59,516 bases of DNA, from positions 1 through 59,516 of the forward strand of contig JAKAKR010000015.1 of the NCBI GenBank assembly GCA_021813435.1. The letters are read 5' to 3'. Position 1 is the stretch's first letter, and each line of letters starts with the position of its first letter. Source of the DNA: Nanobdellota archaeon. GTDB lineage: Archaea; Nanobdellota; Nanobdellia; Woesearchaeales; UBA9642. Positions 1-59,516 of the stretch are shown here, one piece after another. The notes under the pieces were generated by a model. The model ran no database searches. It worked only from the letters and a program-made list of their open reading frames with translations, and was not told the DNA's origin. Position numbers and translations under genes: made by a program.

Positions 1-258
1 CGCTTCTACTCCAGTAACACTGCATACTAAACAGGATGCACCGCATGCAGCATTATCATTGGGAGTTGAAGCATAGTCTAAGCCGCCACAACAATATCCA
101 CTCGTTACAGTAACATCGCCACAGATGCATTTGGTGGTTACTGCACCATTCGTACATGGCGGCGTAGCAGCTGCGGCAGAAACGAGCGGCACTGCAAGGA
201 CAATAATCCCAATACACAATACGAGATAAATAGTGAAAAGGCGAAGCGGAACACCCAT
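1..258 (-). CDS. Secreted cysteine-rich protein, N-terminal part (runs off left edge)
   Basis: Only the first 86 codons are in the window and the frame is still open at base 1. The protein starts with a short polar stretch followed by a hydrophobic run (about residues 7-28) ending in an Ala-rich stretch, so it should be exported. The mature part is rich in Cys: CICG at 44-47, GYCCGG at 54-59 and further Cys at 72, 76 and 79. A CICG followed by GYCC pattern recurs, from memory, in secreted proteins of DPANN archaea, but its function is unknown. The ATG at 258 is preceded by a GAGGATGG Shine-Dalgarno-like stretch, which supports this start. Confidence 0.6.
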   Translation of the reverse strand, partial: MGVPLRLFTIYLVLCIGIIVLAVPLVSAAAATPPCTNGAVTTKCICGDVTVTSGYCCGGLDYASTPNDNAACGASCLVCSVTGVEA

Positions 259-379
259 ACAACCATCCTCAAACTCTTTTTGATATTCCAGGAGAAGAGA
301 TGTTTAAAAAGTTAGCGATTTTGAAAATGGTCGCGAGCAATCCATAATCTTAATAAATGTCTACATATCAGAAATCAGT

Positions 380-1057
380 ATGGCAGGAATTATTGTTCTG
401 GGGACTGCAGGCGATTATGAGACAATGAAAAAAGGCCGCGCAGCCGGCGGAATCATCGTCGATGCAGAAAAACATATCGTCATCGATCCGGGAATGGGCG
501 CAATCCTGAGGGCCGCAGCATTCAAATTGCCGCTGGAAGAAATCGACATCATCCTTGAATCAACAACTGAAAGAATCCACACCAATGATGCCGAGGCAAT
601 CAGGGATTTGAGTCATGCGCCGATCATCAGCCCGAAAGACGCGCAGAAAAAGAAGGATATTGAATTTCTTCCGACAAGACTTGAATCGCTTGCGTTCAAG
701 ATCAAGACAACTAAATATATCCTTGCGTATTTTTCAAGGATCGCCTACCATAGATCACTGCTCAAGGAACTAAAAGACGTCAATATCATCATCACTGCAT
801 ACACTGAACAGGAACATGCGCTCGCCAAATCGCATCTTGTCGAGATGGTTGAAGACATCAATCCTGAACTCATCCTGCTCACCGGATTTACCGACAATGT
901 CAAGGACCCCTTGGAAGTCACGCGGGATATCAAGCGGATGCTGCAGGAAAGAAAGATTCCCTTCAAGACACAGATTTTGGCCGCAAAAGACGGCATGATC
1001 ATCAATCCTGAAAGCTATAATATCAAACTGAAACAGAAGAGCTTGAACCAATTCTAG
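380..1057 (+). CDS. Degenerate metallo-beta-lactamase-fold protein
   Basis: The 225-residue protein has the opening strands of the metallo-beta-lactamase fold: VLGTAG near the N-terminus, a GG turn at 23-24 and DPGMG at 36-40, as in RNase Z-like enzymes. Where the metal-binding HxHxDH motif should lie (about residues 62-67) it reads TTERIH, so only the last His remains, followed by TND as in many family members. The expected metal ligands are missing, so hydrolase activity is unlikely; a structural or binding role is an inference. The start is the ATG at 380 with an AT-rich TATA-like stretch upstream. It stands alone, convergent with the next gene. Confidence 0.6.
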   Translation: MAGIIVLGTAGDYETMKKGRAAGGIIVDAEKHIVIDPGMGAILRAAAFKLPLEEIDIILESTTERIHTNDAEAIRDLSHAPIISPKDAQKKKDIEFLPTRLESLAFKIKTTKYILAYFSRIAYHRSLLKELKDVNIIITAYTEQEHALAKSHLVEMVEDINPELILLTGFTDNVKDPLEVTRDIKRMLQERKIPFKTQILAAKDGMIINPESYNIKLKQKSLNQF

Positions 1058-1131
1058 AGAAGATAATCATCTTCAGTGAGATATGTTCTGAAGCGACATA
1101 CGCCAGGCGAGTGGTACGTTTGAGGTGTCGT

Positions 1132-2283
1132 TCAGGGATTAATGCCGATATAAGGTTTCATGTTCGTAAAGATATCGTTAATCAGATTCTTGCCAGTCAT
1201 TCTTCTTTTGCCTAAACGATAAAAAAATGATCTCTTCAATGACGTATTATAGTTTTCTTTCCAGGGTATGACTTCAAAATGTTCGGGAGTAATCTCTGTT
1301 TTTATCCAACCGATCGGATGATCACCGGAGGGTTTTACTGCTTGATAATTGTATGCTCCTGTCGGCGTGAGAACAACACCATGAAAACATGCGATCGATT
1401 CATCAGAAAGATGGTGTTTAAATCGTTCTCCCAGTCTGAGTCTATCCTGCGTCTCTGATGAAGGGTCAGGAGAATAGAAATCATACACTTGCAATATCGG
1501 GCCAGCACAACCCATAAATTCATGTCTAAATTTCATATGGTTTTTATGTTTGATGACATCATCAAAAGTCACAGGGTCATCAACAGAACCCACAACATTA
1601 TTTCCGACAGTGACCAGATAGAGTGTCTTACCCTCTGTTTTGCCATACACAAAGATTTGAGAGCTGGAGATTTTCTTAGATTTTGAGGACGCAGCGTCGG
1701 TCATCGATATGTTATGCATTTGTGAGAAAAAATCAGGGGTTATCGCAGTATCAGAAAACATTGTCTGATCCGCTGGTTTATATCCGTCCATTTTAGAAAA
1801 TGCTTTTTGTATTCGGTCATAATTGGATTTCATGATGCTTATACGATTAATAAAGCAATATTGTGTGAAGCTGTCGGTTAATACTAAAAGGTTATCATTA
1901 AGAACATAGTCTAATACCTCCTTTTCAGAACCCCGGGGCAATGCTGTTGAAACAAACGGTATCACTCCTGTTTTTTGAATAAAGAGTTTATGCACATCAA
2001 CATAGGTTTTGCCGTCAAAGTTATAATCAAAGGGGTCTGAAGCAAGGTATAATGTCCTTATCTGTTCAAAATCCTTACTGTGCGCTGAGAATAATTGCTC
2101 CAAAAAATCAAACGGTAGATACGTCCTGACTCCTGCAAGCGCGCCTGCACCACAGTCCACGCAAGCAGTAGAACAGCCCTCAGTCAGCTGTATCGCGTAA
2201 GTGTTTTGGAATAGTAACTTCTTCTGACGGTCAGAAAACGCATTCAATTTCTCTTCTAATAACGGTGATGCGACGATAGACAT
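1132..2283 (-). CDS. Radical SAM protein
   Basis: A 383-residue protein with a CxxxCxxC cluster motif at C37, C41 and C44 (EGCSTACVDC), which would hold a [4Fe-4S] cluster and bind S-adenosylmethionine. The rest does not match a radical SAM subfamily I can name. A Ser/Lys-rich stretch near residues 195-210 may be a linker. The gene is monocistronic, with about 175 bp of empty AT-rich DNA separating it from the next minus-strand gene. The substrate is unknown; it might act in RNA or peptide modification, but nothing nearby settles this. Confidence 0.65.
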   Translation of the reverse strand: MSIVASPLLEEKLNAFSDRQKKLLFQNTYAIQLTEGCSTACVDCGAGALAGVRTYLPFDFLEQLFSAHSKDFEQIRTLYLASDPFDYNFDGKTYVDVHKLFIQKTGVIPFVSTALPRGSEKEVLDYVLNDNLLVLTDSFTQYCFINRISIMKSNYDRIQKAFSKMDGYKPADQTMFSDTAITPDFFSQMHNISMTDAASSKSKKISSSQIFVYGKTEGKTLYLVTVGNNVVGSVDDPVTFDDVIKHKNHMKFRHEFMGCAGPILQVYDFYSPDPSSETQDRLRLGERFKHHLSDESIACFHGVVLTPTGAYNYQAVKPSGDHPIGWIKTEITPEHFEVIPWKENYNTSLKRSFFYRLGKRRMTGKNLINDIFTNMKPYIGINP

Positions 2284-2460
2284 AGGTGCTGAACAGACCC
2301 ACCCCTTTATAAAGTTTACTAATTGTGACTACTTATGAGTGATAATAATTTAACAATATATCGTTCCTATGAAATAATCAATCCTATGATTGCACAGTAA
2401 CAGATTAAAGTCTCAAATAAAGAAACAAGTCCAGCAAGTAGAGTCAAAACGTTTACGCCA

Positions 2461-3423
2461 TCAAATGATCAGCACAATCCCCCATCCAATCAGGCATCCA
2501 AGAGTGAGAAATGGCATTGCAGGATAGAACTTCCCTTTCTTTGCAGAAAAGAACAATAATGCGATGGCAATGGTTGCAGTTGCAATAATGATTGATGCAT
2601 GCAGATAGGCGACGGATTTCGTGAGTCCCTCACGCAGTAATTCTTCAAAGACTGTTCCGGTAAATATCAGAGGGAATGCGATGTCCCCGCCACCGAGGAT
2701 TGCGGTCTTTGGCGCATCTTTAGCCGGAGGCTTCTGCAATGCTGCTTTTCCTGTTCCTGTTCCTGAAGTTTTTTTTGCAGTCGCAGGATTCATCTTTATG
2801 GTACGATACGGTATCATGAGTCCTGCAAAGACATTGGATTGTGTCTGGAATTTTGCCATGGTGATCATGTGTTTTGATTTCCAGACCGCATACATGTCAT
2901 AAAGCGATATTGCAAGAAGAAGTATCACTGCCCATAAGACATTGAATAAGGGGACAAGAAGCAGCGCGATTCCTGCGTAGATGAATACTTCAGTGATATT
3001 GTGGACAAAGATGTTTGGCTTAAATATCTTCCAGATTGCAAGCGCAAGCGCAAGTCCTATTGCCATGCCATAATCAAAAAGAAGCGGCTGCTTGATGAGA
3101 ACGCCGAGCGATATGGACATTGCCATCCAGACTGCGATAAAATACCAGATCTTCCAAAGGTTGGTCTTGCCGAACCGTGCAAGCAAAAGGACAAGAAGTG
3201 TTCCGATAAGCACTCCGATTGCAACATACAGGAAACTTCCTGCGCCCTCTGTTTCCGGACGCGGTCCCACTGCAGTGTCATTATGCGCAACAGTCGTGAT
3301 GGTCTTATTGCCTTCAATCGTCGTCGAGATGTTCGCATCTTTTGCGATGAGAAAGAGTCCGAAGACCTGCGCGAGAAGAAAGAATGATACGAGAAGTACT
3401 GTTATCGTAAGCGTGTGTTTCAT
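2461..3423 (-). CDS. Presenilin-like intramembrane aspartyl protease
   Basis: A 320-residue polytopic membrane protein of the A22 (presenilin / signal peptide peptidase) type. The two catalytic Asp motifs are visible in membrane segments: YD at 175-176 (LYDMYAVW) and GGGD with Asp247. A PAM-P motif at 301-304 stands in for the family PAL motif. A Lys/Ala/Pro-rich loop (about 205-240) lies between the two catalytic segments, as in archaeal homologues such as the crystallised Methanoculleus enzyme. It should cleave transmembrane helices, for example leftover signal peptides. Its ATG overlaps the TGA stop of the upstream DedA gene (ATGA), so the two are probably translated together. Confidence 0.88.
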   Translation of the reverse strand: MKHTLTITVLLVSFFLLAQVFGLFLIAKDANISTTIEGNKTITTVAHNDTAVGPRPETEGAGSFLYVAIGVLIGTLLVLLLARFGKTNLWKIWYFIAVWMAMSISLGVLIKQPLLFDYGMAIGLALALAIWKIFKPNIFVHNITEVFIYAGIALLLVPLFNVLWAVILLLAISLYDMYAVWKSKHMITMAKFQTQSNVFAGLMIPYRTIKMNPATAKKTSGTGTGKAALQKPPAKDAPKTAILGGGDIAFPLIFTGTVFEELLREGLTKSVAYLHASIIIATATIAIALLFFSAKKGKFYPAMPFLTLGCLIGWGIVLII

Positions 3424-4064
3424 ATGTTGCTCCGTTTCTGATATTTCTGGATGATACTAATGATTACAGGGATGAGCGAGGTTGCAATGATGAGTATGAC
3501 GACAAGTGTAAGATTCTTTTGGACCCAGGGGATATTGCCGAAAAAATACCCTCCCCAGAGGAACAGTCCGACCCATGCGATCCCGCCGATGACATTATAG
3601 ACGAGAAATTTCCAGTAGCGCATCTTGCCGACCCCTGCAAGAAACGGCGCAAACGTCCTGATGATGGGGATGAATCGCGCGATGATGATGGTCTTTCCTC
3701 CATAGCGGTCGAAGAATCGCTGCGTCTTGTGCAGATGTTCCTTGTTCAATAATTTGGATTTTGTGGTGAACACTTTTGATCCAATATAGCTGCCAATCCA
3801 GTAATTGACAGTGTCTCCAAGGATTGCGGCAAGTGCAAGGATAAGAAACAGCAGCCAGATATTGAATGTGCCGACTGCAGCGAATGTTCCGAGTGCAAAG
3901 ATGAGTGAATCTCCAGGCAGAAATGGTGTCAGTACAAGACCGGTTTCCAGGAATATGACCAGAAACACCAAGGCATAAGTCCATCCCCCGAAATATTGGA
4001 TGATGAGCGTCAGATATTTATCCACATGCAATACAATGTCGATAATAGTGGAAATCAGCCCCAT
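3420..4064 (-). CDS. DedA family membrane protein
   Basis: A 214-residue membrane protein of the DedA / SNARE-associated (VTT) family. Family hallmarks are visible: an early FLETGLVLTPFLPGDSLIF segment, then the GDTVNYWIGSYIG helix region and the basic FIPIIRTFAPFLAG motif. The family is linked to lipid scrambling or flippase activity and membrane homeostasis. The frame is open upstream to 4334, but the ATG at 4064 fits the family N-terminus, and the upstream extension would run into the divergent gene. It forms a two-gene operon with the presenilin-like gene through a 4-nt ATGA overlap. Confidence 0.88.
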   Translation of the reverse strand: MGLISTIIDIVLHVDKYLTLIIQYFGGWTYALVFLVIFLETGLVLTPFLPGDSLIFALGTFAAVGTFNIWLLFLILALAAILGDTVNYWIGSYIGSKVFTTKSKLLNKEHLHKTQRFFDRYGGKTIIIARFIPIIRTFAPFLAGVGKMRYWKFLVYNVIGGIAWVGLFLWGGYFFGNIPWVQKNLTLVVILIIATSLIPVIISIIQKYQKRSNI

Positions 4065-4113
4065 ATGTATAGAAATACATAAACTATTTAAAAATGTTAA
4101 TAATAAATGCACC

Positions 4114-4578
4114 ATGAAATACGTGCATACTGTCCACTGCTCAGTGTTCGTCAAACCTGAAGAAATACAGGAGTCCCCAAAGATACGCAGCGCAATCAGC
4201 ACAGCACTCCAAGAACTTACCGGCCTTGATTTCGCGCAGGAAAAACTTGCAGTCACCACCACAAAAGTTGAGGGATTCAACAATCGCGCTATCGAGATAT
4301 TTACCGTAGTGCTTGCAAAAGAGGCGCATACCAATCATTTTCTTGAGCATCTCTGCGCAGCGCTCAATCAGGACCAGAAAGAACTACTCTGGGAACAGAA
4401 GGAATCACGGCTTGACGACGAACTCAACTTCTATATCCGGCTCGGAAAAAAAGAGTTATTGCGCGGAAAGTATGATATCACAGACAGCGGTGATTGCGTC
4501 CATATCAAGATGCATATTGCAGCATTCCCGAAGAAGCGCGAGGCAGCACTTGACGTCGTTAGAAAGATATTTGCGTGA
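4114..4578 (+). CDS. Archaeal RNA-binding protein (PF01877 type, exosome-associated)
   Basis: A 154-residue protein of the archaeal PF01877 RNA-binding family, long predicted to work with the exosome in RNA turnover. It starts VHTVHCSVFVKPEE, then has the helical ALQELTG region and an alternating strand/helix arrangement ending in a VHIKMHIAAFPKKREAAL stretch typical of the family. The frame is open further upstream, but the ATG at 4114 lies about 25 nt after an AACTATTTAAAAATG TATA box and fits a leaderless mRNA. It is divergent from the DedA gene. Confidence 0.82.
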   Translation: MKYVHTVHCSVFVKPEEIQESPKIRSAISTALQELTGLDFAQEKLAVTTTKVEGFNNRAIEIFTVVLAKEAHTNHFLEHLCAALNQDQKELLWEQKESRLDDELNFYIRLGKKELLRGKYDITDSGDCVHIKMHIAAFPKKREAALDVVRKIFA

Positions 4579-4606
4579 CAGTTTTTCTCTCCAACAACAG
4601 GCAGCA

Positions 4607-5008
4607 TCAATCGACGATATTTTTGGAAAATACGTATGTATCCCCATCGAATTCGAGATAGACTCTTACTTGTTTTAATTGAGAACCGAGCGCATCCACA
4701 TACTGGACCAAAGTGTCATAAAAAGTGTCCACTGTTGCGGGTTTTGCCCGCGGGCTTAGAGAGAAATCAAACTTATAGATCCTCTCGCGATAATCTTCAT
4801 CCCTGCTTCTGCCCATGAGTATCGCCTCACTGACCATACATGAGGGTATTGGCAAGTCTTTACTTTTCCTATCTTTATTGATGCCATCAACCATTCCGAG
4901 TACATCACTTAAAGAATGTTCCCGATTACCAATATATCCTTCCCGGGCTCCACAGATAATGATACCCTTCAATGTCTTTTTTTTGACCTCTAGCGAGTAA
5001 GAACTCAT
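4607..5008 (-). CDS. Hypothetical protein
   Basis: A 133-residue soluble protein without a family I recognise. It opens with basic strand-like segments (KKKTLKGIIICGAREGYIG), a middle SMVSEAILMGRSRDEDYRERIYKFDF stretch split here by a loop, and a C-terminal half with VYLEFDGDTYVFSK. The mix of short beta strands and one helix suggests a small globular domain. A TTG at 5029 could also start the frame, but the ATG at 5008 sits about 25 nt after a TTTATTAAT TATA box, consistent with leaderless transcription. It is convergent with the RNA-binding gene; the 28-bp gap shows nothing. Confidence 0.5.
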   Translation of the reverse strand: MSSYSLEVKKKTLKGIIICGAREGYIGNREHSLSDVLGMVDGINKDRKSKDLPIPSCMVSEAILMGRSRDEDYRERIYKFDFSLSPRAKPATVDTFYDTLVQYVDALGSQLKQVRVYLEFDGDTYVFSKNIVD

Positions 5009-5114
5009 AGATTTTGAAAAGTTCTGCAATTAATAAAGATTACTCATTTATAGGATGATAGGCACGTTCAAAAGAGCAACGGAGACTAAAAAAACAGAAA
5101 CGAATTGAAATAAC

Positions 5115-5705
5115 TTATGTATACGATTCCAATTCCATGATGACTGACCCAGAACCTGTGCTGATCTTGACTGGGAGCGGAACATTGGGCGCAATCCAGT
5201 ACGCGCTGCCGGCATCAGCATATTTTCGCGCAGTAAACGTTCCTGCCCCGACACTGATCTTTTCAGTCTTTGCAAACACATATTTTACCAGCGGAGCAGT
5301 AGTCTCGCCGATTGGGCAAAAGCCAGGATTCGTGACCGGGATACCGTCAACAACAGATACAGTGTCAAGTTTTGTGCAGCGCAGGGTATTCTGGTCGAGC
5401 CAGATGCGTACTGTAGTGGTATCTGCGGCAGAAGATTTTGATTCTACACGCCACGCGGCAATACCATAGACCTTGTCTGCAGCGACTGTCGCAATCGATT
5501 GGGTTGATTGCTCGCCGGTCGCAAGCATGGTCGTCACCTTATATGTATATCCGTGTACGGCGTTATAGGAATAGAGCTGCGCCAACGTGAGTGATTGCGG
5601 AATATTTTGCGATGCAGACGCGTCAGTCGCAGGAGTTCGCGCGCATGCAGTCACAAGGATTGCAAGTGCTGCAACAAGAATGATCATGACATGAATAGGC
5701 TTCAT
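5115..5705 (-). CDS. Predicted lipoprotein
   Basis: A 196-residue exported protein. The N-terminus is a signal peptide with a lipobox-like end (LVTAC, Cys at about residue 21), so it should be lipid-anchored at the outer face of the membrane. The mature part is Thr/Ala-rich with beta-strand character and two further Cys that could pair. No catalytic motif is visible and I do not recognise the family. The ATG at 5705 is preceded by a clear AGAGGTGG Shine-Dalgarno, which decides against the TTG one codon earlier. Confidence 0.6.
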   Translation of the reverse strand: MKPIHVMIILVAALAILVTACARTPATDASASQNIPQSLTLAQLYSYNAVHGYTYKVTTMLATGEQSTQSIATVAADKVYGIAAWRVESKSSAADTTTVRIWLDQNTLRCTKLDTVSVVDGIPVTNPGFCPIGETTAPLVKYVFAKTEKISVGAGTFTARKYADAGSAYWIAPNVPLPVKISTGSGSVIMELESYT

Positions 5706-5924
5706 CAAACCACCTCTCTGTAACGATGATGCGTATCGTATTATAAAAAGTTTTCTTTTTGTGGGGGTTTATCGCAAAAAAAGTTGCACTTGCACATCGC
5801 TCAATACGCGTATTGTTCATTGCATAGGCAGTGCCGGATACAGTGTAAACAGTCCTGATGATTTCAATAACTATATAAATACTGCTTCCCCGAGTAATAC
5901 CAGTGTATCTATTGAGGTGATTAT

Positions 5925-6173
5925 ATGAAACTACGATTCGCCCATCTTTCTGCAGGATTCATGCTGACCAGCATCATCGGATTTCTGATATCGATCTATT
6001 TTGTGATGAAGCTCTCGTCCACGTGGGGATTCACCCTTGCGCTCTTTTTTGCAATCATGTTCATATCCTCCATTATCAGCATGACGCATGCGCCATTCAA
6101 CGAGAAAGAATACCAAGAGGAACTTGCAGTCCACGAGAAAATAGCAAAGAAGAATTGGAAGAAAAAGAAGTAA
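5925..6173 (+). CDS. Small two-helix membrane protein
   Basis: An 82-residue protein with two membrane segments (about residues 9-28 and 34-52) and a charged Lys-rich tail ending KKNWKKKK. Short proteins of this form are common in DPANN genomes; no function is known. The start is supported by a strong GAGGTGAT Shine-Dalgarno, and a TATA box (ACTATATAAATAC) lies about 50 nt before the ATG, so the mRNA has a short leader. The next gene follows after 18 bp and may be co-transcribed. Confidence 0.6.
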   Translation: MKLRFAHLSAGFMLTSIIGFLISIYFVMKLSSTWGFTLALFFAIMFISSIISMTHAPFNEKEYQEELAVHEKIAKKNWKKKK

Positions 6174-6191
6174 GCAAATAATTTCTTATCA

Positions 6192-6797
6192 ATGGTCCGT
6201 ATCGGTGTTTTTGGAGATAGTATTGCATGGGGGTACGAAGATCTGAGTAAAGGCGGATGGGTTGAACAAGTACGAAAAGATTTCTTAAAGACATATGATG
6301 ACGTGAGCGTTTACAATTGCAGCGTTTCCGGCGATACCACTACAGAACTCGTGAGACGATTCAGAACAGAGTATGACGCAAGAAAACCTGAATATGTCAT
6401 TTTTGCAATCGGAGTAAACGATTCCTCGTTCTTCAACAAAGACTGCACGAAGAATCACACCGCACCCCGGCAATTTGAGGCAAATCTCAACAAGCTCTAC
6501 AACCAAGGTAAAAAGAAATCTCAAATAATCTTTCTCAGTATAACGCCCGTCGACGAATCAAAAACCACGCCTGTTCCCTGGAGAAAGGAATTATCATACA
6601 CCAATGCAATGATTGCACAGTATAACAAAATTATTGCGACGTTCTGCAAAAAGAAGAAAATCCCATTTATAGCAGTCAACCAGCTCACCCGTAAGGATCT
6701 TGCTGACGGATTACATCCCAATACTCAAGGCCACAAAAAGATATATCTTGCAGTTAAAGGGTTCATCCTCAAGAATTATGGAAAAGCGCTCCAGTAA
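6192..6797 (+). CDS. SGNH/GDSL-type hydrolase (esterase/lipase)
   Basis: A 201-residue protein with all SGNH hydrolase blocks: GDSIAWG with the nucleophile Ser10, the block II Gly in SVSGDTT (about 47), GVND at 74-77 and the DGLHPN block with Asp172 and His175 of the catalytic triad. The family hydrolyses esters of lipids, sugars or peptidoglycan-like polymers; the substrate here cannot be told. No signal peptide is present, so it should act in the cytoplasm. It follows the small membrane protein closely and is convergent with herA. Confidence 0.85.
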   Translation: MVRIGVFGDSIAWGYEDLSKGGWVEQVRKDFLKTYDDVSVYNCSVSGDTTTELVRRFRTEYDARKPEYVIFAIGVNDSSFFNKDCTKNHTAPRQFEANLNKLYNQGKKKSQIIFLSITPVDESKTTPVPWRKELSYTNAMIAQYNKIIATFCKKKKIPFIAVNQLTRKDLADGLHPNTQGHKKIYLAVKGFILKNYGKALQ

Positions 6798-6813
6798 TAT
6801 CCATCTCAACACA

Positions 6814-8244
6814 TTATAATTTGAACATATCCTCTTCGAATCCTTCTTCTTTTTTGGGGAGCGCGCTCGGATCTTCTCCACCGTGCCAGGTGAACCGCGG
6901 GCGCAGGCGCATCGGATACATTTTCTCATTATTATCATCAAAAATGATTGCCGCGCCTTTTACGCGGGGCAAGTCATCAAGTTGTTCAACAAGGCCCTCA
7001 CGCATGTAGCTTTGCATGAGCGTCCCTAATGCTTCAGTATCTATTTTTGCCGTGATGCGATGCGCGATGACAACATCCGATTGTGTCATGACGTCAGTAT
7101 GGATCTTTCCAGGCTGCTGCGAGGCAAGGATGAGACTGATGCCGGGTTGGCGTCCTTCACGCAGGATTGTGACGAGTGGATCAGTTGCAAGTGTCTTTCC
7201 CGTGGCAGGAAGAAATTCGTGCGCCTCATCGATCACGAGCCAGACCATGGGAAAATCAAATCCCTGCTGCTCTTCATCACCGAAGAGATTGGTCGATTTG
7301 TGGATCTGCGTGTATTCCTCATTCTTGCGTGCAATCATGCGCTGGATAAAGAGTTTCTCGGCGATAAGTCCCACGACGAGATTCTTGATGTTCCAGGAAT
7401 TGGGCATGGTCGCATAGCAGGAGAGGTCAAGGACTGTGACCTGTCCGCCTTTTGCAAGTTCCGAGAGCGGGGTTGCCCGGGAGGTTTCAGGCTTCTTTTT
7501 TGCAGGTTTTGCGTCAGAGGATTTTGTTGCAGTATTTTTTGCGGCCATTTCTGCAGACACTTCCGGCTCAAAAATCCCCCAATTTCGTGCATTGAAGAAA
7601 AGGTTCTTTGCAGCATTCTTTGCGTTCGCATCAGATTCCTTGTCCTGCGCTATTGCTGCGATAATGTCGCTTATGGTAAATCCCTGCCCGGTTTTTGCCG
7701 CGGATTCCTTGAGTGTATAGATTGATTTCTCGATGAGTACGCCGATAGGGTCGTTCTCGAGTATCCCGAAACTTTGGCACCAGTCGCTTGCATCAAGCTC
7801 TGCAGGGCTGATCGAGAATGGGTAATCAGTCGGGATGCCTTTCTCCTTGAATTCAGCATAATATCCTGTCGGGGTATAGATCTTGACATCAAGCGCTTTC
7901 TCCTTGAGTCCCCACTCGTCCAGGAGTTGTTTGTCCTTCTGGTTGGGATATTTCATGGTCCAATAGATGCCCATAGTATCGAGAAGAATGACTGAGATAT
8001 TGTTTTTTATTTCCGCCGGAAGATCAGAGATCCCTTCAGCGATGACGCCCATGGTGTAGGATTTACCCGAGCCGCGTTTGCCGACGATAAAAAAGACATG
8101 CGAGCGCGTGACGTCGAGAAATACTTGGTTAGAAAGGCTTGTGGTGCGTCCCATCTTCACATAATGTTTACCGATAAGAATCATGCCCTTGTCGCCGTAC
8201 TTCTCACGATCAGCTTCATTGCGCCCCACGATGATATCGAACAT
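6814..8244 (-). CDS. herA: HerA-type hexameric DNA translocase/ATPase
   Basis: A 476-residue HerA/FtsK-superfamily ATPase. The N-terminal HAS-barrel-like part is very short. The Walker A motif GKRGSGKS lies at 55-62 and the Walker B motif (WLVIDEAHEF) near 335-344, followed by the REGRQPGISLILASQQP sensor/arginine region. HerA normally works with the nuclease NurA and with Mre11-Rad50 in DNA end resection, but none of these is in the window. A Lys/Ala-rich low-complexity insert sits before Walker B (about 245-265). The start is the ATG at 8244. Confidence 0.85.
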   Translation of the reverse strand: MFDIIVGRNEADREKYGDKGMILIGKHYVKMGRTTSLSNQVFLDVTRSHVFFIVGKRGSGKSYTMGVIAEGISDLPAEIKNNISVILLDTMGIYWTMKYPNQKDKQLLDEWGLKEKALDVKIYTPTGYYAEFKEKGIPTDYPFSISPAELDASDWCQSFGILENDPIGVLIEKSIYTLKESAAKTGQGFTISDIIAAIAQDKESDANAKNAAKNLFFNARNWGIFEPEVSAEMAAKNTATKSSDAKPAKKKPETSRATPLSELAKGGQVTVLDLSCYATMPNSWNIKNLVVGLIAEKLFIQRMIARKNEEYTQIHKSTNLFGDEEQQGFDFPMVWLVIDEAHEFLPATGKTLATDPLVTILREGRQPGISLILASQQPGKIHTDVMTQSDVVIAHRITAKIDTEALGTLMQSYMREGLVEQLDDLPRVKGAAIIFDDNNEKMYPMRLRPRFTWHGGEDPSALPKKEEGFEEDMFKL

Positions 8245-8303
8245 GATTCTGCATAGCAGCGCACGCTATATATAGGTTTTTATTCATTGAGAAGTGGAAA
8301 AGG

Positions 8304-8450
8304 CGCTGGAGAAAAATTGGTCGCCTAAAGATGAGCATCAACAGTCCACACATCGAGAGTGGGTAAAAGATTACAAGAATGACTCCGCTCCATCAGAAAT
8401 GTATCAGATGCGAATGGCGACTACGAGCGAACGCGAGAATTTCTCCAGCG
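8304..8450. repeat. Inverted-repeat element, copy A (family of two)
   Basis: The intergenic stretch between herA and the frameshifted small gene holds a 147-nt element whose ends pair: CGCTGGAGAAA at the left matches TTTCTCCAGCG at the right, and an inner GTCGCC matches GGCGAC. A second copy lies after the ABC permease gene and shares a CCTAAAGATGA-like box and most of the roughly 40-nt right arm. The inner sequence differs between copies. It may be a non-autonomous mobile element or a structured RNA; no coding frame is present. Confidence 0.5.
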
Positions 8451-8497
8451 TTGTGGAAAAGAGAAAAGATTAAATAGGAAAAAGATAACGAACTATC

Positions 8498-8748
8498 ATG
8501 AAAAAAGAAATCGATAAAATCAATGAGCGCAACGCGCGTGTCGAGGCAGATAAAGCCTGGGAGACGAGCATCATACGACGCGCAATCATCGCAGTGCTCA
8601 CCTATATTATTATTGTCATCTTCTTGATGATCATCCATGCACCAGTCCCTGGCTGAGCGCGCTCGTGCCGGTTGCAGGATTCATCCTTTCCACATTAACA
8701 TTGTCGGCATTCAAGAAGTGGTGGATAAAGAACAAGTATAAGAAGTGA
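8498..8748 (+). pseudogene. Small two-helix membrane protein gene with a frameshift
   Basis: The first frame encodes 52 residues (MKKEIDKINERNARVEADKA start, one membrane helix) and stops at 8654. The -1 frame continues at once with SPWLSALVPVAGFILSTLTL and a KKWW basic tail to the stop at 8746. Joined near 8642-8648 they give an 83-residue protein resembling a widespread small DPANN/CPR membrane protein (an ETS..RR helix followed by a PNPW..ALVPALGFILSTL-like half). One base has been lost, either in the genome or in the assembly. It is convergent with the receiver-domain gene, whose stop codon lies next to its own. Confidence 0.65.
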
Positions 8749-9147
8749 TTAATCACTGCGAGTTTTACTTGCTAATTTTTCTTTTAAGAGGATATAGAAT
8801 TTTTCTGTATCAAATGTATCCTTTCCGATGAATTCATACGTAAAATGAGGATTCTTCCATTCTGCTCTCGCATAATCAGTTGCAGATACTCCAAAAATAA
8901 TCGGTGTCTGCCCGTATTGCACTGCTAAAAATGCTATTTGCGGACCTGATATTTGGCGCCTCCCGTAATCTTCAAGCGTATCTAACACCATGACATCATA
9001 TTTTTTTGTGGCGATACAACGGATAGCGTCATCCATAGAAGATACTGCATCTACATGAGATATCCCAAAATTCAGGAGAGCATCTCTGAAATCCTCTCTC
9101 CACTTGTTATCATCATCCATCACTAAGGCAACAATGTTCTTATACAT
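8749..9147 (-). CDS. Orphan receiver (CheY-like) domain protein
   Basis: A 132-residue stand-alone receiver domain. The acidic triplet DDD follows strand 1 (ALVMDDD), the likely phosphoryl-accepting Asp is in VMVLDT, a Ser/Thr switch region is in GVSATD, and a Lys in FIGKD matches the conserved Lys of strand 5. It has no output domain, and no histidine kinase is nearby. The frame is open to 9207, but that would overlap the amidotransferase gene; the ATG at 9147 fits the domain start. It may belong to a transcription unit with the upstream amidotransferase. Confidence 0.68.
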   Translation of the reverse strand: MYKNIVALVMDDDNKWREDFRDALLNFGISHVDAVSSMDDAIRCIATKKYDVMVLDTLEDYGRRQISGPQIAFLAVQYGQTPIIFGVSATDYARAEWKNPHFTYEFIGKDTFDTEKFYILLKEKLASKTRSD

Positions 9148-9193
9148 AAGTAGTGGTGATTTAAGGGAATTTATTAATGTGATGGTTGAGAAA

Positions 9194-9754
9194 TTATAGA
9201 CTGACAAAATGTGTTATCACATCCTTATTGCGCACTTCCGGATGAAAAAGGATACCAAAGAATGATTTCTCTTTATGACGGATCGCCTGCACATATCCCG
9301 GTTCGGTCTTTGCGCAGACAATGAATTGTTTCTTGAGTGTTAGATCATCGGCGATTATTTTTTTGTGCAGGCAATAGATCTCGCGTGATTCCCCTGCGGC
9401 AATCCCTAAAAATTCCTTCTCGAAAAGTGCAGTCTTCATCCCGATCTCCCGTCCATCAGTAAGCGTGCAGCCGAATGTCTGCGCAATGATCTGCATTCCG
9501 GCGCAGATGCCAAGAACCGGCTTATCATATGATTGCAGGAATACGAATCGCTCAAGATAGGCCTGATAGCCGAAATCATGAAGCGATGTTCCGCAGATGA
9601 TGATTTTGTCCGCGCGCGCTGCAGCAATGCTGGTGAGTTGCGTATAATGCGCGACCGCAAACTGCGCGCCAGCAGATTTGACAATATCGATAATGGGCTG
9701 CACGAACTCCAAATAATGCATCTCCTCGCTGCAGGTATTAATAATAAGGATCAT
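9194..9754 (-). CDS. Class I glutamine amidotransferase domain protein
   Basis: A 186-residue stand-alone class I glutamine amidotransferase. The nucleophile Cys sits in GICAGMQ and the His-x-Glu pair in LFHPEV, so the triad is complete. It would release ammonia from glutamine for a partner synthetase, but no partner is next to it. The Met at 9754 fits the family start (MILIINTC); the upstream extension would bring in codons from the neighbouring promoter. A second orphan amidotransferase lies near 15.5 kb. Only 22 bp separate it from the upstream gene, so the two may share a message. Confidence 0.75.
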   Translation of the reverse strand: MILIINTCSEEMHYLEFVQPIIDIVKSAGAQFAVAHYTQLTSIAAARADKIIICGTSLHDFGYQAYLERFVFLQSYDKPVLGICAGMQIIAQTFGCTLTDGREIGMKTALFEKEFLGIAAGESREIYCLHKKIIADDLTLKKQFIVCAKTEPGYVQAIRHKEKSFFGILFHPEVRNKDVITHFVSL

Positions 9755-9776
9755 ACTATCAGGAGATAAAAAGAGT

Positions 9777-10571
9777 TTAAAAAAGTGATGCCGATGCATC
9801 AGAAATCAGTGTATCAACTGCAGCATTGTCCAATGATACGCCCATGCGATTAAATATTTTTATCCCACGCTGCGCTTCCTTAATTTTGAGCAGGCCATAT
9901 TCTGCAAGTCCGACTGCAGCAATGCCTGCAAGAACATTCTGCGTCGCTGCATACGCAAGCGTAAATGCTCCTAAGTCTAGACTACGTTTCATACAAAAGT
10001 ATAATACTGGTTCCTGTTCACTTATCCCGACCACTTCCTTCCACGGAACCAGCGGCGGATACTTGCTGCGTATAGTAGAAAGGTATAACACTGCAGCGGT
10101 CTTGTCAAGAACAGAATCAGGAGTTATTTCTGGAGGGAAAATCCCGCATGCCAGTGCAAGTCTATGAGTTCCAGTCGTTGCCCAGGAATCTACAAATCGT
10201 GTGCCTTTGGGATCAGATTTGAGGAGTGTAAACATGTCCGTATACCGAGAATTCCAGTCTTCGAGAGGAGTCAGTTTCATCTGCTCAAGGACCGCCAGCT
10301 GATGACGTGGGCTTGGCGCAGTGGCATATGCCAAGGCAACACCATTAGAATCCCAATAATCGTCGGGATTTTTATTTACTGAAAAGAGCAGCGTATCTTT
10401 AACATCAAGTGCGGTGATATGCCCTGCATGTTCTGCCAATTCTTCTAAAAGATGCGGATGAGCATGTGCAAGTGCGTCATAATATGGTGTGGGGTCACAC
10501 ACAGATGGCGCGGATGTTTTTTGCTCAGTAGATATCTTATCTGCGATAGTATTTGCGACAGTAGTATTCAT
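9777..10571 (-). CDS. Hypothetical protein
   Basis: A 264-residue, mainly helical protein of unknown function. The N-terminal 30 residues are Thr/Ala-rich and polar. The central part has TTGTHRLALACG and PPEITPDSVLDKTAAVLYLS stretches; near 200-220 an Ala-rich hydrophobic run (AYAATQNVLAGIAAVGLAEY) could be a buried or membrane helix. In-frame ATGs exist at 10583 and further up, but the one at 10571 is preceded by GGAGGTTACC, a good Shine-Dalgarno. It is divergent from an Lrp-type regulator with which it shares an AT-rich control region, so that regulator may govern it. Confidence 0.5.
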   Translation of the reverse strand: MNTTVANTIADKISTEQKTSAPSVCDPTPYYDALAHAHPHLLEELAEHAGHITALDVKDTLLFSVNKNPDDYWDSNGVALAYATAPSPRHQLAVLEQMKLTPLEDWNSRYTDMFTLLKSDPKGTRFVDSWATTGTHRLALACGIFPPEITPDSVLDKTAAVLYLSTIRSKYPPLVPWKEVVGISEQEPVLYFCMKRSLDLGAFTLAYAATQNVLAGIAAVGLAEYGLLKIKEAQRGIKIFNRMGVSLDNAAVDTLISDASASLF

Positions 10572-10624
10572 GGTAACCTCCATTGCGATAAGCGCAACCA
10601 TCACAAAACTGCGCTGTTATCACT

Positions 10625-10714
10625 ATTAAGGTATTAATATTTGTATATAATAATTTTTTTATCTATTTTTTTACAATAATAAACTTTATATACAATTAAT
10701 ATTAATAATTGCGT
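10625..10714. promoter_or_regulatory. Divergent promoter region with long inverted repeat
   Basis: This very AT-rich stretch lies between two divergent genes. The left arm (TATTAATATTTGTATATAA) and the right arm (TTTATATACAATTAATATT) are near-perfect reverse complements. Each contains a TATA box: the right one lies about 26 nt before the regulator ATG at 10715, giving a leaderless message, and the left one reads toward the unknown gene at 10571. Such symmetry is a plausible binding site for the Lrp-type regulator encoded next to it. Confidence 0.5.
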
Positions 10715-11680
10715 ATGAGTGCAACAAATTTCGTCCTCGATGCGCTTGACAAAAAAATCTTGAATTTGCTCATGCAGAATTCACGCATGTCTTACACGCA
10801 ACTTGCAAAGAGGACCAGATCCTCGCGCGAGGTCGCGGCATACCGCATCAAGAAATTGCAGGATGAAGGTATCATCCTCGAATTTATCACTGAGATAAAT
10901 ACTGAAAAACTCGGATTCAAACTTGCGTCAGTATTTCTGAGCATCAGGACAGCAAAGGAAACAGAATTCAAGAAATATCTCAAGACATGCACATTCGCAG
11001 CATGGACGAGTGAGTTCTCCGGAATCTGGAATTTCGGTGTCGGAATCTATGGCAGAAGTATCGAAGAGATCCAAGAGCGATTCATGCAAATCCAAGAGCA
11101 GTTTGGTACGCACATCGCTGAATATCGCATGACGCTGCATCGCACAACCGCGCAGTACTATGAAAAATATCTTAACATCACTCCGGCAGATAAGGCATCA
11201 CAGAACATCAAAAATACGACACCGCGCATTGACGTAAAAGATCGGATCATCCTCAAGGAACTTGCACGGAATGCACGCATAGACTGTGTGGCACTCGCCA
11301 AAAAAACAGATCTGAGCGCAGTTGCAGTAGCGCAGCGCATACGCAGACTTGAATATAGCAGAGTCATTATCCGCTACTCAGTATTCATCGACCCTGCACG
11401 CCTAGGACTCTACCAATTCAGCGTATTTCTCAGAAACCATCACGCCACAGATCGCAAGCGACTCGTCCCATATCTTGCAATGCACCCCCAGATATCGTTT
11501 GTCATTGAATACGTCGGTGATCCGTTTATTGAATGCGGAATCATTGTATCAGACCCATTTGATGCGCGCAGGATTATCCAGGAGATTGCAGGAGCATTCC
11601 CCAACAATCAGGTCGTCGAATTCTTTCTTATTCAGAATGAAATCATTTCCATAGGGCTTCCTGCATGCGTATTCGAATAA
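10715..11680 (+). CDS. Double Lrp/AsnC-type transcription regulator
   Basis: A 321-residue regulator made of two Lrp/AsnC-like units. Residues about 8-60 form an AsnC-type helix-turn-helix (LDKKILNLLMQNSRMSYTQL) followed by a ligand-binding-like half; a second helix-turn-helix starts near 170 (VKDRIILKELARNARIDCVA) with another such half. The protein ends in ACVFE, and a paralogue near 29.3-30.3 kb ends in RCVFE. Single Lrp proteins are about 150 residues, so this is a tandem fusion. The ATG at 10715 follows a TATA box by 26 nt. Autoregulation through the adjoining inverted repeat is an inference. Confidence 0.78.
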   Translation: MSATNFVLDALDKKILNLLMQNSRMSYTQLAKRTRSSREVAAYRIKKLQDEGIILEFITEINTEKLGFKLASVFLSIRTAKETEFKKYLKTCTFAAWTSEFSGIWNFGVGIYGRSIEEIQERFMQIQEQFGTHIAEYRMTLHRTTAQYYEKYLNITPADKASQNIKNTTPRIDVKDRIILKELARNARIDCVALAKKTDLSAVAVAQRIRRLEYSRVIIRYSVFIDPARLGLYQFSVFLRNHHATDRKRLVPYLAMHPQISFVIEYVGDPFIECGIIVSDPFDARRIIQEIAGAFPNNQVVEFFLIQNEIISIGLPACVFE

Positions 11681-11802
11681 CTCGCGCGTCTCAACACTAA
11701 TAAACACCAATCATTTTTTACAAGTCATTTTTTCCATAGCGAAATTTTTCCCAACGAAATATTTATAAACTCATAGTATCGGGATACAAGAGGTTTGACT
11801 GT

Positions 11803-12870
11803 ATGGCTACACCGGTCTTTAAGATAAAAGAGGTATCGAAGGTCTTTGACAGACGCATAGTGCTCGACGACATAAACCTTGATATCAACGCCGGAGAGAT
11901 TTTCGGGGTCATCGGCGCGTCCGGATCAGGAAAATCAACCCTTCTCAATATTCTTGTCGGATTCCTTAAACCAAACACTGGAGAAGTATTGTTCCGCAGA
12001 GAGCACCTTCTTGAAAACAAGGAATCACAGATCTTCCGATCCGTACATTCACATCATGAAGAATTGAAAAAGATCGCAGGCATGGCAGCGCAGGTCCCTT
12101 CATTCTATGACAATCTCACAGTCAAGGAAAACATGGCATACTTCGGGGCACTGTACGGCTTGCATCATGATACCCTACGGGCAAACATGACTGCGCTCAC
12201 TAATCTTATGGACCTGCAAGGCGCAGAGCATCGGCTTGCAAAAAATCTTTCCGGAGGGATGCAGCGCCGGCTTGATATCGCATGCTCGCTCATCCACGAC
12301 CCGAAAATCCTCATACTGGACGAGCCAACCGCAGATCTTGACCCACTCCTGCGCAACCACATCTGGAGGCTTGTAAAAAAGATCAATAAGCGCGGAACAA
12401 CTATTGTTCTTGCATCACATCACCTCTCAGAACTCGAGACACTCTGTACACGAATCGCCATCATCAAGGATGGAAAGATCCTTGCTGTCGGAACGCCCAA
12501 TGAGATCAAGGAGCGGTTCAGCAAACACGAAGAGATCCATCTTGAATCATTCCCGGGAAACTATAACCTTCTTGCAAACATCAAGGACAAAGACATCATG
12601 AAAGAGATTGTCAAGATTGAAGATAAGGGCACGAAGATGGTCATCTATACTTCAAAACCCGAGCTGGTGCTCCAGGAACTCATGCGCAAGCTTGAAGAAC
12701 ACAAAGAGACCATTGTCGATCTCAAAGTCACTAAGCCCACACTTGATGAGATATTTATCATGATCACTGAATCAGAACGGGACAAGGCAGAGGAATTAGA
12801 GGAAGATACCGAAAACCTTGCACAAAAGGAAAAGTTCCTTGAGAAGATGAAGAAAAAAGAGAAGGAATAA
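11803..12870 (+). CDS. ABC transporter ATP-binding protein (ABC-2 exporter type)
   Basis: A 355-residue ABC ATPase with Walker A GASGSGKST (38-46), signature LSGGMQ (149-154) and Walker B ILILDEPTADLD (Asp173, Glu174), then the H-loop ASHH. The ABC domain ends near 230; the C-terminal part resembles the extension of drug and polysaccharide exporters and ends in a charged coiled-coil tail rich in Lys and Glu. It lies 4 bp before its permease gene and forms a dedicated exporter with it. A TATA box (ATATTTATAAAC) and a weak AGAGG motif precede the ATG. The substrate is unknown. Confidence 0.9.
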   Translation: MATPVFKIKEVSKVFDRRIVLDDINLDINAGEIFGVIGASGSGKSTLLNILVGFLKPNTGEVLFRREHLLENKESQIFRSVHSHHEELKKIAGMAAQVPSFYDNLTVKENMAYFGALYGLHHDTLRANMTALTNLMDLQGAEHRLAKNLSGGMQRRLDIACSLIHDPKILILDEPTADLDPLLRNHIWRLVKKINKRGTTIVLASHHLSELETLCTRIAIIKDGKILAVGTPNEIKERFSKHEEIHLESFPGNYNLLANIKDKDIMKEIVKIEDKGTKMVIYTSKPELVLQELMRKLEEHKETIVDLKVTKPTLDEIFIMITESERDKAEELEEDTENLAQKEKFLEKMKKKEKE

Positions 12871-12874
12871 GACG

Positions 12875-14842
12875 ATGAAAGTACTCAAGATCACATTCAA
12901 GAACTTAAAGATGCTCCTGCGGTCAAAGACATCAATACTTGTCGTCATCTTCGGCCCGCTCCTCATCATGCTCCTGGTCGGATTTGCATTCAATAACCCT
13001 TCGGCATCAAAACTGAATATCGGGTATGTCGCGCCAGAACAGACCAATCTCACGATATCATTCGTGAATGCGCTTGAGTCAAATCCTAATTTCATCGTCG
13101 CTCCTTATCCCAGCGAGGAATCCTGCAATGAGATGATCGCGCAGGGCAAGATGCATGTCTGCATCATATTCCCCAAGGATTTCAATCTCCAGGATAACAA
13201 GACGAACGAGATCGTATTCTATGTCGATCAATCACGCGCAAATTTCGTATATGCAGTCATTGAGACTGTCTCTTCAAAGATTGATTTCACCACAAACCAG
13301 CTCAGCTACCAATTAACAGATGATCTTATCGGAGTCATTGGAAGTGCAAAGCAGCTCAATAACGACAACTTGCTCAAGATTATCAAGCTCAAGGCCACAA
13401 CTGACGATCTGACTGCGACAATGACGACCATGCAGAATAATCTGAACAGTCTTGACCTCAACAAATCAAGTGTGAGCAGCGGAAGCATCAATAATAATCT
13501 CAATCAACTCCAGGATGACATCATCAAGCTGCGCGATCAGGGTAATGCCGTCGTAAAACTTGCATCGGACTTCAATACCAATGTCGTAACCGGTGTTAAT
13601 AATGCAACACTCCAGGCAAACTTTGTCACCAATCTTGATAATTCCAGCGCTGCCATAAAGACGCAGGGCAATACCACGATTAGTGATCTTCAGGACATGA
13701 ATGATGCAATCGGGGCAATGCTTAGCGATGTTGACAAGATGAATAAGCGCCTGGACATGGTTCAGACCACGACCACTGACGCTGCAACAAAGATTGCTGC
13801 AATGAAGGTCAGCCTTGCTGAAGTCAAGACAAACCTCGAAAGCATCAAGAGCGGTACAGAATCCCTCAACGCACAGATCAATGCGCTAAGGATTACCTCT
13901 GCATCAAGCATTGTCAATCCGGTCAAGACCACCATCAAGCCTGTCAGCGCAAAAACAAGCAACCTCAACTTCATCTTCCCCTATCTGCTCGTTCTCATCA
14001 TTGTCTTTATCAGCATCATGCTCTCAAGCAATATCATTATCATGGAAAAGACTTCCCGCGCATATTTCAGGAATTTCACCACACCCACCAGCGATCTCAC
14101 ATTCATCATCTCAGTATTCTTGACCAGCTTTGTCGTCGTCATCCTCCAATTGATCCTGATCCTTGCCCTTGCCTATTATTTCCTCAATACCACACTCTCT
14201 GCTAACCTTGTCTATACCTCAATTCTCATCTTTATCTCGATTGCACTCTTCACCCTCATCGGCATGATCATCGGATATTTCTTCAAGAGCCAGGAAGCCG
14301 TGACCATGGCTGCAATATCAGTCGGTAGCGTGCTCCTGTTCCTCTCCAATCTTGTCCTCCCGCTCGAAAACATGTCCACATACCTGCAGGAAGTCGCGCA
14401 TTATAACCCCTATGTGATCGCTTCAGAGGCATTAAAGAAGGTCACGATCTTCGGCGCGCAATGGACTGAACTCCAGAATGACCTTGCATTCCTTGCCTTC
14501 TATATTATCATCGGCATTATCCTTGTCATTGCAGTCCAGAAGATGAGCAAGATCCAGTATATCAGCAAGAAGCCTACTGCAAAACAATTGCTCAAAAAAG
14601 AGGATTTCATCGACAAATATCTCAAGCTCAACTCCGGCGTTCTGGTCCGCAACGAGAAGGAACTCCTCGAGGAATTAAAGAAGATGAGTGATGTCTCATT
14701 CAATGAGTATGTCGCCAAGGACAAGAATGATTTCGAATCCTGGCTCCTGCGCAACAAGAATGACAAACTTGCAAAAGAAGTCGGCAAATGCAAGACGCGC
14801 GAAGAGACCATAAAGATTCTTGAAAAGAAGATCAAGAAATAA
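12875..14842 (+). CDS. ABC-2 type permease with long ectodomain and DUF5752-like tail
   Basis: A 655-residue permease of the ABC-2/YhgE type. One membrane helix near residues 20-38 is followed by a large outside domain (about 40-365) whose second half is coiled-coil-like with Asn/Thr/Leu heptads. Five or six membrane helices follow (about 370-565). The cytoplasmic tail (585-655) has VLVRNEKELLEELKKM and KNDFESWL, and matches the domain at the N-terminus of the acetate kinase in this window; I know that domain as DUF5752 from memory. It pairs with the ATPase 4 bp upstream. Such a tail on a permease is unusual. Confidence 0.85.
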   Translation: MKVLKITFKNLKMLLRSKTSILVVIFGPLLIMLLVGFAFNNPSASKLNIGYVAPEQTNLTISFVNALESNPNFIVAPYPSEESCNEMIAQGKMHVCIIFPKDFNLQDNKTNEIVFYVDQSRANFVYAVIETVSSKIDFTTNQLSYQLTDDLIGVIGSAKQLNNDNLLKIIKLKATTDDLTATMTTMQNNLNSLDLNKSSVSSGSINNNLNQLQDDIIKLRDQGNAVVKLASDFNTNVVTGVNNATLQANFVTNLDNSSAAIKTQGNTTISDLQDMNDAIGAMLSDVDKMNKRLDMVQTTTTDAATKIAAMKVSLAEVKTNLESIKSGTESLNAQINALRITSASSIVNPVKTTIKPVSAKTSNLNFIFPYLLVLIIVFISIMLSSNIIIMEKTSRAYFRNFTTPTSDLTFIISVFLTSFVVVILQLILILALAYYFLNTTLSANLVYTSILIFISIALFTLIGMIIGYFFKSQEAVTMAAISVGSVLLFLSNLVLPLENMSTYLQEVAHYNPYVIASEALKKVTIFGAQWTELQNDLAFLAFYIIIGIILVIAVQKMSKIQYISKKPTAKQLLKKEDFIDKYLKLNSGVLVRNEKELLEELKKMSDVSFNEYVAKDKNDFESWLLRNKNDKLAKEVGKCKTREETIKILEKKIKK

Positions 14843-14859
14843 TGCCGCTATTCTAAATA

Positions 14860-14995
14860 GTAGTCGCCTTAAGATGAATATCTTCGAGATACTGGTCTAA
14901 AAAATGTTCACAGAATTGCAAATGGTGAACATTTTCTTCCGATAAATTAAAAAAATGTGAATGGCGACTACGAGCAAAGCGAGAATTTCTCCAGG
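14860..14995. repeat. Inverted-repeat element, copy B
   Basis: The gap between the permease and the Nip7-like gene holds a second copy of the element found after herA. GTAGTCGCC at the left pairs with GGCGACTAC at the right, and the right arm (GAATGGCGACTACGAGC, then AGCGAGAATTTCTCCAG) is nearly identical to copy A. A CCTTAAGATGA box follows the left arm, as in copy A. The interior differs and carries its own hairpins: TATCT-TCG-AGATA, and AAAATGTTCAC paired with GTGAACATTTT. The outermost left stem of copy A is lost here. Confidence 0.5.
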
Positions 14996-15044
14996 GTCTT
15001 AAGAGATAGCCAAATTTATAAACACTGCACTACTTTCTGCCAAC

Positions 15045-15539
15045 ATGAACGTCAAACCCGCAGCGGATTTATCGCTATTCAAGAGATTTACCCAGCAGTT
15101 CAGCAACGCCGAAGTCAGCAATATCCATAAGATTGGGCGGAACTATTTTCTGGTGACTGACGATGTCTGGGAATTGCGCGAGAAGATCACGCGCGACCCC
15201 TTTGCTATGGGCATTTATCTTGGCGAGGAGAAAAATCATTTCATCCCGAGTCCTGCGGCAGTCGATATGGTCTCACGGCTTGAAGGCAGCGATCGCAAAA
15301 AGATATTCATCAACAAGAAAGCAGAATGGTTATTCTTATGCGGACGCAATGTCCTGCAGGATTCTATACTCAAAAACCCGAACAATGTCAAGGAAGGACT
15401 CGTTCTTGTCCAGAACGAGACCGGCGAGAACCTCGGATACGGCATCTTCCAGCAGCAAGGAAAGGACCTCGTCATCAAGAATCTTCTGGACAAAGGACAG
15501 TATTTACGTGTTGAAGAGAAGAAAAAGAAGAAAGAGTGA
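15045..15539 (+). CDS. Nip7-like PUA-domain ribosome biogenesis protein
   Basis: A 164-residue protein with a Nip7-like N-terminal domain (FKRFTQQFSN, IHKIGRNYFLV) and a C-terminal PUA RNA-binding domain that begins near AEWLFLCGRNVL and has the VLVQNETGENLGYG signature. Archaeal and eukaryotic Nip7 proteins assist large-subunit rRNA maturation. The Lys-rich tail should aid RNA binding. The start ATG lies about 28 nt after an AAATTTATAAAC TATA box. The next gene starts 9 bp downstream and may be co-transcribed. Confidence 0.8.
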   Translation: MNVKPAADLSLFKRFTQQFSNAEVSNIHKIGRNYFLVTDDVWELREKITRDPFAMGIYLGEEKNHFIPSPAAVDMVSRLEGSDRKKIFINKKAEWLFLCGRNVLQDSILKNPNNVKEGLVLVQNETGENLGYGIFQQQGKDLVIKNLLDKGQYLRVEEKKKKKE

Positions 15540-15548
15540 TATAGTAAT

Positions 15549-16151
15549 ATGAAAATATTACTCATTAACAATCGTTCAAAATTATTCTCAATATTACGTA
15601 AAAAAATACGCGCGATTCCGAATGTAAAACTAGACGAAGTCCCATACGATAAAATCACAAACATAAAGTATGATTCTTACGACGGCATAATTCTTTCTGG
15701 AGGTTCAAATGTTAGTTCCGTTAATACGGGTTATGACACGACGTATGCCCCTCAAATAACGCTTATCAAAAATCGTAAGAAACCTATACTTGGTATTTGC
15801 CTGGGTTTCCAGATTGTCGCAAAAGCATACGGAGAAAAAATTGAGAAATTAGCAGAAAAAACAAAAAATCCCAGAGATATTATATGTATAAAAAAAGATG
15901 CTTTATTCAAAAATATGTCAGAACAATTCGTCGCATATGAATATCATCTATACGCAGTATTACATGTAAAAAATCTTGTCATTCTTGCTCAATCAAAAGA
16001 TGGGATTGAAGCAGTCAAACACCCGACAAAAAAAATCTACGGAGTACAATTTCATCCAGAGTGTGACATATCGAATAGTGATGCGGGAAAAGTTCTCAAG
16101 AATTTCATTACCATTGTTGCACAAGAAAAAAAGAAACAGTCACTACTCTAA
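15549..16151 (+). CDS. Class I glutamine amidotransferase domain protein (second copy)
   Basis: A 200-residue stand-alone class I glutamine amidotransferase with Cys in GICLGFQ, an LSGGSN oxyanion-region strand, and His-x-Glu in QFHPEC. It resembles GuaA/PabA-type glutaminase subunits, but the synthetase partner is not nearby. The gene is clearly more AT-rich than its neighbours, with many AAA and ATA codons, which may mean a separate origin. It follows the Nip7-like gene by 9 bp, and its 3' end overlaps the convergent glycosyltransferase by 9 bp. Confidence 0.75.
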   Translation: MKILLINNRSKLFSILRKKIRAIPNVKLDEVPYDKITNIKYDSYDGIILSGGSNVSSVNTGYDTTYAPQITLIKNRKKPILGICLGFQIVAKAYGEKIEKLAEKTKNPRDIICIKKDALFKNMSEQFVAYEYHLYAVLHVKNLVILAQSKDGIEAVKHPTKKIYGVQFHPECDISNSDAGKVLKNFITIVAQEKKKQSLL

Positions 16152-17069
16152 TCCGCCCTTAACATATCCTCCATCTATGGTCTTGAATTTTTTTCTGAAT
16201 GTCCAGTCATAGAACATCAAAAACGTTTGTAACTTGTTTTTCTTCATAAAATAGAGATTGTTTTTTACTGCAGCTTTTGCCGCTTCCTTAGGTATGGTGT
16301 TCATGCTTGCGCCAAGATAAGATTGCATCTTTTCGGGATGGCCGTGGAAGATGAATGCATTGCGATCAATTGCAAGACGGTATCCCGCTCGACGTAATCT
16401 CACCTCAAAGTCGGTTTCTTCACCATATCCTACTCCATAACGCAAATCGGCGCCGCCAATCTCTATAAAGGGGTTTCTTCGTACAATCATAAAATATCCT
16501 ACAACCCAATTAACATCGAGAATAACGCGTGGTTTTTCACGTTGTCGCTGCGCAATGTTCTCTATCTTTGCATATTCCTCATCGCTAAACGCAGTAATAT
16601 TAAATGTGGTGATGGCTTGTGCGCGGTACCCACGATTGATAGTCCGATTAACCGTTGGTCCGACTACCGCAACATCAGGATACTGATCAAGAACACTGCA
16701 CATACTCGCAATCGCCCCCTGCGGGATGAAAATGTCGGACGTTGCCAAAGCAACATAATTATTTGATGCAACATCAACTCCTTGGTTCACATTATAAGGA
16801 TATCCGTGATTAGTCTTGTTATAAATGATGCGCATATCCAGCTTTCCTTTTTGGCTCACGCGTAATAATAGTTTCTCTAAATCATTTTTCCGCGGGGACG
16901 CATCATCAATGACGATGAACTCGGTGTTGTTCTTATCAACATGGCGAATGATGCTCTCAAAGAATTGTTTCTCGACCATCTCGAGAAGATAATTATTCGG
17001 GCAGTATAACGGCACTACAAGGCTAAGTGGTGTTGTGTGCGAGATCATGGTCAAACAATCGTACGGCAT
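16143..17069 (-). CDS. Family 2 glycosyltransferase
   Basis: A 308-residue GT-A fold glycosyltransferase. It begins with LSLVVPLYCPNN, has the FIVIDDASP strand, a nucleotide-sugar-binding SDIF in place of DxD (LATSDIFIPQ), and an acceptor-site ED-like motif (GYGEETDFEVRLRRAGY) typical of GT2 enzymes. No membrane helix is seen, so it should act at the cytoplasmic face on a lipid- or protein-linked sugar. It starts two bases after the stop of the upstream unknown gene; a second in-frame ATG lies at 17048. The pair forms an operon. Confidence 0.82.
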   Translation of the reverse strand: MPYDCLTMISHTTPLSLVVPLYCPNNYLLEMVEKQFFESIIRHVDKNNTEFIVIDDASPRKNDLEKLLLRVSQKGKLDMRIIYNKTNHGYPYNVNQGVDVASNNYVALATSDIFIPQGAIASMCSVLDQYPDVAVVGPTVNRTINRGYRAQAITTFNITAFSDEEYAKIENIAQRQREKPRVILDVNWVVGYFMIVRRNPFIEIGGADLRYGVGYGEETDFEVRLRRAGYRLAIDRNAFIFHGHPEKMQSYLGASMNTIPKEAAKAAVKNNLYFMKKNKLQTFLMFYDWTFRKKFKTIDGGYVKGGLE

Positions 17070-17071
17070 AC

Positions 17072-17626
17072 TTATTTGCTACGAAGCCATCGATATACTT
17101 CGCGTTCAAGCCGGAACCCGGTTTTTTCCTTTGAAGCATAGACATCAAAAATGCATTGATGGAGTGAAGCATTAAAGCGGAGTTTTAATGATGCGATATA
17201 TGTTGACGGCAAAGGAACATCGTTTCCTGCAATCGAGAGCATTGCGCCGTACTGGCTGATACGCGCGTAATCTGCAGATAAGTCTTCAAGATTCTTGAGT
17301 TCAATTCCCTCTGCCTCTTGTATCCACATATTATGCCCATCATGCCCTACCCTGCGACGAGGTTCACGCTCGATAAGATCCAGCTCGTTCAATCGCTGTA
17401 CAGGATCCCCGGTGTATGCGTAGGGGGACATCTTGATATATACTTTCTTGTCGAAGAATTCGACGAATGCGCCGGTAGCATTATTGAGCAGTTCAAGCGT
17501 ATATCTACTGAAGGGATTGTGATCGCGGCGGACCCGGCCATATAATGCGATGATATCTTTGAACAAGAACTCTCGCGGCATCTGCAACGCATATGTTCTT
17601 TCATGGGCGAGTACATGATTCGACAT
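17072..17626 (-). CDS. Hypothetical protein, operon partner of the glycosyltransferase
   Basis: A 184-residue soluble protein of unknown function. It has basic and aromatic patches (YGRVRRDHNPFSRYTLELLN, a RREPRRRV-like run) and ends in LEREVYRWLRSK. No catalytic motif is recognised. GTG and ATG codons upstream are possible, but the ATG at 17626 lies about 25 nt after a TTTTTAAATACT TATA box, which supports a leaderless start here. Together with the glycosyltransferase it may modify a glycan or glycoprotein, which is only an inference from position. Confidence 0.5.
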   Translation of the reverse strand: MSNHVLAHERTYALQMPREFLFKDIIALYGRVRRDHNPFSRYTLELLNNATGAFVEFFDKKVYIKMSPYAYTGDPVQRLNELDLIEREPRRRVGHDGHNMWIQEAEGIELKNLEDLSADYARISQYGAMLSIAGNDVPLPSTYIASLKLRFNASLHQCIFDVYASKEKTGFRLEREVYRWLRSK

Positions 17627-17718
17627 AGTGTTAGAAAGTAGGATAGTATTTAAAAATCTTTTCATAATACTCACTAATAAGTGATAAACTTTTTAAATAA
17701 GTGATTGTTCATTGCGCC
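17627..17718. promoter_or_regulatory. Divergent promoter with TCACT-N4-AGTGA palindrome
   Basis: Two promoters point away from each other. The right one has AACTTTTTAAATAAG about 26 nt before the ATG at 17719. Directly before it lies the palindrome TCACTAATAAGTGA (17671-17684), and AATAAGTGAT recurs after the TATA box, giving a 20-nt spaced direct repeat. The same TATA sequence and a TCACT-N4-AGTGA palindrome also precede the lipoprotein gene near 47.3 kb, so one regulator could act on both. Confidence 0.45.
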
Positions 17719-18648
17719 ATGCTCAAACAGCTGCAACAATATTATACCAATGTACGACCGGATATCAGAACATTCTACGCGCAAAAGTATATCCAGCATG
17801 CACTACAGGCAGAATGGCTCAGACTCACGACGCAATGGAAACCAACCATTATCGCATATGATATTATCGATGGTTGCACGCGCGCATGTAACGGCTGTTA
17901 TTTTGCATTAAAAGAGCATGGTGAATTAATCAGGAAAGAGAAATCTGATAAAATAATCACTGAATCCCGCAAGCATCATATCCCCTTCATCGGGTTACTG
18001 GGCGGAGAGCCACTCCAGAAAAGCACCATACCCTATATAAAAGAGATATTGCGTGCAAATCCCTCGACCGCATTCTTTGCCTATACGAACGGAGATTATA
18101 TCGCAACAAGAGGATTAGACGAACTTGCATCAGAAAGAAATCTTGCGTATAGCGTCAGTATTGATGGACTGCATGATGCACACAATAACATCCGCGGACC
18201 AAAATCATTCGAACATGTCATAAGCGCATTCAACGAACTGCACAGGAGAAAAATGCTCTTCGGCGCAAGCATCACACTGCGCAACAAGATCATGGACGAG
18301 ATCGTCTCACCGGAATTTCTCGGATTACTCGAAAAAAACGGAGTGCTGTTTGCACACTTCATGAAGCTCAAATCACATGACCACACTAACGTTCCCGTCG
18401 AGACATTTGTTGAGAAAGTTGCGCAATTGCGCGCTGTGGAGAAAGAATATCCGATCCACTTCTCTTATGGCAGCATCGCAAATGGGATTGCACTTTCCAG
18501 AAAATTGCACTATCATGAGTTATTCATAACAAAAGAAGGAGAGACACGCATCGAAAAAACCGAGATGAACAATACCTGCGGAAACATAAACGACGGTCTG
18601 GATCGTGTCATTCAGAATATCAACCAGCAGATACAACGGCAGTCATGA
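17719..18648 (+). CDS. Radical SAM protein (SPASM-less, short)
   Basis: A 309-residue radical SAM protein. The cluster Cys are C53, C57 and C60 (GCTRACNGC), preceded by a YDII strand. The GGEPL motif near residues 95-100 and the SIDG strand match SAM-binding elements of the PqqE/MoaA-like group. A single C-terminal Cys (NTCGN) is left, so there is no full SPASM domain. It is divergent from the glycosyltransferase operon and may modify a peptide or a cofactor. The ATG at 17719 is chosen because a TATA box lies 26 nt upstream. Confidence 0.75.
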   Translation: MLKQLQQYYTNVRPDIRTFYAQKYIQHALQAEWLRLTTQWKPTIIAYDIIDGCTRACNGCYFALKEHGELIRKEKSDKIITESRKHHIPFIGLLGGEPLQKSTIPYIKEILRANPSTAFFAYTNGDYIATRGLDELASERNLAYSVSIDGLHDAHNNIRGPKSFEHVISAFNELHRRKMLFGASITLRNKIMDEIVSPEFLGLLEKNGVLFAHFMKLKSHDHTNVPVETFVEKVAQLRAVEKEYPIHFSYGSIANGIALSRKLHYHELFITKEGETRIEKTEMNNTCGNINDGLDRVIQNINQQIQRQS

Positions 18649-18659
18649 CGCATCCCTAC

Positions 18660-19817
18660 TCATAATACGGTATGGAATTCTATCTCGTTCTCTTTCAATG
18701 CCTTGATTGCAGGAAGTTCTTTGCCAGAGATGTACTCAAGGCTTGCCCCGCCGCCTGTTGAGACATGCGTGTATTTTGATTTATAGGGCAGGACTGCGTC
18801 CTCAGTATCCCCGCCGCCGATGATGACGACTTTGCCGGATTCTGCAAGATACTGCGCAATCTCGCGTGTCGATTTCCCGAATTGTTCTATCTCAAAATAT
18901 CCTAAGGGACCATTCCAGAAGATGGTCTTTGCACGTTTGATATAATCCTTGAATAATTGGATGGATTCAGGTCCGATGTCAAGTCCGATCTCATCTGCAG
19001 GCATATGCACGTCCGCTACTACGGCTGTTTCGCTCTCTTGCGCAATGGTTTTTGCAACGATGATATCGTCAGGTAAGATGATCTTTTCGTTGTTCAGGAG
19101 AAATTTTGCCTCTGCGATGAAATTTTCCTCATAGAGGCTCTTTCCGACCTCATAGCCTTTGGCCTTATAGAATGTGAATACCATTGCCCCGCCGACGAGA
19201 AGATAGTCAACTTTTTTGAGGAGTTCCTTGATGACGCCGAATTTGCTTGAGATCTTTGCGCCGCCAAGGATTGCGATGAATGGCCGTTCCGGCTCTTTGA
19301 GCGTGAGGTACTTTAATTCTTTCTCGACGAGAAATCCGATGCAGCCCGGAAGGTATTTTGCAATCCCTGCAGTCGAGGCATGCGCGCGGTGCATGGTCCC
19401 GAATGCATCATTGACATAGATGTCCCCAAGTTTTGAGAGTCGCTGGGCAAAGGCATCATCGTTTGCCTCTTCCTCGGCGTGGAACCGGAGGTTCTCGAGC
19501 AGGACAATCTTTGCATCAGGGATCTTGACATCGATGCAATCATCAAGCTTGACTACGATTGTTCCGAGAAGTTTTTCGAGCCGCAACGCGACATGGTCCA
19601 TCTTGAGTTTTTCCACAACCTTGCCGTCGGGTTTTCCCAGATGGCTCATAAGAATGACTTGTTTTGCATTATGCTCAAGGATGTATTTGATTGTAGGGAT
19701 GCTTTCCACAATGCGCGTATCTGAGACGACTTCGCCACCAGCATCCAGGGGTACATTGAAATCCACCCGCATCAGGACCCGCTTGTTGTCCAGATTCATC
19801 TCCTTGATTGTTCGCAT
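18660..19817 (-). CDS. pgk: Phosphoglycerate kinase
   Basis: A 385-residue phosphoglycerate kinase, catalysing 1,3-bisphosphoglycerate + ADP to 3-phosphoglycerate + ATP in lower glycolysis. The N-terminal RVDFNVPL, the HLGKPDG loop, ENLRFH and the RAHAST substrate site are all present, as are the C-terminal nucleotide-binding GPLGYFE and GGGDTEDAV stretches. Its wording (ENLRFHAEEEANDD) is close to bacterial enzymes. The start is set by a GCGAGGTGC Shine-Dalgarno before the ATG. It is convergent with the radical SAM gene and stands alone. Confidence 0.95.
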   Translation of the reverse strand: MRTIKEMNLDNKRVLMRVDFNVPLDAGGEVVSDTRIVESIPTIKYILEHNAKQVILMSHLGKPDGKVVEKLKMDHVALRLEKLLGTIVVKLDDCIDVKIPDAKIVLLENLRFHAEEEANDDAFAQRLSKLGDIYVNDAFGTMHRAHASTAGIAKYLPGCIGFLVEKELKYLTLKEPERPFIAILGGAKISSKFGVIKELLKKVDYLLVGGAMVFTFYKAKGYEVGKSLYEENFIAEAKFLLNNEKIILPDDIIVAKTIAQESETAVVADVHMPADEIGLDIGPESIQLFKDYIKRAKTIFWNGPLGYFEIEQFGKSTREIAQYLAESGKVVIIGGGDTEDAVLPYKSKYTHVSTGGGASLEYISGKELPAIKALKENEIEFHTVL

Positions 19818-19929
19818 AAAGCACCTCGCTATAACCAGGGGAACTGGCAGGGACGTTTAAAAATGTTTCCCCGACAGAAAGACTGCAGGCAACATAACCT
19901 TTATAAATTCACTACTCTTACCTCGTTAC

Positions 19930-21483
19930 ATGAGGAAGACTGATTCCAGACCCAAACCGCAAGGATTGAAGGGAGAACATTACGGATATTACGCGCATAA
20001 TCATCACTATAGTCCTACAGAGTTTGCAATGGCATTCATTGCAGTGCATGACCGCAAAGCACTTGAAGGGACGCTTGCAGAAGAGATAAAAAAATATGAC
20101 AAGAAAGAGATAACCGCAAAAGACGTCCCGTTATTCTTTGATCTCATCCAAAAATACCATACCGTACAACCATCTGCAGAAAGTTACCGATCAAAAGGAG
20201 AAGAGGAACAGCTCGCAAAGAACATTATTGATGAAATGGACAAATTATCCTTTGCAGTCAATCACTCACATAAATTCATCAATGATATCCTCGTAGAAGA
20301 ACTCCACCCCACGCCGAGCATGTCAGTAAAGGATCAGATCTCGCTTCGGATCCATAGCCGCAAGCGCGAAACTGCACGCAATCCTTCACGACCACTGACG
20401 CTCATTAATCCCACAATCAGAAAAGAAGGATCGACATACCACTTCGATGACCTTAACAATTTCAGATTTACCGGCGGATCCAAACATGCAACCAAAGGGA
20501 CGCAACGCCGCAACGAGTGGTCGAATCTTCCTCATGAAAAGAGCCTTTTAGAGATCATCGCAAAAAAAGCGCGCATACCCATTGAAACAGTCACTACAGA
20601 TTACACCACTCCACTCATCACTGTGGATTTTGATGCCGCACTCGGATTGACCTACGCGGCACGCAAGCAGGCATCCAATCCTGCAGCAATCAAGCGACTG
20701 CCTGAAGCGCGTGGAGAAATCATTCTTCCATTCGACTTTTCCAAAAATCCCCGCTATGCATTCGAGGCATTCCTCAGGATGTACAGCAACCTTCGCGGGA
20801 AAAACAAGGAGAAGACCAGCGGATCGCGGATGTATGGCATTGACCAATATCTCATGGGTAAAGACATTACTGCAATACAATTCAAAGAGGCATACCAGAA
20901 GCACGCCGTTACAAAGACTGTAAAGATCAGCGGAAAATCCTATCCAAAAAACGCGTACAGCTGGGCGATCGTGCAGGCATTCCACATCCATAATTATATG
21001 CGCCATAGGAATTTTGACGGGCACACCCGGGAATGCGATTATAACGGCACAGAAGTCATCGCATCATCATTCAAGAATACTGCACAGACCCCGCGCAATG
21101 CCCCGACAGAGCATAGTGTAAGAATACTATATACTGAAAACCTGCTTCCTGTCGCGATGTATAAAACAGTCATACCCGCTCCTGTAAAGAAAAATGCCGT
21201 GATCGGTCTTCATACCCCGCCTGTTGAACAGGTCAACTATGCCAAGAGCAGAGCGACTACTGCCCAAGAAACAAAAGGCTGGATCGAGTACGATGAAAAA
21301 TCAGGAAAATACGTCCACGTCGTGCTCCGCGAACCAGAACAGGAAATATTCGAACTCGCTGCAAAGATACTGCAGGAAAATAATGTAAAATGGTTCAATG
21401 GTAAAAAAGTCGATGCATTCAAACTCCGCGGGCTTTACATGGACCAGGGATTTGCATACCGGGAAAAAAATAAGCAGAAATAA
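19930..21483 (+). CDS. Hypothetical protein, 517 residues
   Basis: A large soluble protein with no family I recognise. The first 120 residues are helical and charged; residues about 160-330 hold basic, aromatic and His-rich stretches (NNFRFTGGSKHATKGTQRR, ITVDFDAALGLTYAARKQ, FDFSKNPRYAFEAFLRMY). A possible substrate or nucleic-acid-binding segment is HNYMRHRNFDGHTRECDYNG. The C-terminal 60 residues look like a separate small domain (WFNGKKVDAFKLRGLYMDQG). No membrane helix or signal peptide is seen. The ATG lies about 26 nt after a CTTTATAAATTC TATA box. Confidence 0.55.
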   Translation: MRKTDSRPKPQGLKGEHYGYYAHNHHYSPTEFAMAFIAVHDRKALEGTLAEEIKKYDKKEITAKDVPLFFDLIQKYHTVQPSAESYRSKGEEEQLAKNIIDEMDKLSFAVNHSHKFINDILVEELHPTPSMSVKDQISLRIHSRKRETARNPSRPLTLINPTIRKEGSTYHFDDLNNFRFTGGSKHATKGTQRRNEWSNLPHEKSLLEIIAKKARIPIETVTTDYTTPLITVDFDAALGLTYAARKQASNPAAIKRLPEARGEIILPFDFSKNPRYAFEAFLRMYSNLRGKNKEKTSGSRMYGIDQYLMGKDITAIQFKEAYQKHAVTKTVKISGKSYPKNAYSWAIVQAFHIHNYMRHRNFDGHTRECDYNGTEVIASSFKNTAQTPRNAPTEHSVRILYTENLLPVAMYKTVIPAPVKKNAVIGLHTPPVEQVNYAKSRATTAQETKGWIEYDEKSGKYVHVVLREPEQEIFELAAKILQENNVKWFNGKKVDAFKLRGLYMDQGFAYREKNKQK

Positions 21484-21517
21484 GCACATTTAAAAATAAT
21501 TCTTCAATCCGTATAGC

Positions 21518-21982
21518 ATGAAAAAGGAATCTTCACTCTCTGCATCAAAAGGAGCGCCTGCAGTGCATCCGCTCGCGCGAGTACTGCGCAATTTCGAGGA
21601 ACTCAGGAAAGCATATGACCTTGCTTTTGAGGATCAGACACTCAAGGCAGTCCTCCACAAGATGATTGACCGGCTTGATCTTTATGAGAAGATTGTCGCG
21701 CAGGTCTTGCAGCCTGAGGAATTCCACGCATTATACGAAGCGAATGCATTCACGGATATGGATAAACCCCCTGTCTTTGAACTCTATAAGCGGGTCATGA
21801 TTGCGAATCGTGAGGTGCTCCGCGCAGTCATCAAAAATGATGAGAAGGACCTTATTGCAACTATTGATTATACGCATCGCGAGATCATTGCAATCACTCC
21901 GGAAATCCTTGTGCTTGTCAGCAAGATGAAAGAATCCTGGACGAAAATCAGCAAGAAAGGAAATGTAGGGTATGTCGGATAA
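21518..21982 (+). CDS. Hypothetical helical protein
   Basis: A 154-residue, almost wholly alpha-helical protein, starting with a Ser/Lys-rich leader and containing LARVLRNFEELRKAYDLAF and LHKMIDRLDLYEKIVAQVL, which fit a four-helix-bundle-like fold. No motif or family is recognised. The ATG lies about 26 nt after a CATTTAAAAATAA TATA box, so it has its own promoter although it follows the 517-residue gene closely. Confidence 0.5.
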   Translation: MKKESSLSASKGAPAVHPLARVLRNFEELRKAYDLAFEDQTLKAVLHKMIDRLDLYEKIVAQVLQPEEFHALYEANAFTDMDKPPVFELYKRVMIANREVLRAVIKNDEKDLIATIDYTHREIIAITPEILVLVSKMKESWTKISKKGNVGYVG

Positions 21983-22020
21983 CACATCGACTACGCGACT
22001 ATCACGCTCATAATAACCGG

Positions 22021-22183
22021 GTTACCATCGCTCGCATTGGATCAGGATGTGGACAGAAATTCTTGCCACTTGTTGTGGAAATCAGGATTTCCAAAACATC
22101 TAGAAAATCTCGGATTTTCTCGATGCAATCCTGCAAGAATTTCCCGACGCTACACTGGTTGATGCTCGCACAATGATGGTAAC
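22021..22183. other. Nested hairpin region, candidate structured RNA or mobile element
   Basis: The 240-bp gap before adk has a nested fold. The outer arms GTTACCATC (22021) and GATGGTAAC (22175) pair; inside, GAAATTCTTGC (22056) pairs with GCAAGAATTTC (22133). Within that are two perfect hairpins, TGGAAATC-AG-GATTTCCA and AGAAAATC-TCG-GATTTTCT. No open frame fits. The strand is not known. It could be a small RNA, an adk leader or a MITE-like element. Confidence 0.4.
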
Positions 22184-22222
22184 AGCGTCGTAATCCATAA
22201 CAACAAAAGCAGAGGAGAATGC

Positions 22223-22864
22223 ATGAATATCATCATTTTTGGCCCGCAGGCATCCGGCAAGGGGACACAATCAAAAATCATCGCAGAGAAATACCATCTC
22301 AAGCATCTTTCGACCGGTGACGCGTTCCGTGCAGAAATAAAGAGCGGCACTGCACTCGGCAAATGGATCGATCATAAGATCAATGTCCTTGGAGAGCTTG
22401 TTCCGGACGAAAAGACCAATGAGGTCATTCTTGCAAACAAAGAATACTTCAAGACCGGCATTATTCTTGACGGGTATCCCCGCAATATCCCCCAGTATGA
22501 ATTCCTTAAATCACATTTTAAGATCGATGCCGCAATAGAAGTCACGCTTCCTGATAGCGAGATCATTGAGCGCCTCTCGACACGAAGAATCTGCCCGCAA
22601 TGCAACGAAGGATACAATATCATTACGCTGAGACCTAAAGTCGAGGGCATCTGCGACAAATGCGGAACAGCACTCATCCAGCGCAAAGACGACATGCCTG
22701 AACAGATTAAAAAGAGGCTTGAGATCTATCACACCCAGACTGCCCCAATCACTGCACTCTACAAGCAAGATCATATTCTTTACAGTGTTGACGGAAACAA
22801 TCCGATCCCTGAAGTCACTGCGGAAATTTGCCGGGTCCTTGACCAGTTAAAGGATAAAGCTTAA
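22223..22864 (+). CDS. adk: Adenylate kinase
   Basis: A 213-residue adenylate kinase, converting ATP + AMP to 2 ADP. The P-loop GPQASGKGT is at 7-15, the AMP-binding STGDAFR follows at 30-36, DGYPRN is at 83-88, and the LID domain carries a zinc-type Cys4 site (C124, C127, C144, C147). Length and layout match the long, bacterial-like Adk rather than the trimeric archaeal AdkA. An AGAGGAG Shine-Dalgarno precedes the ATG. The RelA/SpoT gene starts 24 bp after the stop, so nucleotide pools and the alarmone enzyme may be expressed together. Confidence 0.93.
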   Translation: MNIIIFGPQASGKGTQSKIIAEKYHLKHLSTGDAFRAEIKSGTALGKWIDHKINVLGELVPDEKTNEVILANKEYFKTGIILDGYPRNIPQYEFLKSHFKIDAAIEVTLPDSEIIERLSTRRICPQCNEGYNIITLRPKVEGICDKCGTALIQRKDDMPEQIKKRLEIYHTQTAPITALYKQDHILYSVDGNNPIPEVTAEICRVLDQLKDKA

Positions 22865-22888
22865 ATATCTGAAGGTGTTCTAAAAGGT

Positions 22889-24850
22889 ATGAGTGATGAA
22901 GAGCTTAGGGCGCAGACGCTAAAACTTCTCGAGAAAGTCAAATCATATAATCCTAAGGCAGATCTTGCATTCATTGAAAAGGCGATGCGGTTTGCGTATG
23001 ACGCGCATAAAGGCCAAAAGCGCGCATCCGGTGAAGAATACTTCACGCACTGCTATGATGTTGCAATGACTGTCGCAGAGCTCAAGATGGACTATCATTC
23101 CATTGCAGTCGCGCTTCTTCACGATGTCATTGAGGACACGCCAGTCAAGCCCGCAACCATTCAGAAGGAATTCGACAGGGAGACGCTCGAACTCATCCTT
23201 GCACTGACAAAGCTCAAGCAGATCGATGAGAAATCAAAGATGTACGAGGCAAGTGATCTGCGCTCAGAGAACATCCGCAAGATCATTCTTGCAACAGCTA
23301 AAGACATCAGGGTCATTATTATCAAGCTCGCAGACCGATTGCATAATATGCGCACACTCAAGTATCGTCCTGAAGAAAAGCGCAAGATCATTGCGCAGGA
23401 GACCATGGAGATCTATGTTCCTATTGCCCATAAATTAGGCATGAATCTTGTCAAGTCAGAACTTGAGGATCTCTCGTTCAGGTTCATGCAGCCGGAGATT
23501 TATGAGGAATTCAAGCAGAAGATCGCGCTCAAACGGAGCCAACGCGAAAAGCAGATCGAGCAGATCATCAAGGAGATAAAGCACGAGCTCAAAAAAGAGG
23601 GCATTGATGCTGAAGTGTATGGGCGGGCAAAACATTTTTACAGTATTTTTCGTAAGATGCAAAAAGACAATAAGGAATTCTCAGAGATTTATGATCTCAA
23701 CGCGATCCGCATTATCACCGGCAGCATTGCAGACTGCTATGCTGCATTAGGGATTGTCCACAAGGTATGGAAGCCCATCCCGCGAAAATTCAAGGATTAT
23801 ATTGCAACACCAAAATCGAACAATTACCAGTCACTACATACCACAGTCGTCGGAAGCCATGGACGTATCCTGGAAGTGCAGATCAGAACGTACGAGATGC
23901 ATACTGCAGCGGAAGAAGGCATCGCTGCGCATTGGCGTTATAAGGAGCAGGAGCAGGACAAGAAGTTTGACCGCCAATTAGAGTGGCTCAAACAGATCAT
24001 CAACTGGCGGCAGCATTCAGAGGACGCGAATGAATTTGTCGAACTGCTCAAGGTCGATCTCTTCCAGAAGGAGATCTTTGTCTTTACGCCGAAAGGCGAC
24101 AATATCGCGCTCGCAGATGGCGCGACTGCAGTTGATTTTGCCTATGCAGTGCATACTGATGTCGGCAATCATTGCAAATCCGCAAAAGTGAATGGCATCA
24201 TTGTCCCGCTCGATCACAAACTCTCACCTGGCGATATTGTTGAGATCATCACCCAGAAGAATGCGACACCCTCACGATCCTGGCTGAGTTTTGTCAAGAG
24301 CGCATCAACCAAGGTCAAGATCAAGAAAGCGCTCGGCATCGAATATGATCAGACGCCACGGACAAAGGACAGGGACAAGAATCATCCTCCCAAAAAAACC
24401 GAGGGGCTCGAATTCCTTGACGGAAAATTATTATATAATGGCAAGATCCCAAACCTGAAGATCCCGAAGTGCTGCAATCCCAAGGTCGGCGACAATATCC
24501 GGGCATTCAAGACCAAAGATGGAAAAATCGCGATCCACAAGGCAAATTGCATCAATCTTCATGCATATGATTCCCGGACTGAGATAAAGCCCCATGTTGC
24601 GCAAGTACATGTTGAATATTATCCTCTGCGTATCGAAGTGATTGATCGCATCGGGCTTGTTGCAGAGATATTGACGCTCATTGCAAAGGAAAAATTCAAT
24701 GTCAAGACCATCAACACCCGCTTTGCAAAATCTGATCATGCAATCATCACTGTTGAAGTAGAGAAGAATCCGCTCAAGGATATTGATGAATTGATAAAGA
24801 AGATATCAAAGATCAAGAATGTGATCACCACAAGCATCGGCGAGGAATAA
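22889..24850 (+). CDS. rsh: Bifunctional RelA/SpoT-type (p)ppGpp synthetase/hydrolase
   Basis: A 653-residue, full-length RelA/SpoT homologue. The hydrolase HD domain keeps H54, H78-D79, E82-D83 and D149 (LADRLHNM). The synthetase domain keeps R246, D269 (EIYDLNAIRI) and E329 (LEVQIRT). These are followed by a TGS domain (about 390-450), a CCNP zinc-finger-like segment near 525-560 and a C-terminal ACT domain (about 575-650). Both activities look intact. Long RSH enzymes are the rule in bacteria but rare in archaea, so transfer from a bacterium is likely. Its position right after adk suggests one transcript. Confidence 0.93.
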   Translation: MSDEELRAQTLKLLEKVKSYNPKADLAFIEKAMRFAYDAHKGQKRASGEEYFTHCYDVAMTVAELKMDYHSIAVALLHDVIEDTPVKPATIQKEFDRETLELILALTKLKQIDEKSKMYEASDLRSENIRKIILATAKDIRVIIIKLADRLHNMRTLKYRPEEKRKIIAQETMEIYVPIAHKLGMNLVKSELEDLSFRFMQPEIYEEFKQKIALKRSQREKQIEQIIKEIKHELKKEGIDAEVYGRAKHFYSIFRKMQKDNKEFSEIYDLNAIRIITGSIADCYAALGIVHKVWKPIPRKFKDYIATPKSNNYQSLHTTVVGSHGRILEVQIRTYEMHTAAEEGIAAHWRYKEQEQDKKFDRQLEWLKQIINWRQHSEDANEFVELLKVDLFQKEIFVFTPKGDNIALADGATAVDFAYAVHTDVGNHCKSAKVNGIIVPLDHKLSPGDIVEIITQKNATPSRSWLSFVKSASTKVKIKKALGIEYDQTPRTKDRDKNHPPKKTEGLEFLDGKLLYNGKIPNLKIPKCCNPKVGDNIRAFKTKDGKIAIHKANCINLHAYDSRTEIKPHVAQVHVEYYPLRIEVIDRIGLVAEILTLIAKEKFNVKTINTRFAKSDHAIITVEVEKNPLKDIDELIKKISKIKNVITTSIGEE

Positions 24851-24901
24851 GCAATACTGCCTGATTCTATGCGCTTATCGCAAGCGGGCCCGCGCAGGTG
24901 A

Positions 24902-25873
24902 TCACGCTGTCTTTCTCTTGTTTGCAATTGTCCTCTTTTTTCTCTTCTGTGTTTTTCCGAAGAGGATTGATGCAAGCACTGCAACAAATAATGTGAGAAA
25001 CACAATGCCCAGCGATATTGCAAGCGAGATATTCACAAAATCCGCAAGAAGCATCTTGAGACCGATAAAGGCCAGGATGAATGCAAGACCATACTTGAGA
25101 TAGACAAACATATCGTGGACTTTGGCGATGACAAAGTAGAGTGATCGCAGACCAAGGATCGCAAAAATGTTTGACGTGAAGACAATGAATGGGTCGGTCG
25201 TTATTCCAAAGATTGCAGGGATTGAATCGAATGCAAATACCACGTCAGTCACTTCGATCACCATGAGCGTGACAAAAAGGATGGTGACTGCAAGCCGCGC
25301 CTTGTCCTTGACAAAGAACCTGCCGTCCTTATGGTTGCGCGCAACAGGGATTATCCAGTGGATACATCGCACGACCCAACTCTCATGCGGATCATAATCT
25401 TCGTCTTTTTTGAAGATCATCATCAGCGCAGAATAGACGAGAAATATCCCGAAGATATAGAATATCCAATGGAATTTATCGACCAGCGCGGTTCCGAGGA
25501 GTATCAATGCGCCGCGCAGGATGATTGCGCCGATGATCCCCCAGAACAGTATCTTATGCTGATATCTCTTTTCGACTTTAAAGCTTGCAAAGATGAGAAA
25601 TATCACAAAGATATTATCGACACTCAGTGATTTCTCAAGAAGGTACCCGCCCAGGTATTGGAGTCCTGCGGTTCCCCCGAATTCAAGATAGATAAAAAGA
25701 TTGAAGATGAGTGCCATCCCGATCCAGATGCCGGTCCAGGTGAGTGCCTCTTTGACGCTGACCTCGTGCTGTTTTTTGTTGAAGATGCCAAGATCCAGGA
25801 TGAGAAATAATGCGATGAGGATGAGAAACCCGATCCACATGATAATGGGGCTGACGCCAGGGATAGTGATCAT
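24902..25873 (-). CDS. TerC family membrane protein
   Basis: A 323-residue membrane protein with about eight or nine helices. It has the TerC hallmarks: acidic residues within helices (SVDNIFVIFLIF, VIEVTDVVFAFDSIPA), which in the Alx/MntP-like members bind and export Mn(II). The basic tail (KTQKRKKRTIANKRKTA) lies in the cytoplasm. Family members are implicated in metal export, often for secreted or surface metalloproteins. Its start overlaps the stop of the upstream gene by 4 nt, so they are translated in tandem. Confidence 0.9.
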   Translation of the reverse strand: MITIPGVSPIIMWIGFLILIALFLILDLGIFNKKQHEVSVKEALTWTGIWIGMALIFNLFIYLEFGGTAGLQYLGGYLLEKSLSVDNIFVIFLIFASFKVEKRYQHKILFWGIIGAIILRGALILLGTALVDKFHWIFYIFGIFLVYSALMMIFKKDEDYDPHESWVVRCIHWIIPVARNHKDGRFFVKDKARLAVTILFVTLMVIEVTDVVFAFDSIPAIFGITTDPFIVFTSNIFAILGLRSLYFVIAKVHDMFVYLKYGLAFILAFIGLKMLLADFVNISLAISLGIVFLTLFVAVLASILFGKTQKRKKRTIANKRKTA

Positions 25874-26634
25874 GGCATGCTCTTGTGATTTGCAGGATAT
25901 AAATATTTCTTGTTTTTGAGTGGTTTTGGCAATTGATGCATCGTGGTTTCCGGATTATATATCACTTTCTGCCCGTAGAATCCTTCAGGATCATGGACAA
26001 TACGGAATTCCCCGTTACGCGAGATGATCGGATAAGGAAAATCCGTGATCGTGATCGGAATCGTGATAGGAAGATACTGCACGGGTTGATTGATTGTATA
26101 AATACGCGATCCTGCAGGGAAATTAGCGAACCCTTGCCGTTGGACAATATAGATAATGCCCTGCGGAACGATCGTGAATGGTTGCAATGCGCCGATAAAG
26201 ACCTGCTTGGGAGAATGGTTGCTTCCGAACGCTCCCCCATAATAGACCTGCGAGTGAAAATTGCTGATAAGCGCATTGACCTGAGCGACAAAAGGGTCGT
26301 CAGTTGCAACAATGCGTGTCTGTGACGCTCCAGAATACTTTTTTATGAGGTGACTTCCTGATGCAATATCGTGCTGTGAACCCACCAGAAGGCATCCATT
26401 GTCGATGACCTGGTATATTGAATCACGCGTCGAATTGCGCGTAGCGTTTTTTCGCCTATTCTTCCAGTCAGATACTTCGTTGCGCAGTTTTCTCTCAATA
26501 AATTCCAAATCAATAGTAATATCTCCGCTGGAATTATCTCTGTTAGAATTGTTGCTCAGTTTCTCTTCAATACTGCTGTTGTCGCGCTCTCCTACGCAAG
26601 GGTTTTTGCCATCGCCGTTGTCGTCCGATGTCAT
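25870..26634 (-). CDS. Hypothetical protein, operon partner of TerC
   Basis: A 254-residue protein of unknown function. The first 45 residues are Asn/Asp/Ser-rich and probably disordered; a basic RKNATRNSTRDS patch follows; the rest is beta-rich (QVFIGALQPFTIVPQGIIYI, YLPITIPITITDFPYPI). No signal peptide or catalytic motif is seen. The ATG at 26634 lies about 26 nt after an AAATTTATAAATG TATA box; a TTG six codons earlier is less likely. The overlap with the TerC start (ATGA-type) ties it to metal transport, but no more can be said. Confidence 0.5.
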   Translation of the reverse strand: MTSDDNGDGKNPCVGERDNSSIEEKLSNNSNRDNSSGDITIDLEFIERKLRNEVSDWKNRRKNATRNSTRDSIYQVIDNGCLLVGSQHDIASGSHLIKKYSGASQTRIVATDDPFVAQVNALISNFHSQVYYGGAFGSNHSPKQVFIGALQPFTIVPQGIIYIVQRQGFANFPAGSRIYTINQPVQYLPITIPITITDFPYPIISRNGEFRIVHDPEGFYGQKVIYNPETTMHQLPKPLKNKKYLYPANHKSMP

Positions 26635-26806
26635 CGTCACAGATATAAGCAATCATTTATAAATTTAACCTTTCGTGACCACTTCATAGAAGCAACAACA
26701 AAGAAGTGAAGGATAGGCGATAGTATAGCAGAGGAAGAGATGATGGCAGTAAAAGAGATGATGGCAAAGGATACTATCAGCATTGTTCCGGCAGGATGAG
26801 AAATAG

Positions 26807-27901
26807 TTAAGAGAACAATGCCTTGACGACCATGGTCGCATAGCTGCCTTTCGGAAGCGCAAAAGAGAGTTTAAGCGCTGACTCAGGAATGGACTCTGCC
26901 GTCCATGTTGCAGAAAAATCATCCACTTGCATGAGCGCGCTTCGCTCACTGCCTTCAATACTGAGTTCAGGGATTGCGCGGATGATAAAATCGCGATGAT
27001 TGATCCCAAGTTGCGCAAGAAGCGCAGTAGTTGCAGTATCACGCACGGCGCTGCTGAATCCGATGAGCGGAAGATGCATTGCATGTAGCGACTGGTATGC
27101 TGCAATGCCTGTGCAGAAGACAAATTGTCCCTGCGAGTAAGGTTCCTCGACAAATTCCTGTCCGGATTCCCTGATCAGACGCGCCAGTGATTCATTGAAG
27201 ATATACGATTGGACGGCGTGCAGGTACATGAGCAGGATTTTTGGAGGGATCTTCTGCAATGCGCCAACATAATCGGTTGGAAGCGACTGGAGATGCGCAA
27301 GAACCTGTTTTTCATAATACCCTTCCCGACCTGATTGTGCGGATTGCGCAATATGCTGCGTTGCTGTCTTGAAGTCGCGTTTGAGTATGCACAGTCCGAT
27401 CGCGACATTGTTTGTCGAGAATCGCTGCTCATCAAAATAATTCGGAAGCAGGAACGATTGAAACGATTTGGATGACTGAGATGATTGAGATGTTTGCAGG
27501 ATGGATGAGAGTTTTGACTCAAATCTTGCGCGCTCATCCGACGTGACTTCGCGGATGATGAGTTCAAACCTGTTTCCTGCAAGATTTCCAAGGCTGATAG
27601 GCTCATTCGAGAATCCGGCAAAAGTCAGTTTGATGTTCTCTTCATCCAATACTAATTTTCCCTTATCGCGCGCAATCGAGATATGTTGTGTAGTAATGGC
27701 ATTCCGATCCTTTGCGCCGGCAAATTTTACATCGCCGCGTTTGAGATTAAACCGTTTGCAGACAAATTGGATGGCGTCCTCAGTGTTGAAGTTGCGCTTC
27801 CAGAGCGCATACACTGCAAAAGCTCCACTGGAGTTTGCAGCATATTCTTTAAGCGGGATCTCACCAACCATAAAGTCCTCGGGAAATGATTTGAGTCGCA
27901 T
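26807..27901 (-). CDS. truD: tRNA pseudouridine(13) synthase TruD
   Basis: A 364-residue TruD-family pseudouridine synthase, which changes U13 of tRNA (and, in archaea, other sites). The catalytic Asp65 lies in FAGAKDRNAITTQ, the diagnostic motif. The N-terminal RLKSFPEDFMVGEIP and the later NYFDEQRFS stretches are also typical. A Ser/Gln-rich insert (SQSSQSSKSFQS) near 140-150 is low complexity and sits where the family insert domain begins. It ends in a Leu-rich tail. The 150 bp beyond its stop contain no gene that I can support. Confidence 0.92.
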   Translation of the reverse strand: MRLKSFPEDFMVGEIPLKEYAANSSGAFAVYALWKRNFNTEDAIQFVCKRFNLKRGDVKFAGAKDRNAITTQHISIARDKGKLVLDEENIKLTFAGFSNEPISLGNLAGNRFELIIREVTSDERARFESKLSSILQTSQSSQSSKSFQSFLLPNYFDEQRFSTNNVAIGLCILKRDFKTATQHIAQSAQSGREGYYEKQVLAHLQSLPTDYVGALQKIPPKILLMYLHAVQSYIFNESLARLIRESGQEFVEEPYSQGQFVFCTGIAAYQSLHAMHLPLIGFSSAVRDTATTALLAQLGINHRDFIIRAIPELSIEGSERSALMQVDDFSATWTAESIPESALKLSFALPKGSYATMVVKALFS

Positions 27902-27958
27902 AACTGGAGTAAAAGGTATTGGAATAAAAAAGTATTGGTTGCTGCAGGTTACTCGGGG

Positions 27959-29218
27959 TTACTGCGCTCGTGGATCAGTCACGCGCCCCATAAAGAGTAT
28001 CTCGCCCGTGGATTTCTCCTGGATGAGAAATATGAAAGGGTGGTCGGCAGTAAATACTTTTAGCGTTGATGGCGCTGCGGCCGAGGTCATCATTCCAATG
28101 CCTGTTGCTGCGGCAGCTTCTGTTCCTTCTTCATTGACATCAATATATGCCTTGTGGACAACGACATTGATGTAGAGCGGTTCGCGTGCCATCTTTGAAA
28201 AATCTGCATAAGTAGTGCTGAACGCATCATGGACTCCGAGTGTCTCGAGTGTCGGGACGAGATCATTATATGCTGTCTGGAATTTGAACTTGGGAAGCGA
28301 GAGCTGAACTTTTTGTGACGACATCTGGCTTTCGATTGCGCGCACTGTTTCTGCAGAGAGTTGCGGGGTGATTGACGTAAGATCATTCTTCGGCAAAATG
28401 ATCATCATCGAGATTTCGCCGCCCTCGTAAGGAAGATTTATTGCTTGCAGTGCGTCATCCTCATAATATCCGAATGACTCGGTCTGGTGCATCATCAGGG
28501 TATCAACAGGGTTTGAAGGTGCCAGGTAAAAGGGTGCATTGCGGGTATTACGTGATTCGAACCCATGCTCCCACTTGCCCTTGAAGTAGATTGCGTTGGT
28601 AATGACAACACGTGTTGAGGGATTAATACTGCCCTGAGGCATGAGATCAGTGATTTTTCCCCGGGTCTCACTGGTGACGCGCTGGTTGATCTGTATTCGC
28701 ATCTGTTCAGGAGCATTTTTGAAATCCGCTTCCTGGACAGTTCCAGCATAATAATGACCGATGATGGATTGGTATGCAGGCAGAAGTCCCATTGTTTTTT
28801 CAACCCAGATATTGTTTGATGTTGAGAGTGTATATCCTTCATGCGCGCCATTGAGGATGTTTCCCAGACGCGCGTAGCCATCGCGCAGGGTCGTATCATC
28901 AGGATAATAGAATGTCTTTTGCAGTTCACTTGCGGTCTTGCCGTCTGCGCCTTCATAGGGGAATACAAATGCCTGAGAGATACTGTAGGGCGAGAAGAAG
29001 GTGTTCTTATCATCCTGCGCCAATTGTGTGTAGAGATCAAATGTGAATCTATTATTTGCATCGACGACAGACTGCAATTCCTGCACTGTTGTCTTCGCAT
29101 CATCCTTAGGAGTATATGCAATGGTCTTGCATCCTGTCATAAAAACCAGGCTGGTTATCACCATAGCCATAAGTCCAAACAATAACAATGTTGAAATACG
29201 CAGTTTTTTAGTGTTCAT
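27959..29218 (-). CDS. Lipoprotein serpin (serine protease inhibitor)
   Basis: A 419-residue serpin with a lipoprotein signal peptide (FMTGC, Cys30), so it should be anchored outside the cell. The serpin fold motifs are present: NNRFTFDLYTQL, TFFSPYSISQAF, VITNAIYFKG, and DHPFIFLI at the C-terminus. The reactive-centre hinge E363-E364-G365-T366 followed by AAAA matches inhibitory members; by family numbering the P1 residue would be about Ser379, next to Ala. It may restrain serine proteases such as the subtilase in this window or those of a host. An AGGTGAT Shine-Dalgarno supports the start. Confidence 0.93.
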   Translation of the reverse strand: MNTKKLRISTLLLFGLMAMVITSLVFMTGCKTIAYTPKDDAKTTVQELQSVVDANNRFTFDLYTQLAQDDKNTFFSPYSISQAFVFPYEGADGKTASELQKTFYYPDDTTLRDGYARLGNILNGAHEGYTLSTSNNIWVEKTMGLLPAYQSIIGHYYAGTVQEADFKNAPEQMRIQINQRVTSETRGKITDLMPQGSINPSTRVVITNAIYFKGKWEHGFESRNTRNAPFYLAPSNPVDTLMMHQTESFGYYEDDALQAINLPYEGGEISMMIILPKNDLTSITPQLSAETVRAIESQMSSQKVQLSLPKFKFQTAYNDLVPTLETLGVHDAFSTTYADFSKMAREPLYINVVVHKAYIDVNEEGTEAAAATGIGMMTSAAAPSTLKVFTADHPFIFLIQEKSTGEILFMGRVTDPRAQ

Positions 29219-29324
29219 GGTATCACCTGTATGAGGTATATCTGTAGCATACGCATACTAGTATTTAAATGTGTTTTAGGGTTCAAACAGGATTGCAGTC
29301 ATGGCAGATTGAAGTCACGAGATA

Positions 29325-30263
29325 TTACTCAAATACACATCTCGGCGGCGCAGTCGAGATGAATTCTCGTTGGAGGAGTGCGATTGTCGTAAATGTATAT
29401 TGGGGGAATTTCTGCTCGATACTGAGAAGTATGGGCTTTAATGCATAAGGTTCGTTGACGAATACGCCGAATTCAAAAAATTGGTCGCCGACATATTCTG
29501 CAATGAAATTGACTGCAGGATGAACCGCAAGATATGCCTTAAGTAAATTCAAGTCCTGCAATTCACGGTTGTCAATAAAAATGCTGTACTGATAGAGTTT
29601 GAGCTTTGTGATATCGATGAATATTGAATATCCGCGGATGTATCCTGCATCCTCAAGTTTTCTGATGCGTTTTGCAATCGCGACACCGCTCATCTTGAGT
29701 GATTGCGCAAGATCTACTGCGCTCGTACGGGAATTTTCTGACAGTCGTTTCAGGATGACATAATCGGCATCACTAAGCTTGTGCGGAATGAGCCTCTTTT
29801 TTGGGATAGGGACGACACGTTCACCAACATATTTTTCATAGAAGAAATGGTTTTGGCGGTGAAGGATGAATTGGTGCGCAATGATCACATCATTGAATCT
29901 GCTCAGGATCGATTGTACACGTCTATCAATCTCTTCAAGGGATTTTCCGACAATCGTCATTCCGATGCTATAATTTCCTGACCACTCTGCAGCCCAGGAG
30001 ATGTAATGGACGTGCTCGAGGTACGAGCGCATTTCATCATGGCGTGCCGCCTTGATAACGAGAAAGAACGCGGCGCCAATATATCCAAACCTGCTCAGAT
30101 CAATGTCTGCAAAGAATGATCTGATGATACCTTGCTGCCTTAATCGCTCAATTCTATACTGCACGACTTCGCGCGATACGCGCAATCTCCTTGCAAGCAT
30201 GCTCATCGGCGTCCGGGAATCTTCGAGGAGTAATGCGAGCAATCGTTTATCTATCCTATCCAT
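29325..30263 (-). CDS. Double Lrp/AsnC-type transcription regulator (paralogue)
   Basis: A 312-residue regulator with two AsnC-type helix-turn-helix units: one at about 2-55 (IDKRLLALLLEDSRTPMSML, then SREVVQYRIERL) and one near 165-215 (DYVILKRLSENSRTSAVDL). It is a clear paralogue of the regulator at 10.7 kb, sharing the layout, HRQNHFFYEKYV-type middle and PRCVFE end. The start ATG lies shortly after AT-rich sequence including ACTATTTAAACG. It is divergent from a small membrane protein, which it may control. Confidence 0.78.
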   Translation of the reverse strand: MDRIDKRLLALLLEDSRTPMSMLARRLRVSREVVQYRIERLRQQGIIRSFFADIDLSRFGYIGAAFFLVIKAARHDEMRSYLEHVHYISWAAEWSGNYSIGMTIVGKSLEEIDRRVQSILSRFNDVIIAHQFILHRQNHFFYEKYVGERVVPIPKKRLIPHKLSDADYVILKRLSENSRTSAVDLAQSLKMSGVAIAKRIRKLEDAGYIRGYSIFIDITKLKLYQYSIFIDNRELQDLNLLKAYLAVHPAVNFIAEYVGDQFFEFGVFVNEPYALKPILLSIEQKFPQYTFTTIALLQREFISTAPPRCVFE

Positions 30264-30364
30264 ACTTATATATTAACTTTAATCGTTTAAATAGTTTATT
30301 ATTGTAAAAAATAAGATAGTAAGTATTATATTTCCAAACATATTACTCTTTATTGGTGATAACA

Positions 30365-30850
30365 ATGAGCAAACCCTACAAACTCATGGAAAAAATAAAA
30401 CACGCATCGCAAAGCATCTATACCCTTGCAGCATTAGGAGTAGTTGCCACCATCAGTGGGATTGCGACATATCATAGTGTAGAAGAAAAAATGCCTGCAA
30501 TAGATAAGGCATGGTACGAGATGCATGAATTAACACAGCAGGCAAAGGAACCAAAATCACTCACCTGCATCATAGATCAATTCCAAGAAAAGCCCTATAC
30601 TGTACAAAAAACAGTCAACGGCATAAGAAGCATCCTACAACTCGACGAGGAAGACAAGGACTCGCTAAAAAGATATGCGGATCAATTGGACGAATATCTT
30701 CCGAGACAAACCGCGTATAACAGAAAACAGAACGAGATCATGACTGAACTCTTGATTCCTGAAGGCATAAGCGCACTATTCATATTTTCACTGTTTGCGA
30801 AGATAGCCCGGTATTCCCGTGCAAAAAAGAAAACACCAAGTGAAGGATGA
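30365..30850 (+). CDS. Small membrane protein, two helices
   Basis: A 161-residue protein with one membrane helix near residues 20-38 and a second near 133-150; the middle is charged and helical (SILQLDEEDKDSLKRYADQL). Both ends carry basic residues. No family is recognised. The ATG at 30365 has a GGTGATAAC Shine-Dalgarno, so the earlier GTG-like starts are not needed. It is divergent from the Lrp paralogue, and an AT-rich region with TATA-like runs separates them. Confidence 0.5.
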   Translation: MSKPYKLMEKIKHASQSIYTLAALGVVATISGIATYHSVEEKMPAIDKAWYEMHELTQQAKEPKSLTCIIDQFQEKPYTVQKTVNGIRSILQLDEEDKDSLKRYADQLDEYLPRQTAYNRKQNEIMTELLIPEGISALFIFSLFAKIARYSRAKKKTPSEG

Positions 30851-30896
30851 ATAACAAAAAAACAAACTATAAAAAGGCTGATATTTTATATAGGGC

Positions 30897-32015
30897 ATGG
30901 CAACCCCTCAAGAACTTGCAACAAAAATTCTTGCTACGGCAGATATCCAGATCAATGGATCGCGCCCCTGGGACATCCAGGTCCATGACGAGCGGTTTTA
31001 TGCGCGCGTACTCTCCGGCGGGTCACTTGCGCTCGGCGAATCCTATATGGATGGCTGGTGGGATTGTGCTGCGCTCGATGAATTCTTCCACAAATTATTG
31101 CGCGCAAAGATTGATGCGAAAGTCATCGGATTGCAGCATCTCATTGTTCCGTATCTCAAGGCAAAACTCTTCAACCGGCAGAAGACACATGCCTATAATA
31201 TCGGTGAAAAACATTATGACATCGGCAATGACCTCTACACCGCAATGCTTGACAAGAATATGCAGTACAGTTGCGGTTACTGGAGGAATGCAAAGACGCT
31301 CGAACAGGCACAGATCGCAAAAATTGATCTCATCTGCAAAAAACTCAAGCTCAAAAAAGGCGAGAGGCTCCTTGATATTGGTTGCGGCTGGGGCGGCCTT
31401 CTCAAGTATGCTGCAAAAAAATACGGCATCCAGGGAGTCGGCATCACTGTCTCTAAAGAGCAGGCAGAACTTGCGCGAAACAATTGTGCAGGACTGCCTA
31501 TTGAAATCTGCGTCATTGATTACCGAAAGATGGATGAGAAATTTGACAAGATTGTCTCTGTAGGAATGATCGAGCATGTCGGATTCAAGAATTATCATAC
31601 CTATATGCAGGTCGCGCACCGCTGCCTCAAAGATGGAGGAATCTTCCTACTCCACACAATCGGCGCAAGCAGGACCACAACAAACGCAGGGGATCCCTGG
31701 ATTGACAAGTACATATTCCCTGACGGGAAACTGCCATCCATAAAACAGCTTGCACATGCCTCAGAAAGATTATTCCTGACTGAGGACCTGCATAATTTCG
31801 GCGCCTATTATGATAAGACGCTTCTTGCCTGGCGCGCAAATTTTGTCAGTGCATGGCCGCAATTGCGACTCACGGGAAAATATACTGAACGATTCTATCG
31901 CATGTGGATCTATTATCTTTCCTGCTGCGCGGGCGCATTTCGTGCACGAAGCAACCAGCTCTGGCAGATTGTCTATACCAAGCGCGGCCATAAGGAAGGA
32001 TATGAAAGGGTTTAG
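30897..32015 (+). CDS. cfa: Cyclopropane-fatty-acyl-phospholipid synthase family
   Basis: A 372-residue CFA synthase, an S-adenosylmethionine-dependent enzyme that methylenates acyl-chain double bonds. The SAM motif LLDIGCGWGG is at 158-167. The residues known from E. coli Cfa are present: Cys126 in YSCGYW, Glu226 in GMIEHVG, His253 in LLHTIG, and Tyr304/305 in NFGAYYD. Archaea mostly use isoprenoid ether lipids, so the gene suggests transfer and either bacterial-type lipids, lipids from a partner, or use on isoprenoid chains. The ATG lies 25 nt after an AACTATAAAAAG box. Confidence 0.92.
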   Translation: MATPQELATKILATADIQINGSRPWDIQVHDERFYARVLSGGSLALGESYMDGWWDCAALDEFFHKLLRAKIDAKVIGLQHLIVPYLKAKLFNRQKTHAYNIGEKHYDIGNDLYTAMLDKNMQYSCGYWRNAKTLEQAQIAKIDLICKKLKLKKGERLLDIGCGWGGLLKYAAKKYGIQGVGITVSKEQAELARNNCAGLPIEICVIDYRKMDEKFDKIVSVGMIEHVGFKNYHTYMQVAHRCLKDGGIFLLHTIGASRTTTNAGDPWIDKYIFPDGKLPSIKQLAHASERLFLTEDLHNFGAYYDKTLLAWRANFVSAWPQLRLTGKYTERFYRMWIYYLSCCAGAFRARSNQLWQIVYTKRGHKEGYERV

Positions 32016-32095
32016 ACAGCGGCGATAGCGCGCATATTCTTCATAACGCCGCATCTTCCACAATCATTATAAACCGTATTCTCCCTAGTTCAAGC

Positions 32096-32824
32096 ATGGT
32101 CAACGCACAAACAGTCACCTGCGCCCTCACCAAAAAGCGCGTCCCGCTTGATGAAGCATCACCTATTGAAATCATCCGTCCAGGAATTCTTGAACTCATC
32201 AAAAAAAAGTATCCGAAATTTCCTGAGACAGGATATATCGCGCGGAGCGCAATGCGTCCCTATCGCGAGGAATACATCAAGCAGATGCTTGCAGCAGAGC
32301 AGGGTGAACTCTCAAAACTTGACAAGGAAGTCGTGAAAAGCCTTGTCCATCACGAGACCATCAGCAAAAATGTCGATAAACAGTTTGACCGGAAGGCAAC
32401 AGTCGGCGAGCATGTCGCAGATAAAGTCGCAGAGTTCGGCGGGAGCTGGAGATTCATCGGGGTATTCGCGCTCATCCTTGCAGTCTGGATCGGCGTCAAT
32501 TCGTACATTCTTCTTGCGCGGCCATTCGACCCCTACCCCTTTATCCTCCTTAATCTCATCCTCTCCTGTTTAGCTGCAATCCAGGCGCCGGTCATCATGA
32601 TGAGCCAGAACCGCAAGGAAGCAAAGGATCGCATGCGCGCAGAGAATGATTATAAGGTGAATCTGAAAGCAGAACTCGAGATCAGGATTCTCCATGAAAA
32701 AATCGACAACCTCATCCAGCATCAATGGTCACGGCTCATGGAGATCCAGCAGCTCCAACTCGACATGATGGAAGAAGGATATGCAGGCAGAGCAAAGACG
32801 CGCAGACAGAAAAAAAAGAAGTAG
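32096..32824 (+). CDS. DUF1003 membrane protein
   Basis: A 242-residue protein with the DUF1003 core: FGGSWRFIGVFALILAVWI as the first helix, a PFDPYPFILLNLILSCLAAIQ-type second helix and the AAIQAPVIMMSQNRKEAKDR motif, followed by a long charged helix. The N-terminal 90 residues include CALTKKRVPLDEAS, as in family members that start with a small Cys-containing module. The Lys/Arg-rich tail is cytoplasmic. The biochemical role of the family is not known. A CATTATAAACCG box precedes the start. Confidence 0.88.
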   Translation: MVNAQTVTCALTKKRVPLDEASPIEIIRPGILELIKKKYPKFPETGYIARSAMRPYREEYIKQMLAAEQGELSKLDKEVVKSLVHHETISKNVDKQFDRKATVGEHVADKVAEFGGSWRFIGVFALILAVWIGVNSYILLARPFDPYPFILLNLILSCLAAIQAPVIMMSQNRKEAKDRMRAENDYKVNLKAELEIRILHEKIDNLIQHQWSRLMEIQQLQLDMMEEGYAGRAKTRRQKKKK

Positions 32825-32912
32825 TGCGCGCATCGCAAAGGATATTCTCTATTCCGCAACATTTAAATATCATTGCTCATGCATTTTATCTGAGTAAGTA
32901 TATGGTGAGTGT

Positions 32913-33476
32913 ATGGATGGATTCTACGAATTAGCGTTCATTGGAAGAGGCGGGCAGGGCGGAAAAACCGCTGCAGAGCTTGTCGCAAAGATTGCACTCA
33001 ACAATGGAAAGTTCGTCCAATCATTCCCGGATTACGGACCAGAGCGCAAGGGCGCGCCAGTCCGCGCATTCACCCGAATCTCTGATCAGGAGATCAGGGG
33101 ATGCTCTTCAGAATCAAATCCTAATGTGATTGTCATCATCGACCAGGCGCTTTCCGGACTCAATAACTCATTCTTTACAACGCACGATGATACTATTGTC
33201 ATTGTAAACACCGGCGAGACCGCGGACGCGCTGCAGAAACAATACCATCTCAAAGGCAGGATCCATGTGGTCAATGCGACCACTATCGCGCTGGAAACAG
33301 TCAAGGTCAATATCACAAACAGCGCAATGCTTGGAGCACTCGCAAAAATCACCGGGTTATTCACACTTGAAGAGATCAAGGAGGAATTCCGCAAGGAATT
33401 CGATCGCAAATTATCCGCAGAGGGACTCCAGAATAATTATCGCGCAATCGAGCGCGCATATAAAGAAGTTGTATGA
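32913..33476 (+). CDS. porG: 2-oxoacid:ferredoxin oxidoreductase, gamma subunit
   Basis: A 187-residue gamma subunit of pyruvate or related 2-oxoacid:ferredoxin oxidoreductase. It begins ELAFIGRGGQGGKTAAE, the family signature, and has the SFPDYGPERKGAPVRAFTRIS stretch that contacts coenzyme A and the other subunits. With the delta, alpha and beta subunits in this cluster it would oxidise a 2-oxoacid to acyl-CoA, CO2 and reduced ferredoxin. GGTGAGTGT before the ATG acts as ribosome site, and an AACATTTAAATATC box lies about 45 nt upstream. Confidence 0.93.
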   Translation: MDGFYELAFIGRGGQGGKTAAELVAKIALNNGKFVQSFPDYGPERKGAPVRAFTRISDQEIRGCSSESNPNVIVIIDQALSGLNNSFFTTHDDTIVIVNTGETADALQKQYHLKGRIHVVNATTIALETVKVNITNSAMLGALAKITGLFTLEEIKEEFRKEFDRKLSAEGLQNNYRAIERAYKEVV

Positions 33477-33477
33477 A

Positions 33478-33571
33478 TGCTTAGCGCCTAGCGAACCTTC
33501 AAATAAGCAAAGTGAAACCAATAAAAATCGTCGAACAATAAAATATTATCGCGATGTGAGCGCGCTAAGCA
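33478..33571. repeat. About 95-nt repeat with paired ends, copy 1 (inside por operon)
   Basis: The 121-bp gap between porG and porD contains a 94-nt unit closed by a perfect 10-bp inverted repeat: TGCTTAGCGC and GCGCTAAGCA. It shares GCGAACCTTCA near the left end and TGTGAGCG near the right end with a unit near 45.7 kb, at almost the same distance (64 and 63 nt). The end stems differ in sequence between the copies but both can pair. It may be a processing site or RNA element within the operon message, or a small mobile element. Confidence 0.45.
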
Positions 33572-33597
33572 AATAACAAAAAACCTAAAAACATAAG

Positions 33598-33918
33598 ATG
33601 ACACTCAAAAAATATACGGAAATCAGTGAAGGCGCCCGCGGCGATGGCGCTTCATCATTGCAATTCAATACTGGCAATTGGCGGGCGATCAGGCCGGATA
33701 TCAACACCAAGAAATGCATCAATTGCATGCTCTGCTACCTCTACTGCCCGGACGATGCAATACTTATCAAGAAAGAGGGCAAGGACGGAAAGCCGGAAAT
33801 CGTCGGGATAGACCTCGAGCATTGCAAGGGTTGTTCGATCTGCTCGAATGTATGCCCCGTCAAATGCATCACCATGGACAAAGAGGAAGATGCATTGAAA
33901 AAGGGATTAAAGGAATGA
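33598..33918 (+). CDS. porD: 2-oxoacid:ferredoxin oxidoreductase, delta (ferredoxin-like) subunit
   Basis: A 106-residue subunit with two [4Fe-4S] binding motifs, CINCMLCYLYCP and CKGCSICSNVCP, as in PorD. It carries electrons from the thiamine-diphosphate site to free ferredoxin. The N-terminal 35 residues contain the family FNTGNWRAIRPDI stretch. It follows porG after a structured gap and lies 16 bp before the phosphatase-like gene, so it is part of the same operon. Confidence 0.93.
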   Translation: MTLKKYTEISEGARGDGASSLQFNTGNWRAIRPDINTKKCINCMLCYLYCPDDAILIKKEGKDGKPEIVGIDLEHCKGCSICSNVCPVKCITMDKEEDALKKGLKE

Positions 33919-33934
33919 ATGGAGTACAGGATAT

Positions 33935-34720
33935 ATGAACGAAGATAAACTGGCACAGGACTTGAAAAAAATCACGCTCAAGGCAGGCAAGGCTGTCATG
34001 TCCCATTATGGAAACGCAAAGATACAGTATTATAAGAAACATGTTACTGATATTGTAACGCAGGCAGATATTGCATCAAATAAGGTCATCACCACATTCA
34101 TCAAGAAAAATTATCCGACGCATGGAATCATTTCAGAAGAGGAAAAGGATTACCAGCGTGATGCAGAATATGTCTGGATCATCGACCCTATTGACGGGAC
34201 ACGGAATTTTTCAAGCAAGTTGCCGCACTTTTCTGTGCTGGTTGCAATCGCAAAGAACAATAAGGTCATTATGGGCGCTATCTGCCAGCCATTTTTCAAA
34301 GAGCTCTATTTTGCCCGGCAGGGAAAAGGCGCATATCTTAACAAGAAGAAGATTCATTGCAGCAGCGCCAAATCAATCGAGCGCAGTATCGGGGTCATTG
34401 ATATCAGTTTCAGGAATGCTGCAACACGGGAAAAGACCAAGAGAATGATACTTGCAGAAGAAAAAACAGGATACTGGGTCACTGAACTTACCTGCATAGG
34501 GTCGAATGCGCTCATTGTCGCTGATGGCCGCAGGGACTGGCTCTGCCAACCCAAAGTCGGCGGAGTCTGGGATCTTGCAGCGCCCTACATTATCCTCAAG
34601 GAATCAGGATGCAAAGTAACAAACTTTCAGGGAAAAGAATGGACGTTAAATGACGGAGATATGATCGCAGCAAACCCGCTGCTCCATAAAAAGATCCTTG
34701 CAATCATGAACAAAAAATGA
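33935..34720 (+). CDS. Inositol monophosphatase / archaeal FBPase-like phosphatase
   Basis: A 261-residue member of the IMPase/FBPase IV family. Metal-binding motifs are complete: IISEEE (Glu68-70), WIIDPIDGT (Asp84, Asp87) and VWDLAAP near 212. Archaeal members hydrolyse inositol-1-phosphate, fructose-1,6-bisphosphate or both. It lies between porD and porA, 16 bp after the former and with its TGA overlapping the porA ATG, so its expression is tied to the oxidoreductase. The metabolic reason is not obvious; linking gluconeogenesis to 2-oxoacid use is an inference. Confidence 0.88.
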   Translation: MNEDKLAQDLKKITLKAGKAVMSHYGNAKIQYYKKHVTDIVTQADIASNKVITTFIKKNYPTHGIISEEEKDYQRDAEYVWIIDPIDGTRNFSSKLPHFSVLVAIAKNNKVIMGAICQPFFKELYFARQGKGAYLNKKKIHCSSAKSIERSIGVIDISFRNAATREKTKRMILAEEKTGYWVTELTCIGSNALIVADGRRDWLCQPKVGGVWDLAAPYIILKESGCKVTNFQGKEWTLNDGDMIAANPLLHKKILAIMNKK

Positions 34721-35916
34721 AACAAATGCCTGCAAAATCAGAAATCAAGGCACTGACCGGTGCAGAAGCGGCTGCTGAAGCTATGAGACAGATCCAGCCC
34801 GACGTTGTACCAGAGTATCCGATTACTCCGCAGACCCAGATCGTCGAGGTCTACAGCCAGTTTGTTGCTGACGGTATTGTTGATTCAGAGATTGTAAGGT
34901 GCGAGTCAGAACATTCAGTGATGAGTGTTGCCATGGGCGCTTCTGTTGCTGGCGCGCGTGTGATGACTGCCACAAGTTCGCAGGGGCTTGCATTCATGTT
35001 TGAGCCCGTATTCATAGCCCCAAGTCTGCGGCTTCCTATTGTCATGAATATTGTCAATCGCGCGCTCTCAGGGCCAATCAATATCCACTGCGATCATTCT
35101 GACGGCATGGCAATACGCGATTCCGGATGGATCCAGCTGTATTCTGAGAATGCGCAGGAAGCATATGAGCATACGATCATGGCTGTACGCATCGCCGAGC
35201 ATCCGGATGTCCAATTGCCGGTTGCGATCAATCAGGATGGGTTCATCACCAGCCATGCACTCGTCAATGTTGAAATCATTGATGATAAGATCGTCAAGGA
35301 TTTTGTGGGCGTCCGCAAGCCTGCCTTCAGCCTGCTTGACGCAGAAAAACCATTATCTGTCGGCATGCTGGATTTCTATGATTATTTTTTCGAGCACAAG
35401 AAACAGACGTTTGATGCCATGGAGCGATCCCGCAGGATCATCAGGGAAGTATTTGATGCATTTGCAAAGATCACCGGAAAAAAATATGATATGGCCGAAA
35501 AATACCGGTGCGATGACGCAGAGCATATCATTGTCGCAATGTCAAGCGCCTGCGGAATCATCAAGGATGTTGTCGACGAATTGCGCGGCCAGGGCAAAAA
35601 AGTCGGTCTGCTCCGCATCAGGGTCTTTAGGCCATTTCCTGAAGTAGAAGTCGCGCAGGCACTGCGCAAGGCAAAAGCAGTCATCATCCTTGAACGCGCA
35701 TCCGGCTTTGGCAGCTACAGCCCAATCTACAATGAGACAACAGCCGCACTCTATCATTATCCGCAGAAACCCAAGATGGTCAATTATGTCTTTGGCCTTG
35801 GCGGAAGGAATTTTGGAAAATCAGACGCACGCAAACTCTTCGAAGAACTCGAAAAGATCGAGGGCGAATTCCTCGATGAAAAAAATAAACTACGGTACCT
35901 CGGAGTACGAGAATAG
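34717..35916 (+). CDS. porA: 2-oxoacid:ferredoxin oxidoreductase, alpha subunit
   Basis: A 399-residue alpha subunit. It has the family start LTGAEAAAEAMRQIQPDVVPEYPITPQT split over the first 45 residues, ESEHSVMSVAMGASVAGARV, the TSSQGLAFMFEP region and the PINIHCDHSD loop near the substrate. The second half carries the VGLLRIRVFRPFPEVEV fold. It starts inside the stop codon of the phosphatase gene (ATGA). Substrate choice between pyruvate and other 2-oxoacids cannot be told from the sequence with certainty. Confidence 0.94.
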   Translation: MKQMPAKSEIKALTGAEAAAEAMRQIQPDVVPEYPITPQTQIVEVYSQFVADGIVDSEIVRCESEHSVMSVAMGASVAGARVMTATSSQGLAFMFEPVFIAPSLRLPIVMNIVNRALSGPINIHCDHSDGMAIRDSGWIQLYSENAQEAYEHTIMAVRIAEHPDVQLPVAINQDGFITSHALVNVEIIDDKIVKDFVGVRKPAFSLLDAEKPLSVGMLDFYDYFFEHKKQTFDAMERSRRIIREVFDAFAKITGKKYDMAEKYRCDDAEHIIVAMSSACGIIKDVVDELRGQGKKVGLLRIRVFRPFPEVEVAQALRKAKAVIILERASGFGSYSPIYNETTAALYHYPQKPKMVNYVFGLGGRNFGKSDARKLFEELEKIEGEFLDEKNKLRYLGVRE

Positions 35917-35925
35917 GTGATGCAT

Positions 35926-36303
35926 ATGGTATGGCCATTTACACACAGAAAAGAAACACCCGCACAAACAGAAGCAGCGTTGCAAGAGGAGCATAAACAG
36001 CTTGCAGCAAGGATCGTTCCCATGATCAAGGATTTTTTTGATAATCATGAGAACAGTAAAAAAAACAGGAATTATTACAAGATGAACATCATCGAAAAAA
36101 ATGGGGAGAACTACAGTATCATTATAAATTACTTGAATGGCGCAGACCAATCATATTATCCCATCTGTCAGATCAATATCAACTGCAGAAACAAAGATAA
36201 AGAATTACACTTCCATAAAGCGTATCATTCTGATGTCTATTTTTCCAAGACCCGAACCATGGAATTCATCGGATATGTGAAACAGGAGATGAGGAATGGT
36301 TAA
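35926..36303 (+). CDS. Hypothetical protein in por operon
   Basis: A 125-residue soluble protein of unknown family. The N-terminal part is helical and charged (EAALQEEHKQLAARIVPMIK); the rest alternates strands and loops (YSIIINYLNGADQSYYPICQ). Three closely spaced starts exist (GTG 35917, ATG 35920, ATG 35926); AGGTGA just before 35926 favours the last. It sits between porA and an HD-domain gene which it overlaps by 8 nt, so all are co-transcribed. A link to the oxidoreductase is only by position. Confidence 0.5.
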   Translation: MVWPFTHRKETPAQTEAALQEEHKQLAARIVPMIKDFFDNHENSKKNRNYYKMNIIEKNGENYSIIINYLNGADQSYYPICQININCRNKDKELHFHKAYHSDVYFSKTRTMEFIGYVKQEMRNG

Positions 36304-36889
36304 AGAGGATCTCAAATCAGTTATAGAAAAAGCTACAGTCTGGTCTACAGCGGAATCAGTCAGGTATAAGACTCCTCCCCTTGAGGGAACAAAACTTGCG
36401 ATGACTGTGGGAAAGCGGCTCGCGAAGAAATATAAGGCTAATGAAGACGTCGTGACACTCGGAATCCTTCTCATGGACATCAAACTTGGAGAATGCCTCA
36501 AAGAAGGAAAAATCGGAGAACACATCCAGAGAAGTGCTGATGCTGCAAGAGTATTCCTGCAAGAAAACCATGTGGATGAAAAAACCATACAACAGATTGT
36601 TTTTTGCGTCAAAGAGCACCACGGAACAAAGAAGTATTCCTGCAAGGAATCCGAGATTGTGGCGAACGCGGATTGTTATAAATTCGCCCATCCCCGCGGG
36701 GTGTTTGTTGCATTTGACTTATTCATGGAAAGGCATCATGAAATCGACAAAGCAATCACGCATGTAGAAGCAAAGCTCGACGAAAAATTCAAGATTTTAT
36801 CCCTTCCGGAATGCAAGAAGGAACTCACACCGCATTATAATTATTTCAAGAAGGCGATCGCTGAAATAAAGAAGGAGGCTAAAAACTGA
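36296..36889 (+). CDS. HD-domain-like protein with altered metal motif
   Basis: A 197-residue helical protein that resembles HD-domain phosphohydrolases. The later elements look right: EHHGT near 111 and an ANADCYKFAHP stretch in the place of the family DA(D) motif. But the central HD pair, normally LLHD, reads LLMDIKLGE, so the first His is Met. Activity may therefore be reduced or lost. It is translationally linked to the gene before it (8-nt overlap, AGGAGATGAGGA ribosome site). Its 3' end is followed at once by the two-hairpin element and then porB. Confidence 0.5.
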   Translation: MVKEDLKSVIEKATVWSTAESVRYKTPPLEGTKLAMTVGKRLAKKYKANEDVVTLGILLMDIKLGECLKEGKIGEHIQRSADAARVFLQENHVDEKTIQQIVFCVKEHHGTKKYSCKESEIVANADCYKFAHPRGVFVAFDLFMERHHEIDKAITHVEAKLDEKFKILSLPECKKELTPHYNYFKKAIAEIKKEAKN

Positions 36890-36898
36890 AAGAAGCTC

Positions 36899-36958
36899 GA
36901 GTGCTAACATTCGAAGAATGTTACACTCGCTTTTACTCAATTTTTTTGTAAAAAATTG
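36899..36958. repeat. Two-hairpin element, copy 1 (overlaps porB start)
   Basis: Hairpin 1 is GAGTG-c-TAACATTC, loop gaa, GAATGTTA-CACTC, 13 bp with one bulged C. A 9-nt linker follows. Hairpin 2 is CAATTTTTT, loop TGT, AAAAAATTG. A second copy downstream of tRNA-Arg has the same stem layout, the same bulged C, the same 9-nt linker and the same TGT loop, but different stem letters that keep pairing. The final TTG of hairpin 2 is the apparent porB start codon. Confidence 0.6.
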
Positions 36959-37897
36959 GTAGACATCAAGGAATTTGCAAAACGTGAAGTGAAGCTTGTC
37001 GGCGGGCACCGGCTCTGTGCAGGCTGTCCTGCGCCGACCATTGCAAAGCTTGCAATGATGGCAAGCGACAAGCCAGTGATTGCCTCAAACGCCACCGGAT
37101 GCCTCGAGGTATCGACAACAATCTATCCGTATACCGCATGGAAGACTCCCTGGATCCATACCGCCTTCGAGAATACTGCAGCAAACATTTCCGGGGTCGA
37201 GGCTGCATTCCATGCATTGCAACGCAAAGGACTCATTGAACAATCAAAGGGTTTCAGGTTCATGGCAATCGGCGGTGACGGCGGAACGTATGATATCGGA
37301 CTCCAATCGCTTTCCGGCGCAATAGAGCGCGGGCATAAATTCGTCTATGTCTGCTATGACAATGAAGCATACAGCAATACCGGCATCCAGCGCAGTTCAG
37401 CAACACCATTATTCGCCAATACCACCACTGACCCGACAGGGCATGTCCGCAAGGGAAAGCAGGAATTGCGCAAAAATTTCACTGAGATCATGGTCGCGCA
37501 TAACATGAAATATGTCGCGCAGGCATCACTGTCCAATATCCAGGATTTTATCATGAAGATGGAAAAGGCCTTCAAGTATACGGATGAGACTGCGACATTC
37601 GTGAATGTCGTAAGTCCCTGCGTTCCGGGATGGGGCATCAGGGATGGCGATGCGGTCATGATGTCAAAACTTGCTGTCGATACCTGCTTCTGGCCGCTCT
37701 ATGAAGTCGAGGATGGTATCTACAAACTCAATTATAATCCTGAGGCGACCGGGCAGAAAAAACCGATCATTGAATTCTTGAAGAACCAGGGCAGGTTCAA
37801 GGAACTGCTCAAGCCAGAAAATAGTGAACTCATCGCGCGATTCCAGCAGGATGTCGATGAGCGTTGGGAGAAATTGAAGAAGAAGTGCGGCGTATAG
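36956..37897 (+). CDS. porB: 2-oxoacid:ferredoxin oxidoreductase, beta (TPP-binding) subunit
   Basis: A 313-residue beta subunit holding thiamine diphosphate and one [4Fe-4S] cluster. HRLCAGCPAP near residue 20 gives two cluster Cys; the TPP motif is GDGGTYDIGLQSL followed by CYDNEAYSNTG. The only start that keeps the family N-terminus (KEFAKREVKLVGGHRLCAGC) is TTG, which is the last codon-sized piece of the two-hairpin element. No Shine-Dalgarno is visible outside the hairpin. The subunit normally follows porA, but here two unrelated genes and the element lie between. Confidence 0.92.
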   Translation: MVDIKEFAKREVKLVGGHRLCAGCPAPTIAKLAMMASDKPVIASNATGCLEVSTTIYPYTAWKTPWIHTAFENTAANISGVEAAFHALQRKGLIEQSKGFRFMAIGGDGGTYDIGLQSLSGAIERGHKFVYVCYDNEAYSNTGIQRSSATPLFANTTTDPTGHVRKGKQELRKNFTEIMVAHNMKYVAQASLSNIQDFIMKMEKAFKYTDETATFVNVVSPCVPGWGIRDGDAVMMSKLAVDTCFWPLYEVEDGIYKLNYNPEATGQKKPIIEFLKNQGRFKELLKPENSELIARFQQDVDERWEKLKKKCGV

Positions 37898-38010
37898 TGA
37901 AAGATACGCAAAACAAGGTATTGTTCGAGATACTATTCTAAAGTGAAAAGTTTATAAAGATTGAGCACTGTAAAATACAGATCAGTATACTTTTAATAGC
38001 AGGTTTCCTT

Positions 38011-38427
38011 ATGAGCGACTCATTTTACGAATATCTCAAGATCCGCATCAATGAATCAGGCGACGAAGTCGACAAATGCGTGACGTATCTTCCCGATATC
38101 TTCAAGACACTCTCCGGTCTTCTTGATCACGAAACACTCCTGCAGGAGGATCGCCTGCGGATCAATGCGGCGCTTGCCTACATTGTGGTTCCCAACGACG
38201 TCATCCCTGAAGAAGTGTATGGCACCTGGGGGTATTTTGACGATCTCTTTGTCGGTGCAAGAGTCCTCAAAGAGATGCACCAGAAATATCCTGATGCAGT
38301 CCTGAAGCGATGGGAAGTTGGCGAGGATTTTGTGCAGACCCTGGACTTCTGTCTCTTGCAGGCAACGCATTTTCTCGAAGAAAAAGACATGACCGACAAG
38401 GTTCTTGACTTTGCAGGACTACGATAA
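38011..38427 (+). CDS. DUF1232/YkvA-like small protein
   Basis: A 138-residue protein with the DUF1232-type core INAALAYIVVPNDVIPEEVY, then GYFDDLFVGARVL, in which family members read as ALaYlisPiDliPd...lGylDDa. The family is found next to many membrane and stress genes but has no settled function. The remaining parts are helical and charged, with a Cys-containing C-terminal stretch. A TTTATAAAGATT TATA box lies about 60 nt before the ATG, and a GCAGGTTTCC stretch may serve as ribosome site. Confidence 0.65.
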   Translation: MSDSFYEYLKIRINESGDEVDKCVTYLPDIFKTLSGLLDHETLLQEDRLRINAALAYIVVPNDVIPEEVYGTWGYFDDLFVGARVLKEMHQKYPDAVLKRWEVGEDFVQTLDFCLLQATHFLEEKDMTDKVLDFAGLR

Positions 38428-38454
38428 AAAAAACAGTTTCTCTAATTATCGTTT

Positions 38455-39879
38455 TTACAGTTTCAGCAATTTCTTGACTTCAGTTGCGATCTGGATCTCT
38501 TCGTTGGTCGCAACGACGAATGCTTCGATCTTTGAATCCTTGCGTGTGATGATGAATTCACTTGCAGCATTCTTCTTTTCATCAAGCTTCAAACCCAGGT
38601 ATACAAAATTCTCGAGGATCTTTTTGCGGATATAGAATGCGTTCTCGCCGATCCCGGCCGTAAAGACAATCCCGTCAACGCCATTCAATTCAGCAATGTA
38701 TGCGCCGATGAAATGGACTGCCCGATCTGCAAAGATGTCCATGGCAAGCTTTATCTTCGGATCCTTCTCATTCCGATGCAGATCGCGCATATCTGAATAC
38801 CCGCAGATGCCGAGGAGCCCTGAGCGCTTGTTGATCATCCGCCCGAAATCTTCATAGTCCATCTTGATGAGCTGCGAGAGGTGCAATCCGATCGCCGGAT
38901 CAAGGCTTCCGGATCGCGTGCCCATGACCAGTCCGTCTGCAGGAGTAAAACCCATGGTCGTATTGAATGATTTCCAATCCTTAATTGCAGTGATGGATGA
39001 GCCGTTCCCGAGATGGCAGATAATGATGTTAGCCTTTTTCTTTTTCTTGAGCGCATAATACTCTTTCATGAGCCCTGTGATGTATTTGTGGCTTGAGCCG
39101 TGAAAACCGTACTTTCGGATCTTGTAATTCTCATAATATTCATAAGGCAGTCCATAGAGGTATTTTTCCTTTTGGATGGTTGCATGGAATGCAGTGTCAA
39201 AGACTGCGACCTGCGGGGCAGGGATGACTTTTTGCGCAGCAATGATGCAGGAAACATTTGCAGGATTATGGAGCGGTGCAAGACTAGAGAGCTCCTTTAG
39301 TTTTTCGAGCACTGTTGCATCAATACGGATTGCATCCTTATATTCCTCGCCGCCATGGACTACGCGATGCCCGACTGCGCGGATCTCACTGATATCGCCG
39401 ATGATATCATCCTCAAGCAGTGTCTGGATAAGCAATTGCATCGCCTCCTCATGGTTCTTGACAACGACATTCTTAGTGCGCTCTTCGCCATTGTCATAGA
39501 TCTTAAGCGTGCATCGGTCAAGGTTGATTGCATCAATGATTCCTTTGATGAGGATGTCGCGAGTAGTCAATTCGAGGAGCTGGAATTTGAGTGAGGAGCT
39601 TCCGGCGTTGATGACCAGGATCTTGAGTTCAGAGAGGAACTGTTTGATTGCAGCGATGATGAGCCGACGCTCTTTATACTGATAAGAGGATATTTTGTCT
39701 GCAAGTTTTTTTGCCTTAAAGACATACCGGATCCAATTTGAAAAATCATTCTTCTGGTCATTCACATGATACGTGAATGTCTTATGGTCCATATCCTTGA
39801 GAAATAGGGTGAGCTCTTCAAGACTCTTGATGATTCTCCCATCGTTAAGAACAAAATAATGTTCTGGATTAATATCCAT
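38455..39879 (-). CDS. ackA: Acetate kinase fused to N-terminal DUF5752-like domain
   Basis: A 474-residue protein. Residues 84-474 are a complete acetate kinase (acetyl phosphate + ADP to acetate + ATP): KILVINAGSSSLKFQ at the start, GHRVVHGG, the catalytic region with VFDTAFHATI, NYKIRKYGFHGSSHKY-type ATP site split by a loop, and GTRSGSLDP. Residues 1-83 form an extra domain (EHYFVLNDGRIIKSLEEL, KNDFSNWIRYVF) that I know as DUF5752 from memory; a related tail ends the ABC permease near 14.8 kb. GGGGTGTAGG before the ATG at 39879 sets the start. No phosphotransacetylase is nearby. Confidence 0.92.
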   Translation of the reverse strand: MDINPEHYFVLNDGRIIKSLEELTLFLKDMDHKTFTYHVNDQKNDFSNWIRYVFKAKKLADKISSYQYKERRLIIAAIKQFLSELKILVINAGSSSLKFQLLELTTRDILIKGIIDAINLDRCTLKIYDNGEERTKNVVVKNHEEAMQLLIQTLLEDDIIGDISEIRAVGHRVVHGGEEYKDAIRIDATVLEKLKELSSLAPLHNPANVSCIIAAQKVIPAPQVAVFDTAFHATIQKEKYLYGLPYEYYENYKIRKYGFHGSSHKYITGLMKEYYALKKKKKANIIICHLGNGSSITAIKDWKSFNTTMGFTPADGLVMGTRSGSLDPAIGLHLSQLIKMDYEDFGRMINKRSGLLGICGYSDMRDLHRNEKDPKIKLAMDIFADRAVHFIGAYIAELNGVDGIVFTAGIGENAFYIRKKILENFVYLGLKLDEKKNAASEFIITRKDSKIEAFVVATNEEIQIATEVKKLLKL

Positions 39880-39987
39880 CCTACACCCCTTTATTATCAT
39901 AGGGTACGACGAGTTTTTAAATATTGCGCATTTAACGCGCGTTCAATAACATTTTTAAACATCACGCGCTGATAATCATCGCGTAAC

Positions 39988-40395
39988 ATGAAAAAAAGAA
40001 TCGTGAGAAAGATTGTAAGGACGCGCGCAAAAACGCATAAGGTCACTCAGAGAAGTATCCGGAAAAATCCTCGAAAGATCTCCAAAAAAACAATAACGCT
40101 CCGCGCGAAAAAACCTGTTAAGACGCTTAAGAAGACAGTGCATCAGAAAAAGAAGATTGCAAAACCGCAGAGGCCCACGCAGCAGGCAATCACCAAGGAT
40201 ATGCGGATCTTTGCAGTGACCAAGATGCATCCCGAGACAACTGGCGTCATGATGCATCACGGCATTTATTGCGTCGGGTGCCATGCATCCATGTTCGAAA
40301 CAGTCGAGCAGGGCGCAAAGGACCATGGGCTGGATAATGCAAAGATCGCCGCCATGCTCAAAGACATGAATGCTGTAATACACGAGAAAAAATGA
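39988..40395 (+). CDS. DUF1858-like redox domain with basic N-terminal tail
   Basis: A 135-residue protein in two parts. Residues 1-65 are extremely rich in Lys and Arg (KKPVKTLKKTVHQKKKIAKP), as in nucleic-acid-binding tails. Residues about 75-133 form a DUF1858-type domain with GIYCVGCHASMFETVEQGAK, where the CxxC pair is conserved. DUF1858 domains occur on hybrid-cluster and redox proteins. The ATG lies about 35 nt after an AACATTTTTAAAC box. It may be co-regulated with the ferredoxin gene 90 bp downstream. Confidence 0.75.
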   Translation: MKKRIVRKIVRTRAKTHKVTQRSIRKNPRKISKKTITLRAKKPVKTLKKTVHQKKKIAKPQRPTQQAITKDMRIFAVTKMHPETTGVMMHHGIYCVGCHASMFETVEQGAKDHGLDNAKIAAMLKDMNAVIHEKK

Positions 40396-40484
40396 AGAAA
40401 GCGATGAATGCAGCGCTGTGCGAGAATTCTTGCGGGTAATCACTCTACAGCAAACTTTATAAAACATGGTCAAACTAGGGGTTC

Positions 40485-40679
40485 ATGGCAAAATTCACTG
40501 TTGAAGTTGATGAGAAGACCTGTATTGGCTGCGGTGCATGCACTGTCACCTGCGATAATTTCACCATGGAAGGCGACAAGGCAAAACCCGTCAAGTCCGA
40601 GGTTGACGAGATTGGATGCAATCAGGAAGCTGCAGACAGCTGCCCGGTAAGTGCAATCAAAGTAACCAAGAAGGAATAA
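40485..40679 (+). CDS. Ferredoxin, single [4Fe-4S] type
   Basis: A 64-residue ferredoxin. CIGCGACTVTC near the N-terminus and CPVSAI near the C-terminus supply the ligands for one [4Fe-4S] cluster; the acidic surface and small size fit electron transfer proteins of archaea. Two more Cys (TC at about 23 and GC at about 46) could form a disulfide, as in some thermophilic single-cluster ferredoxins. It is the probable electron acceptor of the 2-oxoacid oxidoreductase. A CTTTATAAAAC box lies 25 nt before the ATG, giving a leaderless message. Confidence 0.9.
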   Translation: MAKFTVEVDEKTCIGCGACTVTCDNFTMEGDKAKPVKSEVDEIGCNQEAADSCPVSAIKVTKKE

Positions 40680-40681
40680 GA

Positions 40682-41419
40682 CTATTTCTTGCTATTCTTC
40701 CACATAAGAAGGAATTGATTACGATAGCTTTGCGCATTCTCCTTGTTCTTGATGACAATTGCTACAGGAGGCTTTGCAGTCCAGATTACCAGGACAACAG
40801 TATCATTGTAAATGAACGTATCGGTCATGCTAGTGAAATCTTCAGGATGGAAGCGGTACTCTCCGACATATTCTTTAATTAATTCTGGTTTGGTTTCTCT
40901 CACCGATTTATTGAATATCACCCGTGGACGCATATGCTTTTCCTTTTTTTTCTTCTGCCAGGTATAGAAGTATGACCCCATCACTTCCTTGAATGTTCCC
41001 GAGACACCAAAATCATAGTAGGCTCCGCCTACCGCGATTTCGTCAAGCATCTGATCAAATACTGTACGTAATCCCTTGACTCCGGAGTAGACTGTGACCT
41101 GCTGGGATTCTTTTGCAAGGGATTCTTTCAGCAGGAGTCGGGGAAGTATCTCCATAAAGCGTTCTTCTTTTTCCTGGAGAAGTGTTGAGAATTCCTTGGG
41201 CGATATCGCTGAGAAATGCTGTTTTTTTTCTACAATGATCGAGGAAACCAATCCTTTTTCCTTTAACCGCTCAAGAATCTGATAGGTTGTTGCGCGATGC
41301 AGCCCGGTCTTTTTGATGATAGGGCCGACCAATGATGATCCCTGCTCCAGAAGCGCGAGATAGATAATTGCCTCAGAATCTGTAAGCCCCAGTTCCACGA
41401 GCACAGCATGTTCATCCAT
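40682..41419 (-). CDS. TrmB-family transcription regulator
   Basis: A 245-residue regulator. The N-terminal winged helix (ELGLTDSEAIIYLALLEQGSS, then KKTGLHRATTYQILERLKEKG) is the TrmB-type DNA-binding domain; a coiled-coil helix and a C-terminal effector-like domain follow. TrmB proteins control sugar transport and central metabolism in archaea. Its stop lies 2 bp from the convergent ferredoxin stop. The ATG at 41419 follows a TTTTTATAAT box by about 25 nt, and a 26-bp palindrome just upstream could be its own operator. Confidence 0.85.
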   Translation of the reverse strand: MDEHAVLVELGLTDSEAIIYLALLEQGSSLVGPIIKKTGLHRATTYQILERLKEKGLVSSIIVEKKQHFSAISPKEFSTLLQEKEERFMEILPRLLLKESLAKESQQVTVYSGVKGLRTVFDQMLDEIAVGGAYYDFGVSGTFKEVMGSYFYTWQKKKKEKHMRPRVIFNKSVRETKPELIKEYVGEYRFHPEDFTSMTDTFIYNDTVVLVIWTAKPPVAIVIKNKENAQSYRNQFLLMWKNSKK

Positions 41420-41456
41420 AGTTATATGTCGTCGATTGATTATAAAAATATTGTGT

Positions 41457-41482
41457 TTTGTAATCTTATATAAGACTACAAA
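41457..41482. promoter_or_regulatory. 26-bp near-perfect palindrome, candidate TrmB operator
   Basis: The sequence is symmetric about CTTATATAAG, with outer arms TTTGTA and TACAAA and only one mismatched pair. It lies between the TATA box of the TrmB-family gene and that of the gene at 41554, which point in opposite directions. A dimeric winged-helix regulator bound here could control both promoters. Confidence 0.5.
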
Positions 41483-41553
41483 TATTTAAATAATCACTCA
41501 ACAATGATGCTACTAGAAAGTGGTTATTAAGAGTATAAAAAAGAGGTGGACAA

Positions 41554-41994
41554 ATGATACAACCAACATATTACGCATATGTTAATGTAGAAGCAAAAGC
41601 AGTCGGATATGAACGAATTGAAGCCAAAATCAATGGAAATAAGAATAACTATTATGGCAAATCAGATTTAGAATTCCTATTAAAAAATAATCCTGACATT
41701 ACCACAATAATAACAAAAATTGTTGATGATTTAGAAGCAGATGCAATCTATGTTTCGCCAATAAAATATAGCGGTCTACGCGAGAGCAGCGGAAAAAGGA
41801 GTATAACCGATTCAAGAGAGATCATCATGAATGATCAGAAAACAATTATTATTATGAATGGATTAGACGATATCCCTAAATACGAAGATCAGGCGCCGGC
41901 AAAAACAAGAATCATCATCGCTTCAGAATCAGAAGCGACTAAGGATAAGTATTACAATGAGATACTTGATAAGATTAGTAACTATAAAAAATAA
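41554..41994 (+). CDS. Hypothetical protein (AT-rich)
   Basis: A 146-residue soluble protein with no recognised family. It has short strands and helices (YAYVNVEAKAVGYERIEAKI, DLEADAIYVSPIKYSG) and a C-terminal stretch reading IIIMNGLDDIPKYEDQAPAK. Codon use is AT-rich (many AAA, ATA, AAT). AAGAGGTGGAC before the ATG is a strong Shine-Dalgarno, and an AAATATTTAAATAATC TATA box lies about 70 nt upstream. It is divergent from the TrmB-family gene and may be its target; the next gene, 13 bp on, forms an operon with it. Confidence 0.5.
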   Translation: MIQPTYYAYVNVEAKAVGYERIEAKINGNKNNYYGKSDLEFLLKNNPDITTIITKIVDDLEADAIYVSPIKYSGLRESSGKRSITDSREIIMNDQKTIIIMNGLDDIPKYEDQAPAKTRIIIASESEATKDKYYNEILDKISNYKK

Positions 41995-42007
41995 AGGGGT
42001 GGAATAC

Positions 42008-42511
42008 ATGTCCAATAAAATAACATTTGAAGAGAACTATATTCCAAATGAATCTTCGACGTATAGAAAAGATGTCAAGGGCATTATTGAAGCAATAAAT
42101 CTCGAAGAAGTCATTGGAGATATTGAAGTCGATGCGGCTGTAGCGCTCGAAAATCCAAAAACGCGCTATGAACTACATGAGCAAGTGAATATATTAAAGG
42201 GAAAAACAAAGGATAAAGCGGATTTGATTGGAGTAGTGAACAGGCTTGTACCAAAAGATTACCTCTCAGAATCAGCCATCGGCGTGTGGTATGACCTGTC
42301 GAAAACAAATGTCAAAGTCGAGGAAAGTAATGGGAATCCAATATACCGGCTCTTCAACGGAAAAACAATTGAACATCGAATAATCATAACAAGCAAGATA
42401 TATACAGCAGATCCATATACCGGAGTGATTAGAAATCCTACGCCGAAGGCAGAGCATTATGCAAAGATTATTTACCGCTGCAAAAAAGATAGTATGACGA
42501 AAACACCATAA
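42008..42511 (+). CDS. Hypothetical protein (AT-rich), operon partner
   Basis: A 167-residue soluble protein of unknown function. The middle part (VIGDIEVDAAVALENPKTRY, VNRLVPKDYLSESAIGVWYD) and the later RLFNGKTIEHRIIITSKIY suggest an alpha/beta fold. The start ATG at 42008 is set by AAGGGGTGGAATAC; the frame is open upstream but would overlap the previous gene. Like its partner it is AT-rich compared with polB next door. Confidence 0.5.
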   Translation: MSNKITFEENYIPNESSTYRKDVKGIIEAINLEEVIGDIEVDAAVALENPKTRYELHEQVNILKGKTKDKADLIGVVNRLVPKDYLSESAIGVWYDLSKTNVKVEESNGNPIYRLFNGKTIEHRIIITSKIYTADPYTGVIRNPTPKAEHYAKIIYRCKKDSMTKTP

Positions 42512-42542
42512 CCATTTTAAACTATAAAATCTTTCACAGAGT

Positions 42543-44987
42543 ATGACTGCGCAATCGCACGATTCTCTCAAAGGGTATATTGTCTATCCCACATACCGGA
42601 TTGTTGATGATGAGTCAGAGGATGACAAGAAGAAAAGGAAGAAGGCACTGGTCTATCTTTTTGGCAGACTTGAGAATGGCGAGTCGTTTCTTATTATCAC
42701 GCCCTATAAGCCATACTTTTATGTGGCGACAGCAGCGCTGAAAGATCCTGATGAAAAATTGGTAAAGGCACTTAAGCTCTTCAATGCAGTGACTGAACAG
42801 ACGGATTACAGGAATTTTGATGACGAGAATGTTACCAAGATCACGATCGACATTCCTGGCGATGTCCCGAAACTTCGCAAAATCCTTGAGGAAGAGCATC
42901 ACATCTCCTGCTATGAAGCAGATATCCGGTTCTACCAGCGATTCTTAATCGATCATGATATTAAAGGCACTCTTGAAATCGAGGGATCATACAAAAAAGG
43001 CGAGTATGTCGATCGCATCTATGAATCGCCAGAACTTAAGGGTGCATCCTGGGCTCCGGAATTAAAGATGCTTTCCATAGATATCGAGACCAGCAGCAAT
43101 GCAAAGCACCTCTACTGCATCTCACTGTACACTGAAGGCATTAATAGCAGGAATGCATACAAAAAAGTTCTCATTGTATCCCATGAAAAAAATATCGGCA
43201 AACCCCTCCACAATGCGCTCAGCGTCAACTCTGAAAAAGAACTCCTTGAAAAGTTCCGGGAACTCTTTATCACAATAGATCCTGATGTCGTTGTCGGGTG
43301 GAACCTCATTGATTTTGACCTGAAAATTCTCAAGCAGAAATTCGAGGAATACAAGATTCCCTTCACACTCGGCAGGACTGACTGGCCCTGCAAGGTCGAG
43401 ATCAATACTGATTTCATGCGCGATTCAGAGGCAGAATTCCCCGGGCGCGTAGTCCTTGACGGAATCCAGGTGCTCAAGACATCCTATGTCAAACTGGAGA
43501 ATTATAAGCTTGACACTGCTGCCGCAGAATTTCTCGGAGAGAAAAAACTCATCGGTCATGAACATAAAGGCGCAGACATCGAGCATTATTACCGGACTGA
43601 CCAGCAAAAACTCATCGACTACAACCTGAAGGATTCAGAATTCGTCTACAGAATCCTTTTCAAGACAGCCTCGTTCCAATTGACGCTTGAACGCTCACTC
43701 ATCACTGGCATGACGCTCGATAGGGTCAAGGCAAGTGTTGCAAGCCTTGACTCATTGTTCCTGCGCGAAGCGCGCAAGAGAAAGATCGTCCTCAATAGCT
43801 CAAAATACAGTGAGAAAGATGAGCCGAATAAGGGCGGGTTTGTCATGCAGTCAAAACCCGGAATCTACGAGTATGTCATTGTCTGCGACTTCAAGAGCCT
43901 GTACCCGAGCATCATCAGGACACTCAACATCGATCCGTATTCCTATGTTCCCCAAGACAAGGTCCCAAAGCATCTGACCAAGGACAAGTATATTGTTGCG
44001 GCTAATGGCGCAGTGTTCAAGAATCAGGAAGGGGTATTGCCATCACTTATCCAGGAGGTATGGAAAGCGCGTGATGACGCAAAAAAACGCAAGGCAACAC
44101 CAGAAACAATTTATGGACTCAAGATCATCATGAATGCATTCTACGGCGTCCTCGGAAATCCTGCATGCAGATTCTTCAATCCAGAGCTTTCGAACGCCAT
44201 CACGCATACTGCGCAGGCAACCATCAAGCTTACTGCAAAAAAAGTCGAGGAATTAGGATACGAAGTCATCTATGGCGACACTGACAGCATTTTTGTCGTG
44301 AGCCGCGCAAAGAACTCTGATGAAGCGCGAAAGGTCGGCCGGAAGATCGAAAAGCACATCAATGAATTCTACGCCGAATACATCAAAAAGGAATACCACC
44401 GCGAAAACTATATGGAATTGCAGTTCGAGAAATTGTTCAAGATATTTCTCATGCCGACCATCCGGGGGACTGATGTCGGTGCAAAGAAAAGGTACGCAGG
44501 AATCCTCATCAAGGATGCTGACGGCAAGGAAGTCGAGGAATTGCACTTTACCGGTATGGAATCTGTCCGCGGCGACTGGACTGATCTTGCAAAAAAATTC
44601 CAGGCAGAACTCTTTGAACTGGTCTTTAACAAGAAAGAAGTTGCGCCCTACATCAAGAAATTTATCGACGATCTACGGAGCGGCAAGTATGATGAACTCC
44701 TTGTGTACAAGAAGAATATCAATAAGCCGCTTCATGAATACGTGAAGACCACTCCGCCCCATGTCAAGGCAGCGCGGCAATTAAAGACGCTCACGAGCAG
44801 CCTCATCCAGTATCTGATGACTGTCGAGGGCCCGGAGCCGATCGAGAAATTGAAGCACCGACCGGATTATACGCATTACATTGACAAGCAGTTGCGACCG
44901 ATTGCAGATACGATCCTTTCAGTCTATGGAAAGAGTTTTGAGGATATCCTCAAGAATTCCACGCAATCGACACTGTTCGGATTCTAG
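42543..44987 (+). CDS. polB: Family B DNA polymerase
   Basis: An 814-residue replicative-type family B DNA polymerase. Exonuclease motifs are present: DIET near residue 180 (Exo I), NLIDFDL (Exo II) and YNLKDSE (Exo III). Polymerase motifs follow: DFKSLYPSII near 449 (A), KIIMNAFYGVLG (B) and YGDTDSIF near 576 (C). The enzyme should therefore polymerise and proofread. The C-terminus ends in STQSTLFGF; a QxxLFxF-like end of this kind (QSTLFGF) is a PCNA-binding peptide. The length matches archaeal PolB, and no intein is seen. A TTTTAAAC box lies about 25 nt before the ATG. Confidence 0.95.
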   Translation: MTAQSHDSLKGYIVYPTYRIVDDESEDDKKKRKKALVYLFGRLENGESFLIITPYKPYFYVATAALKDPDEKLVKALKLFNAVTEQTDYRNFDDENVTKITIDIPGDVPKLRKILEEEHHISCYEADIRFYQRFLIDHDIKGTLEIEGSYKKGEYVDRIYESPELKGASWAPELKMLSIDIETSSNAKHLYCISLYTEGINSRNAYKKVLIVSHEKNIGKPLHNALSVNSEKELLEKFRELFITIDPDVVVGWNLIDFDLKILKQKFEEYKIPFTLGRTDWPCKVEINTDFMRDSEAEFPGRVVLDGIQVLKTSYVKLENYKLDTAAAEFLGEKKLIGHEHKGADIEHYYRTDQQKLIDYNLKDSEFVYRILFKTASFQLTLERSLITGMTLDRVKASVASLDSLFLREARKRKIVLNSSKYSEKDEPNKGGFVMQSKPGIYEYVIVCDFKSLYPSIIRTLNIDPYSYVPQDKVPKHLTKDKYIVAANGAVFKNQEGVLPSLIQEVWKARDDAKKRKATPETIYGLKIIMNAFYGVLGNPACRFFNPELSNAITHTAQATIKLTAKKVEELGYEVIYGDTDSIFVVSRAKNSDEARKVGRKIEKHINEFYAEYIKKEYHRENYMELQFEKLFKIFLMPTIRGTDVGAKKRYAGILIKDADGKEVEELHFTGMESVRGDWTDLAKKFQAELFELVFNKKEVAPYIKKFIDDLRSGKYDELLVYKKNINKPLHEYVKTTPPHVKAARQLKTLTSSLIQYLMTVEGPEPIEKLKHRPDYTHYIDKQLRPIADTILSVYGKSFEDILKNSTQSTLFGF

Positions 44988-45005
44988 GCAATACCCGCAG
45001 TGTTT

Positions 45006-45284
45006 CTAATATTTCTGCAGATATCCGGGTTGCGGCTCAAAGAGCATCCCATCGCGCTTGAGCTTCTCGATTGTCGCAGTCGCCTCGTTCTCTGACATGC
45101 CCTGATGCGCAAGTTCGATCAATAATTTTTCAGTCTGCAATTTCTTTTTCTTTCCGGCAACCTCGTCAAATACAGTGAGAACCTTTATTTTGGAGTCTAG
45201 TTCGAAATCGTCAACAACAGATGACGCCATCTGCTTTTGCAAGCGTATAACATCATCGAAGTCCGTATCATCTAAGACTCCCAT
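45006..45284 (-). CDS. Stand-alone winged helix resembling the MCM C-terminal domain
   Basis: A 92-residue protein. Residues about 32-92 follow the layout of the winged helix at the end of archaeal MCM helicases: a first helix (KVLTVFDEVAG), a linker helix (QTEKLLIELAHQGMSENEA), the recognition helix (ATIEKLKRDG) and the wing with MLFEPQPGYLQKY, close to the MCM GxIYEPxPGYYK-type end. The N-terminal 30 residues are acidic. It lies convergent to polB. It could regulate MCM or bind DNA alone; no other MCM sequence is in the window. Confidence 0.5.
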   Translation of the reverse strand: MGVLDDTDFDDVIRLQKQMASSVVDDFELDSKIKVLTVFDEVAGKKKKLQTEKLLIELAHQGMSENEATATIEKLKRDGMLFEPQPGYLQKY

Positions 45285-45451
45285 GCTTCTAAACCCCCAT
45301 ACGTATCGAATATGACGAGGTTTAAATAGTTATCGGAAATAGTATAGTAATTCGTATAGTAATAATACTTTTTCTTTTATTCACTCGTCAAATACAATAA
45401 AGTTTTATATACTCTCCTCGCGCAATAAGAGCGTTAGGGGGTGCATGAATA

Positions 45452-45616
45452 ATGCAAATCATCAATAAAGTAATTTATGATCATGATAACGAAATAGAGA
45501 ACAGTATCAAGATCGAGAACGGGAATTATACGCATACGCAAATTGAGAAGCGCGACAATAAAGTGTTCATGCGCGTCAAGTCACGAAAACTATTCGAGAC
45601 AACAAGTAGCGCGTAA
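45452..45616 (+). CDS. Small hypothetical protein, 54 residues
   Basis: A short gene with a good start: ATG at 45452 is preceded by GGGGGTG and, about 45 nt upstream, by a TTTTATATACTC TATA box. The protein (MQIINKVIYDHDNEIENSIK at the start, VFMRVKSRKLFETTSSA at the end) looks like a few beta strands and is polar throughout. A weak resemblance to the start of KEOPS Pcc1-type proteins is possible but not safe. The 220 bp after it hold a repeat and the tRNA promoter. Confidence 0.5.
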   Translation: MQIINKVIYDHDNEIENSIKIENGNYTHTQIEKRDNKVFMRVKSRKLFETTSSA

Positions 45617-45660
45617 TCATTCTGGAAGTTTGACGTCATTTGCAGGTGTGTTCAAAAAGT

Positions 45661-45755
45661 CTTTTTTATTGCCTTGCGAACCTTCAGAGGACTATGGCGA
45701 TTGCAAATAACTCGACGCACAATAGCGTGTCACTACGGTGTGAGCGGCAAAAAAG
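45661..45755. repeat. About 95-nt repeat with paired ends, copy 2
   Basis: This unit matches the one between porG and porD. GCGAACCTTCA (45676) and TGTGAGCG (45739) are shared at the same spacing, as are weaker CGA.G..CAATA matches between them. The ends TTTATTGCC and GGCAAAAAAG can pair, but with other letters than in copy 1. It lies upstream of tRNA-Arg, in a stretch where I find no credible gene. Confidence 0.45.
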
Positions 45756-45836
45756 TCGAGCCAAAAGGCGAGATTTTGAACATACCCCGTCATTTGCGTA
45801 AGATTAATAAAACATATTCTTATCCAGAAATCATTT

Positions 45837-45935
45837 GGGCGTGTAGCGCAGCTTGGATAGCGCGAAGCACTCCTACGTATCCAGTCACGGATACTGAGTC
45901 ATGCTTAGGTCGTGGGTTCAAATCCCATCACGCCC
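45837..45935 (+). tRNA. tRNA-Arg (anticodon CCT) with 25-nt intron
   Basis: A complete cloverleaf. The acceptor GGGCGTG pairs with CACGCCC, the D stem is GCGC/GCGC, the T arm is GTGGG-TTCAAAT-CCCAT, and the anticodon stem AAGCA pairs with TGCTT. The anticodon loop is 32 nt instead of 7, so an intron of 25 nt is present; with the usual site after position 37 it runs 45876-45900 and has its own GTATCC/GGATAC stem. The spliced loop CTCCTAA gives CCT, arginine; A20 in the D loop is the arginine identity base. CCA is not encoded. An AATAAAAC TATA-like box lies about 30 nt upstream. Confidence 0.88.
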
Positions 45936-45938
45936 GTA

Positions 45939-45994
45939 GAATGCTGCAACAAAGTTGCACATTCACTTTTTATCAAATTTTTTGTAAAAATTTG
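45939..45994. repeat. Two-hairpin element, copy 2 (next to tRNA-Arg)
   Basis: Hairpin 1 is GAATG-c-TGCAAC, loop aaa, GTTGCA-CATTC; hairpin 2 is CAAATTTTT, loop TGT, AAAAATTTG; the linker between them is 9 nt. This is the layout of copy 1 at the porB start, with changed but still paired stems. It begins four bases after the mature tRNA end and runs into a partial second copy of the tRNA 3' half. Confidence 0.6.
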
Positions 45995-46028
45995 GTGGGA
46001 ACCCCATCACGCCCGTAGAATGCTGCAA
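45994..46028 (+). repeat. Duplicated 3' end of tRNA-Arg
   Basis: A 26-bp exact repeat of the tRNA 3' end and what follows it (CCCATCACGCCC plus GTAGAATGCTGCAA) recurs 79 bp downstream of the original (45924-45949). GTGGG ahead of it matches the T stem, but the T loop is cut from seven to three bases, so it cannot be a working tRNA. It ends two bases from the stop codon of the endonuclease III gene. This looks like a tandem duplication or the footprint of an integration event in the tRNA gene. Confidence 0.75.
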
Positions 46029-46029
46029 T

Positions 46030-46647
46030 TCAGGAATCGTTGTCGAGTGCATGCAATAGCCGCGCCTTTGTTTTTCTCGGGACATCCTTGCCCCATAATA
46101 CGAATACCCTGTTAATCCGCGACCAATAGTTCTTGGGGATATACTGTTTGAGTTGCATCTCTGTTTCTGCAGGTGTTTTTGCATGCGCGAATCCGAGGAG
46201 ATTGCATATCGCAAAGACATGCGTATCTACAGTGATGCTATCCTGCGCGTGGACCACACTGAGAACAAGGTTTGCGGTCTTTCTTCCCACGCCCGGAATC
46301 TTAACGAGTTCATCGATTGAATCGGGAACAATATACTTATTGTTTTTGAGCCATGCTGCTGCAGCAATGATGTGTCTTGATTTGTTCTTGTAGAAGTTCA
46401 ACCTGCGGATGATCCGCTCGACATCAGGCAAGCGCGCGCTTGCAAGTTTATTTATTGAAGGATATTTTTTGAAAAGCGCTTCTGCGACAGGGATAGTGAC
46501 TTCATCGCGCGTCTGTGCTGAGAGGATTGTTGCAATAAGGGTCTGCCATCCTGCACTCCAATCATCGCCGGCAAGCCGTTTTTGCGATTCGCCATAACGC
46601 GCTTCTGCCTTCTCGAATATCTCGATGAAATAATCTGTCTTGTCCAT
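46030..46647 (-). CDS. nth: Endonuclease III-like DNA glycosylase lacking the Fe-S motif
   Basis: A 205-residue HhH-GPD base-excision glycosylase. The helix-hairpin-helix LVKIPGVGRKTANLVLSVV carries the catalytic Lys123, and Asp141 lies in VDTHVF, so lyase/glycosylase activity should be intact. Standard endonuclease III ends in four Cys that bind a [4Fe-4S] cluster; here the region after LWGKDV has none (RKTKARLLHALDNDS) and the protein stops early. The stop lies two bases from the duplicated tRNA end, so the tail may have been cut off by that event. The start at 46647 has CAGGAAGA upstream; an upstream in-frame extension is unlikely. Confidence 0.85.
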   Translation of the reverse strand: MDKTDYFIEIFEKAEARYGESQKRLAGDDWSAGWQTLIATILSAQTRDEVTIPVAEALFKKYPSINKLASARLPDVERIIRRLNFYKNKSRHIIAAAAWLKNNKYIVPDSIDELVKIPGVGRKTANLVLSVVHAQDSITVDTHVFAICNLLGFAHAKTPAETEMQLKQYIPKNYWSRINRVFVLWGKDVPRKTKARLLHALDNDS

Positions 46648-46744
46648 GGTATCTTCCTGTTGCCTGAGTATAAATAATTTATTAAAAGTAATCCCACACC
46701 ACAATCCATCAAAATTTATAAGTCCTATTGATTTCTTAAGAGGG

Positions 46745-47233
46745 ATGAAGCGGTTCATGATACGCATCTTGGAGCATAAGATATTTCAGGTCGGTGTTAT
46801 CATTAAGGGCATCTATGGTCTTCTTGAATCCATTGCCGGATTGTTTGTTCTGCTTATCAGCCAGCGCTCAATCACCCGACTGGCCCAACTCATACTGGGG
46901 CAAGAATTGCTCGAGGATCCTAAGGATATTGTCGGAAACTTCTTCATGAATCTTGCCAATAACCTCTCCATGCGCATGCATGTGTTCATCGGATTATATA
47001 TTCTCGTCCATGGAATAGTGAATATCGGTATTGCACTCGCATTGTATTACAAGAAACTTTGGGCATTTCCTGTGGTGGGCGTACTTATGGCGATATTTAT
47101 CATCTATCAGATTTATACTTTGATCCAGGTATTCTCGCTGGTGATGGTGCTTTTGACTATTGTGGACATCGCGCTCCTGAGTCTCCTCCACTTCGAGTAC
47201 GAGCGACAGAAGAGGATCAACGCCAAGGCATAG
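46745..47233 (+). CDS. DUF2127 membrane protein
   Basis: A 162-residue membrane protein with four helices. The opening FQVGVIIKGIYGLLESIAGL and the third helix region VHGIVNIGIALALYYKKLWAF match the DUF2127 family, whose function is unknown. The C-terminal tail is basic (EYERQKRINAKA). The frame is open further upstream, but the ATG at 46745 lies about 28 nt after an AAATTTATAAG TATA box and has AGAGGG just before it. It is divergent from nth. Confidence 0.8.
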   Translation: MKRFMIRILEHKIFQVGVIIKGIYGLLESIAGLFVLLISQRSITRLAQLILGQELLEDPKDIVGNFFMNLANNLSMRMHVFIGLYILVHGIVNIGIALALYYKKLWAFPVVGVLMAIFIIYQIYTLIQVFSLVMVLLTIVDIALLSLLHFEYERQKRINAKA

Positions 47234-47257
47234 CATAGGTACAGACCCTTAATAGTT

Positions 47258-47273
47258 ATCACTTTACAGTGAT
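47258..47273. promoter_or_regulatory. Palindrome ATCACT-N4-AGTGAT upstream of lipoprotein promoter
   Basis: ATCACTTTACAGTGAT precedes a TAAACTTTTTAAATAAG promoter core by about 12 bp. The same core and a TCACT-N4-AGTGA palindrome lie before the radical SAM gene at 17.7 kb. The pairing of one operator-like palindrome with one identical TATA region at two sites suggests a common regulator. Confidence 0.45.
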
Positions 47274-47333
47274 TAAAAACCGTAAACTTTTTAAATAAGT
47301 TCGTTTCTTATAAGGTTAAAGAGGTGTATCACC

Positions 47334-47984
47334 ATGAAATCATACCTTAAACCCATTGTCATAACAATGCTTGCTGCAATGCCGCTACTTTTCAGCGCAT
47401 GCGGTATCGAATACCAGCCGAAAATACGGACAACAGACAATATCAGTATAGAATCCACAGAAAAATTCGAGGGAGAAGATGTAAAAATGCTGAATAAGGA
47501 CCTCGAATCAAAAGTCGCCTACATCAACACCTTTGACAACGACATCACACACGATTCATCCACATACGCTGCGCAGACAAGCACTATTGAAGAAGCGGCA
47601 AAGATCGCAAACGAAATCCAACGCAGGGCATACCACAATCCTACGAACACTACAACAGTCGAAATCGCGAAATCCGCATACGACAATATCTCAGAGATAA
47701 GCGCTTCCCCACTCGTCATCAGCATGCAACGGAACAGGGCGTTTATTGAATTACAATACATTCCTGCGGAAAAACATATCGACGCATGGAGTTACGTGCC
47801 CATGAACAACATCGAGAAAAACACTACGGGAGGCACAATACAGTATAATTCGCGTCATCTCAACATCGCAAAGTACCAGTACGATCCTGACCAGAAACAA
47901 TGGAACAAAGAAGATGAGTTCTCAAAGGTCGTACTCCCCAAAGACAATCTCTATTTTAGTGAACTCAATAAGAGAGAGGACTAG
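47334..47984 (+). CDS. Predicted lipoprotein
   Basis: A 216-residue exported protein. Its signal peptide ends in a lipobox (LLFSAC, Cys at about 21). The mature part is polar, rich in Thr, Ser, Asn and Glu, with helical stretches (STIEEAAKIANEIQRRAYHN) and later strands; no catalytic motif is recognised. An AGAGGTGTATCACC ribosome site supports the start. A palindrome and a TATA box shared with the 17.7-kb radical SAM gene point to joint control. Confidence 0.6.
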   Translation: MKSYLKPIVITMLAAMPLLFSACGIEYQPKIRTTDNISIESTEKFEGEDVKMLNKDLESKVAYINTFDNDITHDSSTYAAQTSTIEEAAKIANEIQRRAYHNPTNTTTVEIAKSAYDNISEISASPLVISMQRNRAFIELQYIPAEKHIDAWSYVPMNNIEKNTTGGTIQYNSRHLNIAKYQYDPDQKQWNKEDEFSKVVLPKDNLYFSELNKRED

Positions 47985-48046
47985 ACTACTTTTTGATTTT
48001 ATTACTTCTGTTATTTCTTTTCAGAGTGCATGCGCTTCATAAAAAA

Positions 48047-48382
48047 GAAGGGTGTAGAGTAGCTGTAAGCCGCCTTCTGTAGAACTCCACGATTTGCATC
48101 ATGGACAGTTCTTCCTGGCATTCAACTAAGCCTCGAAATTCGAGTTGCACAAGTCAGGGCTAGCCGTTTCAACCATCCGTACTGCGACGTCAGGAATTGC
48201 ATGTTCGTCACCGATCATGCCTGCTCCATCATCCCCTGCAGTGCGAGGAACCGTTTCTATGCTGTTGCCACAGTGTTACCTGTCTTGCCTTTACAGCAAG
48301 TGACCTTTTGATTGTGGGCGGACTTTCCTGAGCATCGCTCCATTGAAAGATTGACACCCGCTGCCAAGCGCTACCCTACAAA
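48047..48382 (-). ncRNA. rnpB: RNase P RNA
   Basis: Read on the minus strand, the RNA begins GTAGGGTAGC and ends with GCTACTCTAC, which form helix P1. The universally conserved blocks are present: GGAAAGTCC (about 48320-48328, CR-I) and ACAGAAGGCGGCTTAC (48065-48080, CR-V). Size (about 335 nt) and the bacterial-like CR-V fit type A archaeal RNase P RNA. It removes 5' leaders from tRNA precursors with its protein partners. A TTTATAAAC promoter lies about 22 nt upstream, and a run of six T follows the 3' end as terminator. The exact ends are estimates. Confidence 0.9.
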
Positions 48383-48424
48383 AGCGAGGAAGAAAAGGAT
48401 GTTTATAAATTTAATGTGGGAAGA

Positions 48425-48577
48425 GGCTCCTTTCAAAATCTTTTCTTTTTGCGGTCTTTCGCTCAATTCATAGTTGCAGGATATGCTCATTCACTCTTGC
48501 AATATCTCTGAGCAATGTATGATATTATAGAGATTCGCTCACGTGATGATCGCAAAAACGACTTTTTGAAAGGAGCC
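48425..48577. mobile_element. 153-bp MITE-like element with TIRs and target duplication
   Basis: The left end GGCTCCTTTCAAAA and the right end TTTTGAAAGGAGCC are perfect 14-bp inverted repeats; further in, CTTTTTGCG and CGCAAAAA also pair. The flanks read GTGGGAAGA and GTGGGCAGA, an 8-of-9 match that looks like a target-site duplication. No coding frame is inside. It sits just upstream of the RNase P RNA promoter. A TTTTGAAAGAAGCC end lies beside the partial transposase at the right edge, so the same family may mobilise both. Confidence 0.65.
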
Positions 48578-48656
48578 GTGGGCAGATGCCCTGTAAAAAA
48601 TAACCTTTAAATAGTGGTGCGTGCAGAAAGAGACTAATAACCATGCGAGGTGTACT

Positions 48657-48851
48657 ATGATGTGTGAAAAATGCACAAAGATGTGCGGAGTACTGTTTTT
48701 TATATTCGGCATCCTGTTCTTATTACAGAACCTGAATGTCTGGAATTTCTGGAACATCCAGTGGTACACCGTCGTGTTCATTCTCTTCGGTCTCGGGGCA
48801 ATCGGATCCTGCGGCTGCAAGGAATGCCAGGCATTGCAAAAGAAGAAGTAA
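48657..48851 (+). CDS. Small membrane protein with Cys motifs (DUF5668/LiaF-TM-like)
   Basis: A 64-residue protein. A Cys motif (CEKCTKMCG) comes first, then two membrane helices joined by a WNIQWY turn (LFFIFGILFLLQNLNVWN, then VVFILFGLGAIG) as in the LiaI/LiaF-type TM domain, and finally CGCKEC. The two Cys groups lie on the same side of the membrane and could bind a metal. GCGAGGTGTACT before the ATG is a clear ribosome site, which decides against longer starts. Function unknown. Confidence 0.6.
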   Translation: MMCEKCTKMCGVLFFIFGILFLLQNLNVWNFWNIQWYTVVFILFGLGAIGSCGCKECQALQKKK

Positions 48852-48986
48852 GAAAAACCATCAGTAAATTTCCAGAGCATACCTGCGCCGGAATATATTC
48901 TCTGTAATTGCAGAGAGTAGAGTACCTGCAGGAATAACCGCGTGAAGTAAAGGAATCTTAATAAACAGTGGTAGAATTCTCGTCTT

Positions 48987-49219
48987 ATGATCCCGGATAC
49001 ACGCAACAAATTATGGAACGAGCTTGAAGCAGAGATACAATCGCGCGCAGGAAAAAAGGGCAACGGTTCTCAAGGAATTATTTTGAAAGCTGCATCATCC
49101 ACGAGATTACAGAATGTGAACTCATGAAAAAAGGTGCTCATTATCACTCTGCGCATCATGCCGCGCTGCAAAAAGAAGTCGAAATCGGGTTATTGCAGAA
49201 CCCGTATAACGATACATGA
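48987..49219 (+). CDS. Hypothetical gene with possible -1 frameshift at A AAA AAG
   Basis: The zero frame runs from ATG 48987 for 46 codons to TGA 49125. At 49052-49058 it holds A AAA AAG, a classic slippery heptamer, in the correct phase; slipping back one base leads into a frame that continues to TGA 49217 and gives about 78 residues (MIPDTRNKLWNELEAEIQSR start, then GQRFSRNYFESCIIHEITEC and a His-rich KGAHYHSAHHA). A TATA-like CTTAATAAAC box lies about 25 nt before the ATG. It may be programmed frameshifting, a broken gene or an error in the A run. Confidence 0.4.
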
Positions 49220-49228
49220 AGAGAAAAC

Positions 49229-49711
49229 ATGCTTACACTCGTCATATGCAAAAACAAAAAAGTGACGGATGCGCCAGAGACAGCGCAGGATCTCCGGCCC
49301 ATTGCAAATATCTGGGTTGATTATCTTGGCGTCAGAGAGAGTGATGCACTCTACAAGATAGGGGATTACCTGTTGCGGTACGGAAATTCACACATCCTGC
49401 CCACAGGCGAGATCCAGCAGGGATTCATCCCAAAAAAAGCCAATGCAGCGCCGCTTGATTTATGGACACTCCGCATCGATGTCGCTGCAAACACTGATTC
49501 AATCACACGCATCATGCAGCAACTCCAGAAAAAACAGTTCAGAAAGGACAGCATCACAGAAATGGCAAATGATCCAACATATGCGATTACTACTTCTGCG
49601 TATAACAGCGCTGTTTCTCCAGAGTATCTTCCGAATAGCATTTTATTCAAGCCATCAGCAAAAAAATTCTATCTCCAGTCGATCTACGACAAACAGAATA
49701 CTGCAAGATGA
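49229..49711 (+). CDS. Hypothetical protein
   Basis: A 160-residue soluble protein of unknown family. It opens MLTLVICKNKKVTDAPETAQ, has an ANIWVDYLGVRESDALYKIG stretch and a C-terminal half rich in Lys, Ser and Tyr. The layout suggests mixed alpha/beta. Its start lies 9 bp after the frameshifted gene, so the two probably share a transcript. The tail overlaps the promoter of the next regulator. Confidence 0.5.
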   Translation: MLTLVICKNKKVTDAPETAQDLRPIANIWVDYLGVRESDALYKIGDYLLRYGNSHILPTGEIQQGFIPKKANAAPLDLWTLRIDVAANTDSITRIMQQLQKKQFRKDSITEMANDPTYAITTSAYNSAVSPEYLPNSILFKPSAKKFYLQSIYDKQNTAR

Positions 49712-49809
49712 GTCGTAGGAGTGCAGCACGCCACACCGGCATTCGTTGCATGACTTCAACCAGGATTGCAATCAAAAACATATTTAAATACTTGGCACTA
49801 TCTCTTATC

Positions 49810-50445
49810 ATGAACAAAACGCAGGCTGAATCCGGTGAGTCCATGGACAAGAATTTCCTATTGGTATCGTTGGAAGAGAAGAAAGCGAAAAAGATCGCTG
49901 AAGTCATCAATAATGATACCTCCCGAAAGATCATCAATCATCTCACCCAAAAAGAGTCGACAGAGACTGAGATAAGCAAGGAACTCGGCATCCCGATATC
50001 AACAGTCCATTATAATCTCAAGCAATTGCAGGAAGCAGGACTTGTGGTTGTTGATGAATTCCATTACAGCTCCAAGGGCAAGGAGATCAACCACTACGCG
50101 CTTGCAAACAAGTATATCATCATTGCGCCGCGGTCTGAAAGCGGCAGCAAGTTCATTGATGCGCTCAAGAAAGTATTGCCCATGATCATCATCACTGCAG
50201 TCGTTGGGTTTATGATCGAACTCTATACGCTCCTGACACAAACTACTGCTGCTGGTTTTGCAGCTACAAAGTCCGCAGCAGTTAATGCCATGCAAACACA
50301 ACTCGCGCCAGAGACCATGACCGCAGCCCCACGGACAGTAAGTACTGCAGCAGTTACGACACAGCATGTTGCAGCGATATTTCTTATCAGCGCGCTCTCA
50401 GTCATCATCATCTATTTCGTGTATTTATGGGTGAAGAAGGAATAA
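49810..50445 (+). CDS. Membrane-anchored winged-helix regulator
   Basis: A 211-residue protein. Residues about 25-110 form an ArsR-like winged helix (NNDTSRKIINHLTQKESTET, SKELGIPISTVHYNLKQLQE) with a wing carrying FHYSSKGKEINHY. Two membrane helices follow (about 130-148 and 186-206), separated by an Ala/Thr-rich outside loop. Such proteins would sense a signal at or beyond the membrane and act on DNA from it. The frame is open further upstream, but the ATG at 49810 follows a TATTTAAATA box by 24 nt. Confidence 0.72.
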   Translation: MNKTQAESGESMDKNFLLVSLEEKKAKKIAEVINNDTSRKIINHLTQKESTETEISKELGIPISTVHYNLKQLQEAGLVVVDEFHYSSKGKEINHYALANKYIIIAPRSESGSKFIDALKKVLPMIIITAVVGFMIELYTLLTQTTAAGFAATKSAAVNAMQTQLAPETMTAAPRTVSTAAVTTQHVAAIFLISALSVIIIYFVYLWVKKE

Positions 50446-50465
50446 AAAAAGAAAAAAATTGTTTT

Positions 50466-50828
50466 CTATTCAGGGAGTGCAGGTACTCCGCTGATTACTT
50501 CTTCGGGAATAACGACCTTATCGAATATACAATCTTCAGAAACTTTTATCGCAAGACCGTATCCTAATTCGTCTTTTTTAAAAGAATAATCAAAGGGGAT
50601 ATTATTCCATATTTGTTCACTCTGCTTAAATCCAAATACTTTAACAACAGTACATGTTCCTTGGACTTCCCGAATAGTTTTCCCTATAAGTGATGGACGT
50701 ATTGTAAATAAATTCCATCCTTTAGCCATAGGTTTCTCTTGCGGCGCAGTGTCATAATACCATACGTAATAGGTTCCTGCAACAGAAGAGTAGGCCCATA
50801 CTAGATAAACGTCGACATAAACGATATA
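50466..50828 (-). pseudogene. C-terminal fragment of an exported protein
   Basis: The frame is open for 120 codons from just after an in-frame TGA at 50829. The first ATG is at 50729, but the reading before it (SSVAGTYYVWYYDTAPQEKP) is protein-like and leads into AKGWNLFTIRP, a GWNL-type segment that occurs near the C-terminus of secreted proteins. The true N-terminus is missing: upstream the DNA switches to AT-rich sequence belonging to the gene on the other strand. I read it as the remnant of a larger gene cut by a rearrangement. Confidence 0.45.
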
Positions 50829-50878
50829 TCAAACTTACACGATATGCCGATGCAAGCAATAACATCTTTATCGATACG

Positions 50879-51388
50879 TTGCCTTTACAACAAAGAATAT
50901 ACGCTCGCAAATTTAAAGAAACATATCCGCGACTTTTCAATAAAATCAAAGAAAAACCACCAATAACATTGTATGGAGAACAGTTATTACTCAAAAAACA
51001 ATTCAATATTGATAGCCAATTAGTACTTGAAGCTATTCGAAAAAATAAAACAGGATTTAGGGCAGGGACTATTTCTGTAAGGTGGGTGTTAGTTATTTAC
51101 GCAAATAATATAGATAAATTTATTGAAGAAATTGGTTTTATTTCTGAACGCAAAAATGCAATTCTTGAACAAATGAAACAAATCAAAGGAAATAATCCTC
51201 AATATTATGCGATAACGATCATAAAACGCATAATGAATACTAACAACTTTTTTTATCGAAAAGATTTTATTAAAGAAATGACTGCTGAAGGATACAAGAG
51301 TCCGTCTTGTTATCTCAACCGCTATCTCAAAGGTAAACATATCATTCGAACACGCAGAGGTGTATATCAATTACGCATCAAAGACTAA
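50879..51388 (+). pseudogene. Fragment resembling a LAGLIDADG-type endonuclease C-terminus
   Basis: The frame encodes at least 169 residues and has no ATG near its start; TTG at 50879 is a formal start, but the reading is open further upstream to about 50805. VRWVLVIYANNIDKFIEEIG followed by FISERKNAIL resembles the last part of a LAGLIDADG homing endonuclease domain; a winged-helix-like tail (FIKEMTAEGYKSPSCYLNRY, RTRRGVYQLRIKD) follows. The DNA is clearly more AT-rich than its surroundings. It overlaps the convergent dph6 by 18 bp. It may be a decayed mobile gene. Confidence 0.4.
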
Positions 51389-52051
51389 TTCTTCGATTTG
51401 GTAAATCCCTGAATTATTAGTATACATCATTTTTTTCGCTTTTTTTATACGTAATCGCTTTTTAAAAAATGGCGCAAACAAGACTATAGTTTCGGCTTCT
51501 CCACCCTCAAATGAGGGATTAAGGAAGAACTTATTATGAAGCTTTTGTAATTCTACGATCATATTTGCATCAATGATTCGTCCGAGCCAAGACTTATCGA
51601 AACCTTCGGCAAAGACGCCAATAATCATTACCTCAAACCCCAAAATAACTAGATCATGCAATACCGCAAACTGGTCCTTCTGCCAGAGGGGATTGAAACA
51701 TTCAATATGAAGATCATCGCAAATAGTCTGCACCCGTGATGCCTGATAGACTGATTCGACTGCGCCAGTCACAATACCCTCAATACCATAATCATGAATC
51801 GCCTGCAGTATCGCAGTCTTTAAGTCATCAAGCTCTTCCTCCTTGATGCCTTTTGTCTTCTGGATGATTGCCGGGATCCCTATTGCCTCTGCCTGTTTCT
51901 CGACGAGATTGATGTTGGGAGTATGAAACATATAACTCTCAGGATTCTCGGACTGGATGCTGATAAGACATGCTACCTGCGAGAATTCTTTGGCATAATA
52001 GAGCGCAAGTGTCGAATCCTTCCCTCCGGAGAATAGTACTGCGGTTCTCAT
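51371..52051 (-). CDS. dph6: Diphthine--ammonia ligase (Dph6 family ATP pyrophosphatase)
   Basis: A 226-residue enzyme of the MJ0570/Dph6 type that performs the last step of diphthamide synthesis on elongation factor 2. The PP-loop SGGKDST is at 8-14, VTGAVESVYQASRV is the family middle motif, and NPSFEGGEAET is the C-terminal signature. The Lys-rich end (KKRLRIKKAKK) is common in archaeal members. The gene stands alone on the minus strand; Dph1/2 and Dph5 are not in the window. Confidence 0.9.
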   Translation of the reverse strand: MRTAVLFSGGKDSTLALYYAKEFSQVACLISIQSENPESYMFHTPNINLVEKQAEAIGIPAIIQKTKGIKEEELDDLKTAILQAIHDYGIEGIVTGAVESVYQASRVQTICDDLHIECFNPLWQKDQFAVLHDLVILGFEVMIIGVFAEGFDKSWLGRIIDANMIVELQKLHNKFFLNPSFEGGEAETIVLFAPFFKKRLRIKKAKKMMYTNNSGIYQIEELVFDA

Positions 52052-52101
52052 ATCTGCAGTAAGAGCAATAGATTTATAAAATCTCTCATCACCCAGTCTC
52101 T

Positions 52102-52539
52102 ATGGGATTACAACACGCAGATAATAACTATATCACGACATCATACCTTTTGCAGTACAAAACGCTTGGCGAAAAAATTGCTGACCATTTTATGGAAACC
52201 AGCGATCTTTTTGAAAAGACTGATGCCATGCCCCGCACAGAATTCTATAAGAATTTCGAGCCCGTATTCGAGCATAAAGGTATCTTGTATATTATCGGTC
52301 GTGAGAGCAAAAACATTCTTTCAGCCCGAGGGCTCAGCAGCATTGCAAGCGCAGCAGATCTTGAAAATTCGCGCCTGCGATTCAAAATATATCATTTCGA
52401 TACCATTGCAATAATCTATGCGCGCGGGCAGAAAGAGGGACTGCACAATACTTCGTTGGAGTTAGGAACAGACGATATCATGCAATTGACGGCAAAGCGC
52501 GAGATACGTAACGATGATCTATACTCATCAAGAAAATAA
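52102..52539 (+). CDS. Hypothetical protein
   Basis: A 145-residue soluble protein with no recognised family. It begins with a helix-rich part (LLQYKTLGEKIADHFMETSD), contains a strand pair HKGILYIIGRESKNIL and the SARGLSSIASAADLENSRLR stretch, and ends in a charged tail. It is divergent from dph6 and its stop lies 34 bp from the convergent fibrillarin gene. An AT-rich TTTATAAAAT box about 30 nt upstream supports the ATG start. Confidence 0.5.
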   Translation: MGLQHADNNYITTSYLLQYKTLGEKIADHFMETSDLFEKTDAMPRTEFYKNFEPVFEHKGILYIIGRESKNILSARGLSSIASAADLENSRLRFKIYHFDTIAIIYARGQKEGLHNTSLELGTDDIMQLTAKREIRNDDLYSSRK

Positions 52540-52572
52540 AGGAAAGAAGGCATATCTGCGCGCTGATCCCAT

Positions 52573-53253
52573 TTATTTCTTCTTACACACATAAAACGCG
52601 TGATCTTTCTCGAATGGATCGAGTTCGCGATAATCGACGACGGTGATGTCTTTTTCGAGTGCTGCGCGAATCTCTTTATAGATGTCTTTAGGATACCGCG
52701 TCACATCGACGCTACGCGCCTTGAGTGCAAGCAAGCCGAATCCGCCCTGCTTGAGAAATAGCCTGCAGTTCTTGATGAAGATTTCTGCCTGGTTTTTCTG
52801 GGCAATGTCCATAAACACTACGTCGACCTCTGAGATAAGGTTTGCGTAAGTCTCTGGCCTATTTGCATCAGCAAGCAGTGGCGCAATATTTTTCCGCTCT
52901 TCAGCAACAAAGACCAGATCGCGCAGGACGCGCGGTGCAAAGTCGAGCGCGAATACCAAGCCATCTTTTCCCACAAGGTCAGAGACATGGCTTACGGTTG
53001 TTCCGGTGCTCGCGCCCAGATAGAGGACATAATCGCCTTCCTTGATCCCGATCTGTGAGATATCTTTTTTGAGCGCTGCGCCAAGCTTGCTGCGTGTCGG
53101 ATCCCACGTACGATATTCGATATCTTCATCTTTAAAGAGATCTTCGCCGTATACACGAATTCCTGGTGTGAGATTTCTGGTAAGGATGAGTATATCCCTC
53201 CCCTTTTCCATCTTATGGATTCCTTTGAATGTTTTGAATGGGGTGATTTTCAT
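52573..53253 (-). CDS. flpA: Fibrillarin-like rRNA/tRNA 2'-O-methyltransferase
   Basis: A 226-residue fibrillarin, the methyltransferase of archaeal C/D-box ribonucleoproteins. The SAM-binding region VLYLGASTGTTVSHVSD and the FALDFAPRVLRDL strand are typical; the catalytic Asp lies in VDVVFMDIAQKNQAEIF and the Lys of the K-D-K-H set in LLALKARSVD. It directs ribose methylation of rRNA and tRNA using guide RNAs. It lies 12 bp downstream of the Nop5 gene, the standard archaeal pair. Confidence 0.94.
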   Translation of the reverse strand: MKITPFKTFKGIHKMEKGRDILILTRNLTPGIRVYGEDLFKDEDIEYRTWDPTRSKLGAALKKDISQIGIKEGDYVLYLGASTGTTVSHVSDLVGKDGLVFALDFAPRVLRDLVFVAEERKNIAPLLADANRPETYANLISEVDVVFMDIAQKNQAEIFIKNCRLFLKQGGFGLLALKARSVDVTRYPKDIYKEIRAALEKDITVVDYRELDPFEKDHAFYVCKKK

Positions 53254-53265
53254 GGTTTATCCTAG

Positions 53266-54102
53266 TTATATCCCGAGTTCCTCCTTAATCTTATCTGCAA
53301 CATATTCTCCTTTGAAATAGTCGACTTTTGCGCAGATACTGATCTTTGCCGCAAGGACGCGCGCCGCTTTTCCCTTATCCTTTGTACTGATTACGTAGGA
53401 ATGGCTGAGGATGTAGCCATGTTTTGGCGGGCGGATCTTTCTATTGCGCAAGTGACGGAATAATGCCTTTTCAGCGCCGAGGAGCTGGATTGTTGATGCC
53501 GGAAGGAATGCAAGCTGGCGGAGCGATCCTGCTTTCTCGAGGAGTTTTGCGCCGATCATTGCACCGACTAATGCATACATATTGGGAGCAGCGGATTTCA
53601 GGACTGTTTCAAGGTACGCAAGCAACCGTTCACGCTCAAAGTAGAGATCATTGATTTCACGGGCAAATGCGTGCATTGTCTCGATATCAGCAGTTGCAAA
53701 TGCTGCGCCCATGGACTGCGTGATGCCCTTCTCTGCAAGATATTCCTCGCGCGATTTTTGGAGCAGGGTCTTGATGAATAGCTCATGATCCTCGACTCTT
53801 CGCGAAAGTTCCGGGAGATAATAGCCGTACCATTCCCGCAATCGTTTTGCCAGGGTATTTGCTATCCGTGTCAATTCATCAATCGCATTGATGGTCTGGA
53901 TAATGATAATATCTGTAGTGTTTGACTGCGCGATCAATTGTTTTGCATGCGCAATATTTTTTTCCACAAGTTCATCATGATGCAGAGGTTTTCGCATCTC
54001 TTTGAGAAATGCAGGATCGATTGTTTGCAACGATGCAGGTGTCAAGACAGGTGCTGACGCAGGCATTGAAACAGGTTTTGATTCTCGCGTAGATTCTCGC
54101 AT
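53266..54102 (-). CDS. nop5: Nop5/Nop56-58-like C/D RNP protein, short N-terminus
   Basis: A 278-residue Nop domain protein. The coiled-coil domain (ELTRIANTLAKRLREWYGYYLP) and the Nop domain (APNMYALVGAMIGAKLLEKA, ASTIQLLGAEKALFRHL, GYILSHSYV) are complete, with the GAEKALF and KHG signatures. Archaeal Nop5 usually has about 370-400 residues and a separate N-terminal domain that binds fibrillarin. Here only a Pro/Ala/Ser-rich stretch (about 1-30) stands before the coiled-coil region. The ATG at 54102 lies 26 nt after a TTTATAAAC box, so the short form is probably real. Confidence 0.9.
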   Translation of the reverse strand: MRESTRESKPVSMPASAPVLTPASLQTIDPAFLKEMRKPLHHDELVEKNIAHAKQLIAQSNTTDIIIIQTINAIDELTRIANTLAKRLREWYGYYLPELSRRVEDHELFIKTLLQKSREEYLAEKGITQSMGAAFATADIETMHAFAREINDLYFERERLLAYLETVLKSAAPNMYALVGAMIGAKLLEKAGSLRQLAFLPASTIQLLGAEKALFRHLRNRKIRPPKHGYILSHSYVISTKDKGKAARVLAAKISICAKVDYFKGEYVADKIKEELGI

Positions 54103-54215
54103 ACTATCATGAATAATAATATGTTTATAAATGTGACGTGATAATGCGCAATAAGTGCTTTTACCAATAATTATTCTCATTCCACTCATTCAAAAGTATT
54201 CAAGAATATTCAAAA

Positions 54216-54665
54216 TTATTCTACGACCAGTGTTCCGTAGCCCATTCCCATACTGCACTGGAACTGGAATGTTCCTTTCTTGTCCGGTGTGAAACGTATG
54301 GTCTGCGCAGGATTCTGGGAGTATGTTGATACGCCGAACTGCTGGACAACAAATGATCGGTAGCATCCACTGACACTCGAATCCAGGGTGATCTCGACAG
54401 GAATACCGGATTTGACTGTGATAGTGTTCGGATAATAATTATAATTTTTCATTCCGAGAGTTATTTTCTGCACTTCCCCTGCAGAAGCAGAAGGGGCAGA
54501 AGAATCTGAAGAATCCATAGGGGTAGAGACCGCAGCGGTTCCGGATAATCCTGCAGGAGTTGCTCTGCTGCTGAACGCTGTGCTATTTCGCGTGGCAATA
54601 AGCGCAATAACTCCGCCGATGAAAAGCACTGCGATGACAACAATGATGATGGCTACCTTTTGCAT
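54216..54665 (-). CDS. Membrane-anchored cupredoxin-like protein
   Basis: A 149-residue protein with an N-terminal membrane anchor (about 4-25), a Ser/Ala/Thr-rich linker and a C-terminal cupredoxin fold. Strands GMKNYNYYPNTITVKSGIPV and the C-terminal FQFQCSMGMGYGTLVVE fit this; candidate copper ligands are the Cys in SGCYRSF and the Cys and Met residues in CSMGMG. It lies outside the cell membrane and may bind copper or take part in electron transfer. The ATG at 54665 follows a TTTTATAAAT box by about 26 nt; upstream in-frame Met codons are less likely. Confidence 0.75.
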   Translation of the reverse strand: MQKVAIIIVVIAVLFIGGVIALIATRNSTAFSSRATPAGLSGTAAVSTPMDSSDSSAPSASAGEVQKITLGMKNYNYYPNTITVKSGIPVEITLDSSVSGCYRSFVVQQFGVSTYSQNPAQTIRFTPDKKGTFQFQCSMGMGYGTLVVE

Positions 54666-54876
54666 GATGAAGGATGTCGGTGGTAATTTATAAAACTTCA
54701 GGAGGATTACTCTCGTAACGCATTTAGTCTCGTGACACACTCGGGGCGTTCTTCCTATACATACGTTCTTTCGGTAAGTTCTTCCGGCATCGCCAGATAT
54801 CATACGCGTGTAATGCGTAGAGACCATATCATGCAAACACTATGCACGCGCAGCTCTCTAATGCGCAGCTCTCTAC

Positions 54877-57800
54877 TTAGGTACACTCACCAGTATCTAT
54901 AAACCATTGCGAATCCCTAAGACAGACTGTTGTCGCATCTGATCGCGTGCCGTTCTTTACAAAGTCAGAAAAATCTCTTGAGAGTGTGTATTGCCCGTTG
55001 ATACAACCACTGAATGGAGGGTTGGAGTAGGAGGGATATTGGCAGGACAGTAATGGTTCGCCCATTGTTTCGTGCGGGGTTCCATGTATTTCTCCAAATG
55101 TGCTATTGATGAGCGTATCATAGGGTCCGAGCACTAACCCATCATATATCCGCTTGGGGGAGATAAAGACAGTGCTCGGGTTAAGATATCCTACAAGGGT
55201 TGTTCCGAAAAGATATTTTGCAATAAGCGGCGGCTTGAAGAAGGATATTTCTGTTGGCGTGGGAAGGATTGTACCACCCCATGTTCCTGTAACAAAAGTC
55301 TGGGTCACCAGTGAGTTAGTGGCGTGGATGTGGGCCAGTGTAAAAATATTTGTCTGAGGATACAGATACGCCTGCACGGTTTTTGGCAGTTCTGACTCAT
55401 TCAGATAATCAATATCCCCAAAATAGGAATTCATGATGATGACGCTCTCATTATAATAGGTGGAAAACGCAGAGTTCATCTTCAAGGGATCAAAATGCAG
55501 TGCATCATTCCACGAAATATTCAATTCCTGCAGCGCATCCTGCGAGTAATTGTAAGAGGATTCTCCAGAGGAAAAGAAATGATCAAGAGCAAGTATATGC
55601 GGCGAGCGCATCCATGTGGATGCACCTGACTCACGCGCAATAAGGGAAAGGAATACGCCGGAAAAGAATCCATTGTCAGAAACATAAACGTGATGGTCCC
55701 TGAAGAAGTATCCACATTGGATGTCATCCATGGCAAAGAGCACTGAGTAAGGGATATTGTAAAATTCGACATCTGCAAATACTGGTTGGACAGTTTCATG
55801 ATACGGCATCATGTTCAGGGATGCAGCAAGTGCGTCAAAGTTTGTAGATAATTCTGTTGCATTATGCTCGTCAAAGAGCACATGGTCAATACCTGCAGGA
55901 AGTTTCTCGCCCATGAATATATACTGATAACTCTGGTAATGCCCGCCATTTGCGTCCGGAGCGTACTGGTATGCAGTAGTCAGGTATGCAATAGAGAGAT
56001 TATCATCAGACATGATGGGGATATTGTAAGTATATCCATTATATATGAATGGCAGGTGTTCAGAAAAGTATAGTGATGCATCGTGGTTGGTGATGATGAT
56101 TGTGGGAGATCTGAGGTCAGAGACGCCATCACCTGCAGTATGTGTATAGAGGTCTCTGAGAACGAATGTAATATTGATGTTGCGCAGTTTCTTGAAATCA
56201 TAGGGTACGCGGTATTCCTGAAGCAGCGGTGAGGATTCTTGTGGCGTGCAGGAATCAAACTCCTGCACCCGAATGACTCCTGAATAGAATCCTGTCGCAA
56301 GTTTTTCTTTTGATTGCAGGCCGAATGTGACATTTTTTGTGGACAGGGGAGTTACACAGAGGATATCCTGCGCAGACTGCAGGAATGCCACATCCCAGTT
56401 CAACTGTTTATTGAAGGACATCATGGTGGTGTTTCCTGCAACAATACGATACCCTCGTGCGGATTTTGCAGTGTTAGTGATCGTGAAACTGATATTTCCA
56501 AGCGCCGCGGCATCTGCATCTGCTGTTGTACCGTCGGCGCCTCCGGCAATCTGCACATGGACTGGCTCTGGAATGATGATCGTATCTGCAGTTGCTGCAG
56601 CATATGCATCGACTCTGCCTGTGCCTTTGATGCGTGGCGATGCATCCGGAGCGTCGACTGCGGTCTCCATAATCAATGATTTTATCTGTTGCGGCGTCAT
56701 ATCAGGATATTTCTGGAGTAGTAATGCTGCAACTCCTGCAACATGCGGTGTTGCCATGCTTGTCCCGCTGATCGCAATATGCATATTGTCTTTGCAATGA
56801 AGTTGGTCGAACCATCCGGGAAGTTGCGCTGCACAGATATTGACTCCCGGAGCGCTGACATCAGGCTTTAATGTGAATCCGTGTGTGGGGCCACGCGAGC
56901 TGAATGGCGCGATGGTGTCGTTGCGATCTGTTGCGCCGACAGTGATTGCGCGTTCAGCGCATCCCGGGCACGCGACTGCAAAATCTGCACCATCGTTTCC
57001 TGCAGCGACCACTGCAACAACTCCTGCATCAACTGCAGTATCTATTGCCTGCGCGTCAGGATCAGTCGGAAGGCCGCCTGGATGTCCCAGGCTTAAACTG
57101 ATGACATCAAGATGATCAGAAAAGTCCCCGTCTTGGTTGGGATCCATTGCGCGCTCTATTCCTGAGATGACATCGCTCATCGATCCTGAGCCGCTGCTAT
57201 CCAGGACTTTATACGCATAGATTGTCGCGTCAGGCGCAACGCCTTTGAGCACTCCATTGCCTGCAGCGATTGATGCGACATGTGTCCCATGGCCCATATC
57301 ATCCATCGGGTCTGTTGTCTGTGATACAAAATTATATCCGCCGGCGACCTTACATCCGTTGCCGAAGCATCCGCCAAGGTCTGGATGTTTGTAATCGACT
57401 CCGGTGTCTATGATTCCTATAGTGATGTTTCTTCCGGTGATTGAGGAATTGCTCGCGTCAAAAAGTTTCCATACCTTATCTGCGCGTATCAAAGGAACTG
57501 AAGTATCCAGAAGGGCATGTACCGGCGCATCCTCGTAGATTCCGGCAACATTGGGCAGCGCGCGTATTTTTTCCACATCCTGAGGATCAAGAGAGACGCG
57601 CACTCCTGCAAATACATTCTTGTACTGCGTGATTCCTGCAGTTGAGCTAATCATCCCTTCGCGCTGCAAAGAATCCTCGAATTGCTGCGCCGTCTCGCTG
57701 ATTGCTGCACGTTGTGTTGCAATCTTACTCGCATACGCGATTGCAAGGACTGATTGCAGTGATGATGTGGATTGGGTAGATTGACCGGATTGTTTTCCGC

Positions 57801-59169
57801 TGGTGCGTGACGCTTTTGCTGTCGCCAGCGATTGGCGATATTCAGCGTAGATTTCTGCGAGCGGCTCATCAGTGAATTTTACAATATAGGATTTTCGCGC
57901 GTCAGAAGCAGGATTTGTATCCGCAGGATTGGGCGTGGATTCCCCGAATGAATATGTTGTTGTTGCAAAGGGAGAATGTGATGAGGGGTCAGTGTGCAAG
58001 GTATAGGTTTTTCCTGACGTCTGATCGATAATTGCATAATCTTGGGAGACCGCAGAGGATGCGGGATCCTTTGTTTTGATGACTGCGACAGCGCCTGAAG
58101 AGTGTGCGAGCGTCACTGCATAATTTGCAGTATTCCCTGACGGTTCTGTAAGCATCAAGGTCTGCGATGAGTCCTGCATTCCAGAATAGTCGCATTGATC
58201 GTTTGATACGCACGCGCCTTTGCGGCATTGCATGCCGGATGCAGCGCAATCAGTGATATTATATGATGCCAGTCCGTCTGCATTGCAGTAATATTTTTGA
58301 AGCCTAGAATTGTCGATGCAATCGTCAGTATAGAGCGTATAATTATAGATGACCTGTCGCGGTTTGAACAAGGAATAACTTCCGAGTTCATGGCATTTCT
58401 CAGCACTCACGTTCACTTCAGAAAAGGTGAGTGTTGTCTTTCTCGGGAATTGCGTGCAATCTTCTGGAAGGGGAAGAATTGTTGTCCGCGAGATGGTGGT
58501 GTTTGTTGCGTTCGTATCGTCTGATGACAAGAGTGAAGGAGAAGATGTGTGGGTGATACTATTGTCATGAACTGAAACAGCTGAAGCGGCTGAAACGCGC
58601 TGCGAATCTTGGGGAATCCCATACGCATTTCCGACTTGGTCTTCACCCAGGTTCAACTTCATGCAAGGTATACTTCCGTCGATAAAATGGATTGTGATAG
58701 TGTTCAACCCATATGAAAGATTACAGGGCACTTTCCATTCAAAATTGCGCGATATCGGCTCACGGATGACCCGAGATGTTGTCGTGCTGCCTGCGCTGCA
58801 GATGACAGTATCGATGAATAATGGTGTATCCCCGCCCCGGATTGTCCCGCTGATGACAAGCGGTTTATCCATATCGGCAGAGATGCCTGAGATCGTAAAT
58901 GGCCCGGAATAGAAGTCGATGGGGCGCGAAATCGTATAGTACACTGCAGTGTCAGAGGTCATTACAGTGTCGGGATTGCCCGCAGCATTATCATCGACAG
59001 AAAGACCATATGCGGCATGGCCTACAGTATCAGGCGCTAATGCAGGAACTGTGGATGCAGAATTGACGATCATCATATGATGGGATGAAAACAGCACAAT
59101 GGAGAAGATAGCGATGATTGCGATGATTGCAACAACCGAAATGCCTACCCCTGAACGCAAGTCACTCAT
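54877..59169 (-). CDS. Giant membrane-anchored subtilisin-like serine protease
   Basis: A 1430-residue S8 family protease. A membrane helix lies at about 10-32; a long N-terminal region with Cys pairs follows, then an I9-type prodomain (KSYIVKFTDEPL to about VAGIYEDAPV), then the catalytic domain with Asp588 (DTGVD), His627 (GHGTHVA), the oxyanion AAGNDG and Ser804 (GTSMATPH). About 550 residues of beta-rich sequence, possibly binding or anchoring modules, form the C-terminus. GGTGGTTAT before the ATG at 59169 supports this start over the one at 59244. It should degrade proteins at the cell surface, as a nutrient or contact enzyme. Confidence 0.93.
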   Translation of the reverse strand: MSDLRSGVGISVVAIIAIIAIFSIVLFSSHHMMIVNSASTVPALAPDTVGHAAYGLSVDDNAAGNPDTVMTSDTAVYYTISRPIDFYSGPFTISGISADMDKPLVISGTIRGGDTPLFIDTVICSAGSTTTSRVIREPISRNFEWKVPCNLSYGLNTITIHFIDGSIPCMKLNLGEDQVGNAYGIPQDSQRVSAASAVSVHDNSITHTSSPSLLSSDDTNATNTTISRTTILPLPEDCTQFPRKTTLTFSEVNVSAEKCHELGSYSLFKPRQVIYNYTLYTDDCIDNSRLQKYYCNADGLASYNITDCAASGMQCRKGACVSNDQCDYSGMQDSSQTLMLTEPSGNTANYAVTLAHSSGAVAVIKTKDPASSAVSQDYAIIDQTSGKTYTLHTDPSSHSPFATTTYSFGESTPNPADTNPASDARKSYIVKFTDEPLAEIYAEYRQSLATAKASRTSGKQSGQSTQSTSSLQSVLAIAYASKIATQRAAISETAQQFEDSLQREGMISSTAGITQYKNVFAGVRVSLDPQDVEKIRALPNVAGIYEDAPVHALLDTSVPLIRADKVWKLFDASNSSITGRNITIGIIDTGVDYKHPDLGGCFGNGCKVAGGYNFVSQTTDPMDDMGHGTHVASIAAGNGVLKGVAPDATIYAYKVLDSSGSGSMSDVISGIERAMDPNQDGDFSDHLDVISLSLGHPGGLPTDPDAQAIDTAVDAGVVAVVAAGNDGADFAVACPGCAERAITVGATDRNDTIAPFSSRGPTHGFTLKPDVSAPGVNICAAQLPGWFDQLHCKDNMHIAISGTSMATPHVAGVAALLLQKYPDMTPQQIKSLIMETAVDAPDASPRIKGTGRVDAYAAATADTIIIPEPVHVQIAGGADGTTADADAAALGNISFTITNTAKSARGYRIVAGNTTMMSFNKQLNWDVAFLQSAQDILCVTPLSTKNVTFGLQSKEKLATGFYSGVIRVQEFDSCTPQESSPLLQEYRVPYDFKKLRNINITFVLRDLYTHTAGDGVSDLRSPTIIITNHDASLYFSEHLPFIYNGYTYNIPIMSDDNLSIAYLTTAYQYAPDANGGHYQSYQYIFMGEKLPAGIDHVLFDEHNATELSTNFDALAASLNMMPYHETVQPVFADVEFYNIPYSVLFAMDDIQCGYFFRDHHVYVSDNGFFSGVFLSLIARESGASTWMRSPHILALDHFFSSGESSYNYSQDALQELNISWNDALHFDPLKMNSAFSTYYNESVIIMNSYFGDIDYLNESELPKTVQAYLYPQTNIFTLAHIHATNSLVTQTFVTGTWGGTILPTPTEISFFKPPLIAKYLFGTTLVGYLNPSTVFISPKRIYDGLVLGPYDTLINSTFGEIHGTPHETMGEPLLSCQYPSYSNPPFSGCINGQYTLSRDFSDFVKNGTRSDATTVCLRDSQWFIDTGECT

Positions 59170-59397
59170 ATAACCACCAGTAGCCCAGTACCTGCGTTCA
59201 TTCTGGGCGGGCGAATTTATAAAAGTATTCCTTTTCAAGGACACATTTCAAAAGGTCGTTTCTAGCCCTGTAAACCCTAAGATGACGATCATGACCGCAG
59301 ATTGCTCATTGCACAATGATGCGCTGCTGCGTCGTGAGCTACAAAAAAACCGCGGCCGAAATGAAATTTTGAAAGAAGCCGATATAAAAGGATGATG
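59170..59397. other. Intergenic stretch with subtilase promoter and a MITE-like end
   Basis: This 228-bp stretch holds a TTTTATAAATTC box (about 59214-59225) for the subtilase. Further right, TTTTGAAAGAAGCC (59367-59380) matches the end of the MITE near 48.4 kb with one change. A possible partner GGACACATTTCAAAA lies at about 59238, which would give a decayed element of about 145 bp. No gene is visible. Confidence 0.3.
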
Positions 59398-59516
59398 TCA
59401 TCTTATCGTCATCTCTATTTTTCTTGCTAATTTTATGAGGTTGAGCAGTTTGTTTTGCCCAAGTTCTAATCTTATTTCTGCTGCTTCTGCTGGAGTTTTT
59501 CCTCTTAGACTATTAT
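59398..59516 (-). CDS. Transposase C-terminal fragment (runs off right edge)
   Basis: The frame enters from the right edge and ends at TGA 59398. The 39 visible residues (SLRGKTPAEAAEIRLELGQN, then KLLNLIKLARK) match the tail of DDE-type transposases in archaea and bacteria, where (L)xGKTPAEAAG followed by a Leu-rich helix ends the protein. Most of the gene lies outside the window, so it may be complete or broken. It indicates an insertion sequence whose left end lies within the last 150 bp before this point. Confidence 0.6.
   Translation of the reverse strand, partial: NSLRGKTPAEAAEIRLELGQNKLLNLIKLARKIEMTIR

Follow-up and report, generated by a model that had tools for sequence, protein, structure and literature searches.

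A DUF5752-type domain fused to acetate kinase in one genus of Woesearchaeota, and its possible role as a docking module

Introduction

The energy metabolism of host-dependent DPANN archaea is sparse, and the Woesearchaeota of the genus considered here are tiny, uncultured archaea. In one of them, a Nanobdellota archaeon (assembly GCA_021813435.1; 1.41 Mb in 16 contigs, 96% complete), the only acetate kinase (AckA) of the genome carries an additional domain at its N-terminus that resembles the family DUF5752. The gene lies on contig JAKAKR010000015.1, all 59,516 nucleotides of which were analysed and are called the window throughout. Why an acetate kinase should carry such a domain is the question that this locus raises. 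If the domain docks AckA, it would provide a first handle on the placement of enzymes in these small cells, and a testable function would be offered for a domain family that is present in about four-fifths of the sampled genomes of the order. The novelty is in the architecture and in the breadth of the domain; the enzyme itself is not new.

The fused gene

The gene occupies positions 38455..39879 of the minus strand and encodes 474 amino acids, and each of the four genus genomes has a full-length homolog. A previous sequence-only reading had placed the open reading frame correctly, including its strand, and the motifs that it had listed for the N-terminal domain (EHYFVL, IKSLEEL, and KNDFSNWI) are all found in the protein. 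Residues 1-84 (39628..39879, minus strand) form the DUF5752-type domain, as recognized by a match to PF19027, by a profile built from 65 copies, and by AlphaFold2, while residues 85-474 (38458..39627, minus strand) form the catalytic part, as recognized by PF00871, by the structures 2iir and 1tuu, and by invariant motif residues. The best explanation is one polypeptide in which a linker of two residues connects a compact five-helix DUF5752-type domain to an acetate kinase whose motifs are intact.

The ATG at 39879 is preceded by a Shine-Dalgarno-like GGGGTG (39884..39889, minus strand), and the three relatives have GAGGGTG or GAGGTG at the equivalent position, giving a site of this kind upstream of the domain start in each of the four genomes. 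An alternative ATG at 39900 is seven codons upstream of the start of the 474-residue protein. The start-type codons in frame within the window gene are at residues 1, 30, 39, and then 104; therefore the AckA part does not have its own start near residue 84, and initiation there, which had been raised earlier as a challenge to the fusion, is ruled out for this gene by the absence of a start codon as well as being at odds with the Shine-Dalgarno-like site ahead of the domain. A separate start for AckA, or a frame created by an assembly artefact, is scarcely credible and already contradicted: TTG or GTG codons occur close to the junction in the relatives, but they are not conserved and have no counterpart in the window gene, and the fusion recurs in four genomes, of which three correspond to named MAG records.

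Acetate kinase and the route to acetate

Residues 86-465 match Acetate_kinase (PF00871) with an E-value of 5e-134 and 447 bits against a cut-off of 22. Positions 1-391 of the 392 in the profile are covered and the motif residues are intact, in agreement with the earlier description of the enzyme as complete. The protein also matches TIGR00016 (463.7 bits, cut-off 293.4), and passes the acetate/propionate family model but not the butyrate kinase models. The structures 2iir and 1tuu align with the catalytic part from end to end (E about 1e-103 or better), and all PDB matches start at query residue 81 or beyond. Residues N91, S94, R172, H204, D228, H260, H289, R322, and E460, which we take to be active-site residues from what is known of the family, are invariant in the four fused proteins and 28 AckA sequences. 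All four fused proteins retain the motif residues of NxGSSS, HRVVHGG, LHN, FDTxFH, GFHG, CHLGNG, GTRxG, and TNEE, the lone variant being ANEE in one protein. Compared to known acetate kinases (PF00871, TIGR00016; PDB 1tuu/1tuy and 2iir), the catalytic part is full-length with conserved motif residues, but the fused protein has an additional N-terminal domain of 84 residues.

The genes for pyruvate:ferredoxin oxidoreductase (POR) adjoin the fused ackA in this genome and in two others of the set (G002 and G003). In the window they are on the plus strand: porC/G for the gamma subunit (32913..33476; TIGR02175, PF01558), porD for the delta subunit, a ferredoxin (33598..33918; TIGR02179), porA for the alpha subunit (34717..35916; PF01855, E 2e-70, with PorA_Arch as the best NCBIfam match, below its cut-off), and porB for the beta subunit (36956..37897; NCBIfam PorB, E 2.5e-105 but below its cut-off, and PF02775). 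The convergent neighbour of ackA (38011..38427, plus strand) matches DUF1232 (PF06803, E 8e-8) and is beside the fused gene in all four genomes.

The sequence-only reading had found no phosphotransacetylase, which is correct for the window but not for the genome: a single pta is on contig C7 (97633-98598, E 7.5e-100). A search of the four genomes of the genus for the ATP-grasp domain of ADP-forming acetyl-CoA synthetase gave no match, while this domain is above its cut-off in 7 of 25 relatives searched. The earlier contrast with most archaea, which were said to make acetate with this synthetase, thus holds in the one respect that the synthetase has no match in these four genomes. Pta-AckA is therefore likely to be the acetate route, and given that POR is encoded next to ackA and Pta on another contig, the likely route is from pyruvate to acetate and ATP, in which POR would form acetyl-CoA, Pta would convert it to acetyl phosphate, and AckA would release acetate with formation of ATP. 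AckA is probably an important step of substrate-level ATP formation in the genus.

Acetate kinase had also been considered uncommon, a view that is weak for this lineage: AckA is found at an E-value of 1e-40 or better in 96 of 353 genomes of the order, usually beside pta. Pta-AckA has been reported from many subgroups of Woesearchaeota (PMC8421398), and the enzyme itself is therefore ordinary here. The pta-ackA pair of other Woesearchaeota has the same reaction, but the enzymes of these relatives do not have the domain and mostly have an adjacent pta (30 of the 41 AckA rows in the tree, and none of the fused rows), while the pta of this genus is located away from ackA, on a separate contig. 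Loss in this genus of the adjacency seen in relatives is the best explanation.

The DUF5752-type domain

The match to DUF5752 (PF19027) runs from residue 8 to residue 65 and corresponds to the second repeat of the family (positions 125-188 of 208). On its own the domain reaches 37.2 bits (E 2.6e-9), above the gathering cut-off of 23; when the entire protein is scanned, it reaches 21.9 bits, slightly below the cut-off. The proposed link to DUF5752 is thus present, in an intact fusion. The full length of PF19027 (208 positions in two repeats) is not reached, and the AckA domain corresponds to a single repeat of the family. Against the profile built from 65 copies it scores 106 bits. The alignment of those 65 sequences has the consensus PxxYFxLxxGxxxKSLxELxxxLxxxDDxxFxxHVNxxKNDFANWIxxV, with an invariant W49, and the AckA copies retain the residues conserved across the family (F9, G14, L23, F35, H38, V39, N44, D45, F46, W49, and L59).

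AlphaFold2 predicts the domain alone to be compact, with five helices (pLDDT 94.8, pTM 0.84). In the full-length model the AckA part is good and the domain is weak (pLDDT blocks 41-83), the lower confidence being due to the fact that only four sequences cover the domain; domain-only sequences were left out of this model, since MAFFT scattered them across the C-terminus of AckA. The last helix of the domain spans residues 68-83 in this model and the first strand of AckA spans 86-92.

The sole solved relative, by profile and tentatively by fold, is OrfY from Thermoproteus tenax (PDB 4cso), which its depositors called a "transcription factor". The profile matches 4cso with an E-value of 2.6e-7, and Foldseek gives a probability of 0.97-0.98 and a TM-score of 0.60-0.63, with an E-value of 0.12 that is above the usual threshold. 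OrfY is a stand-alone protein with two profile matches in 4cso_A, while the AckA copy is a single repeat on an enzyme. Literature on OrfY or on DUF5752, the latter searched under its name, was not found in the library of papers searched.

Distribution and origin of the fusion

In 4 of the 96 AckA-bearing genomes of the order the AckA match extends across the domain within a single open frame, and these are all four genomes of the genus (g1, Woesearchaeota); the fusion was found in none of the remaining 92. Relatives with the fusion are the Candidatus Woesearchaeota MAGs UBA12459 and KatS3mg002, and archaeon DeMMO2_15. In a sample of 371 genomes from the phylum, about 77 have AckA and only this genus has the fusion. 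When 84,980 species were scanned with a sequence pattern, a method that reaches close relatives only, the fusion was found in these three relatives and nowhere else. Longer AckA frames in two other genomes (G110 and G248) have no domain match. The survey of architectures suggested earlier thus places fused ackA in a single genus of the order, with the domain also on many other partners.

In the AckA trees the four fused enzymes form one clade (support 100/100), which groups with 18 woesearchaeal enzymes (support 82/94) in the tree with six bacterial sequences. A bacterial origin of the enzyme was considered, as a tree with one bacterium had paired the fused clade with a sequence from Bacilli (100/97); this pairing was lost after five more bacterial sequences were added, and therefore no transfer is claimed. 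The four AckA domains also form one clade in the domain tree (support 98), although the donor of the domain is not named because the domain phylogeny has too few columns (81). Pairs of the four fused proteins share 60-67% identity over the domain and 59-67% over the AckA part, and 48% and 46% of the columns, respectively, are invariant. At the level of sequence, the fusion is real, has a single origin within the genus, and has a domain as conserved as the enzyme. The conserved residues of the domain may be structural (helix caps and core) rather than an interface.

Other proteins with the domain

The host genome has ten copies of the domain. In a sample of 61 genomes from the order, 48 have at least one, and the largest number is 14. 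The set gathered consists of 131 proteins with 141 domains; this sample was partly picked by frame length, and partners were assigned by profile match or clear sequence features, most of them having no annotated function. Among the partners are ABC-2 permeases, HerA-like ATPases that contain TPRs, KaiC-like and MoxR ATPases, FlaC-like coiled coils, large surface proteins whose tail is cytosolic, and some proteins resembling signal-peptidase relatives by eye but lacking a Pfam match. Three further metabolic partners are found once each: the E2 subunit of pyruvate dehydrogenase (PDH), a PfkB-family kinase, and a ferredoxin-like protein. The E2 (L187:942-2447, minus strand, genome G095), a dihydrolipoyl acyltransferase of the 2-oxoacid dehydrogenase type, has the domain between its lipoyl and E3-binding domains, and the PfkB-family sugar kinase (L185:424-1695, plus strand, genome G025) has it at the C-terminus. 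The position of the domain is therefore variable, being N-terminal, C-terminal, or internal. Its carriers are usually either cytosolic proteins or membrane proteins, in which it is mostly at the end predicted by hydropathy to be cytosolic; by the same prediction it is C-terminal in six of seven polytopic proteins and N-terminal in tail-anchored ones. One ABC-2 permease is in the window (12875..14842, plus strand; PF12698, E 2e-33), with the domain on its C-terminal tail at about residues 580-655 (14612-14839, 78 bits). Similar permeases are found at four other loci (L063, L115, L124, and L173), and their domain copies group together (support 92).

Stand-alone copies are found in a conserved cluster with a glycosyltransferase, a GH57 protein, a small soluble DUF5752 protein, a DUF5752 protein with a C-terminal membrane anchor, and a GT3 glycogen synthase, to which several genomes add a GalT-like protein, a nucleotidyltransferase, and a debranching enzyme. 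By hand count, a DUF5752 gene adjoins one or more of the glucan genes in about 21 distinct genomes, some of which have one DUF5752 gene only. Many of the small soluble proteins have a lysine-rich tail, and many copies from the glycogen operon have a predicted tail anchor. In the host genome, the operon with two DUF5752 genes is at L058:6529-17101 (contig C7, about 172.5-183.1 kb); L068, L069, L072, and L076 have the same operon type, with one DUF5752 protein soluble with a basic tail and the other tail-anchored. The stand-alone proteins of these five loci have the same domain, with about 40-48% identity to the AckA copy at best, but they have a lysine-rich tail or a C-terminal membrane anchor where the AckA copy has the enzyme.

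Role of the domain on acetate kinase

The presence of the domain on many unrelated proteins and in the glycogen cluster suggests that AckA is anchored to a shared cell structure. A docking or localisation module is favoured, with moderate confidence, because the partners do not share a chemistry, the position of the domain is variable, and the same residues are conserved; the earlier proposal that the domain could localise the kinase agrees, by inference, with this spread over unrelated partners. As a protein-interaction module, the domain would tether AckA to a membrane- or glycogen-associated scaffold, through contact with other DUF5752 domains or through a common ligand. The scaffold might be built by the stand-alone pair of the glycogen operon, one soluble and one tail-anchored; both scaffold and hub are drawn from gene content. 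A broader joint reading, which is speculative and rather unlikely, is a docking code of DUF5752-type domains across the order, centred on the tail-anchored protein of the glycogen operon. Under such a code, the module would gather transporters, ATPases, and surface proteins on a membrane- or glycogen-bound metabolic scaffold inside these very small cells, and AckA, PDH E2, a PfkB kinase, and a ferredoxin would have been recruited in separate lineages.

The main rival to docking is an allosteric or sensory domain, in which binding of a metabolite would alter AckA activity through the short junction; the ligand could be a sugar, sugar phosphate, or nucleotide that reports the status of the carbon store. 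This explanation, which corresponds to the regulatory role also proposed earlier, is less likely but tenable. The last helix of the domain is separated from the first strand of AckA by two residues. This junction is short and probably rigid, which suits allostery, as do the stand-alone copies in the glycogen operon, the name given to OrfY, and the E2 and PfkB partners, which are plausible points of regulation. However, the domain is found at variable positions on proteins without a common chemistry, and Pfam, NCBIfam, and the PDB give no family-level connection between it and any known ligand-binding domain. The deposition of OrfY as a transcription factor, together with the lysine-rich tails, makes nucleic-acid binding or ligand sensing possible. 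A passive appendage, acquired by chance and with helices that aid the folding, solubility, or oligomerisation of AckA without any partner, is improbable: limitation of the fusion to one genus with one origin is consistent with it, but the domain is conserved equally with the catalytic part, and the family-wide residues are kept at about 60% identity.

Other arrangements of the domain

Some further arrangements were observed. In the host genome, a membrane HerA-like ATPase with TPRs carries a copy of the domain (L060:160-4847, contig C12); the same combination is found in L070, L112, L120, L199, and L200, often followed by another DUF5752 gene, and looks like a conserved machine of unassigned role. 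KaiC-like ATPases in L123, L181, L193, and L198 have one to three copies at the N-terminus. Coiled-coil proteins in L114, L119, and L186 resemble the archaellum accessory protein FlaC by eye and have the domain at the C-terminus; PF05377 is matched by 3 of the 43 other proteins scanned.
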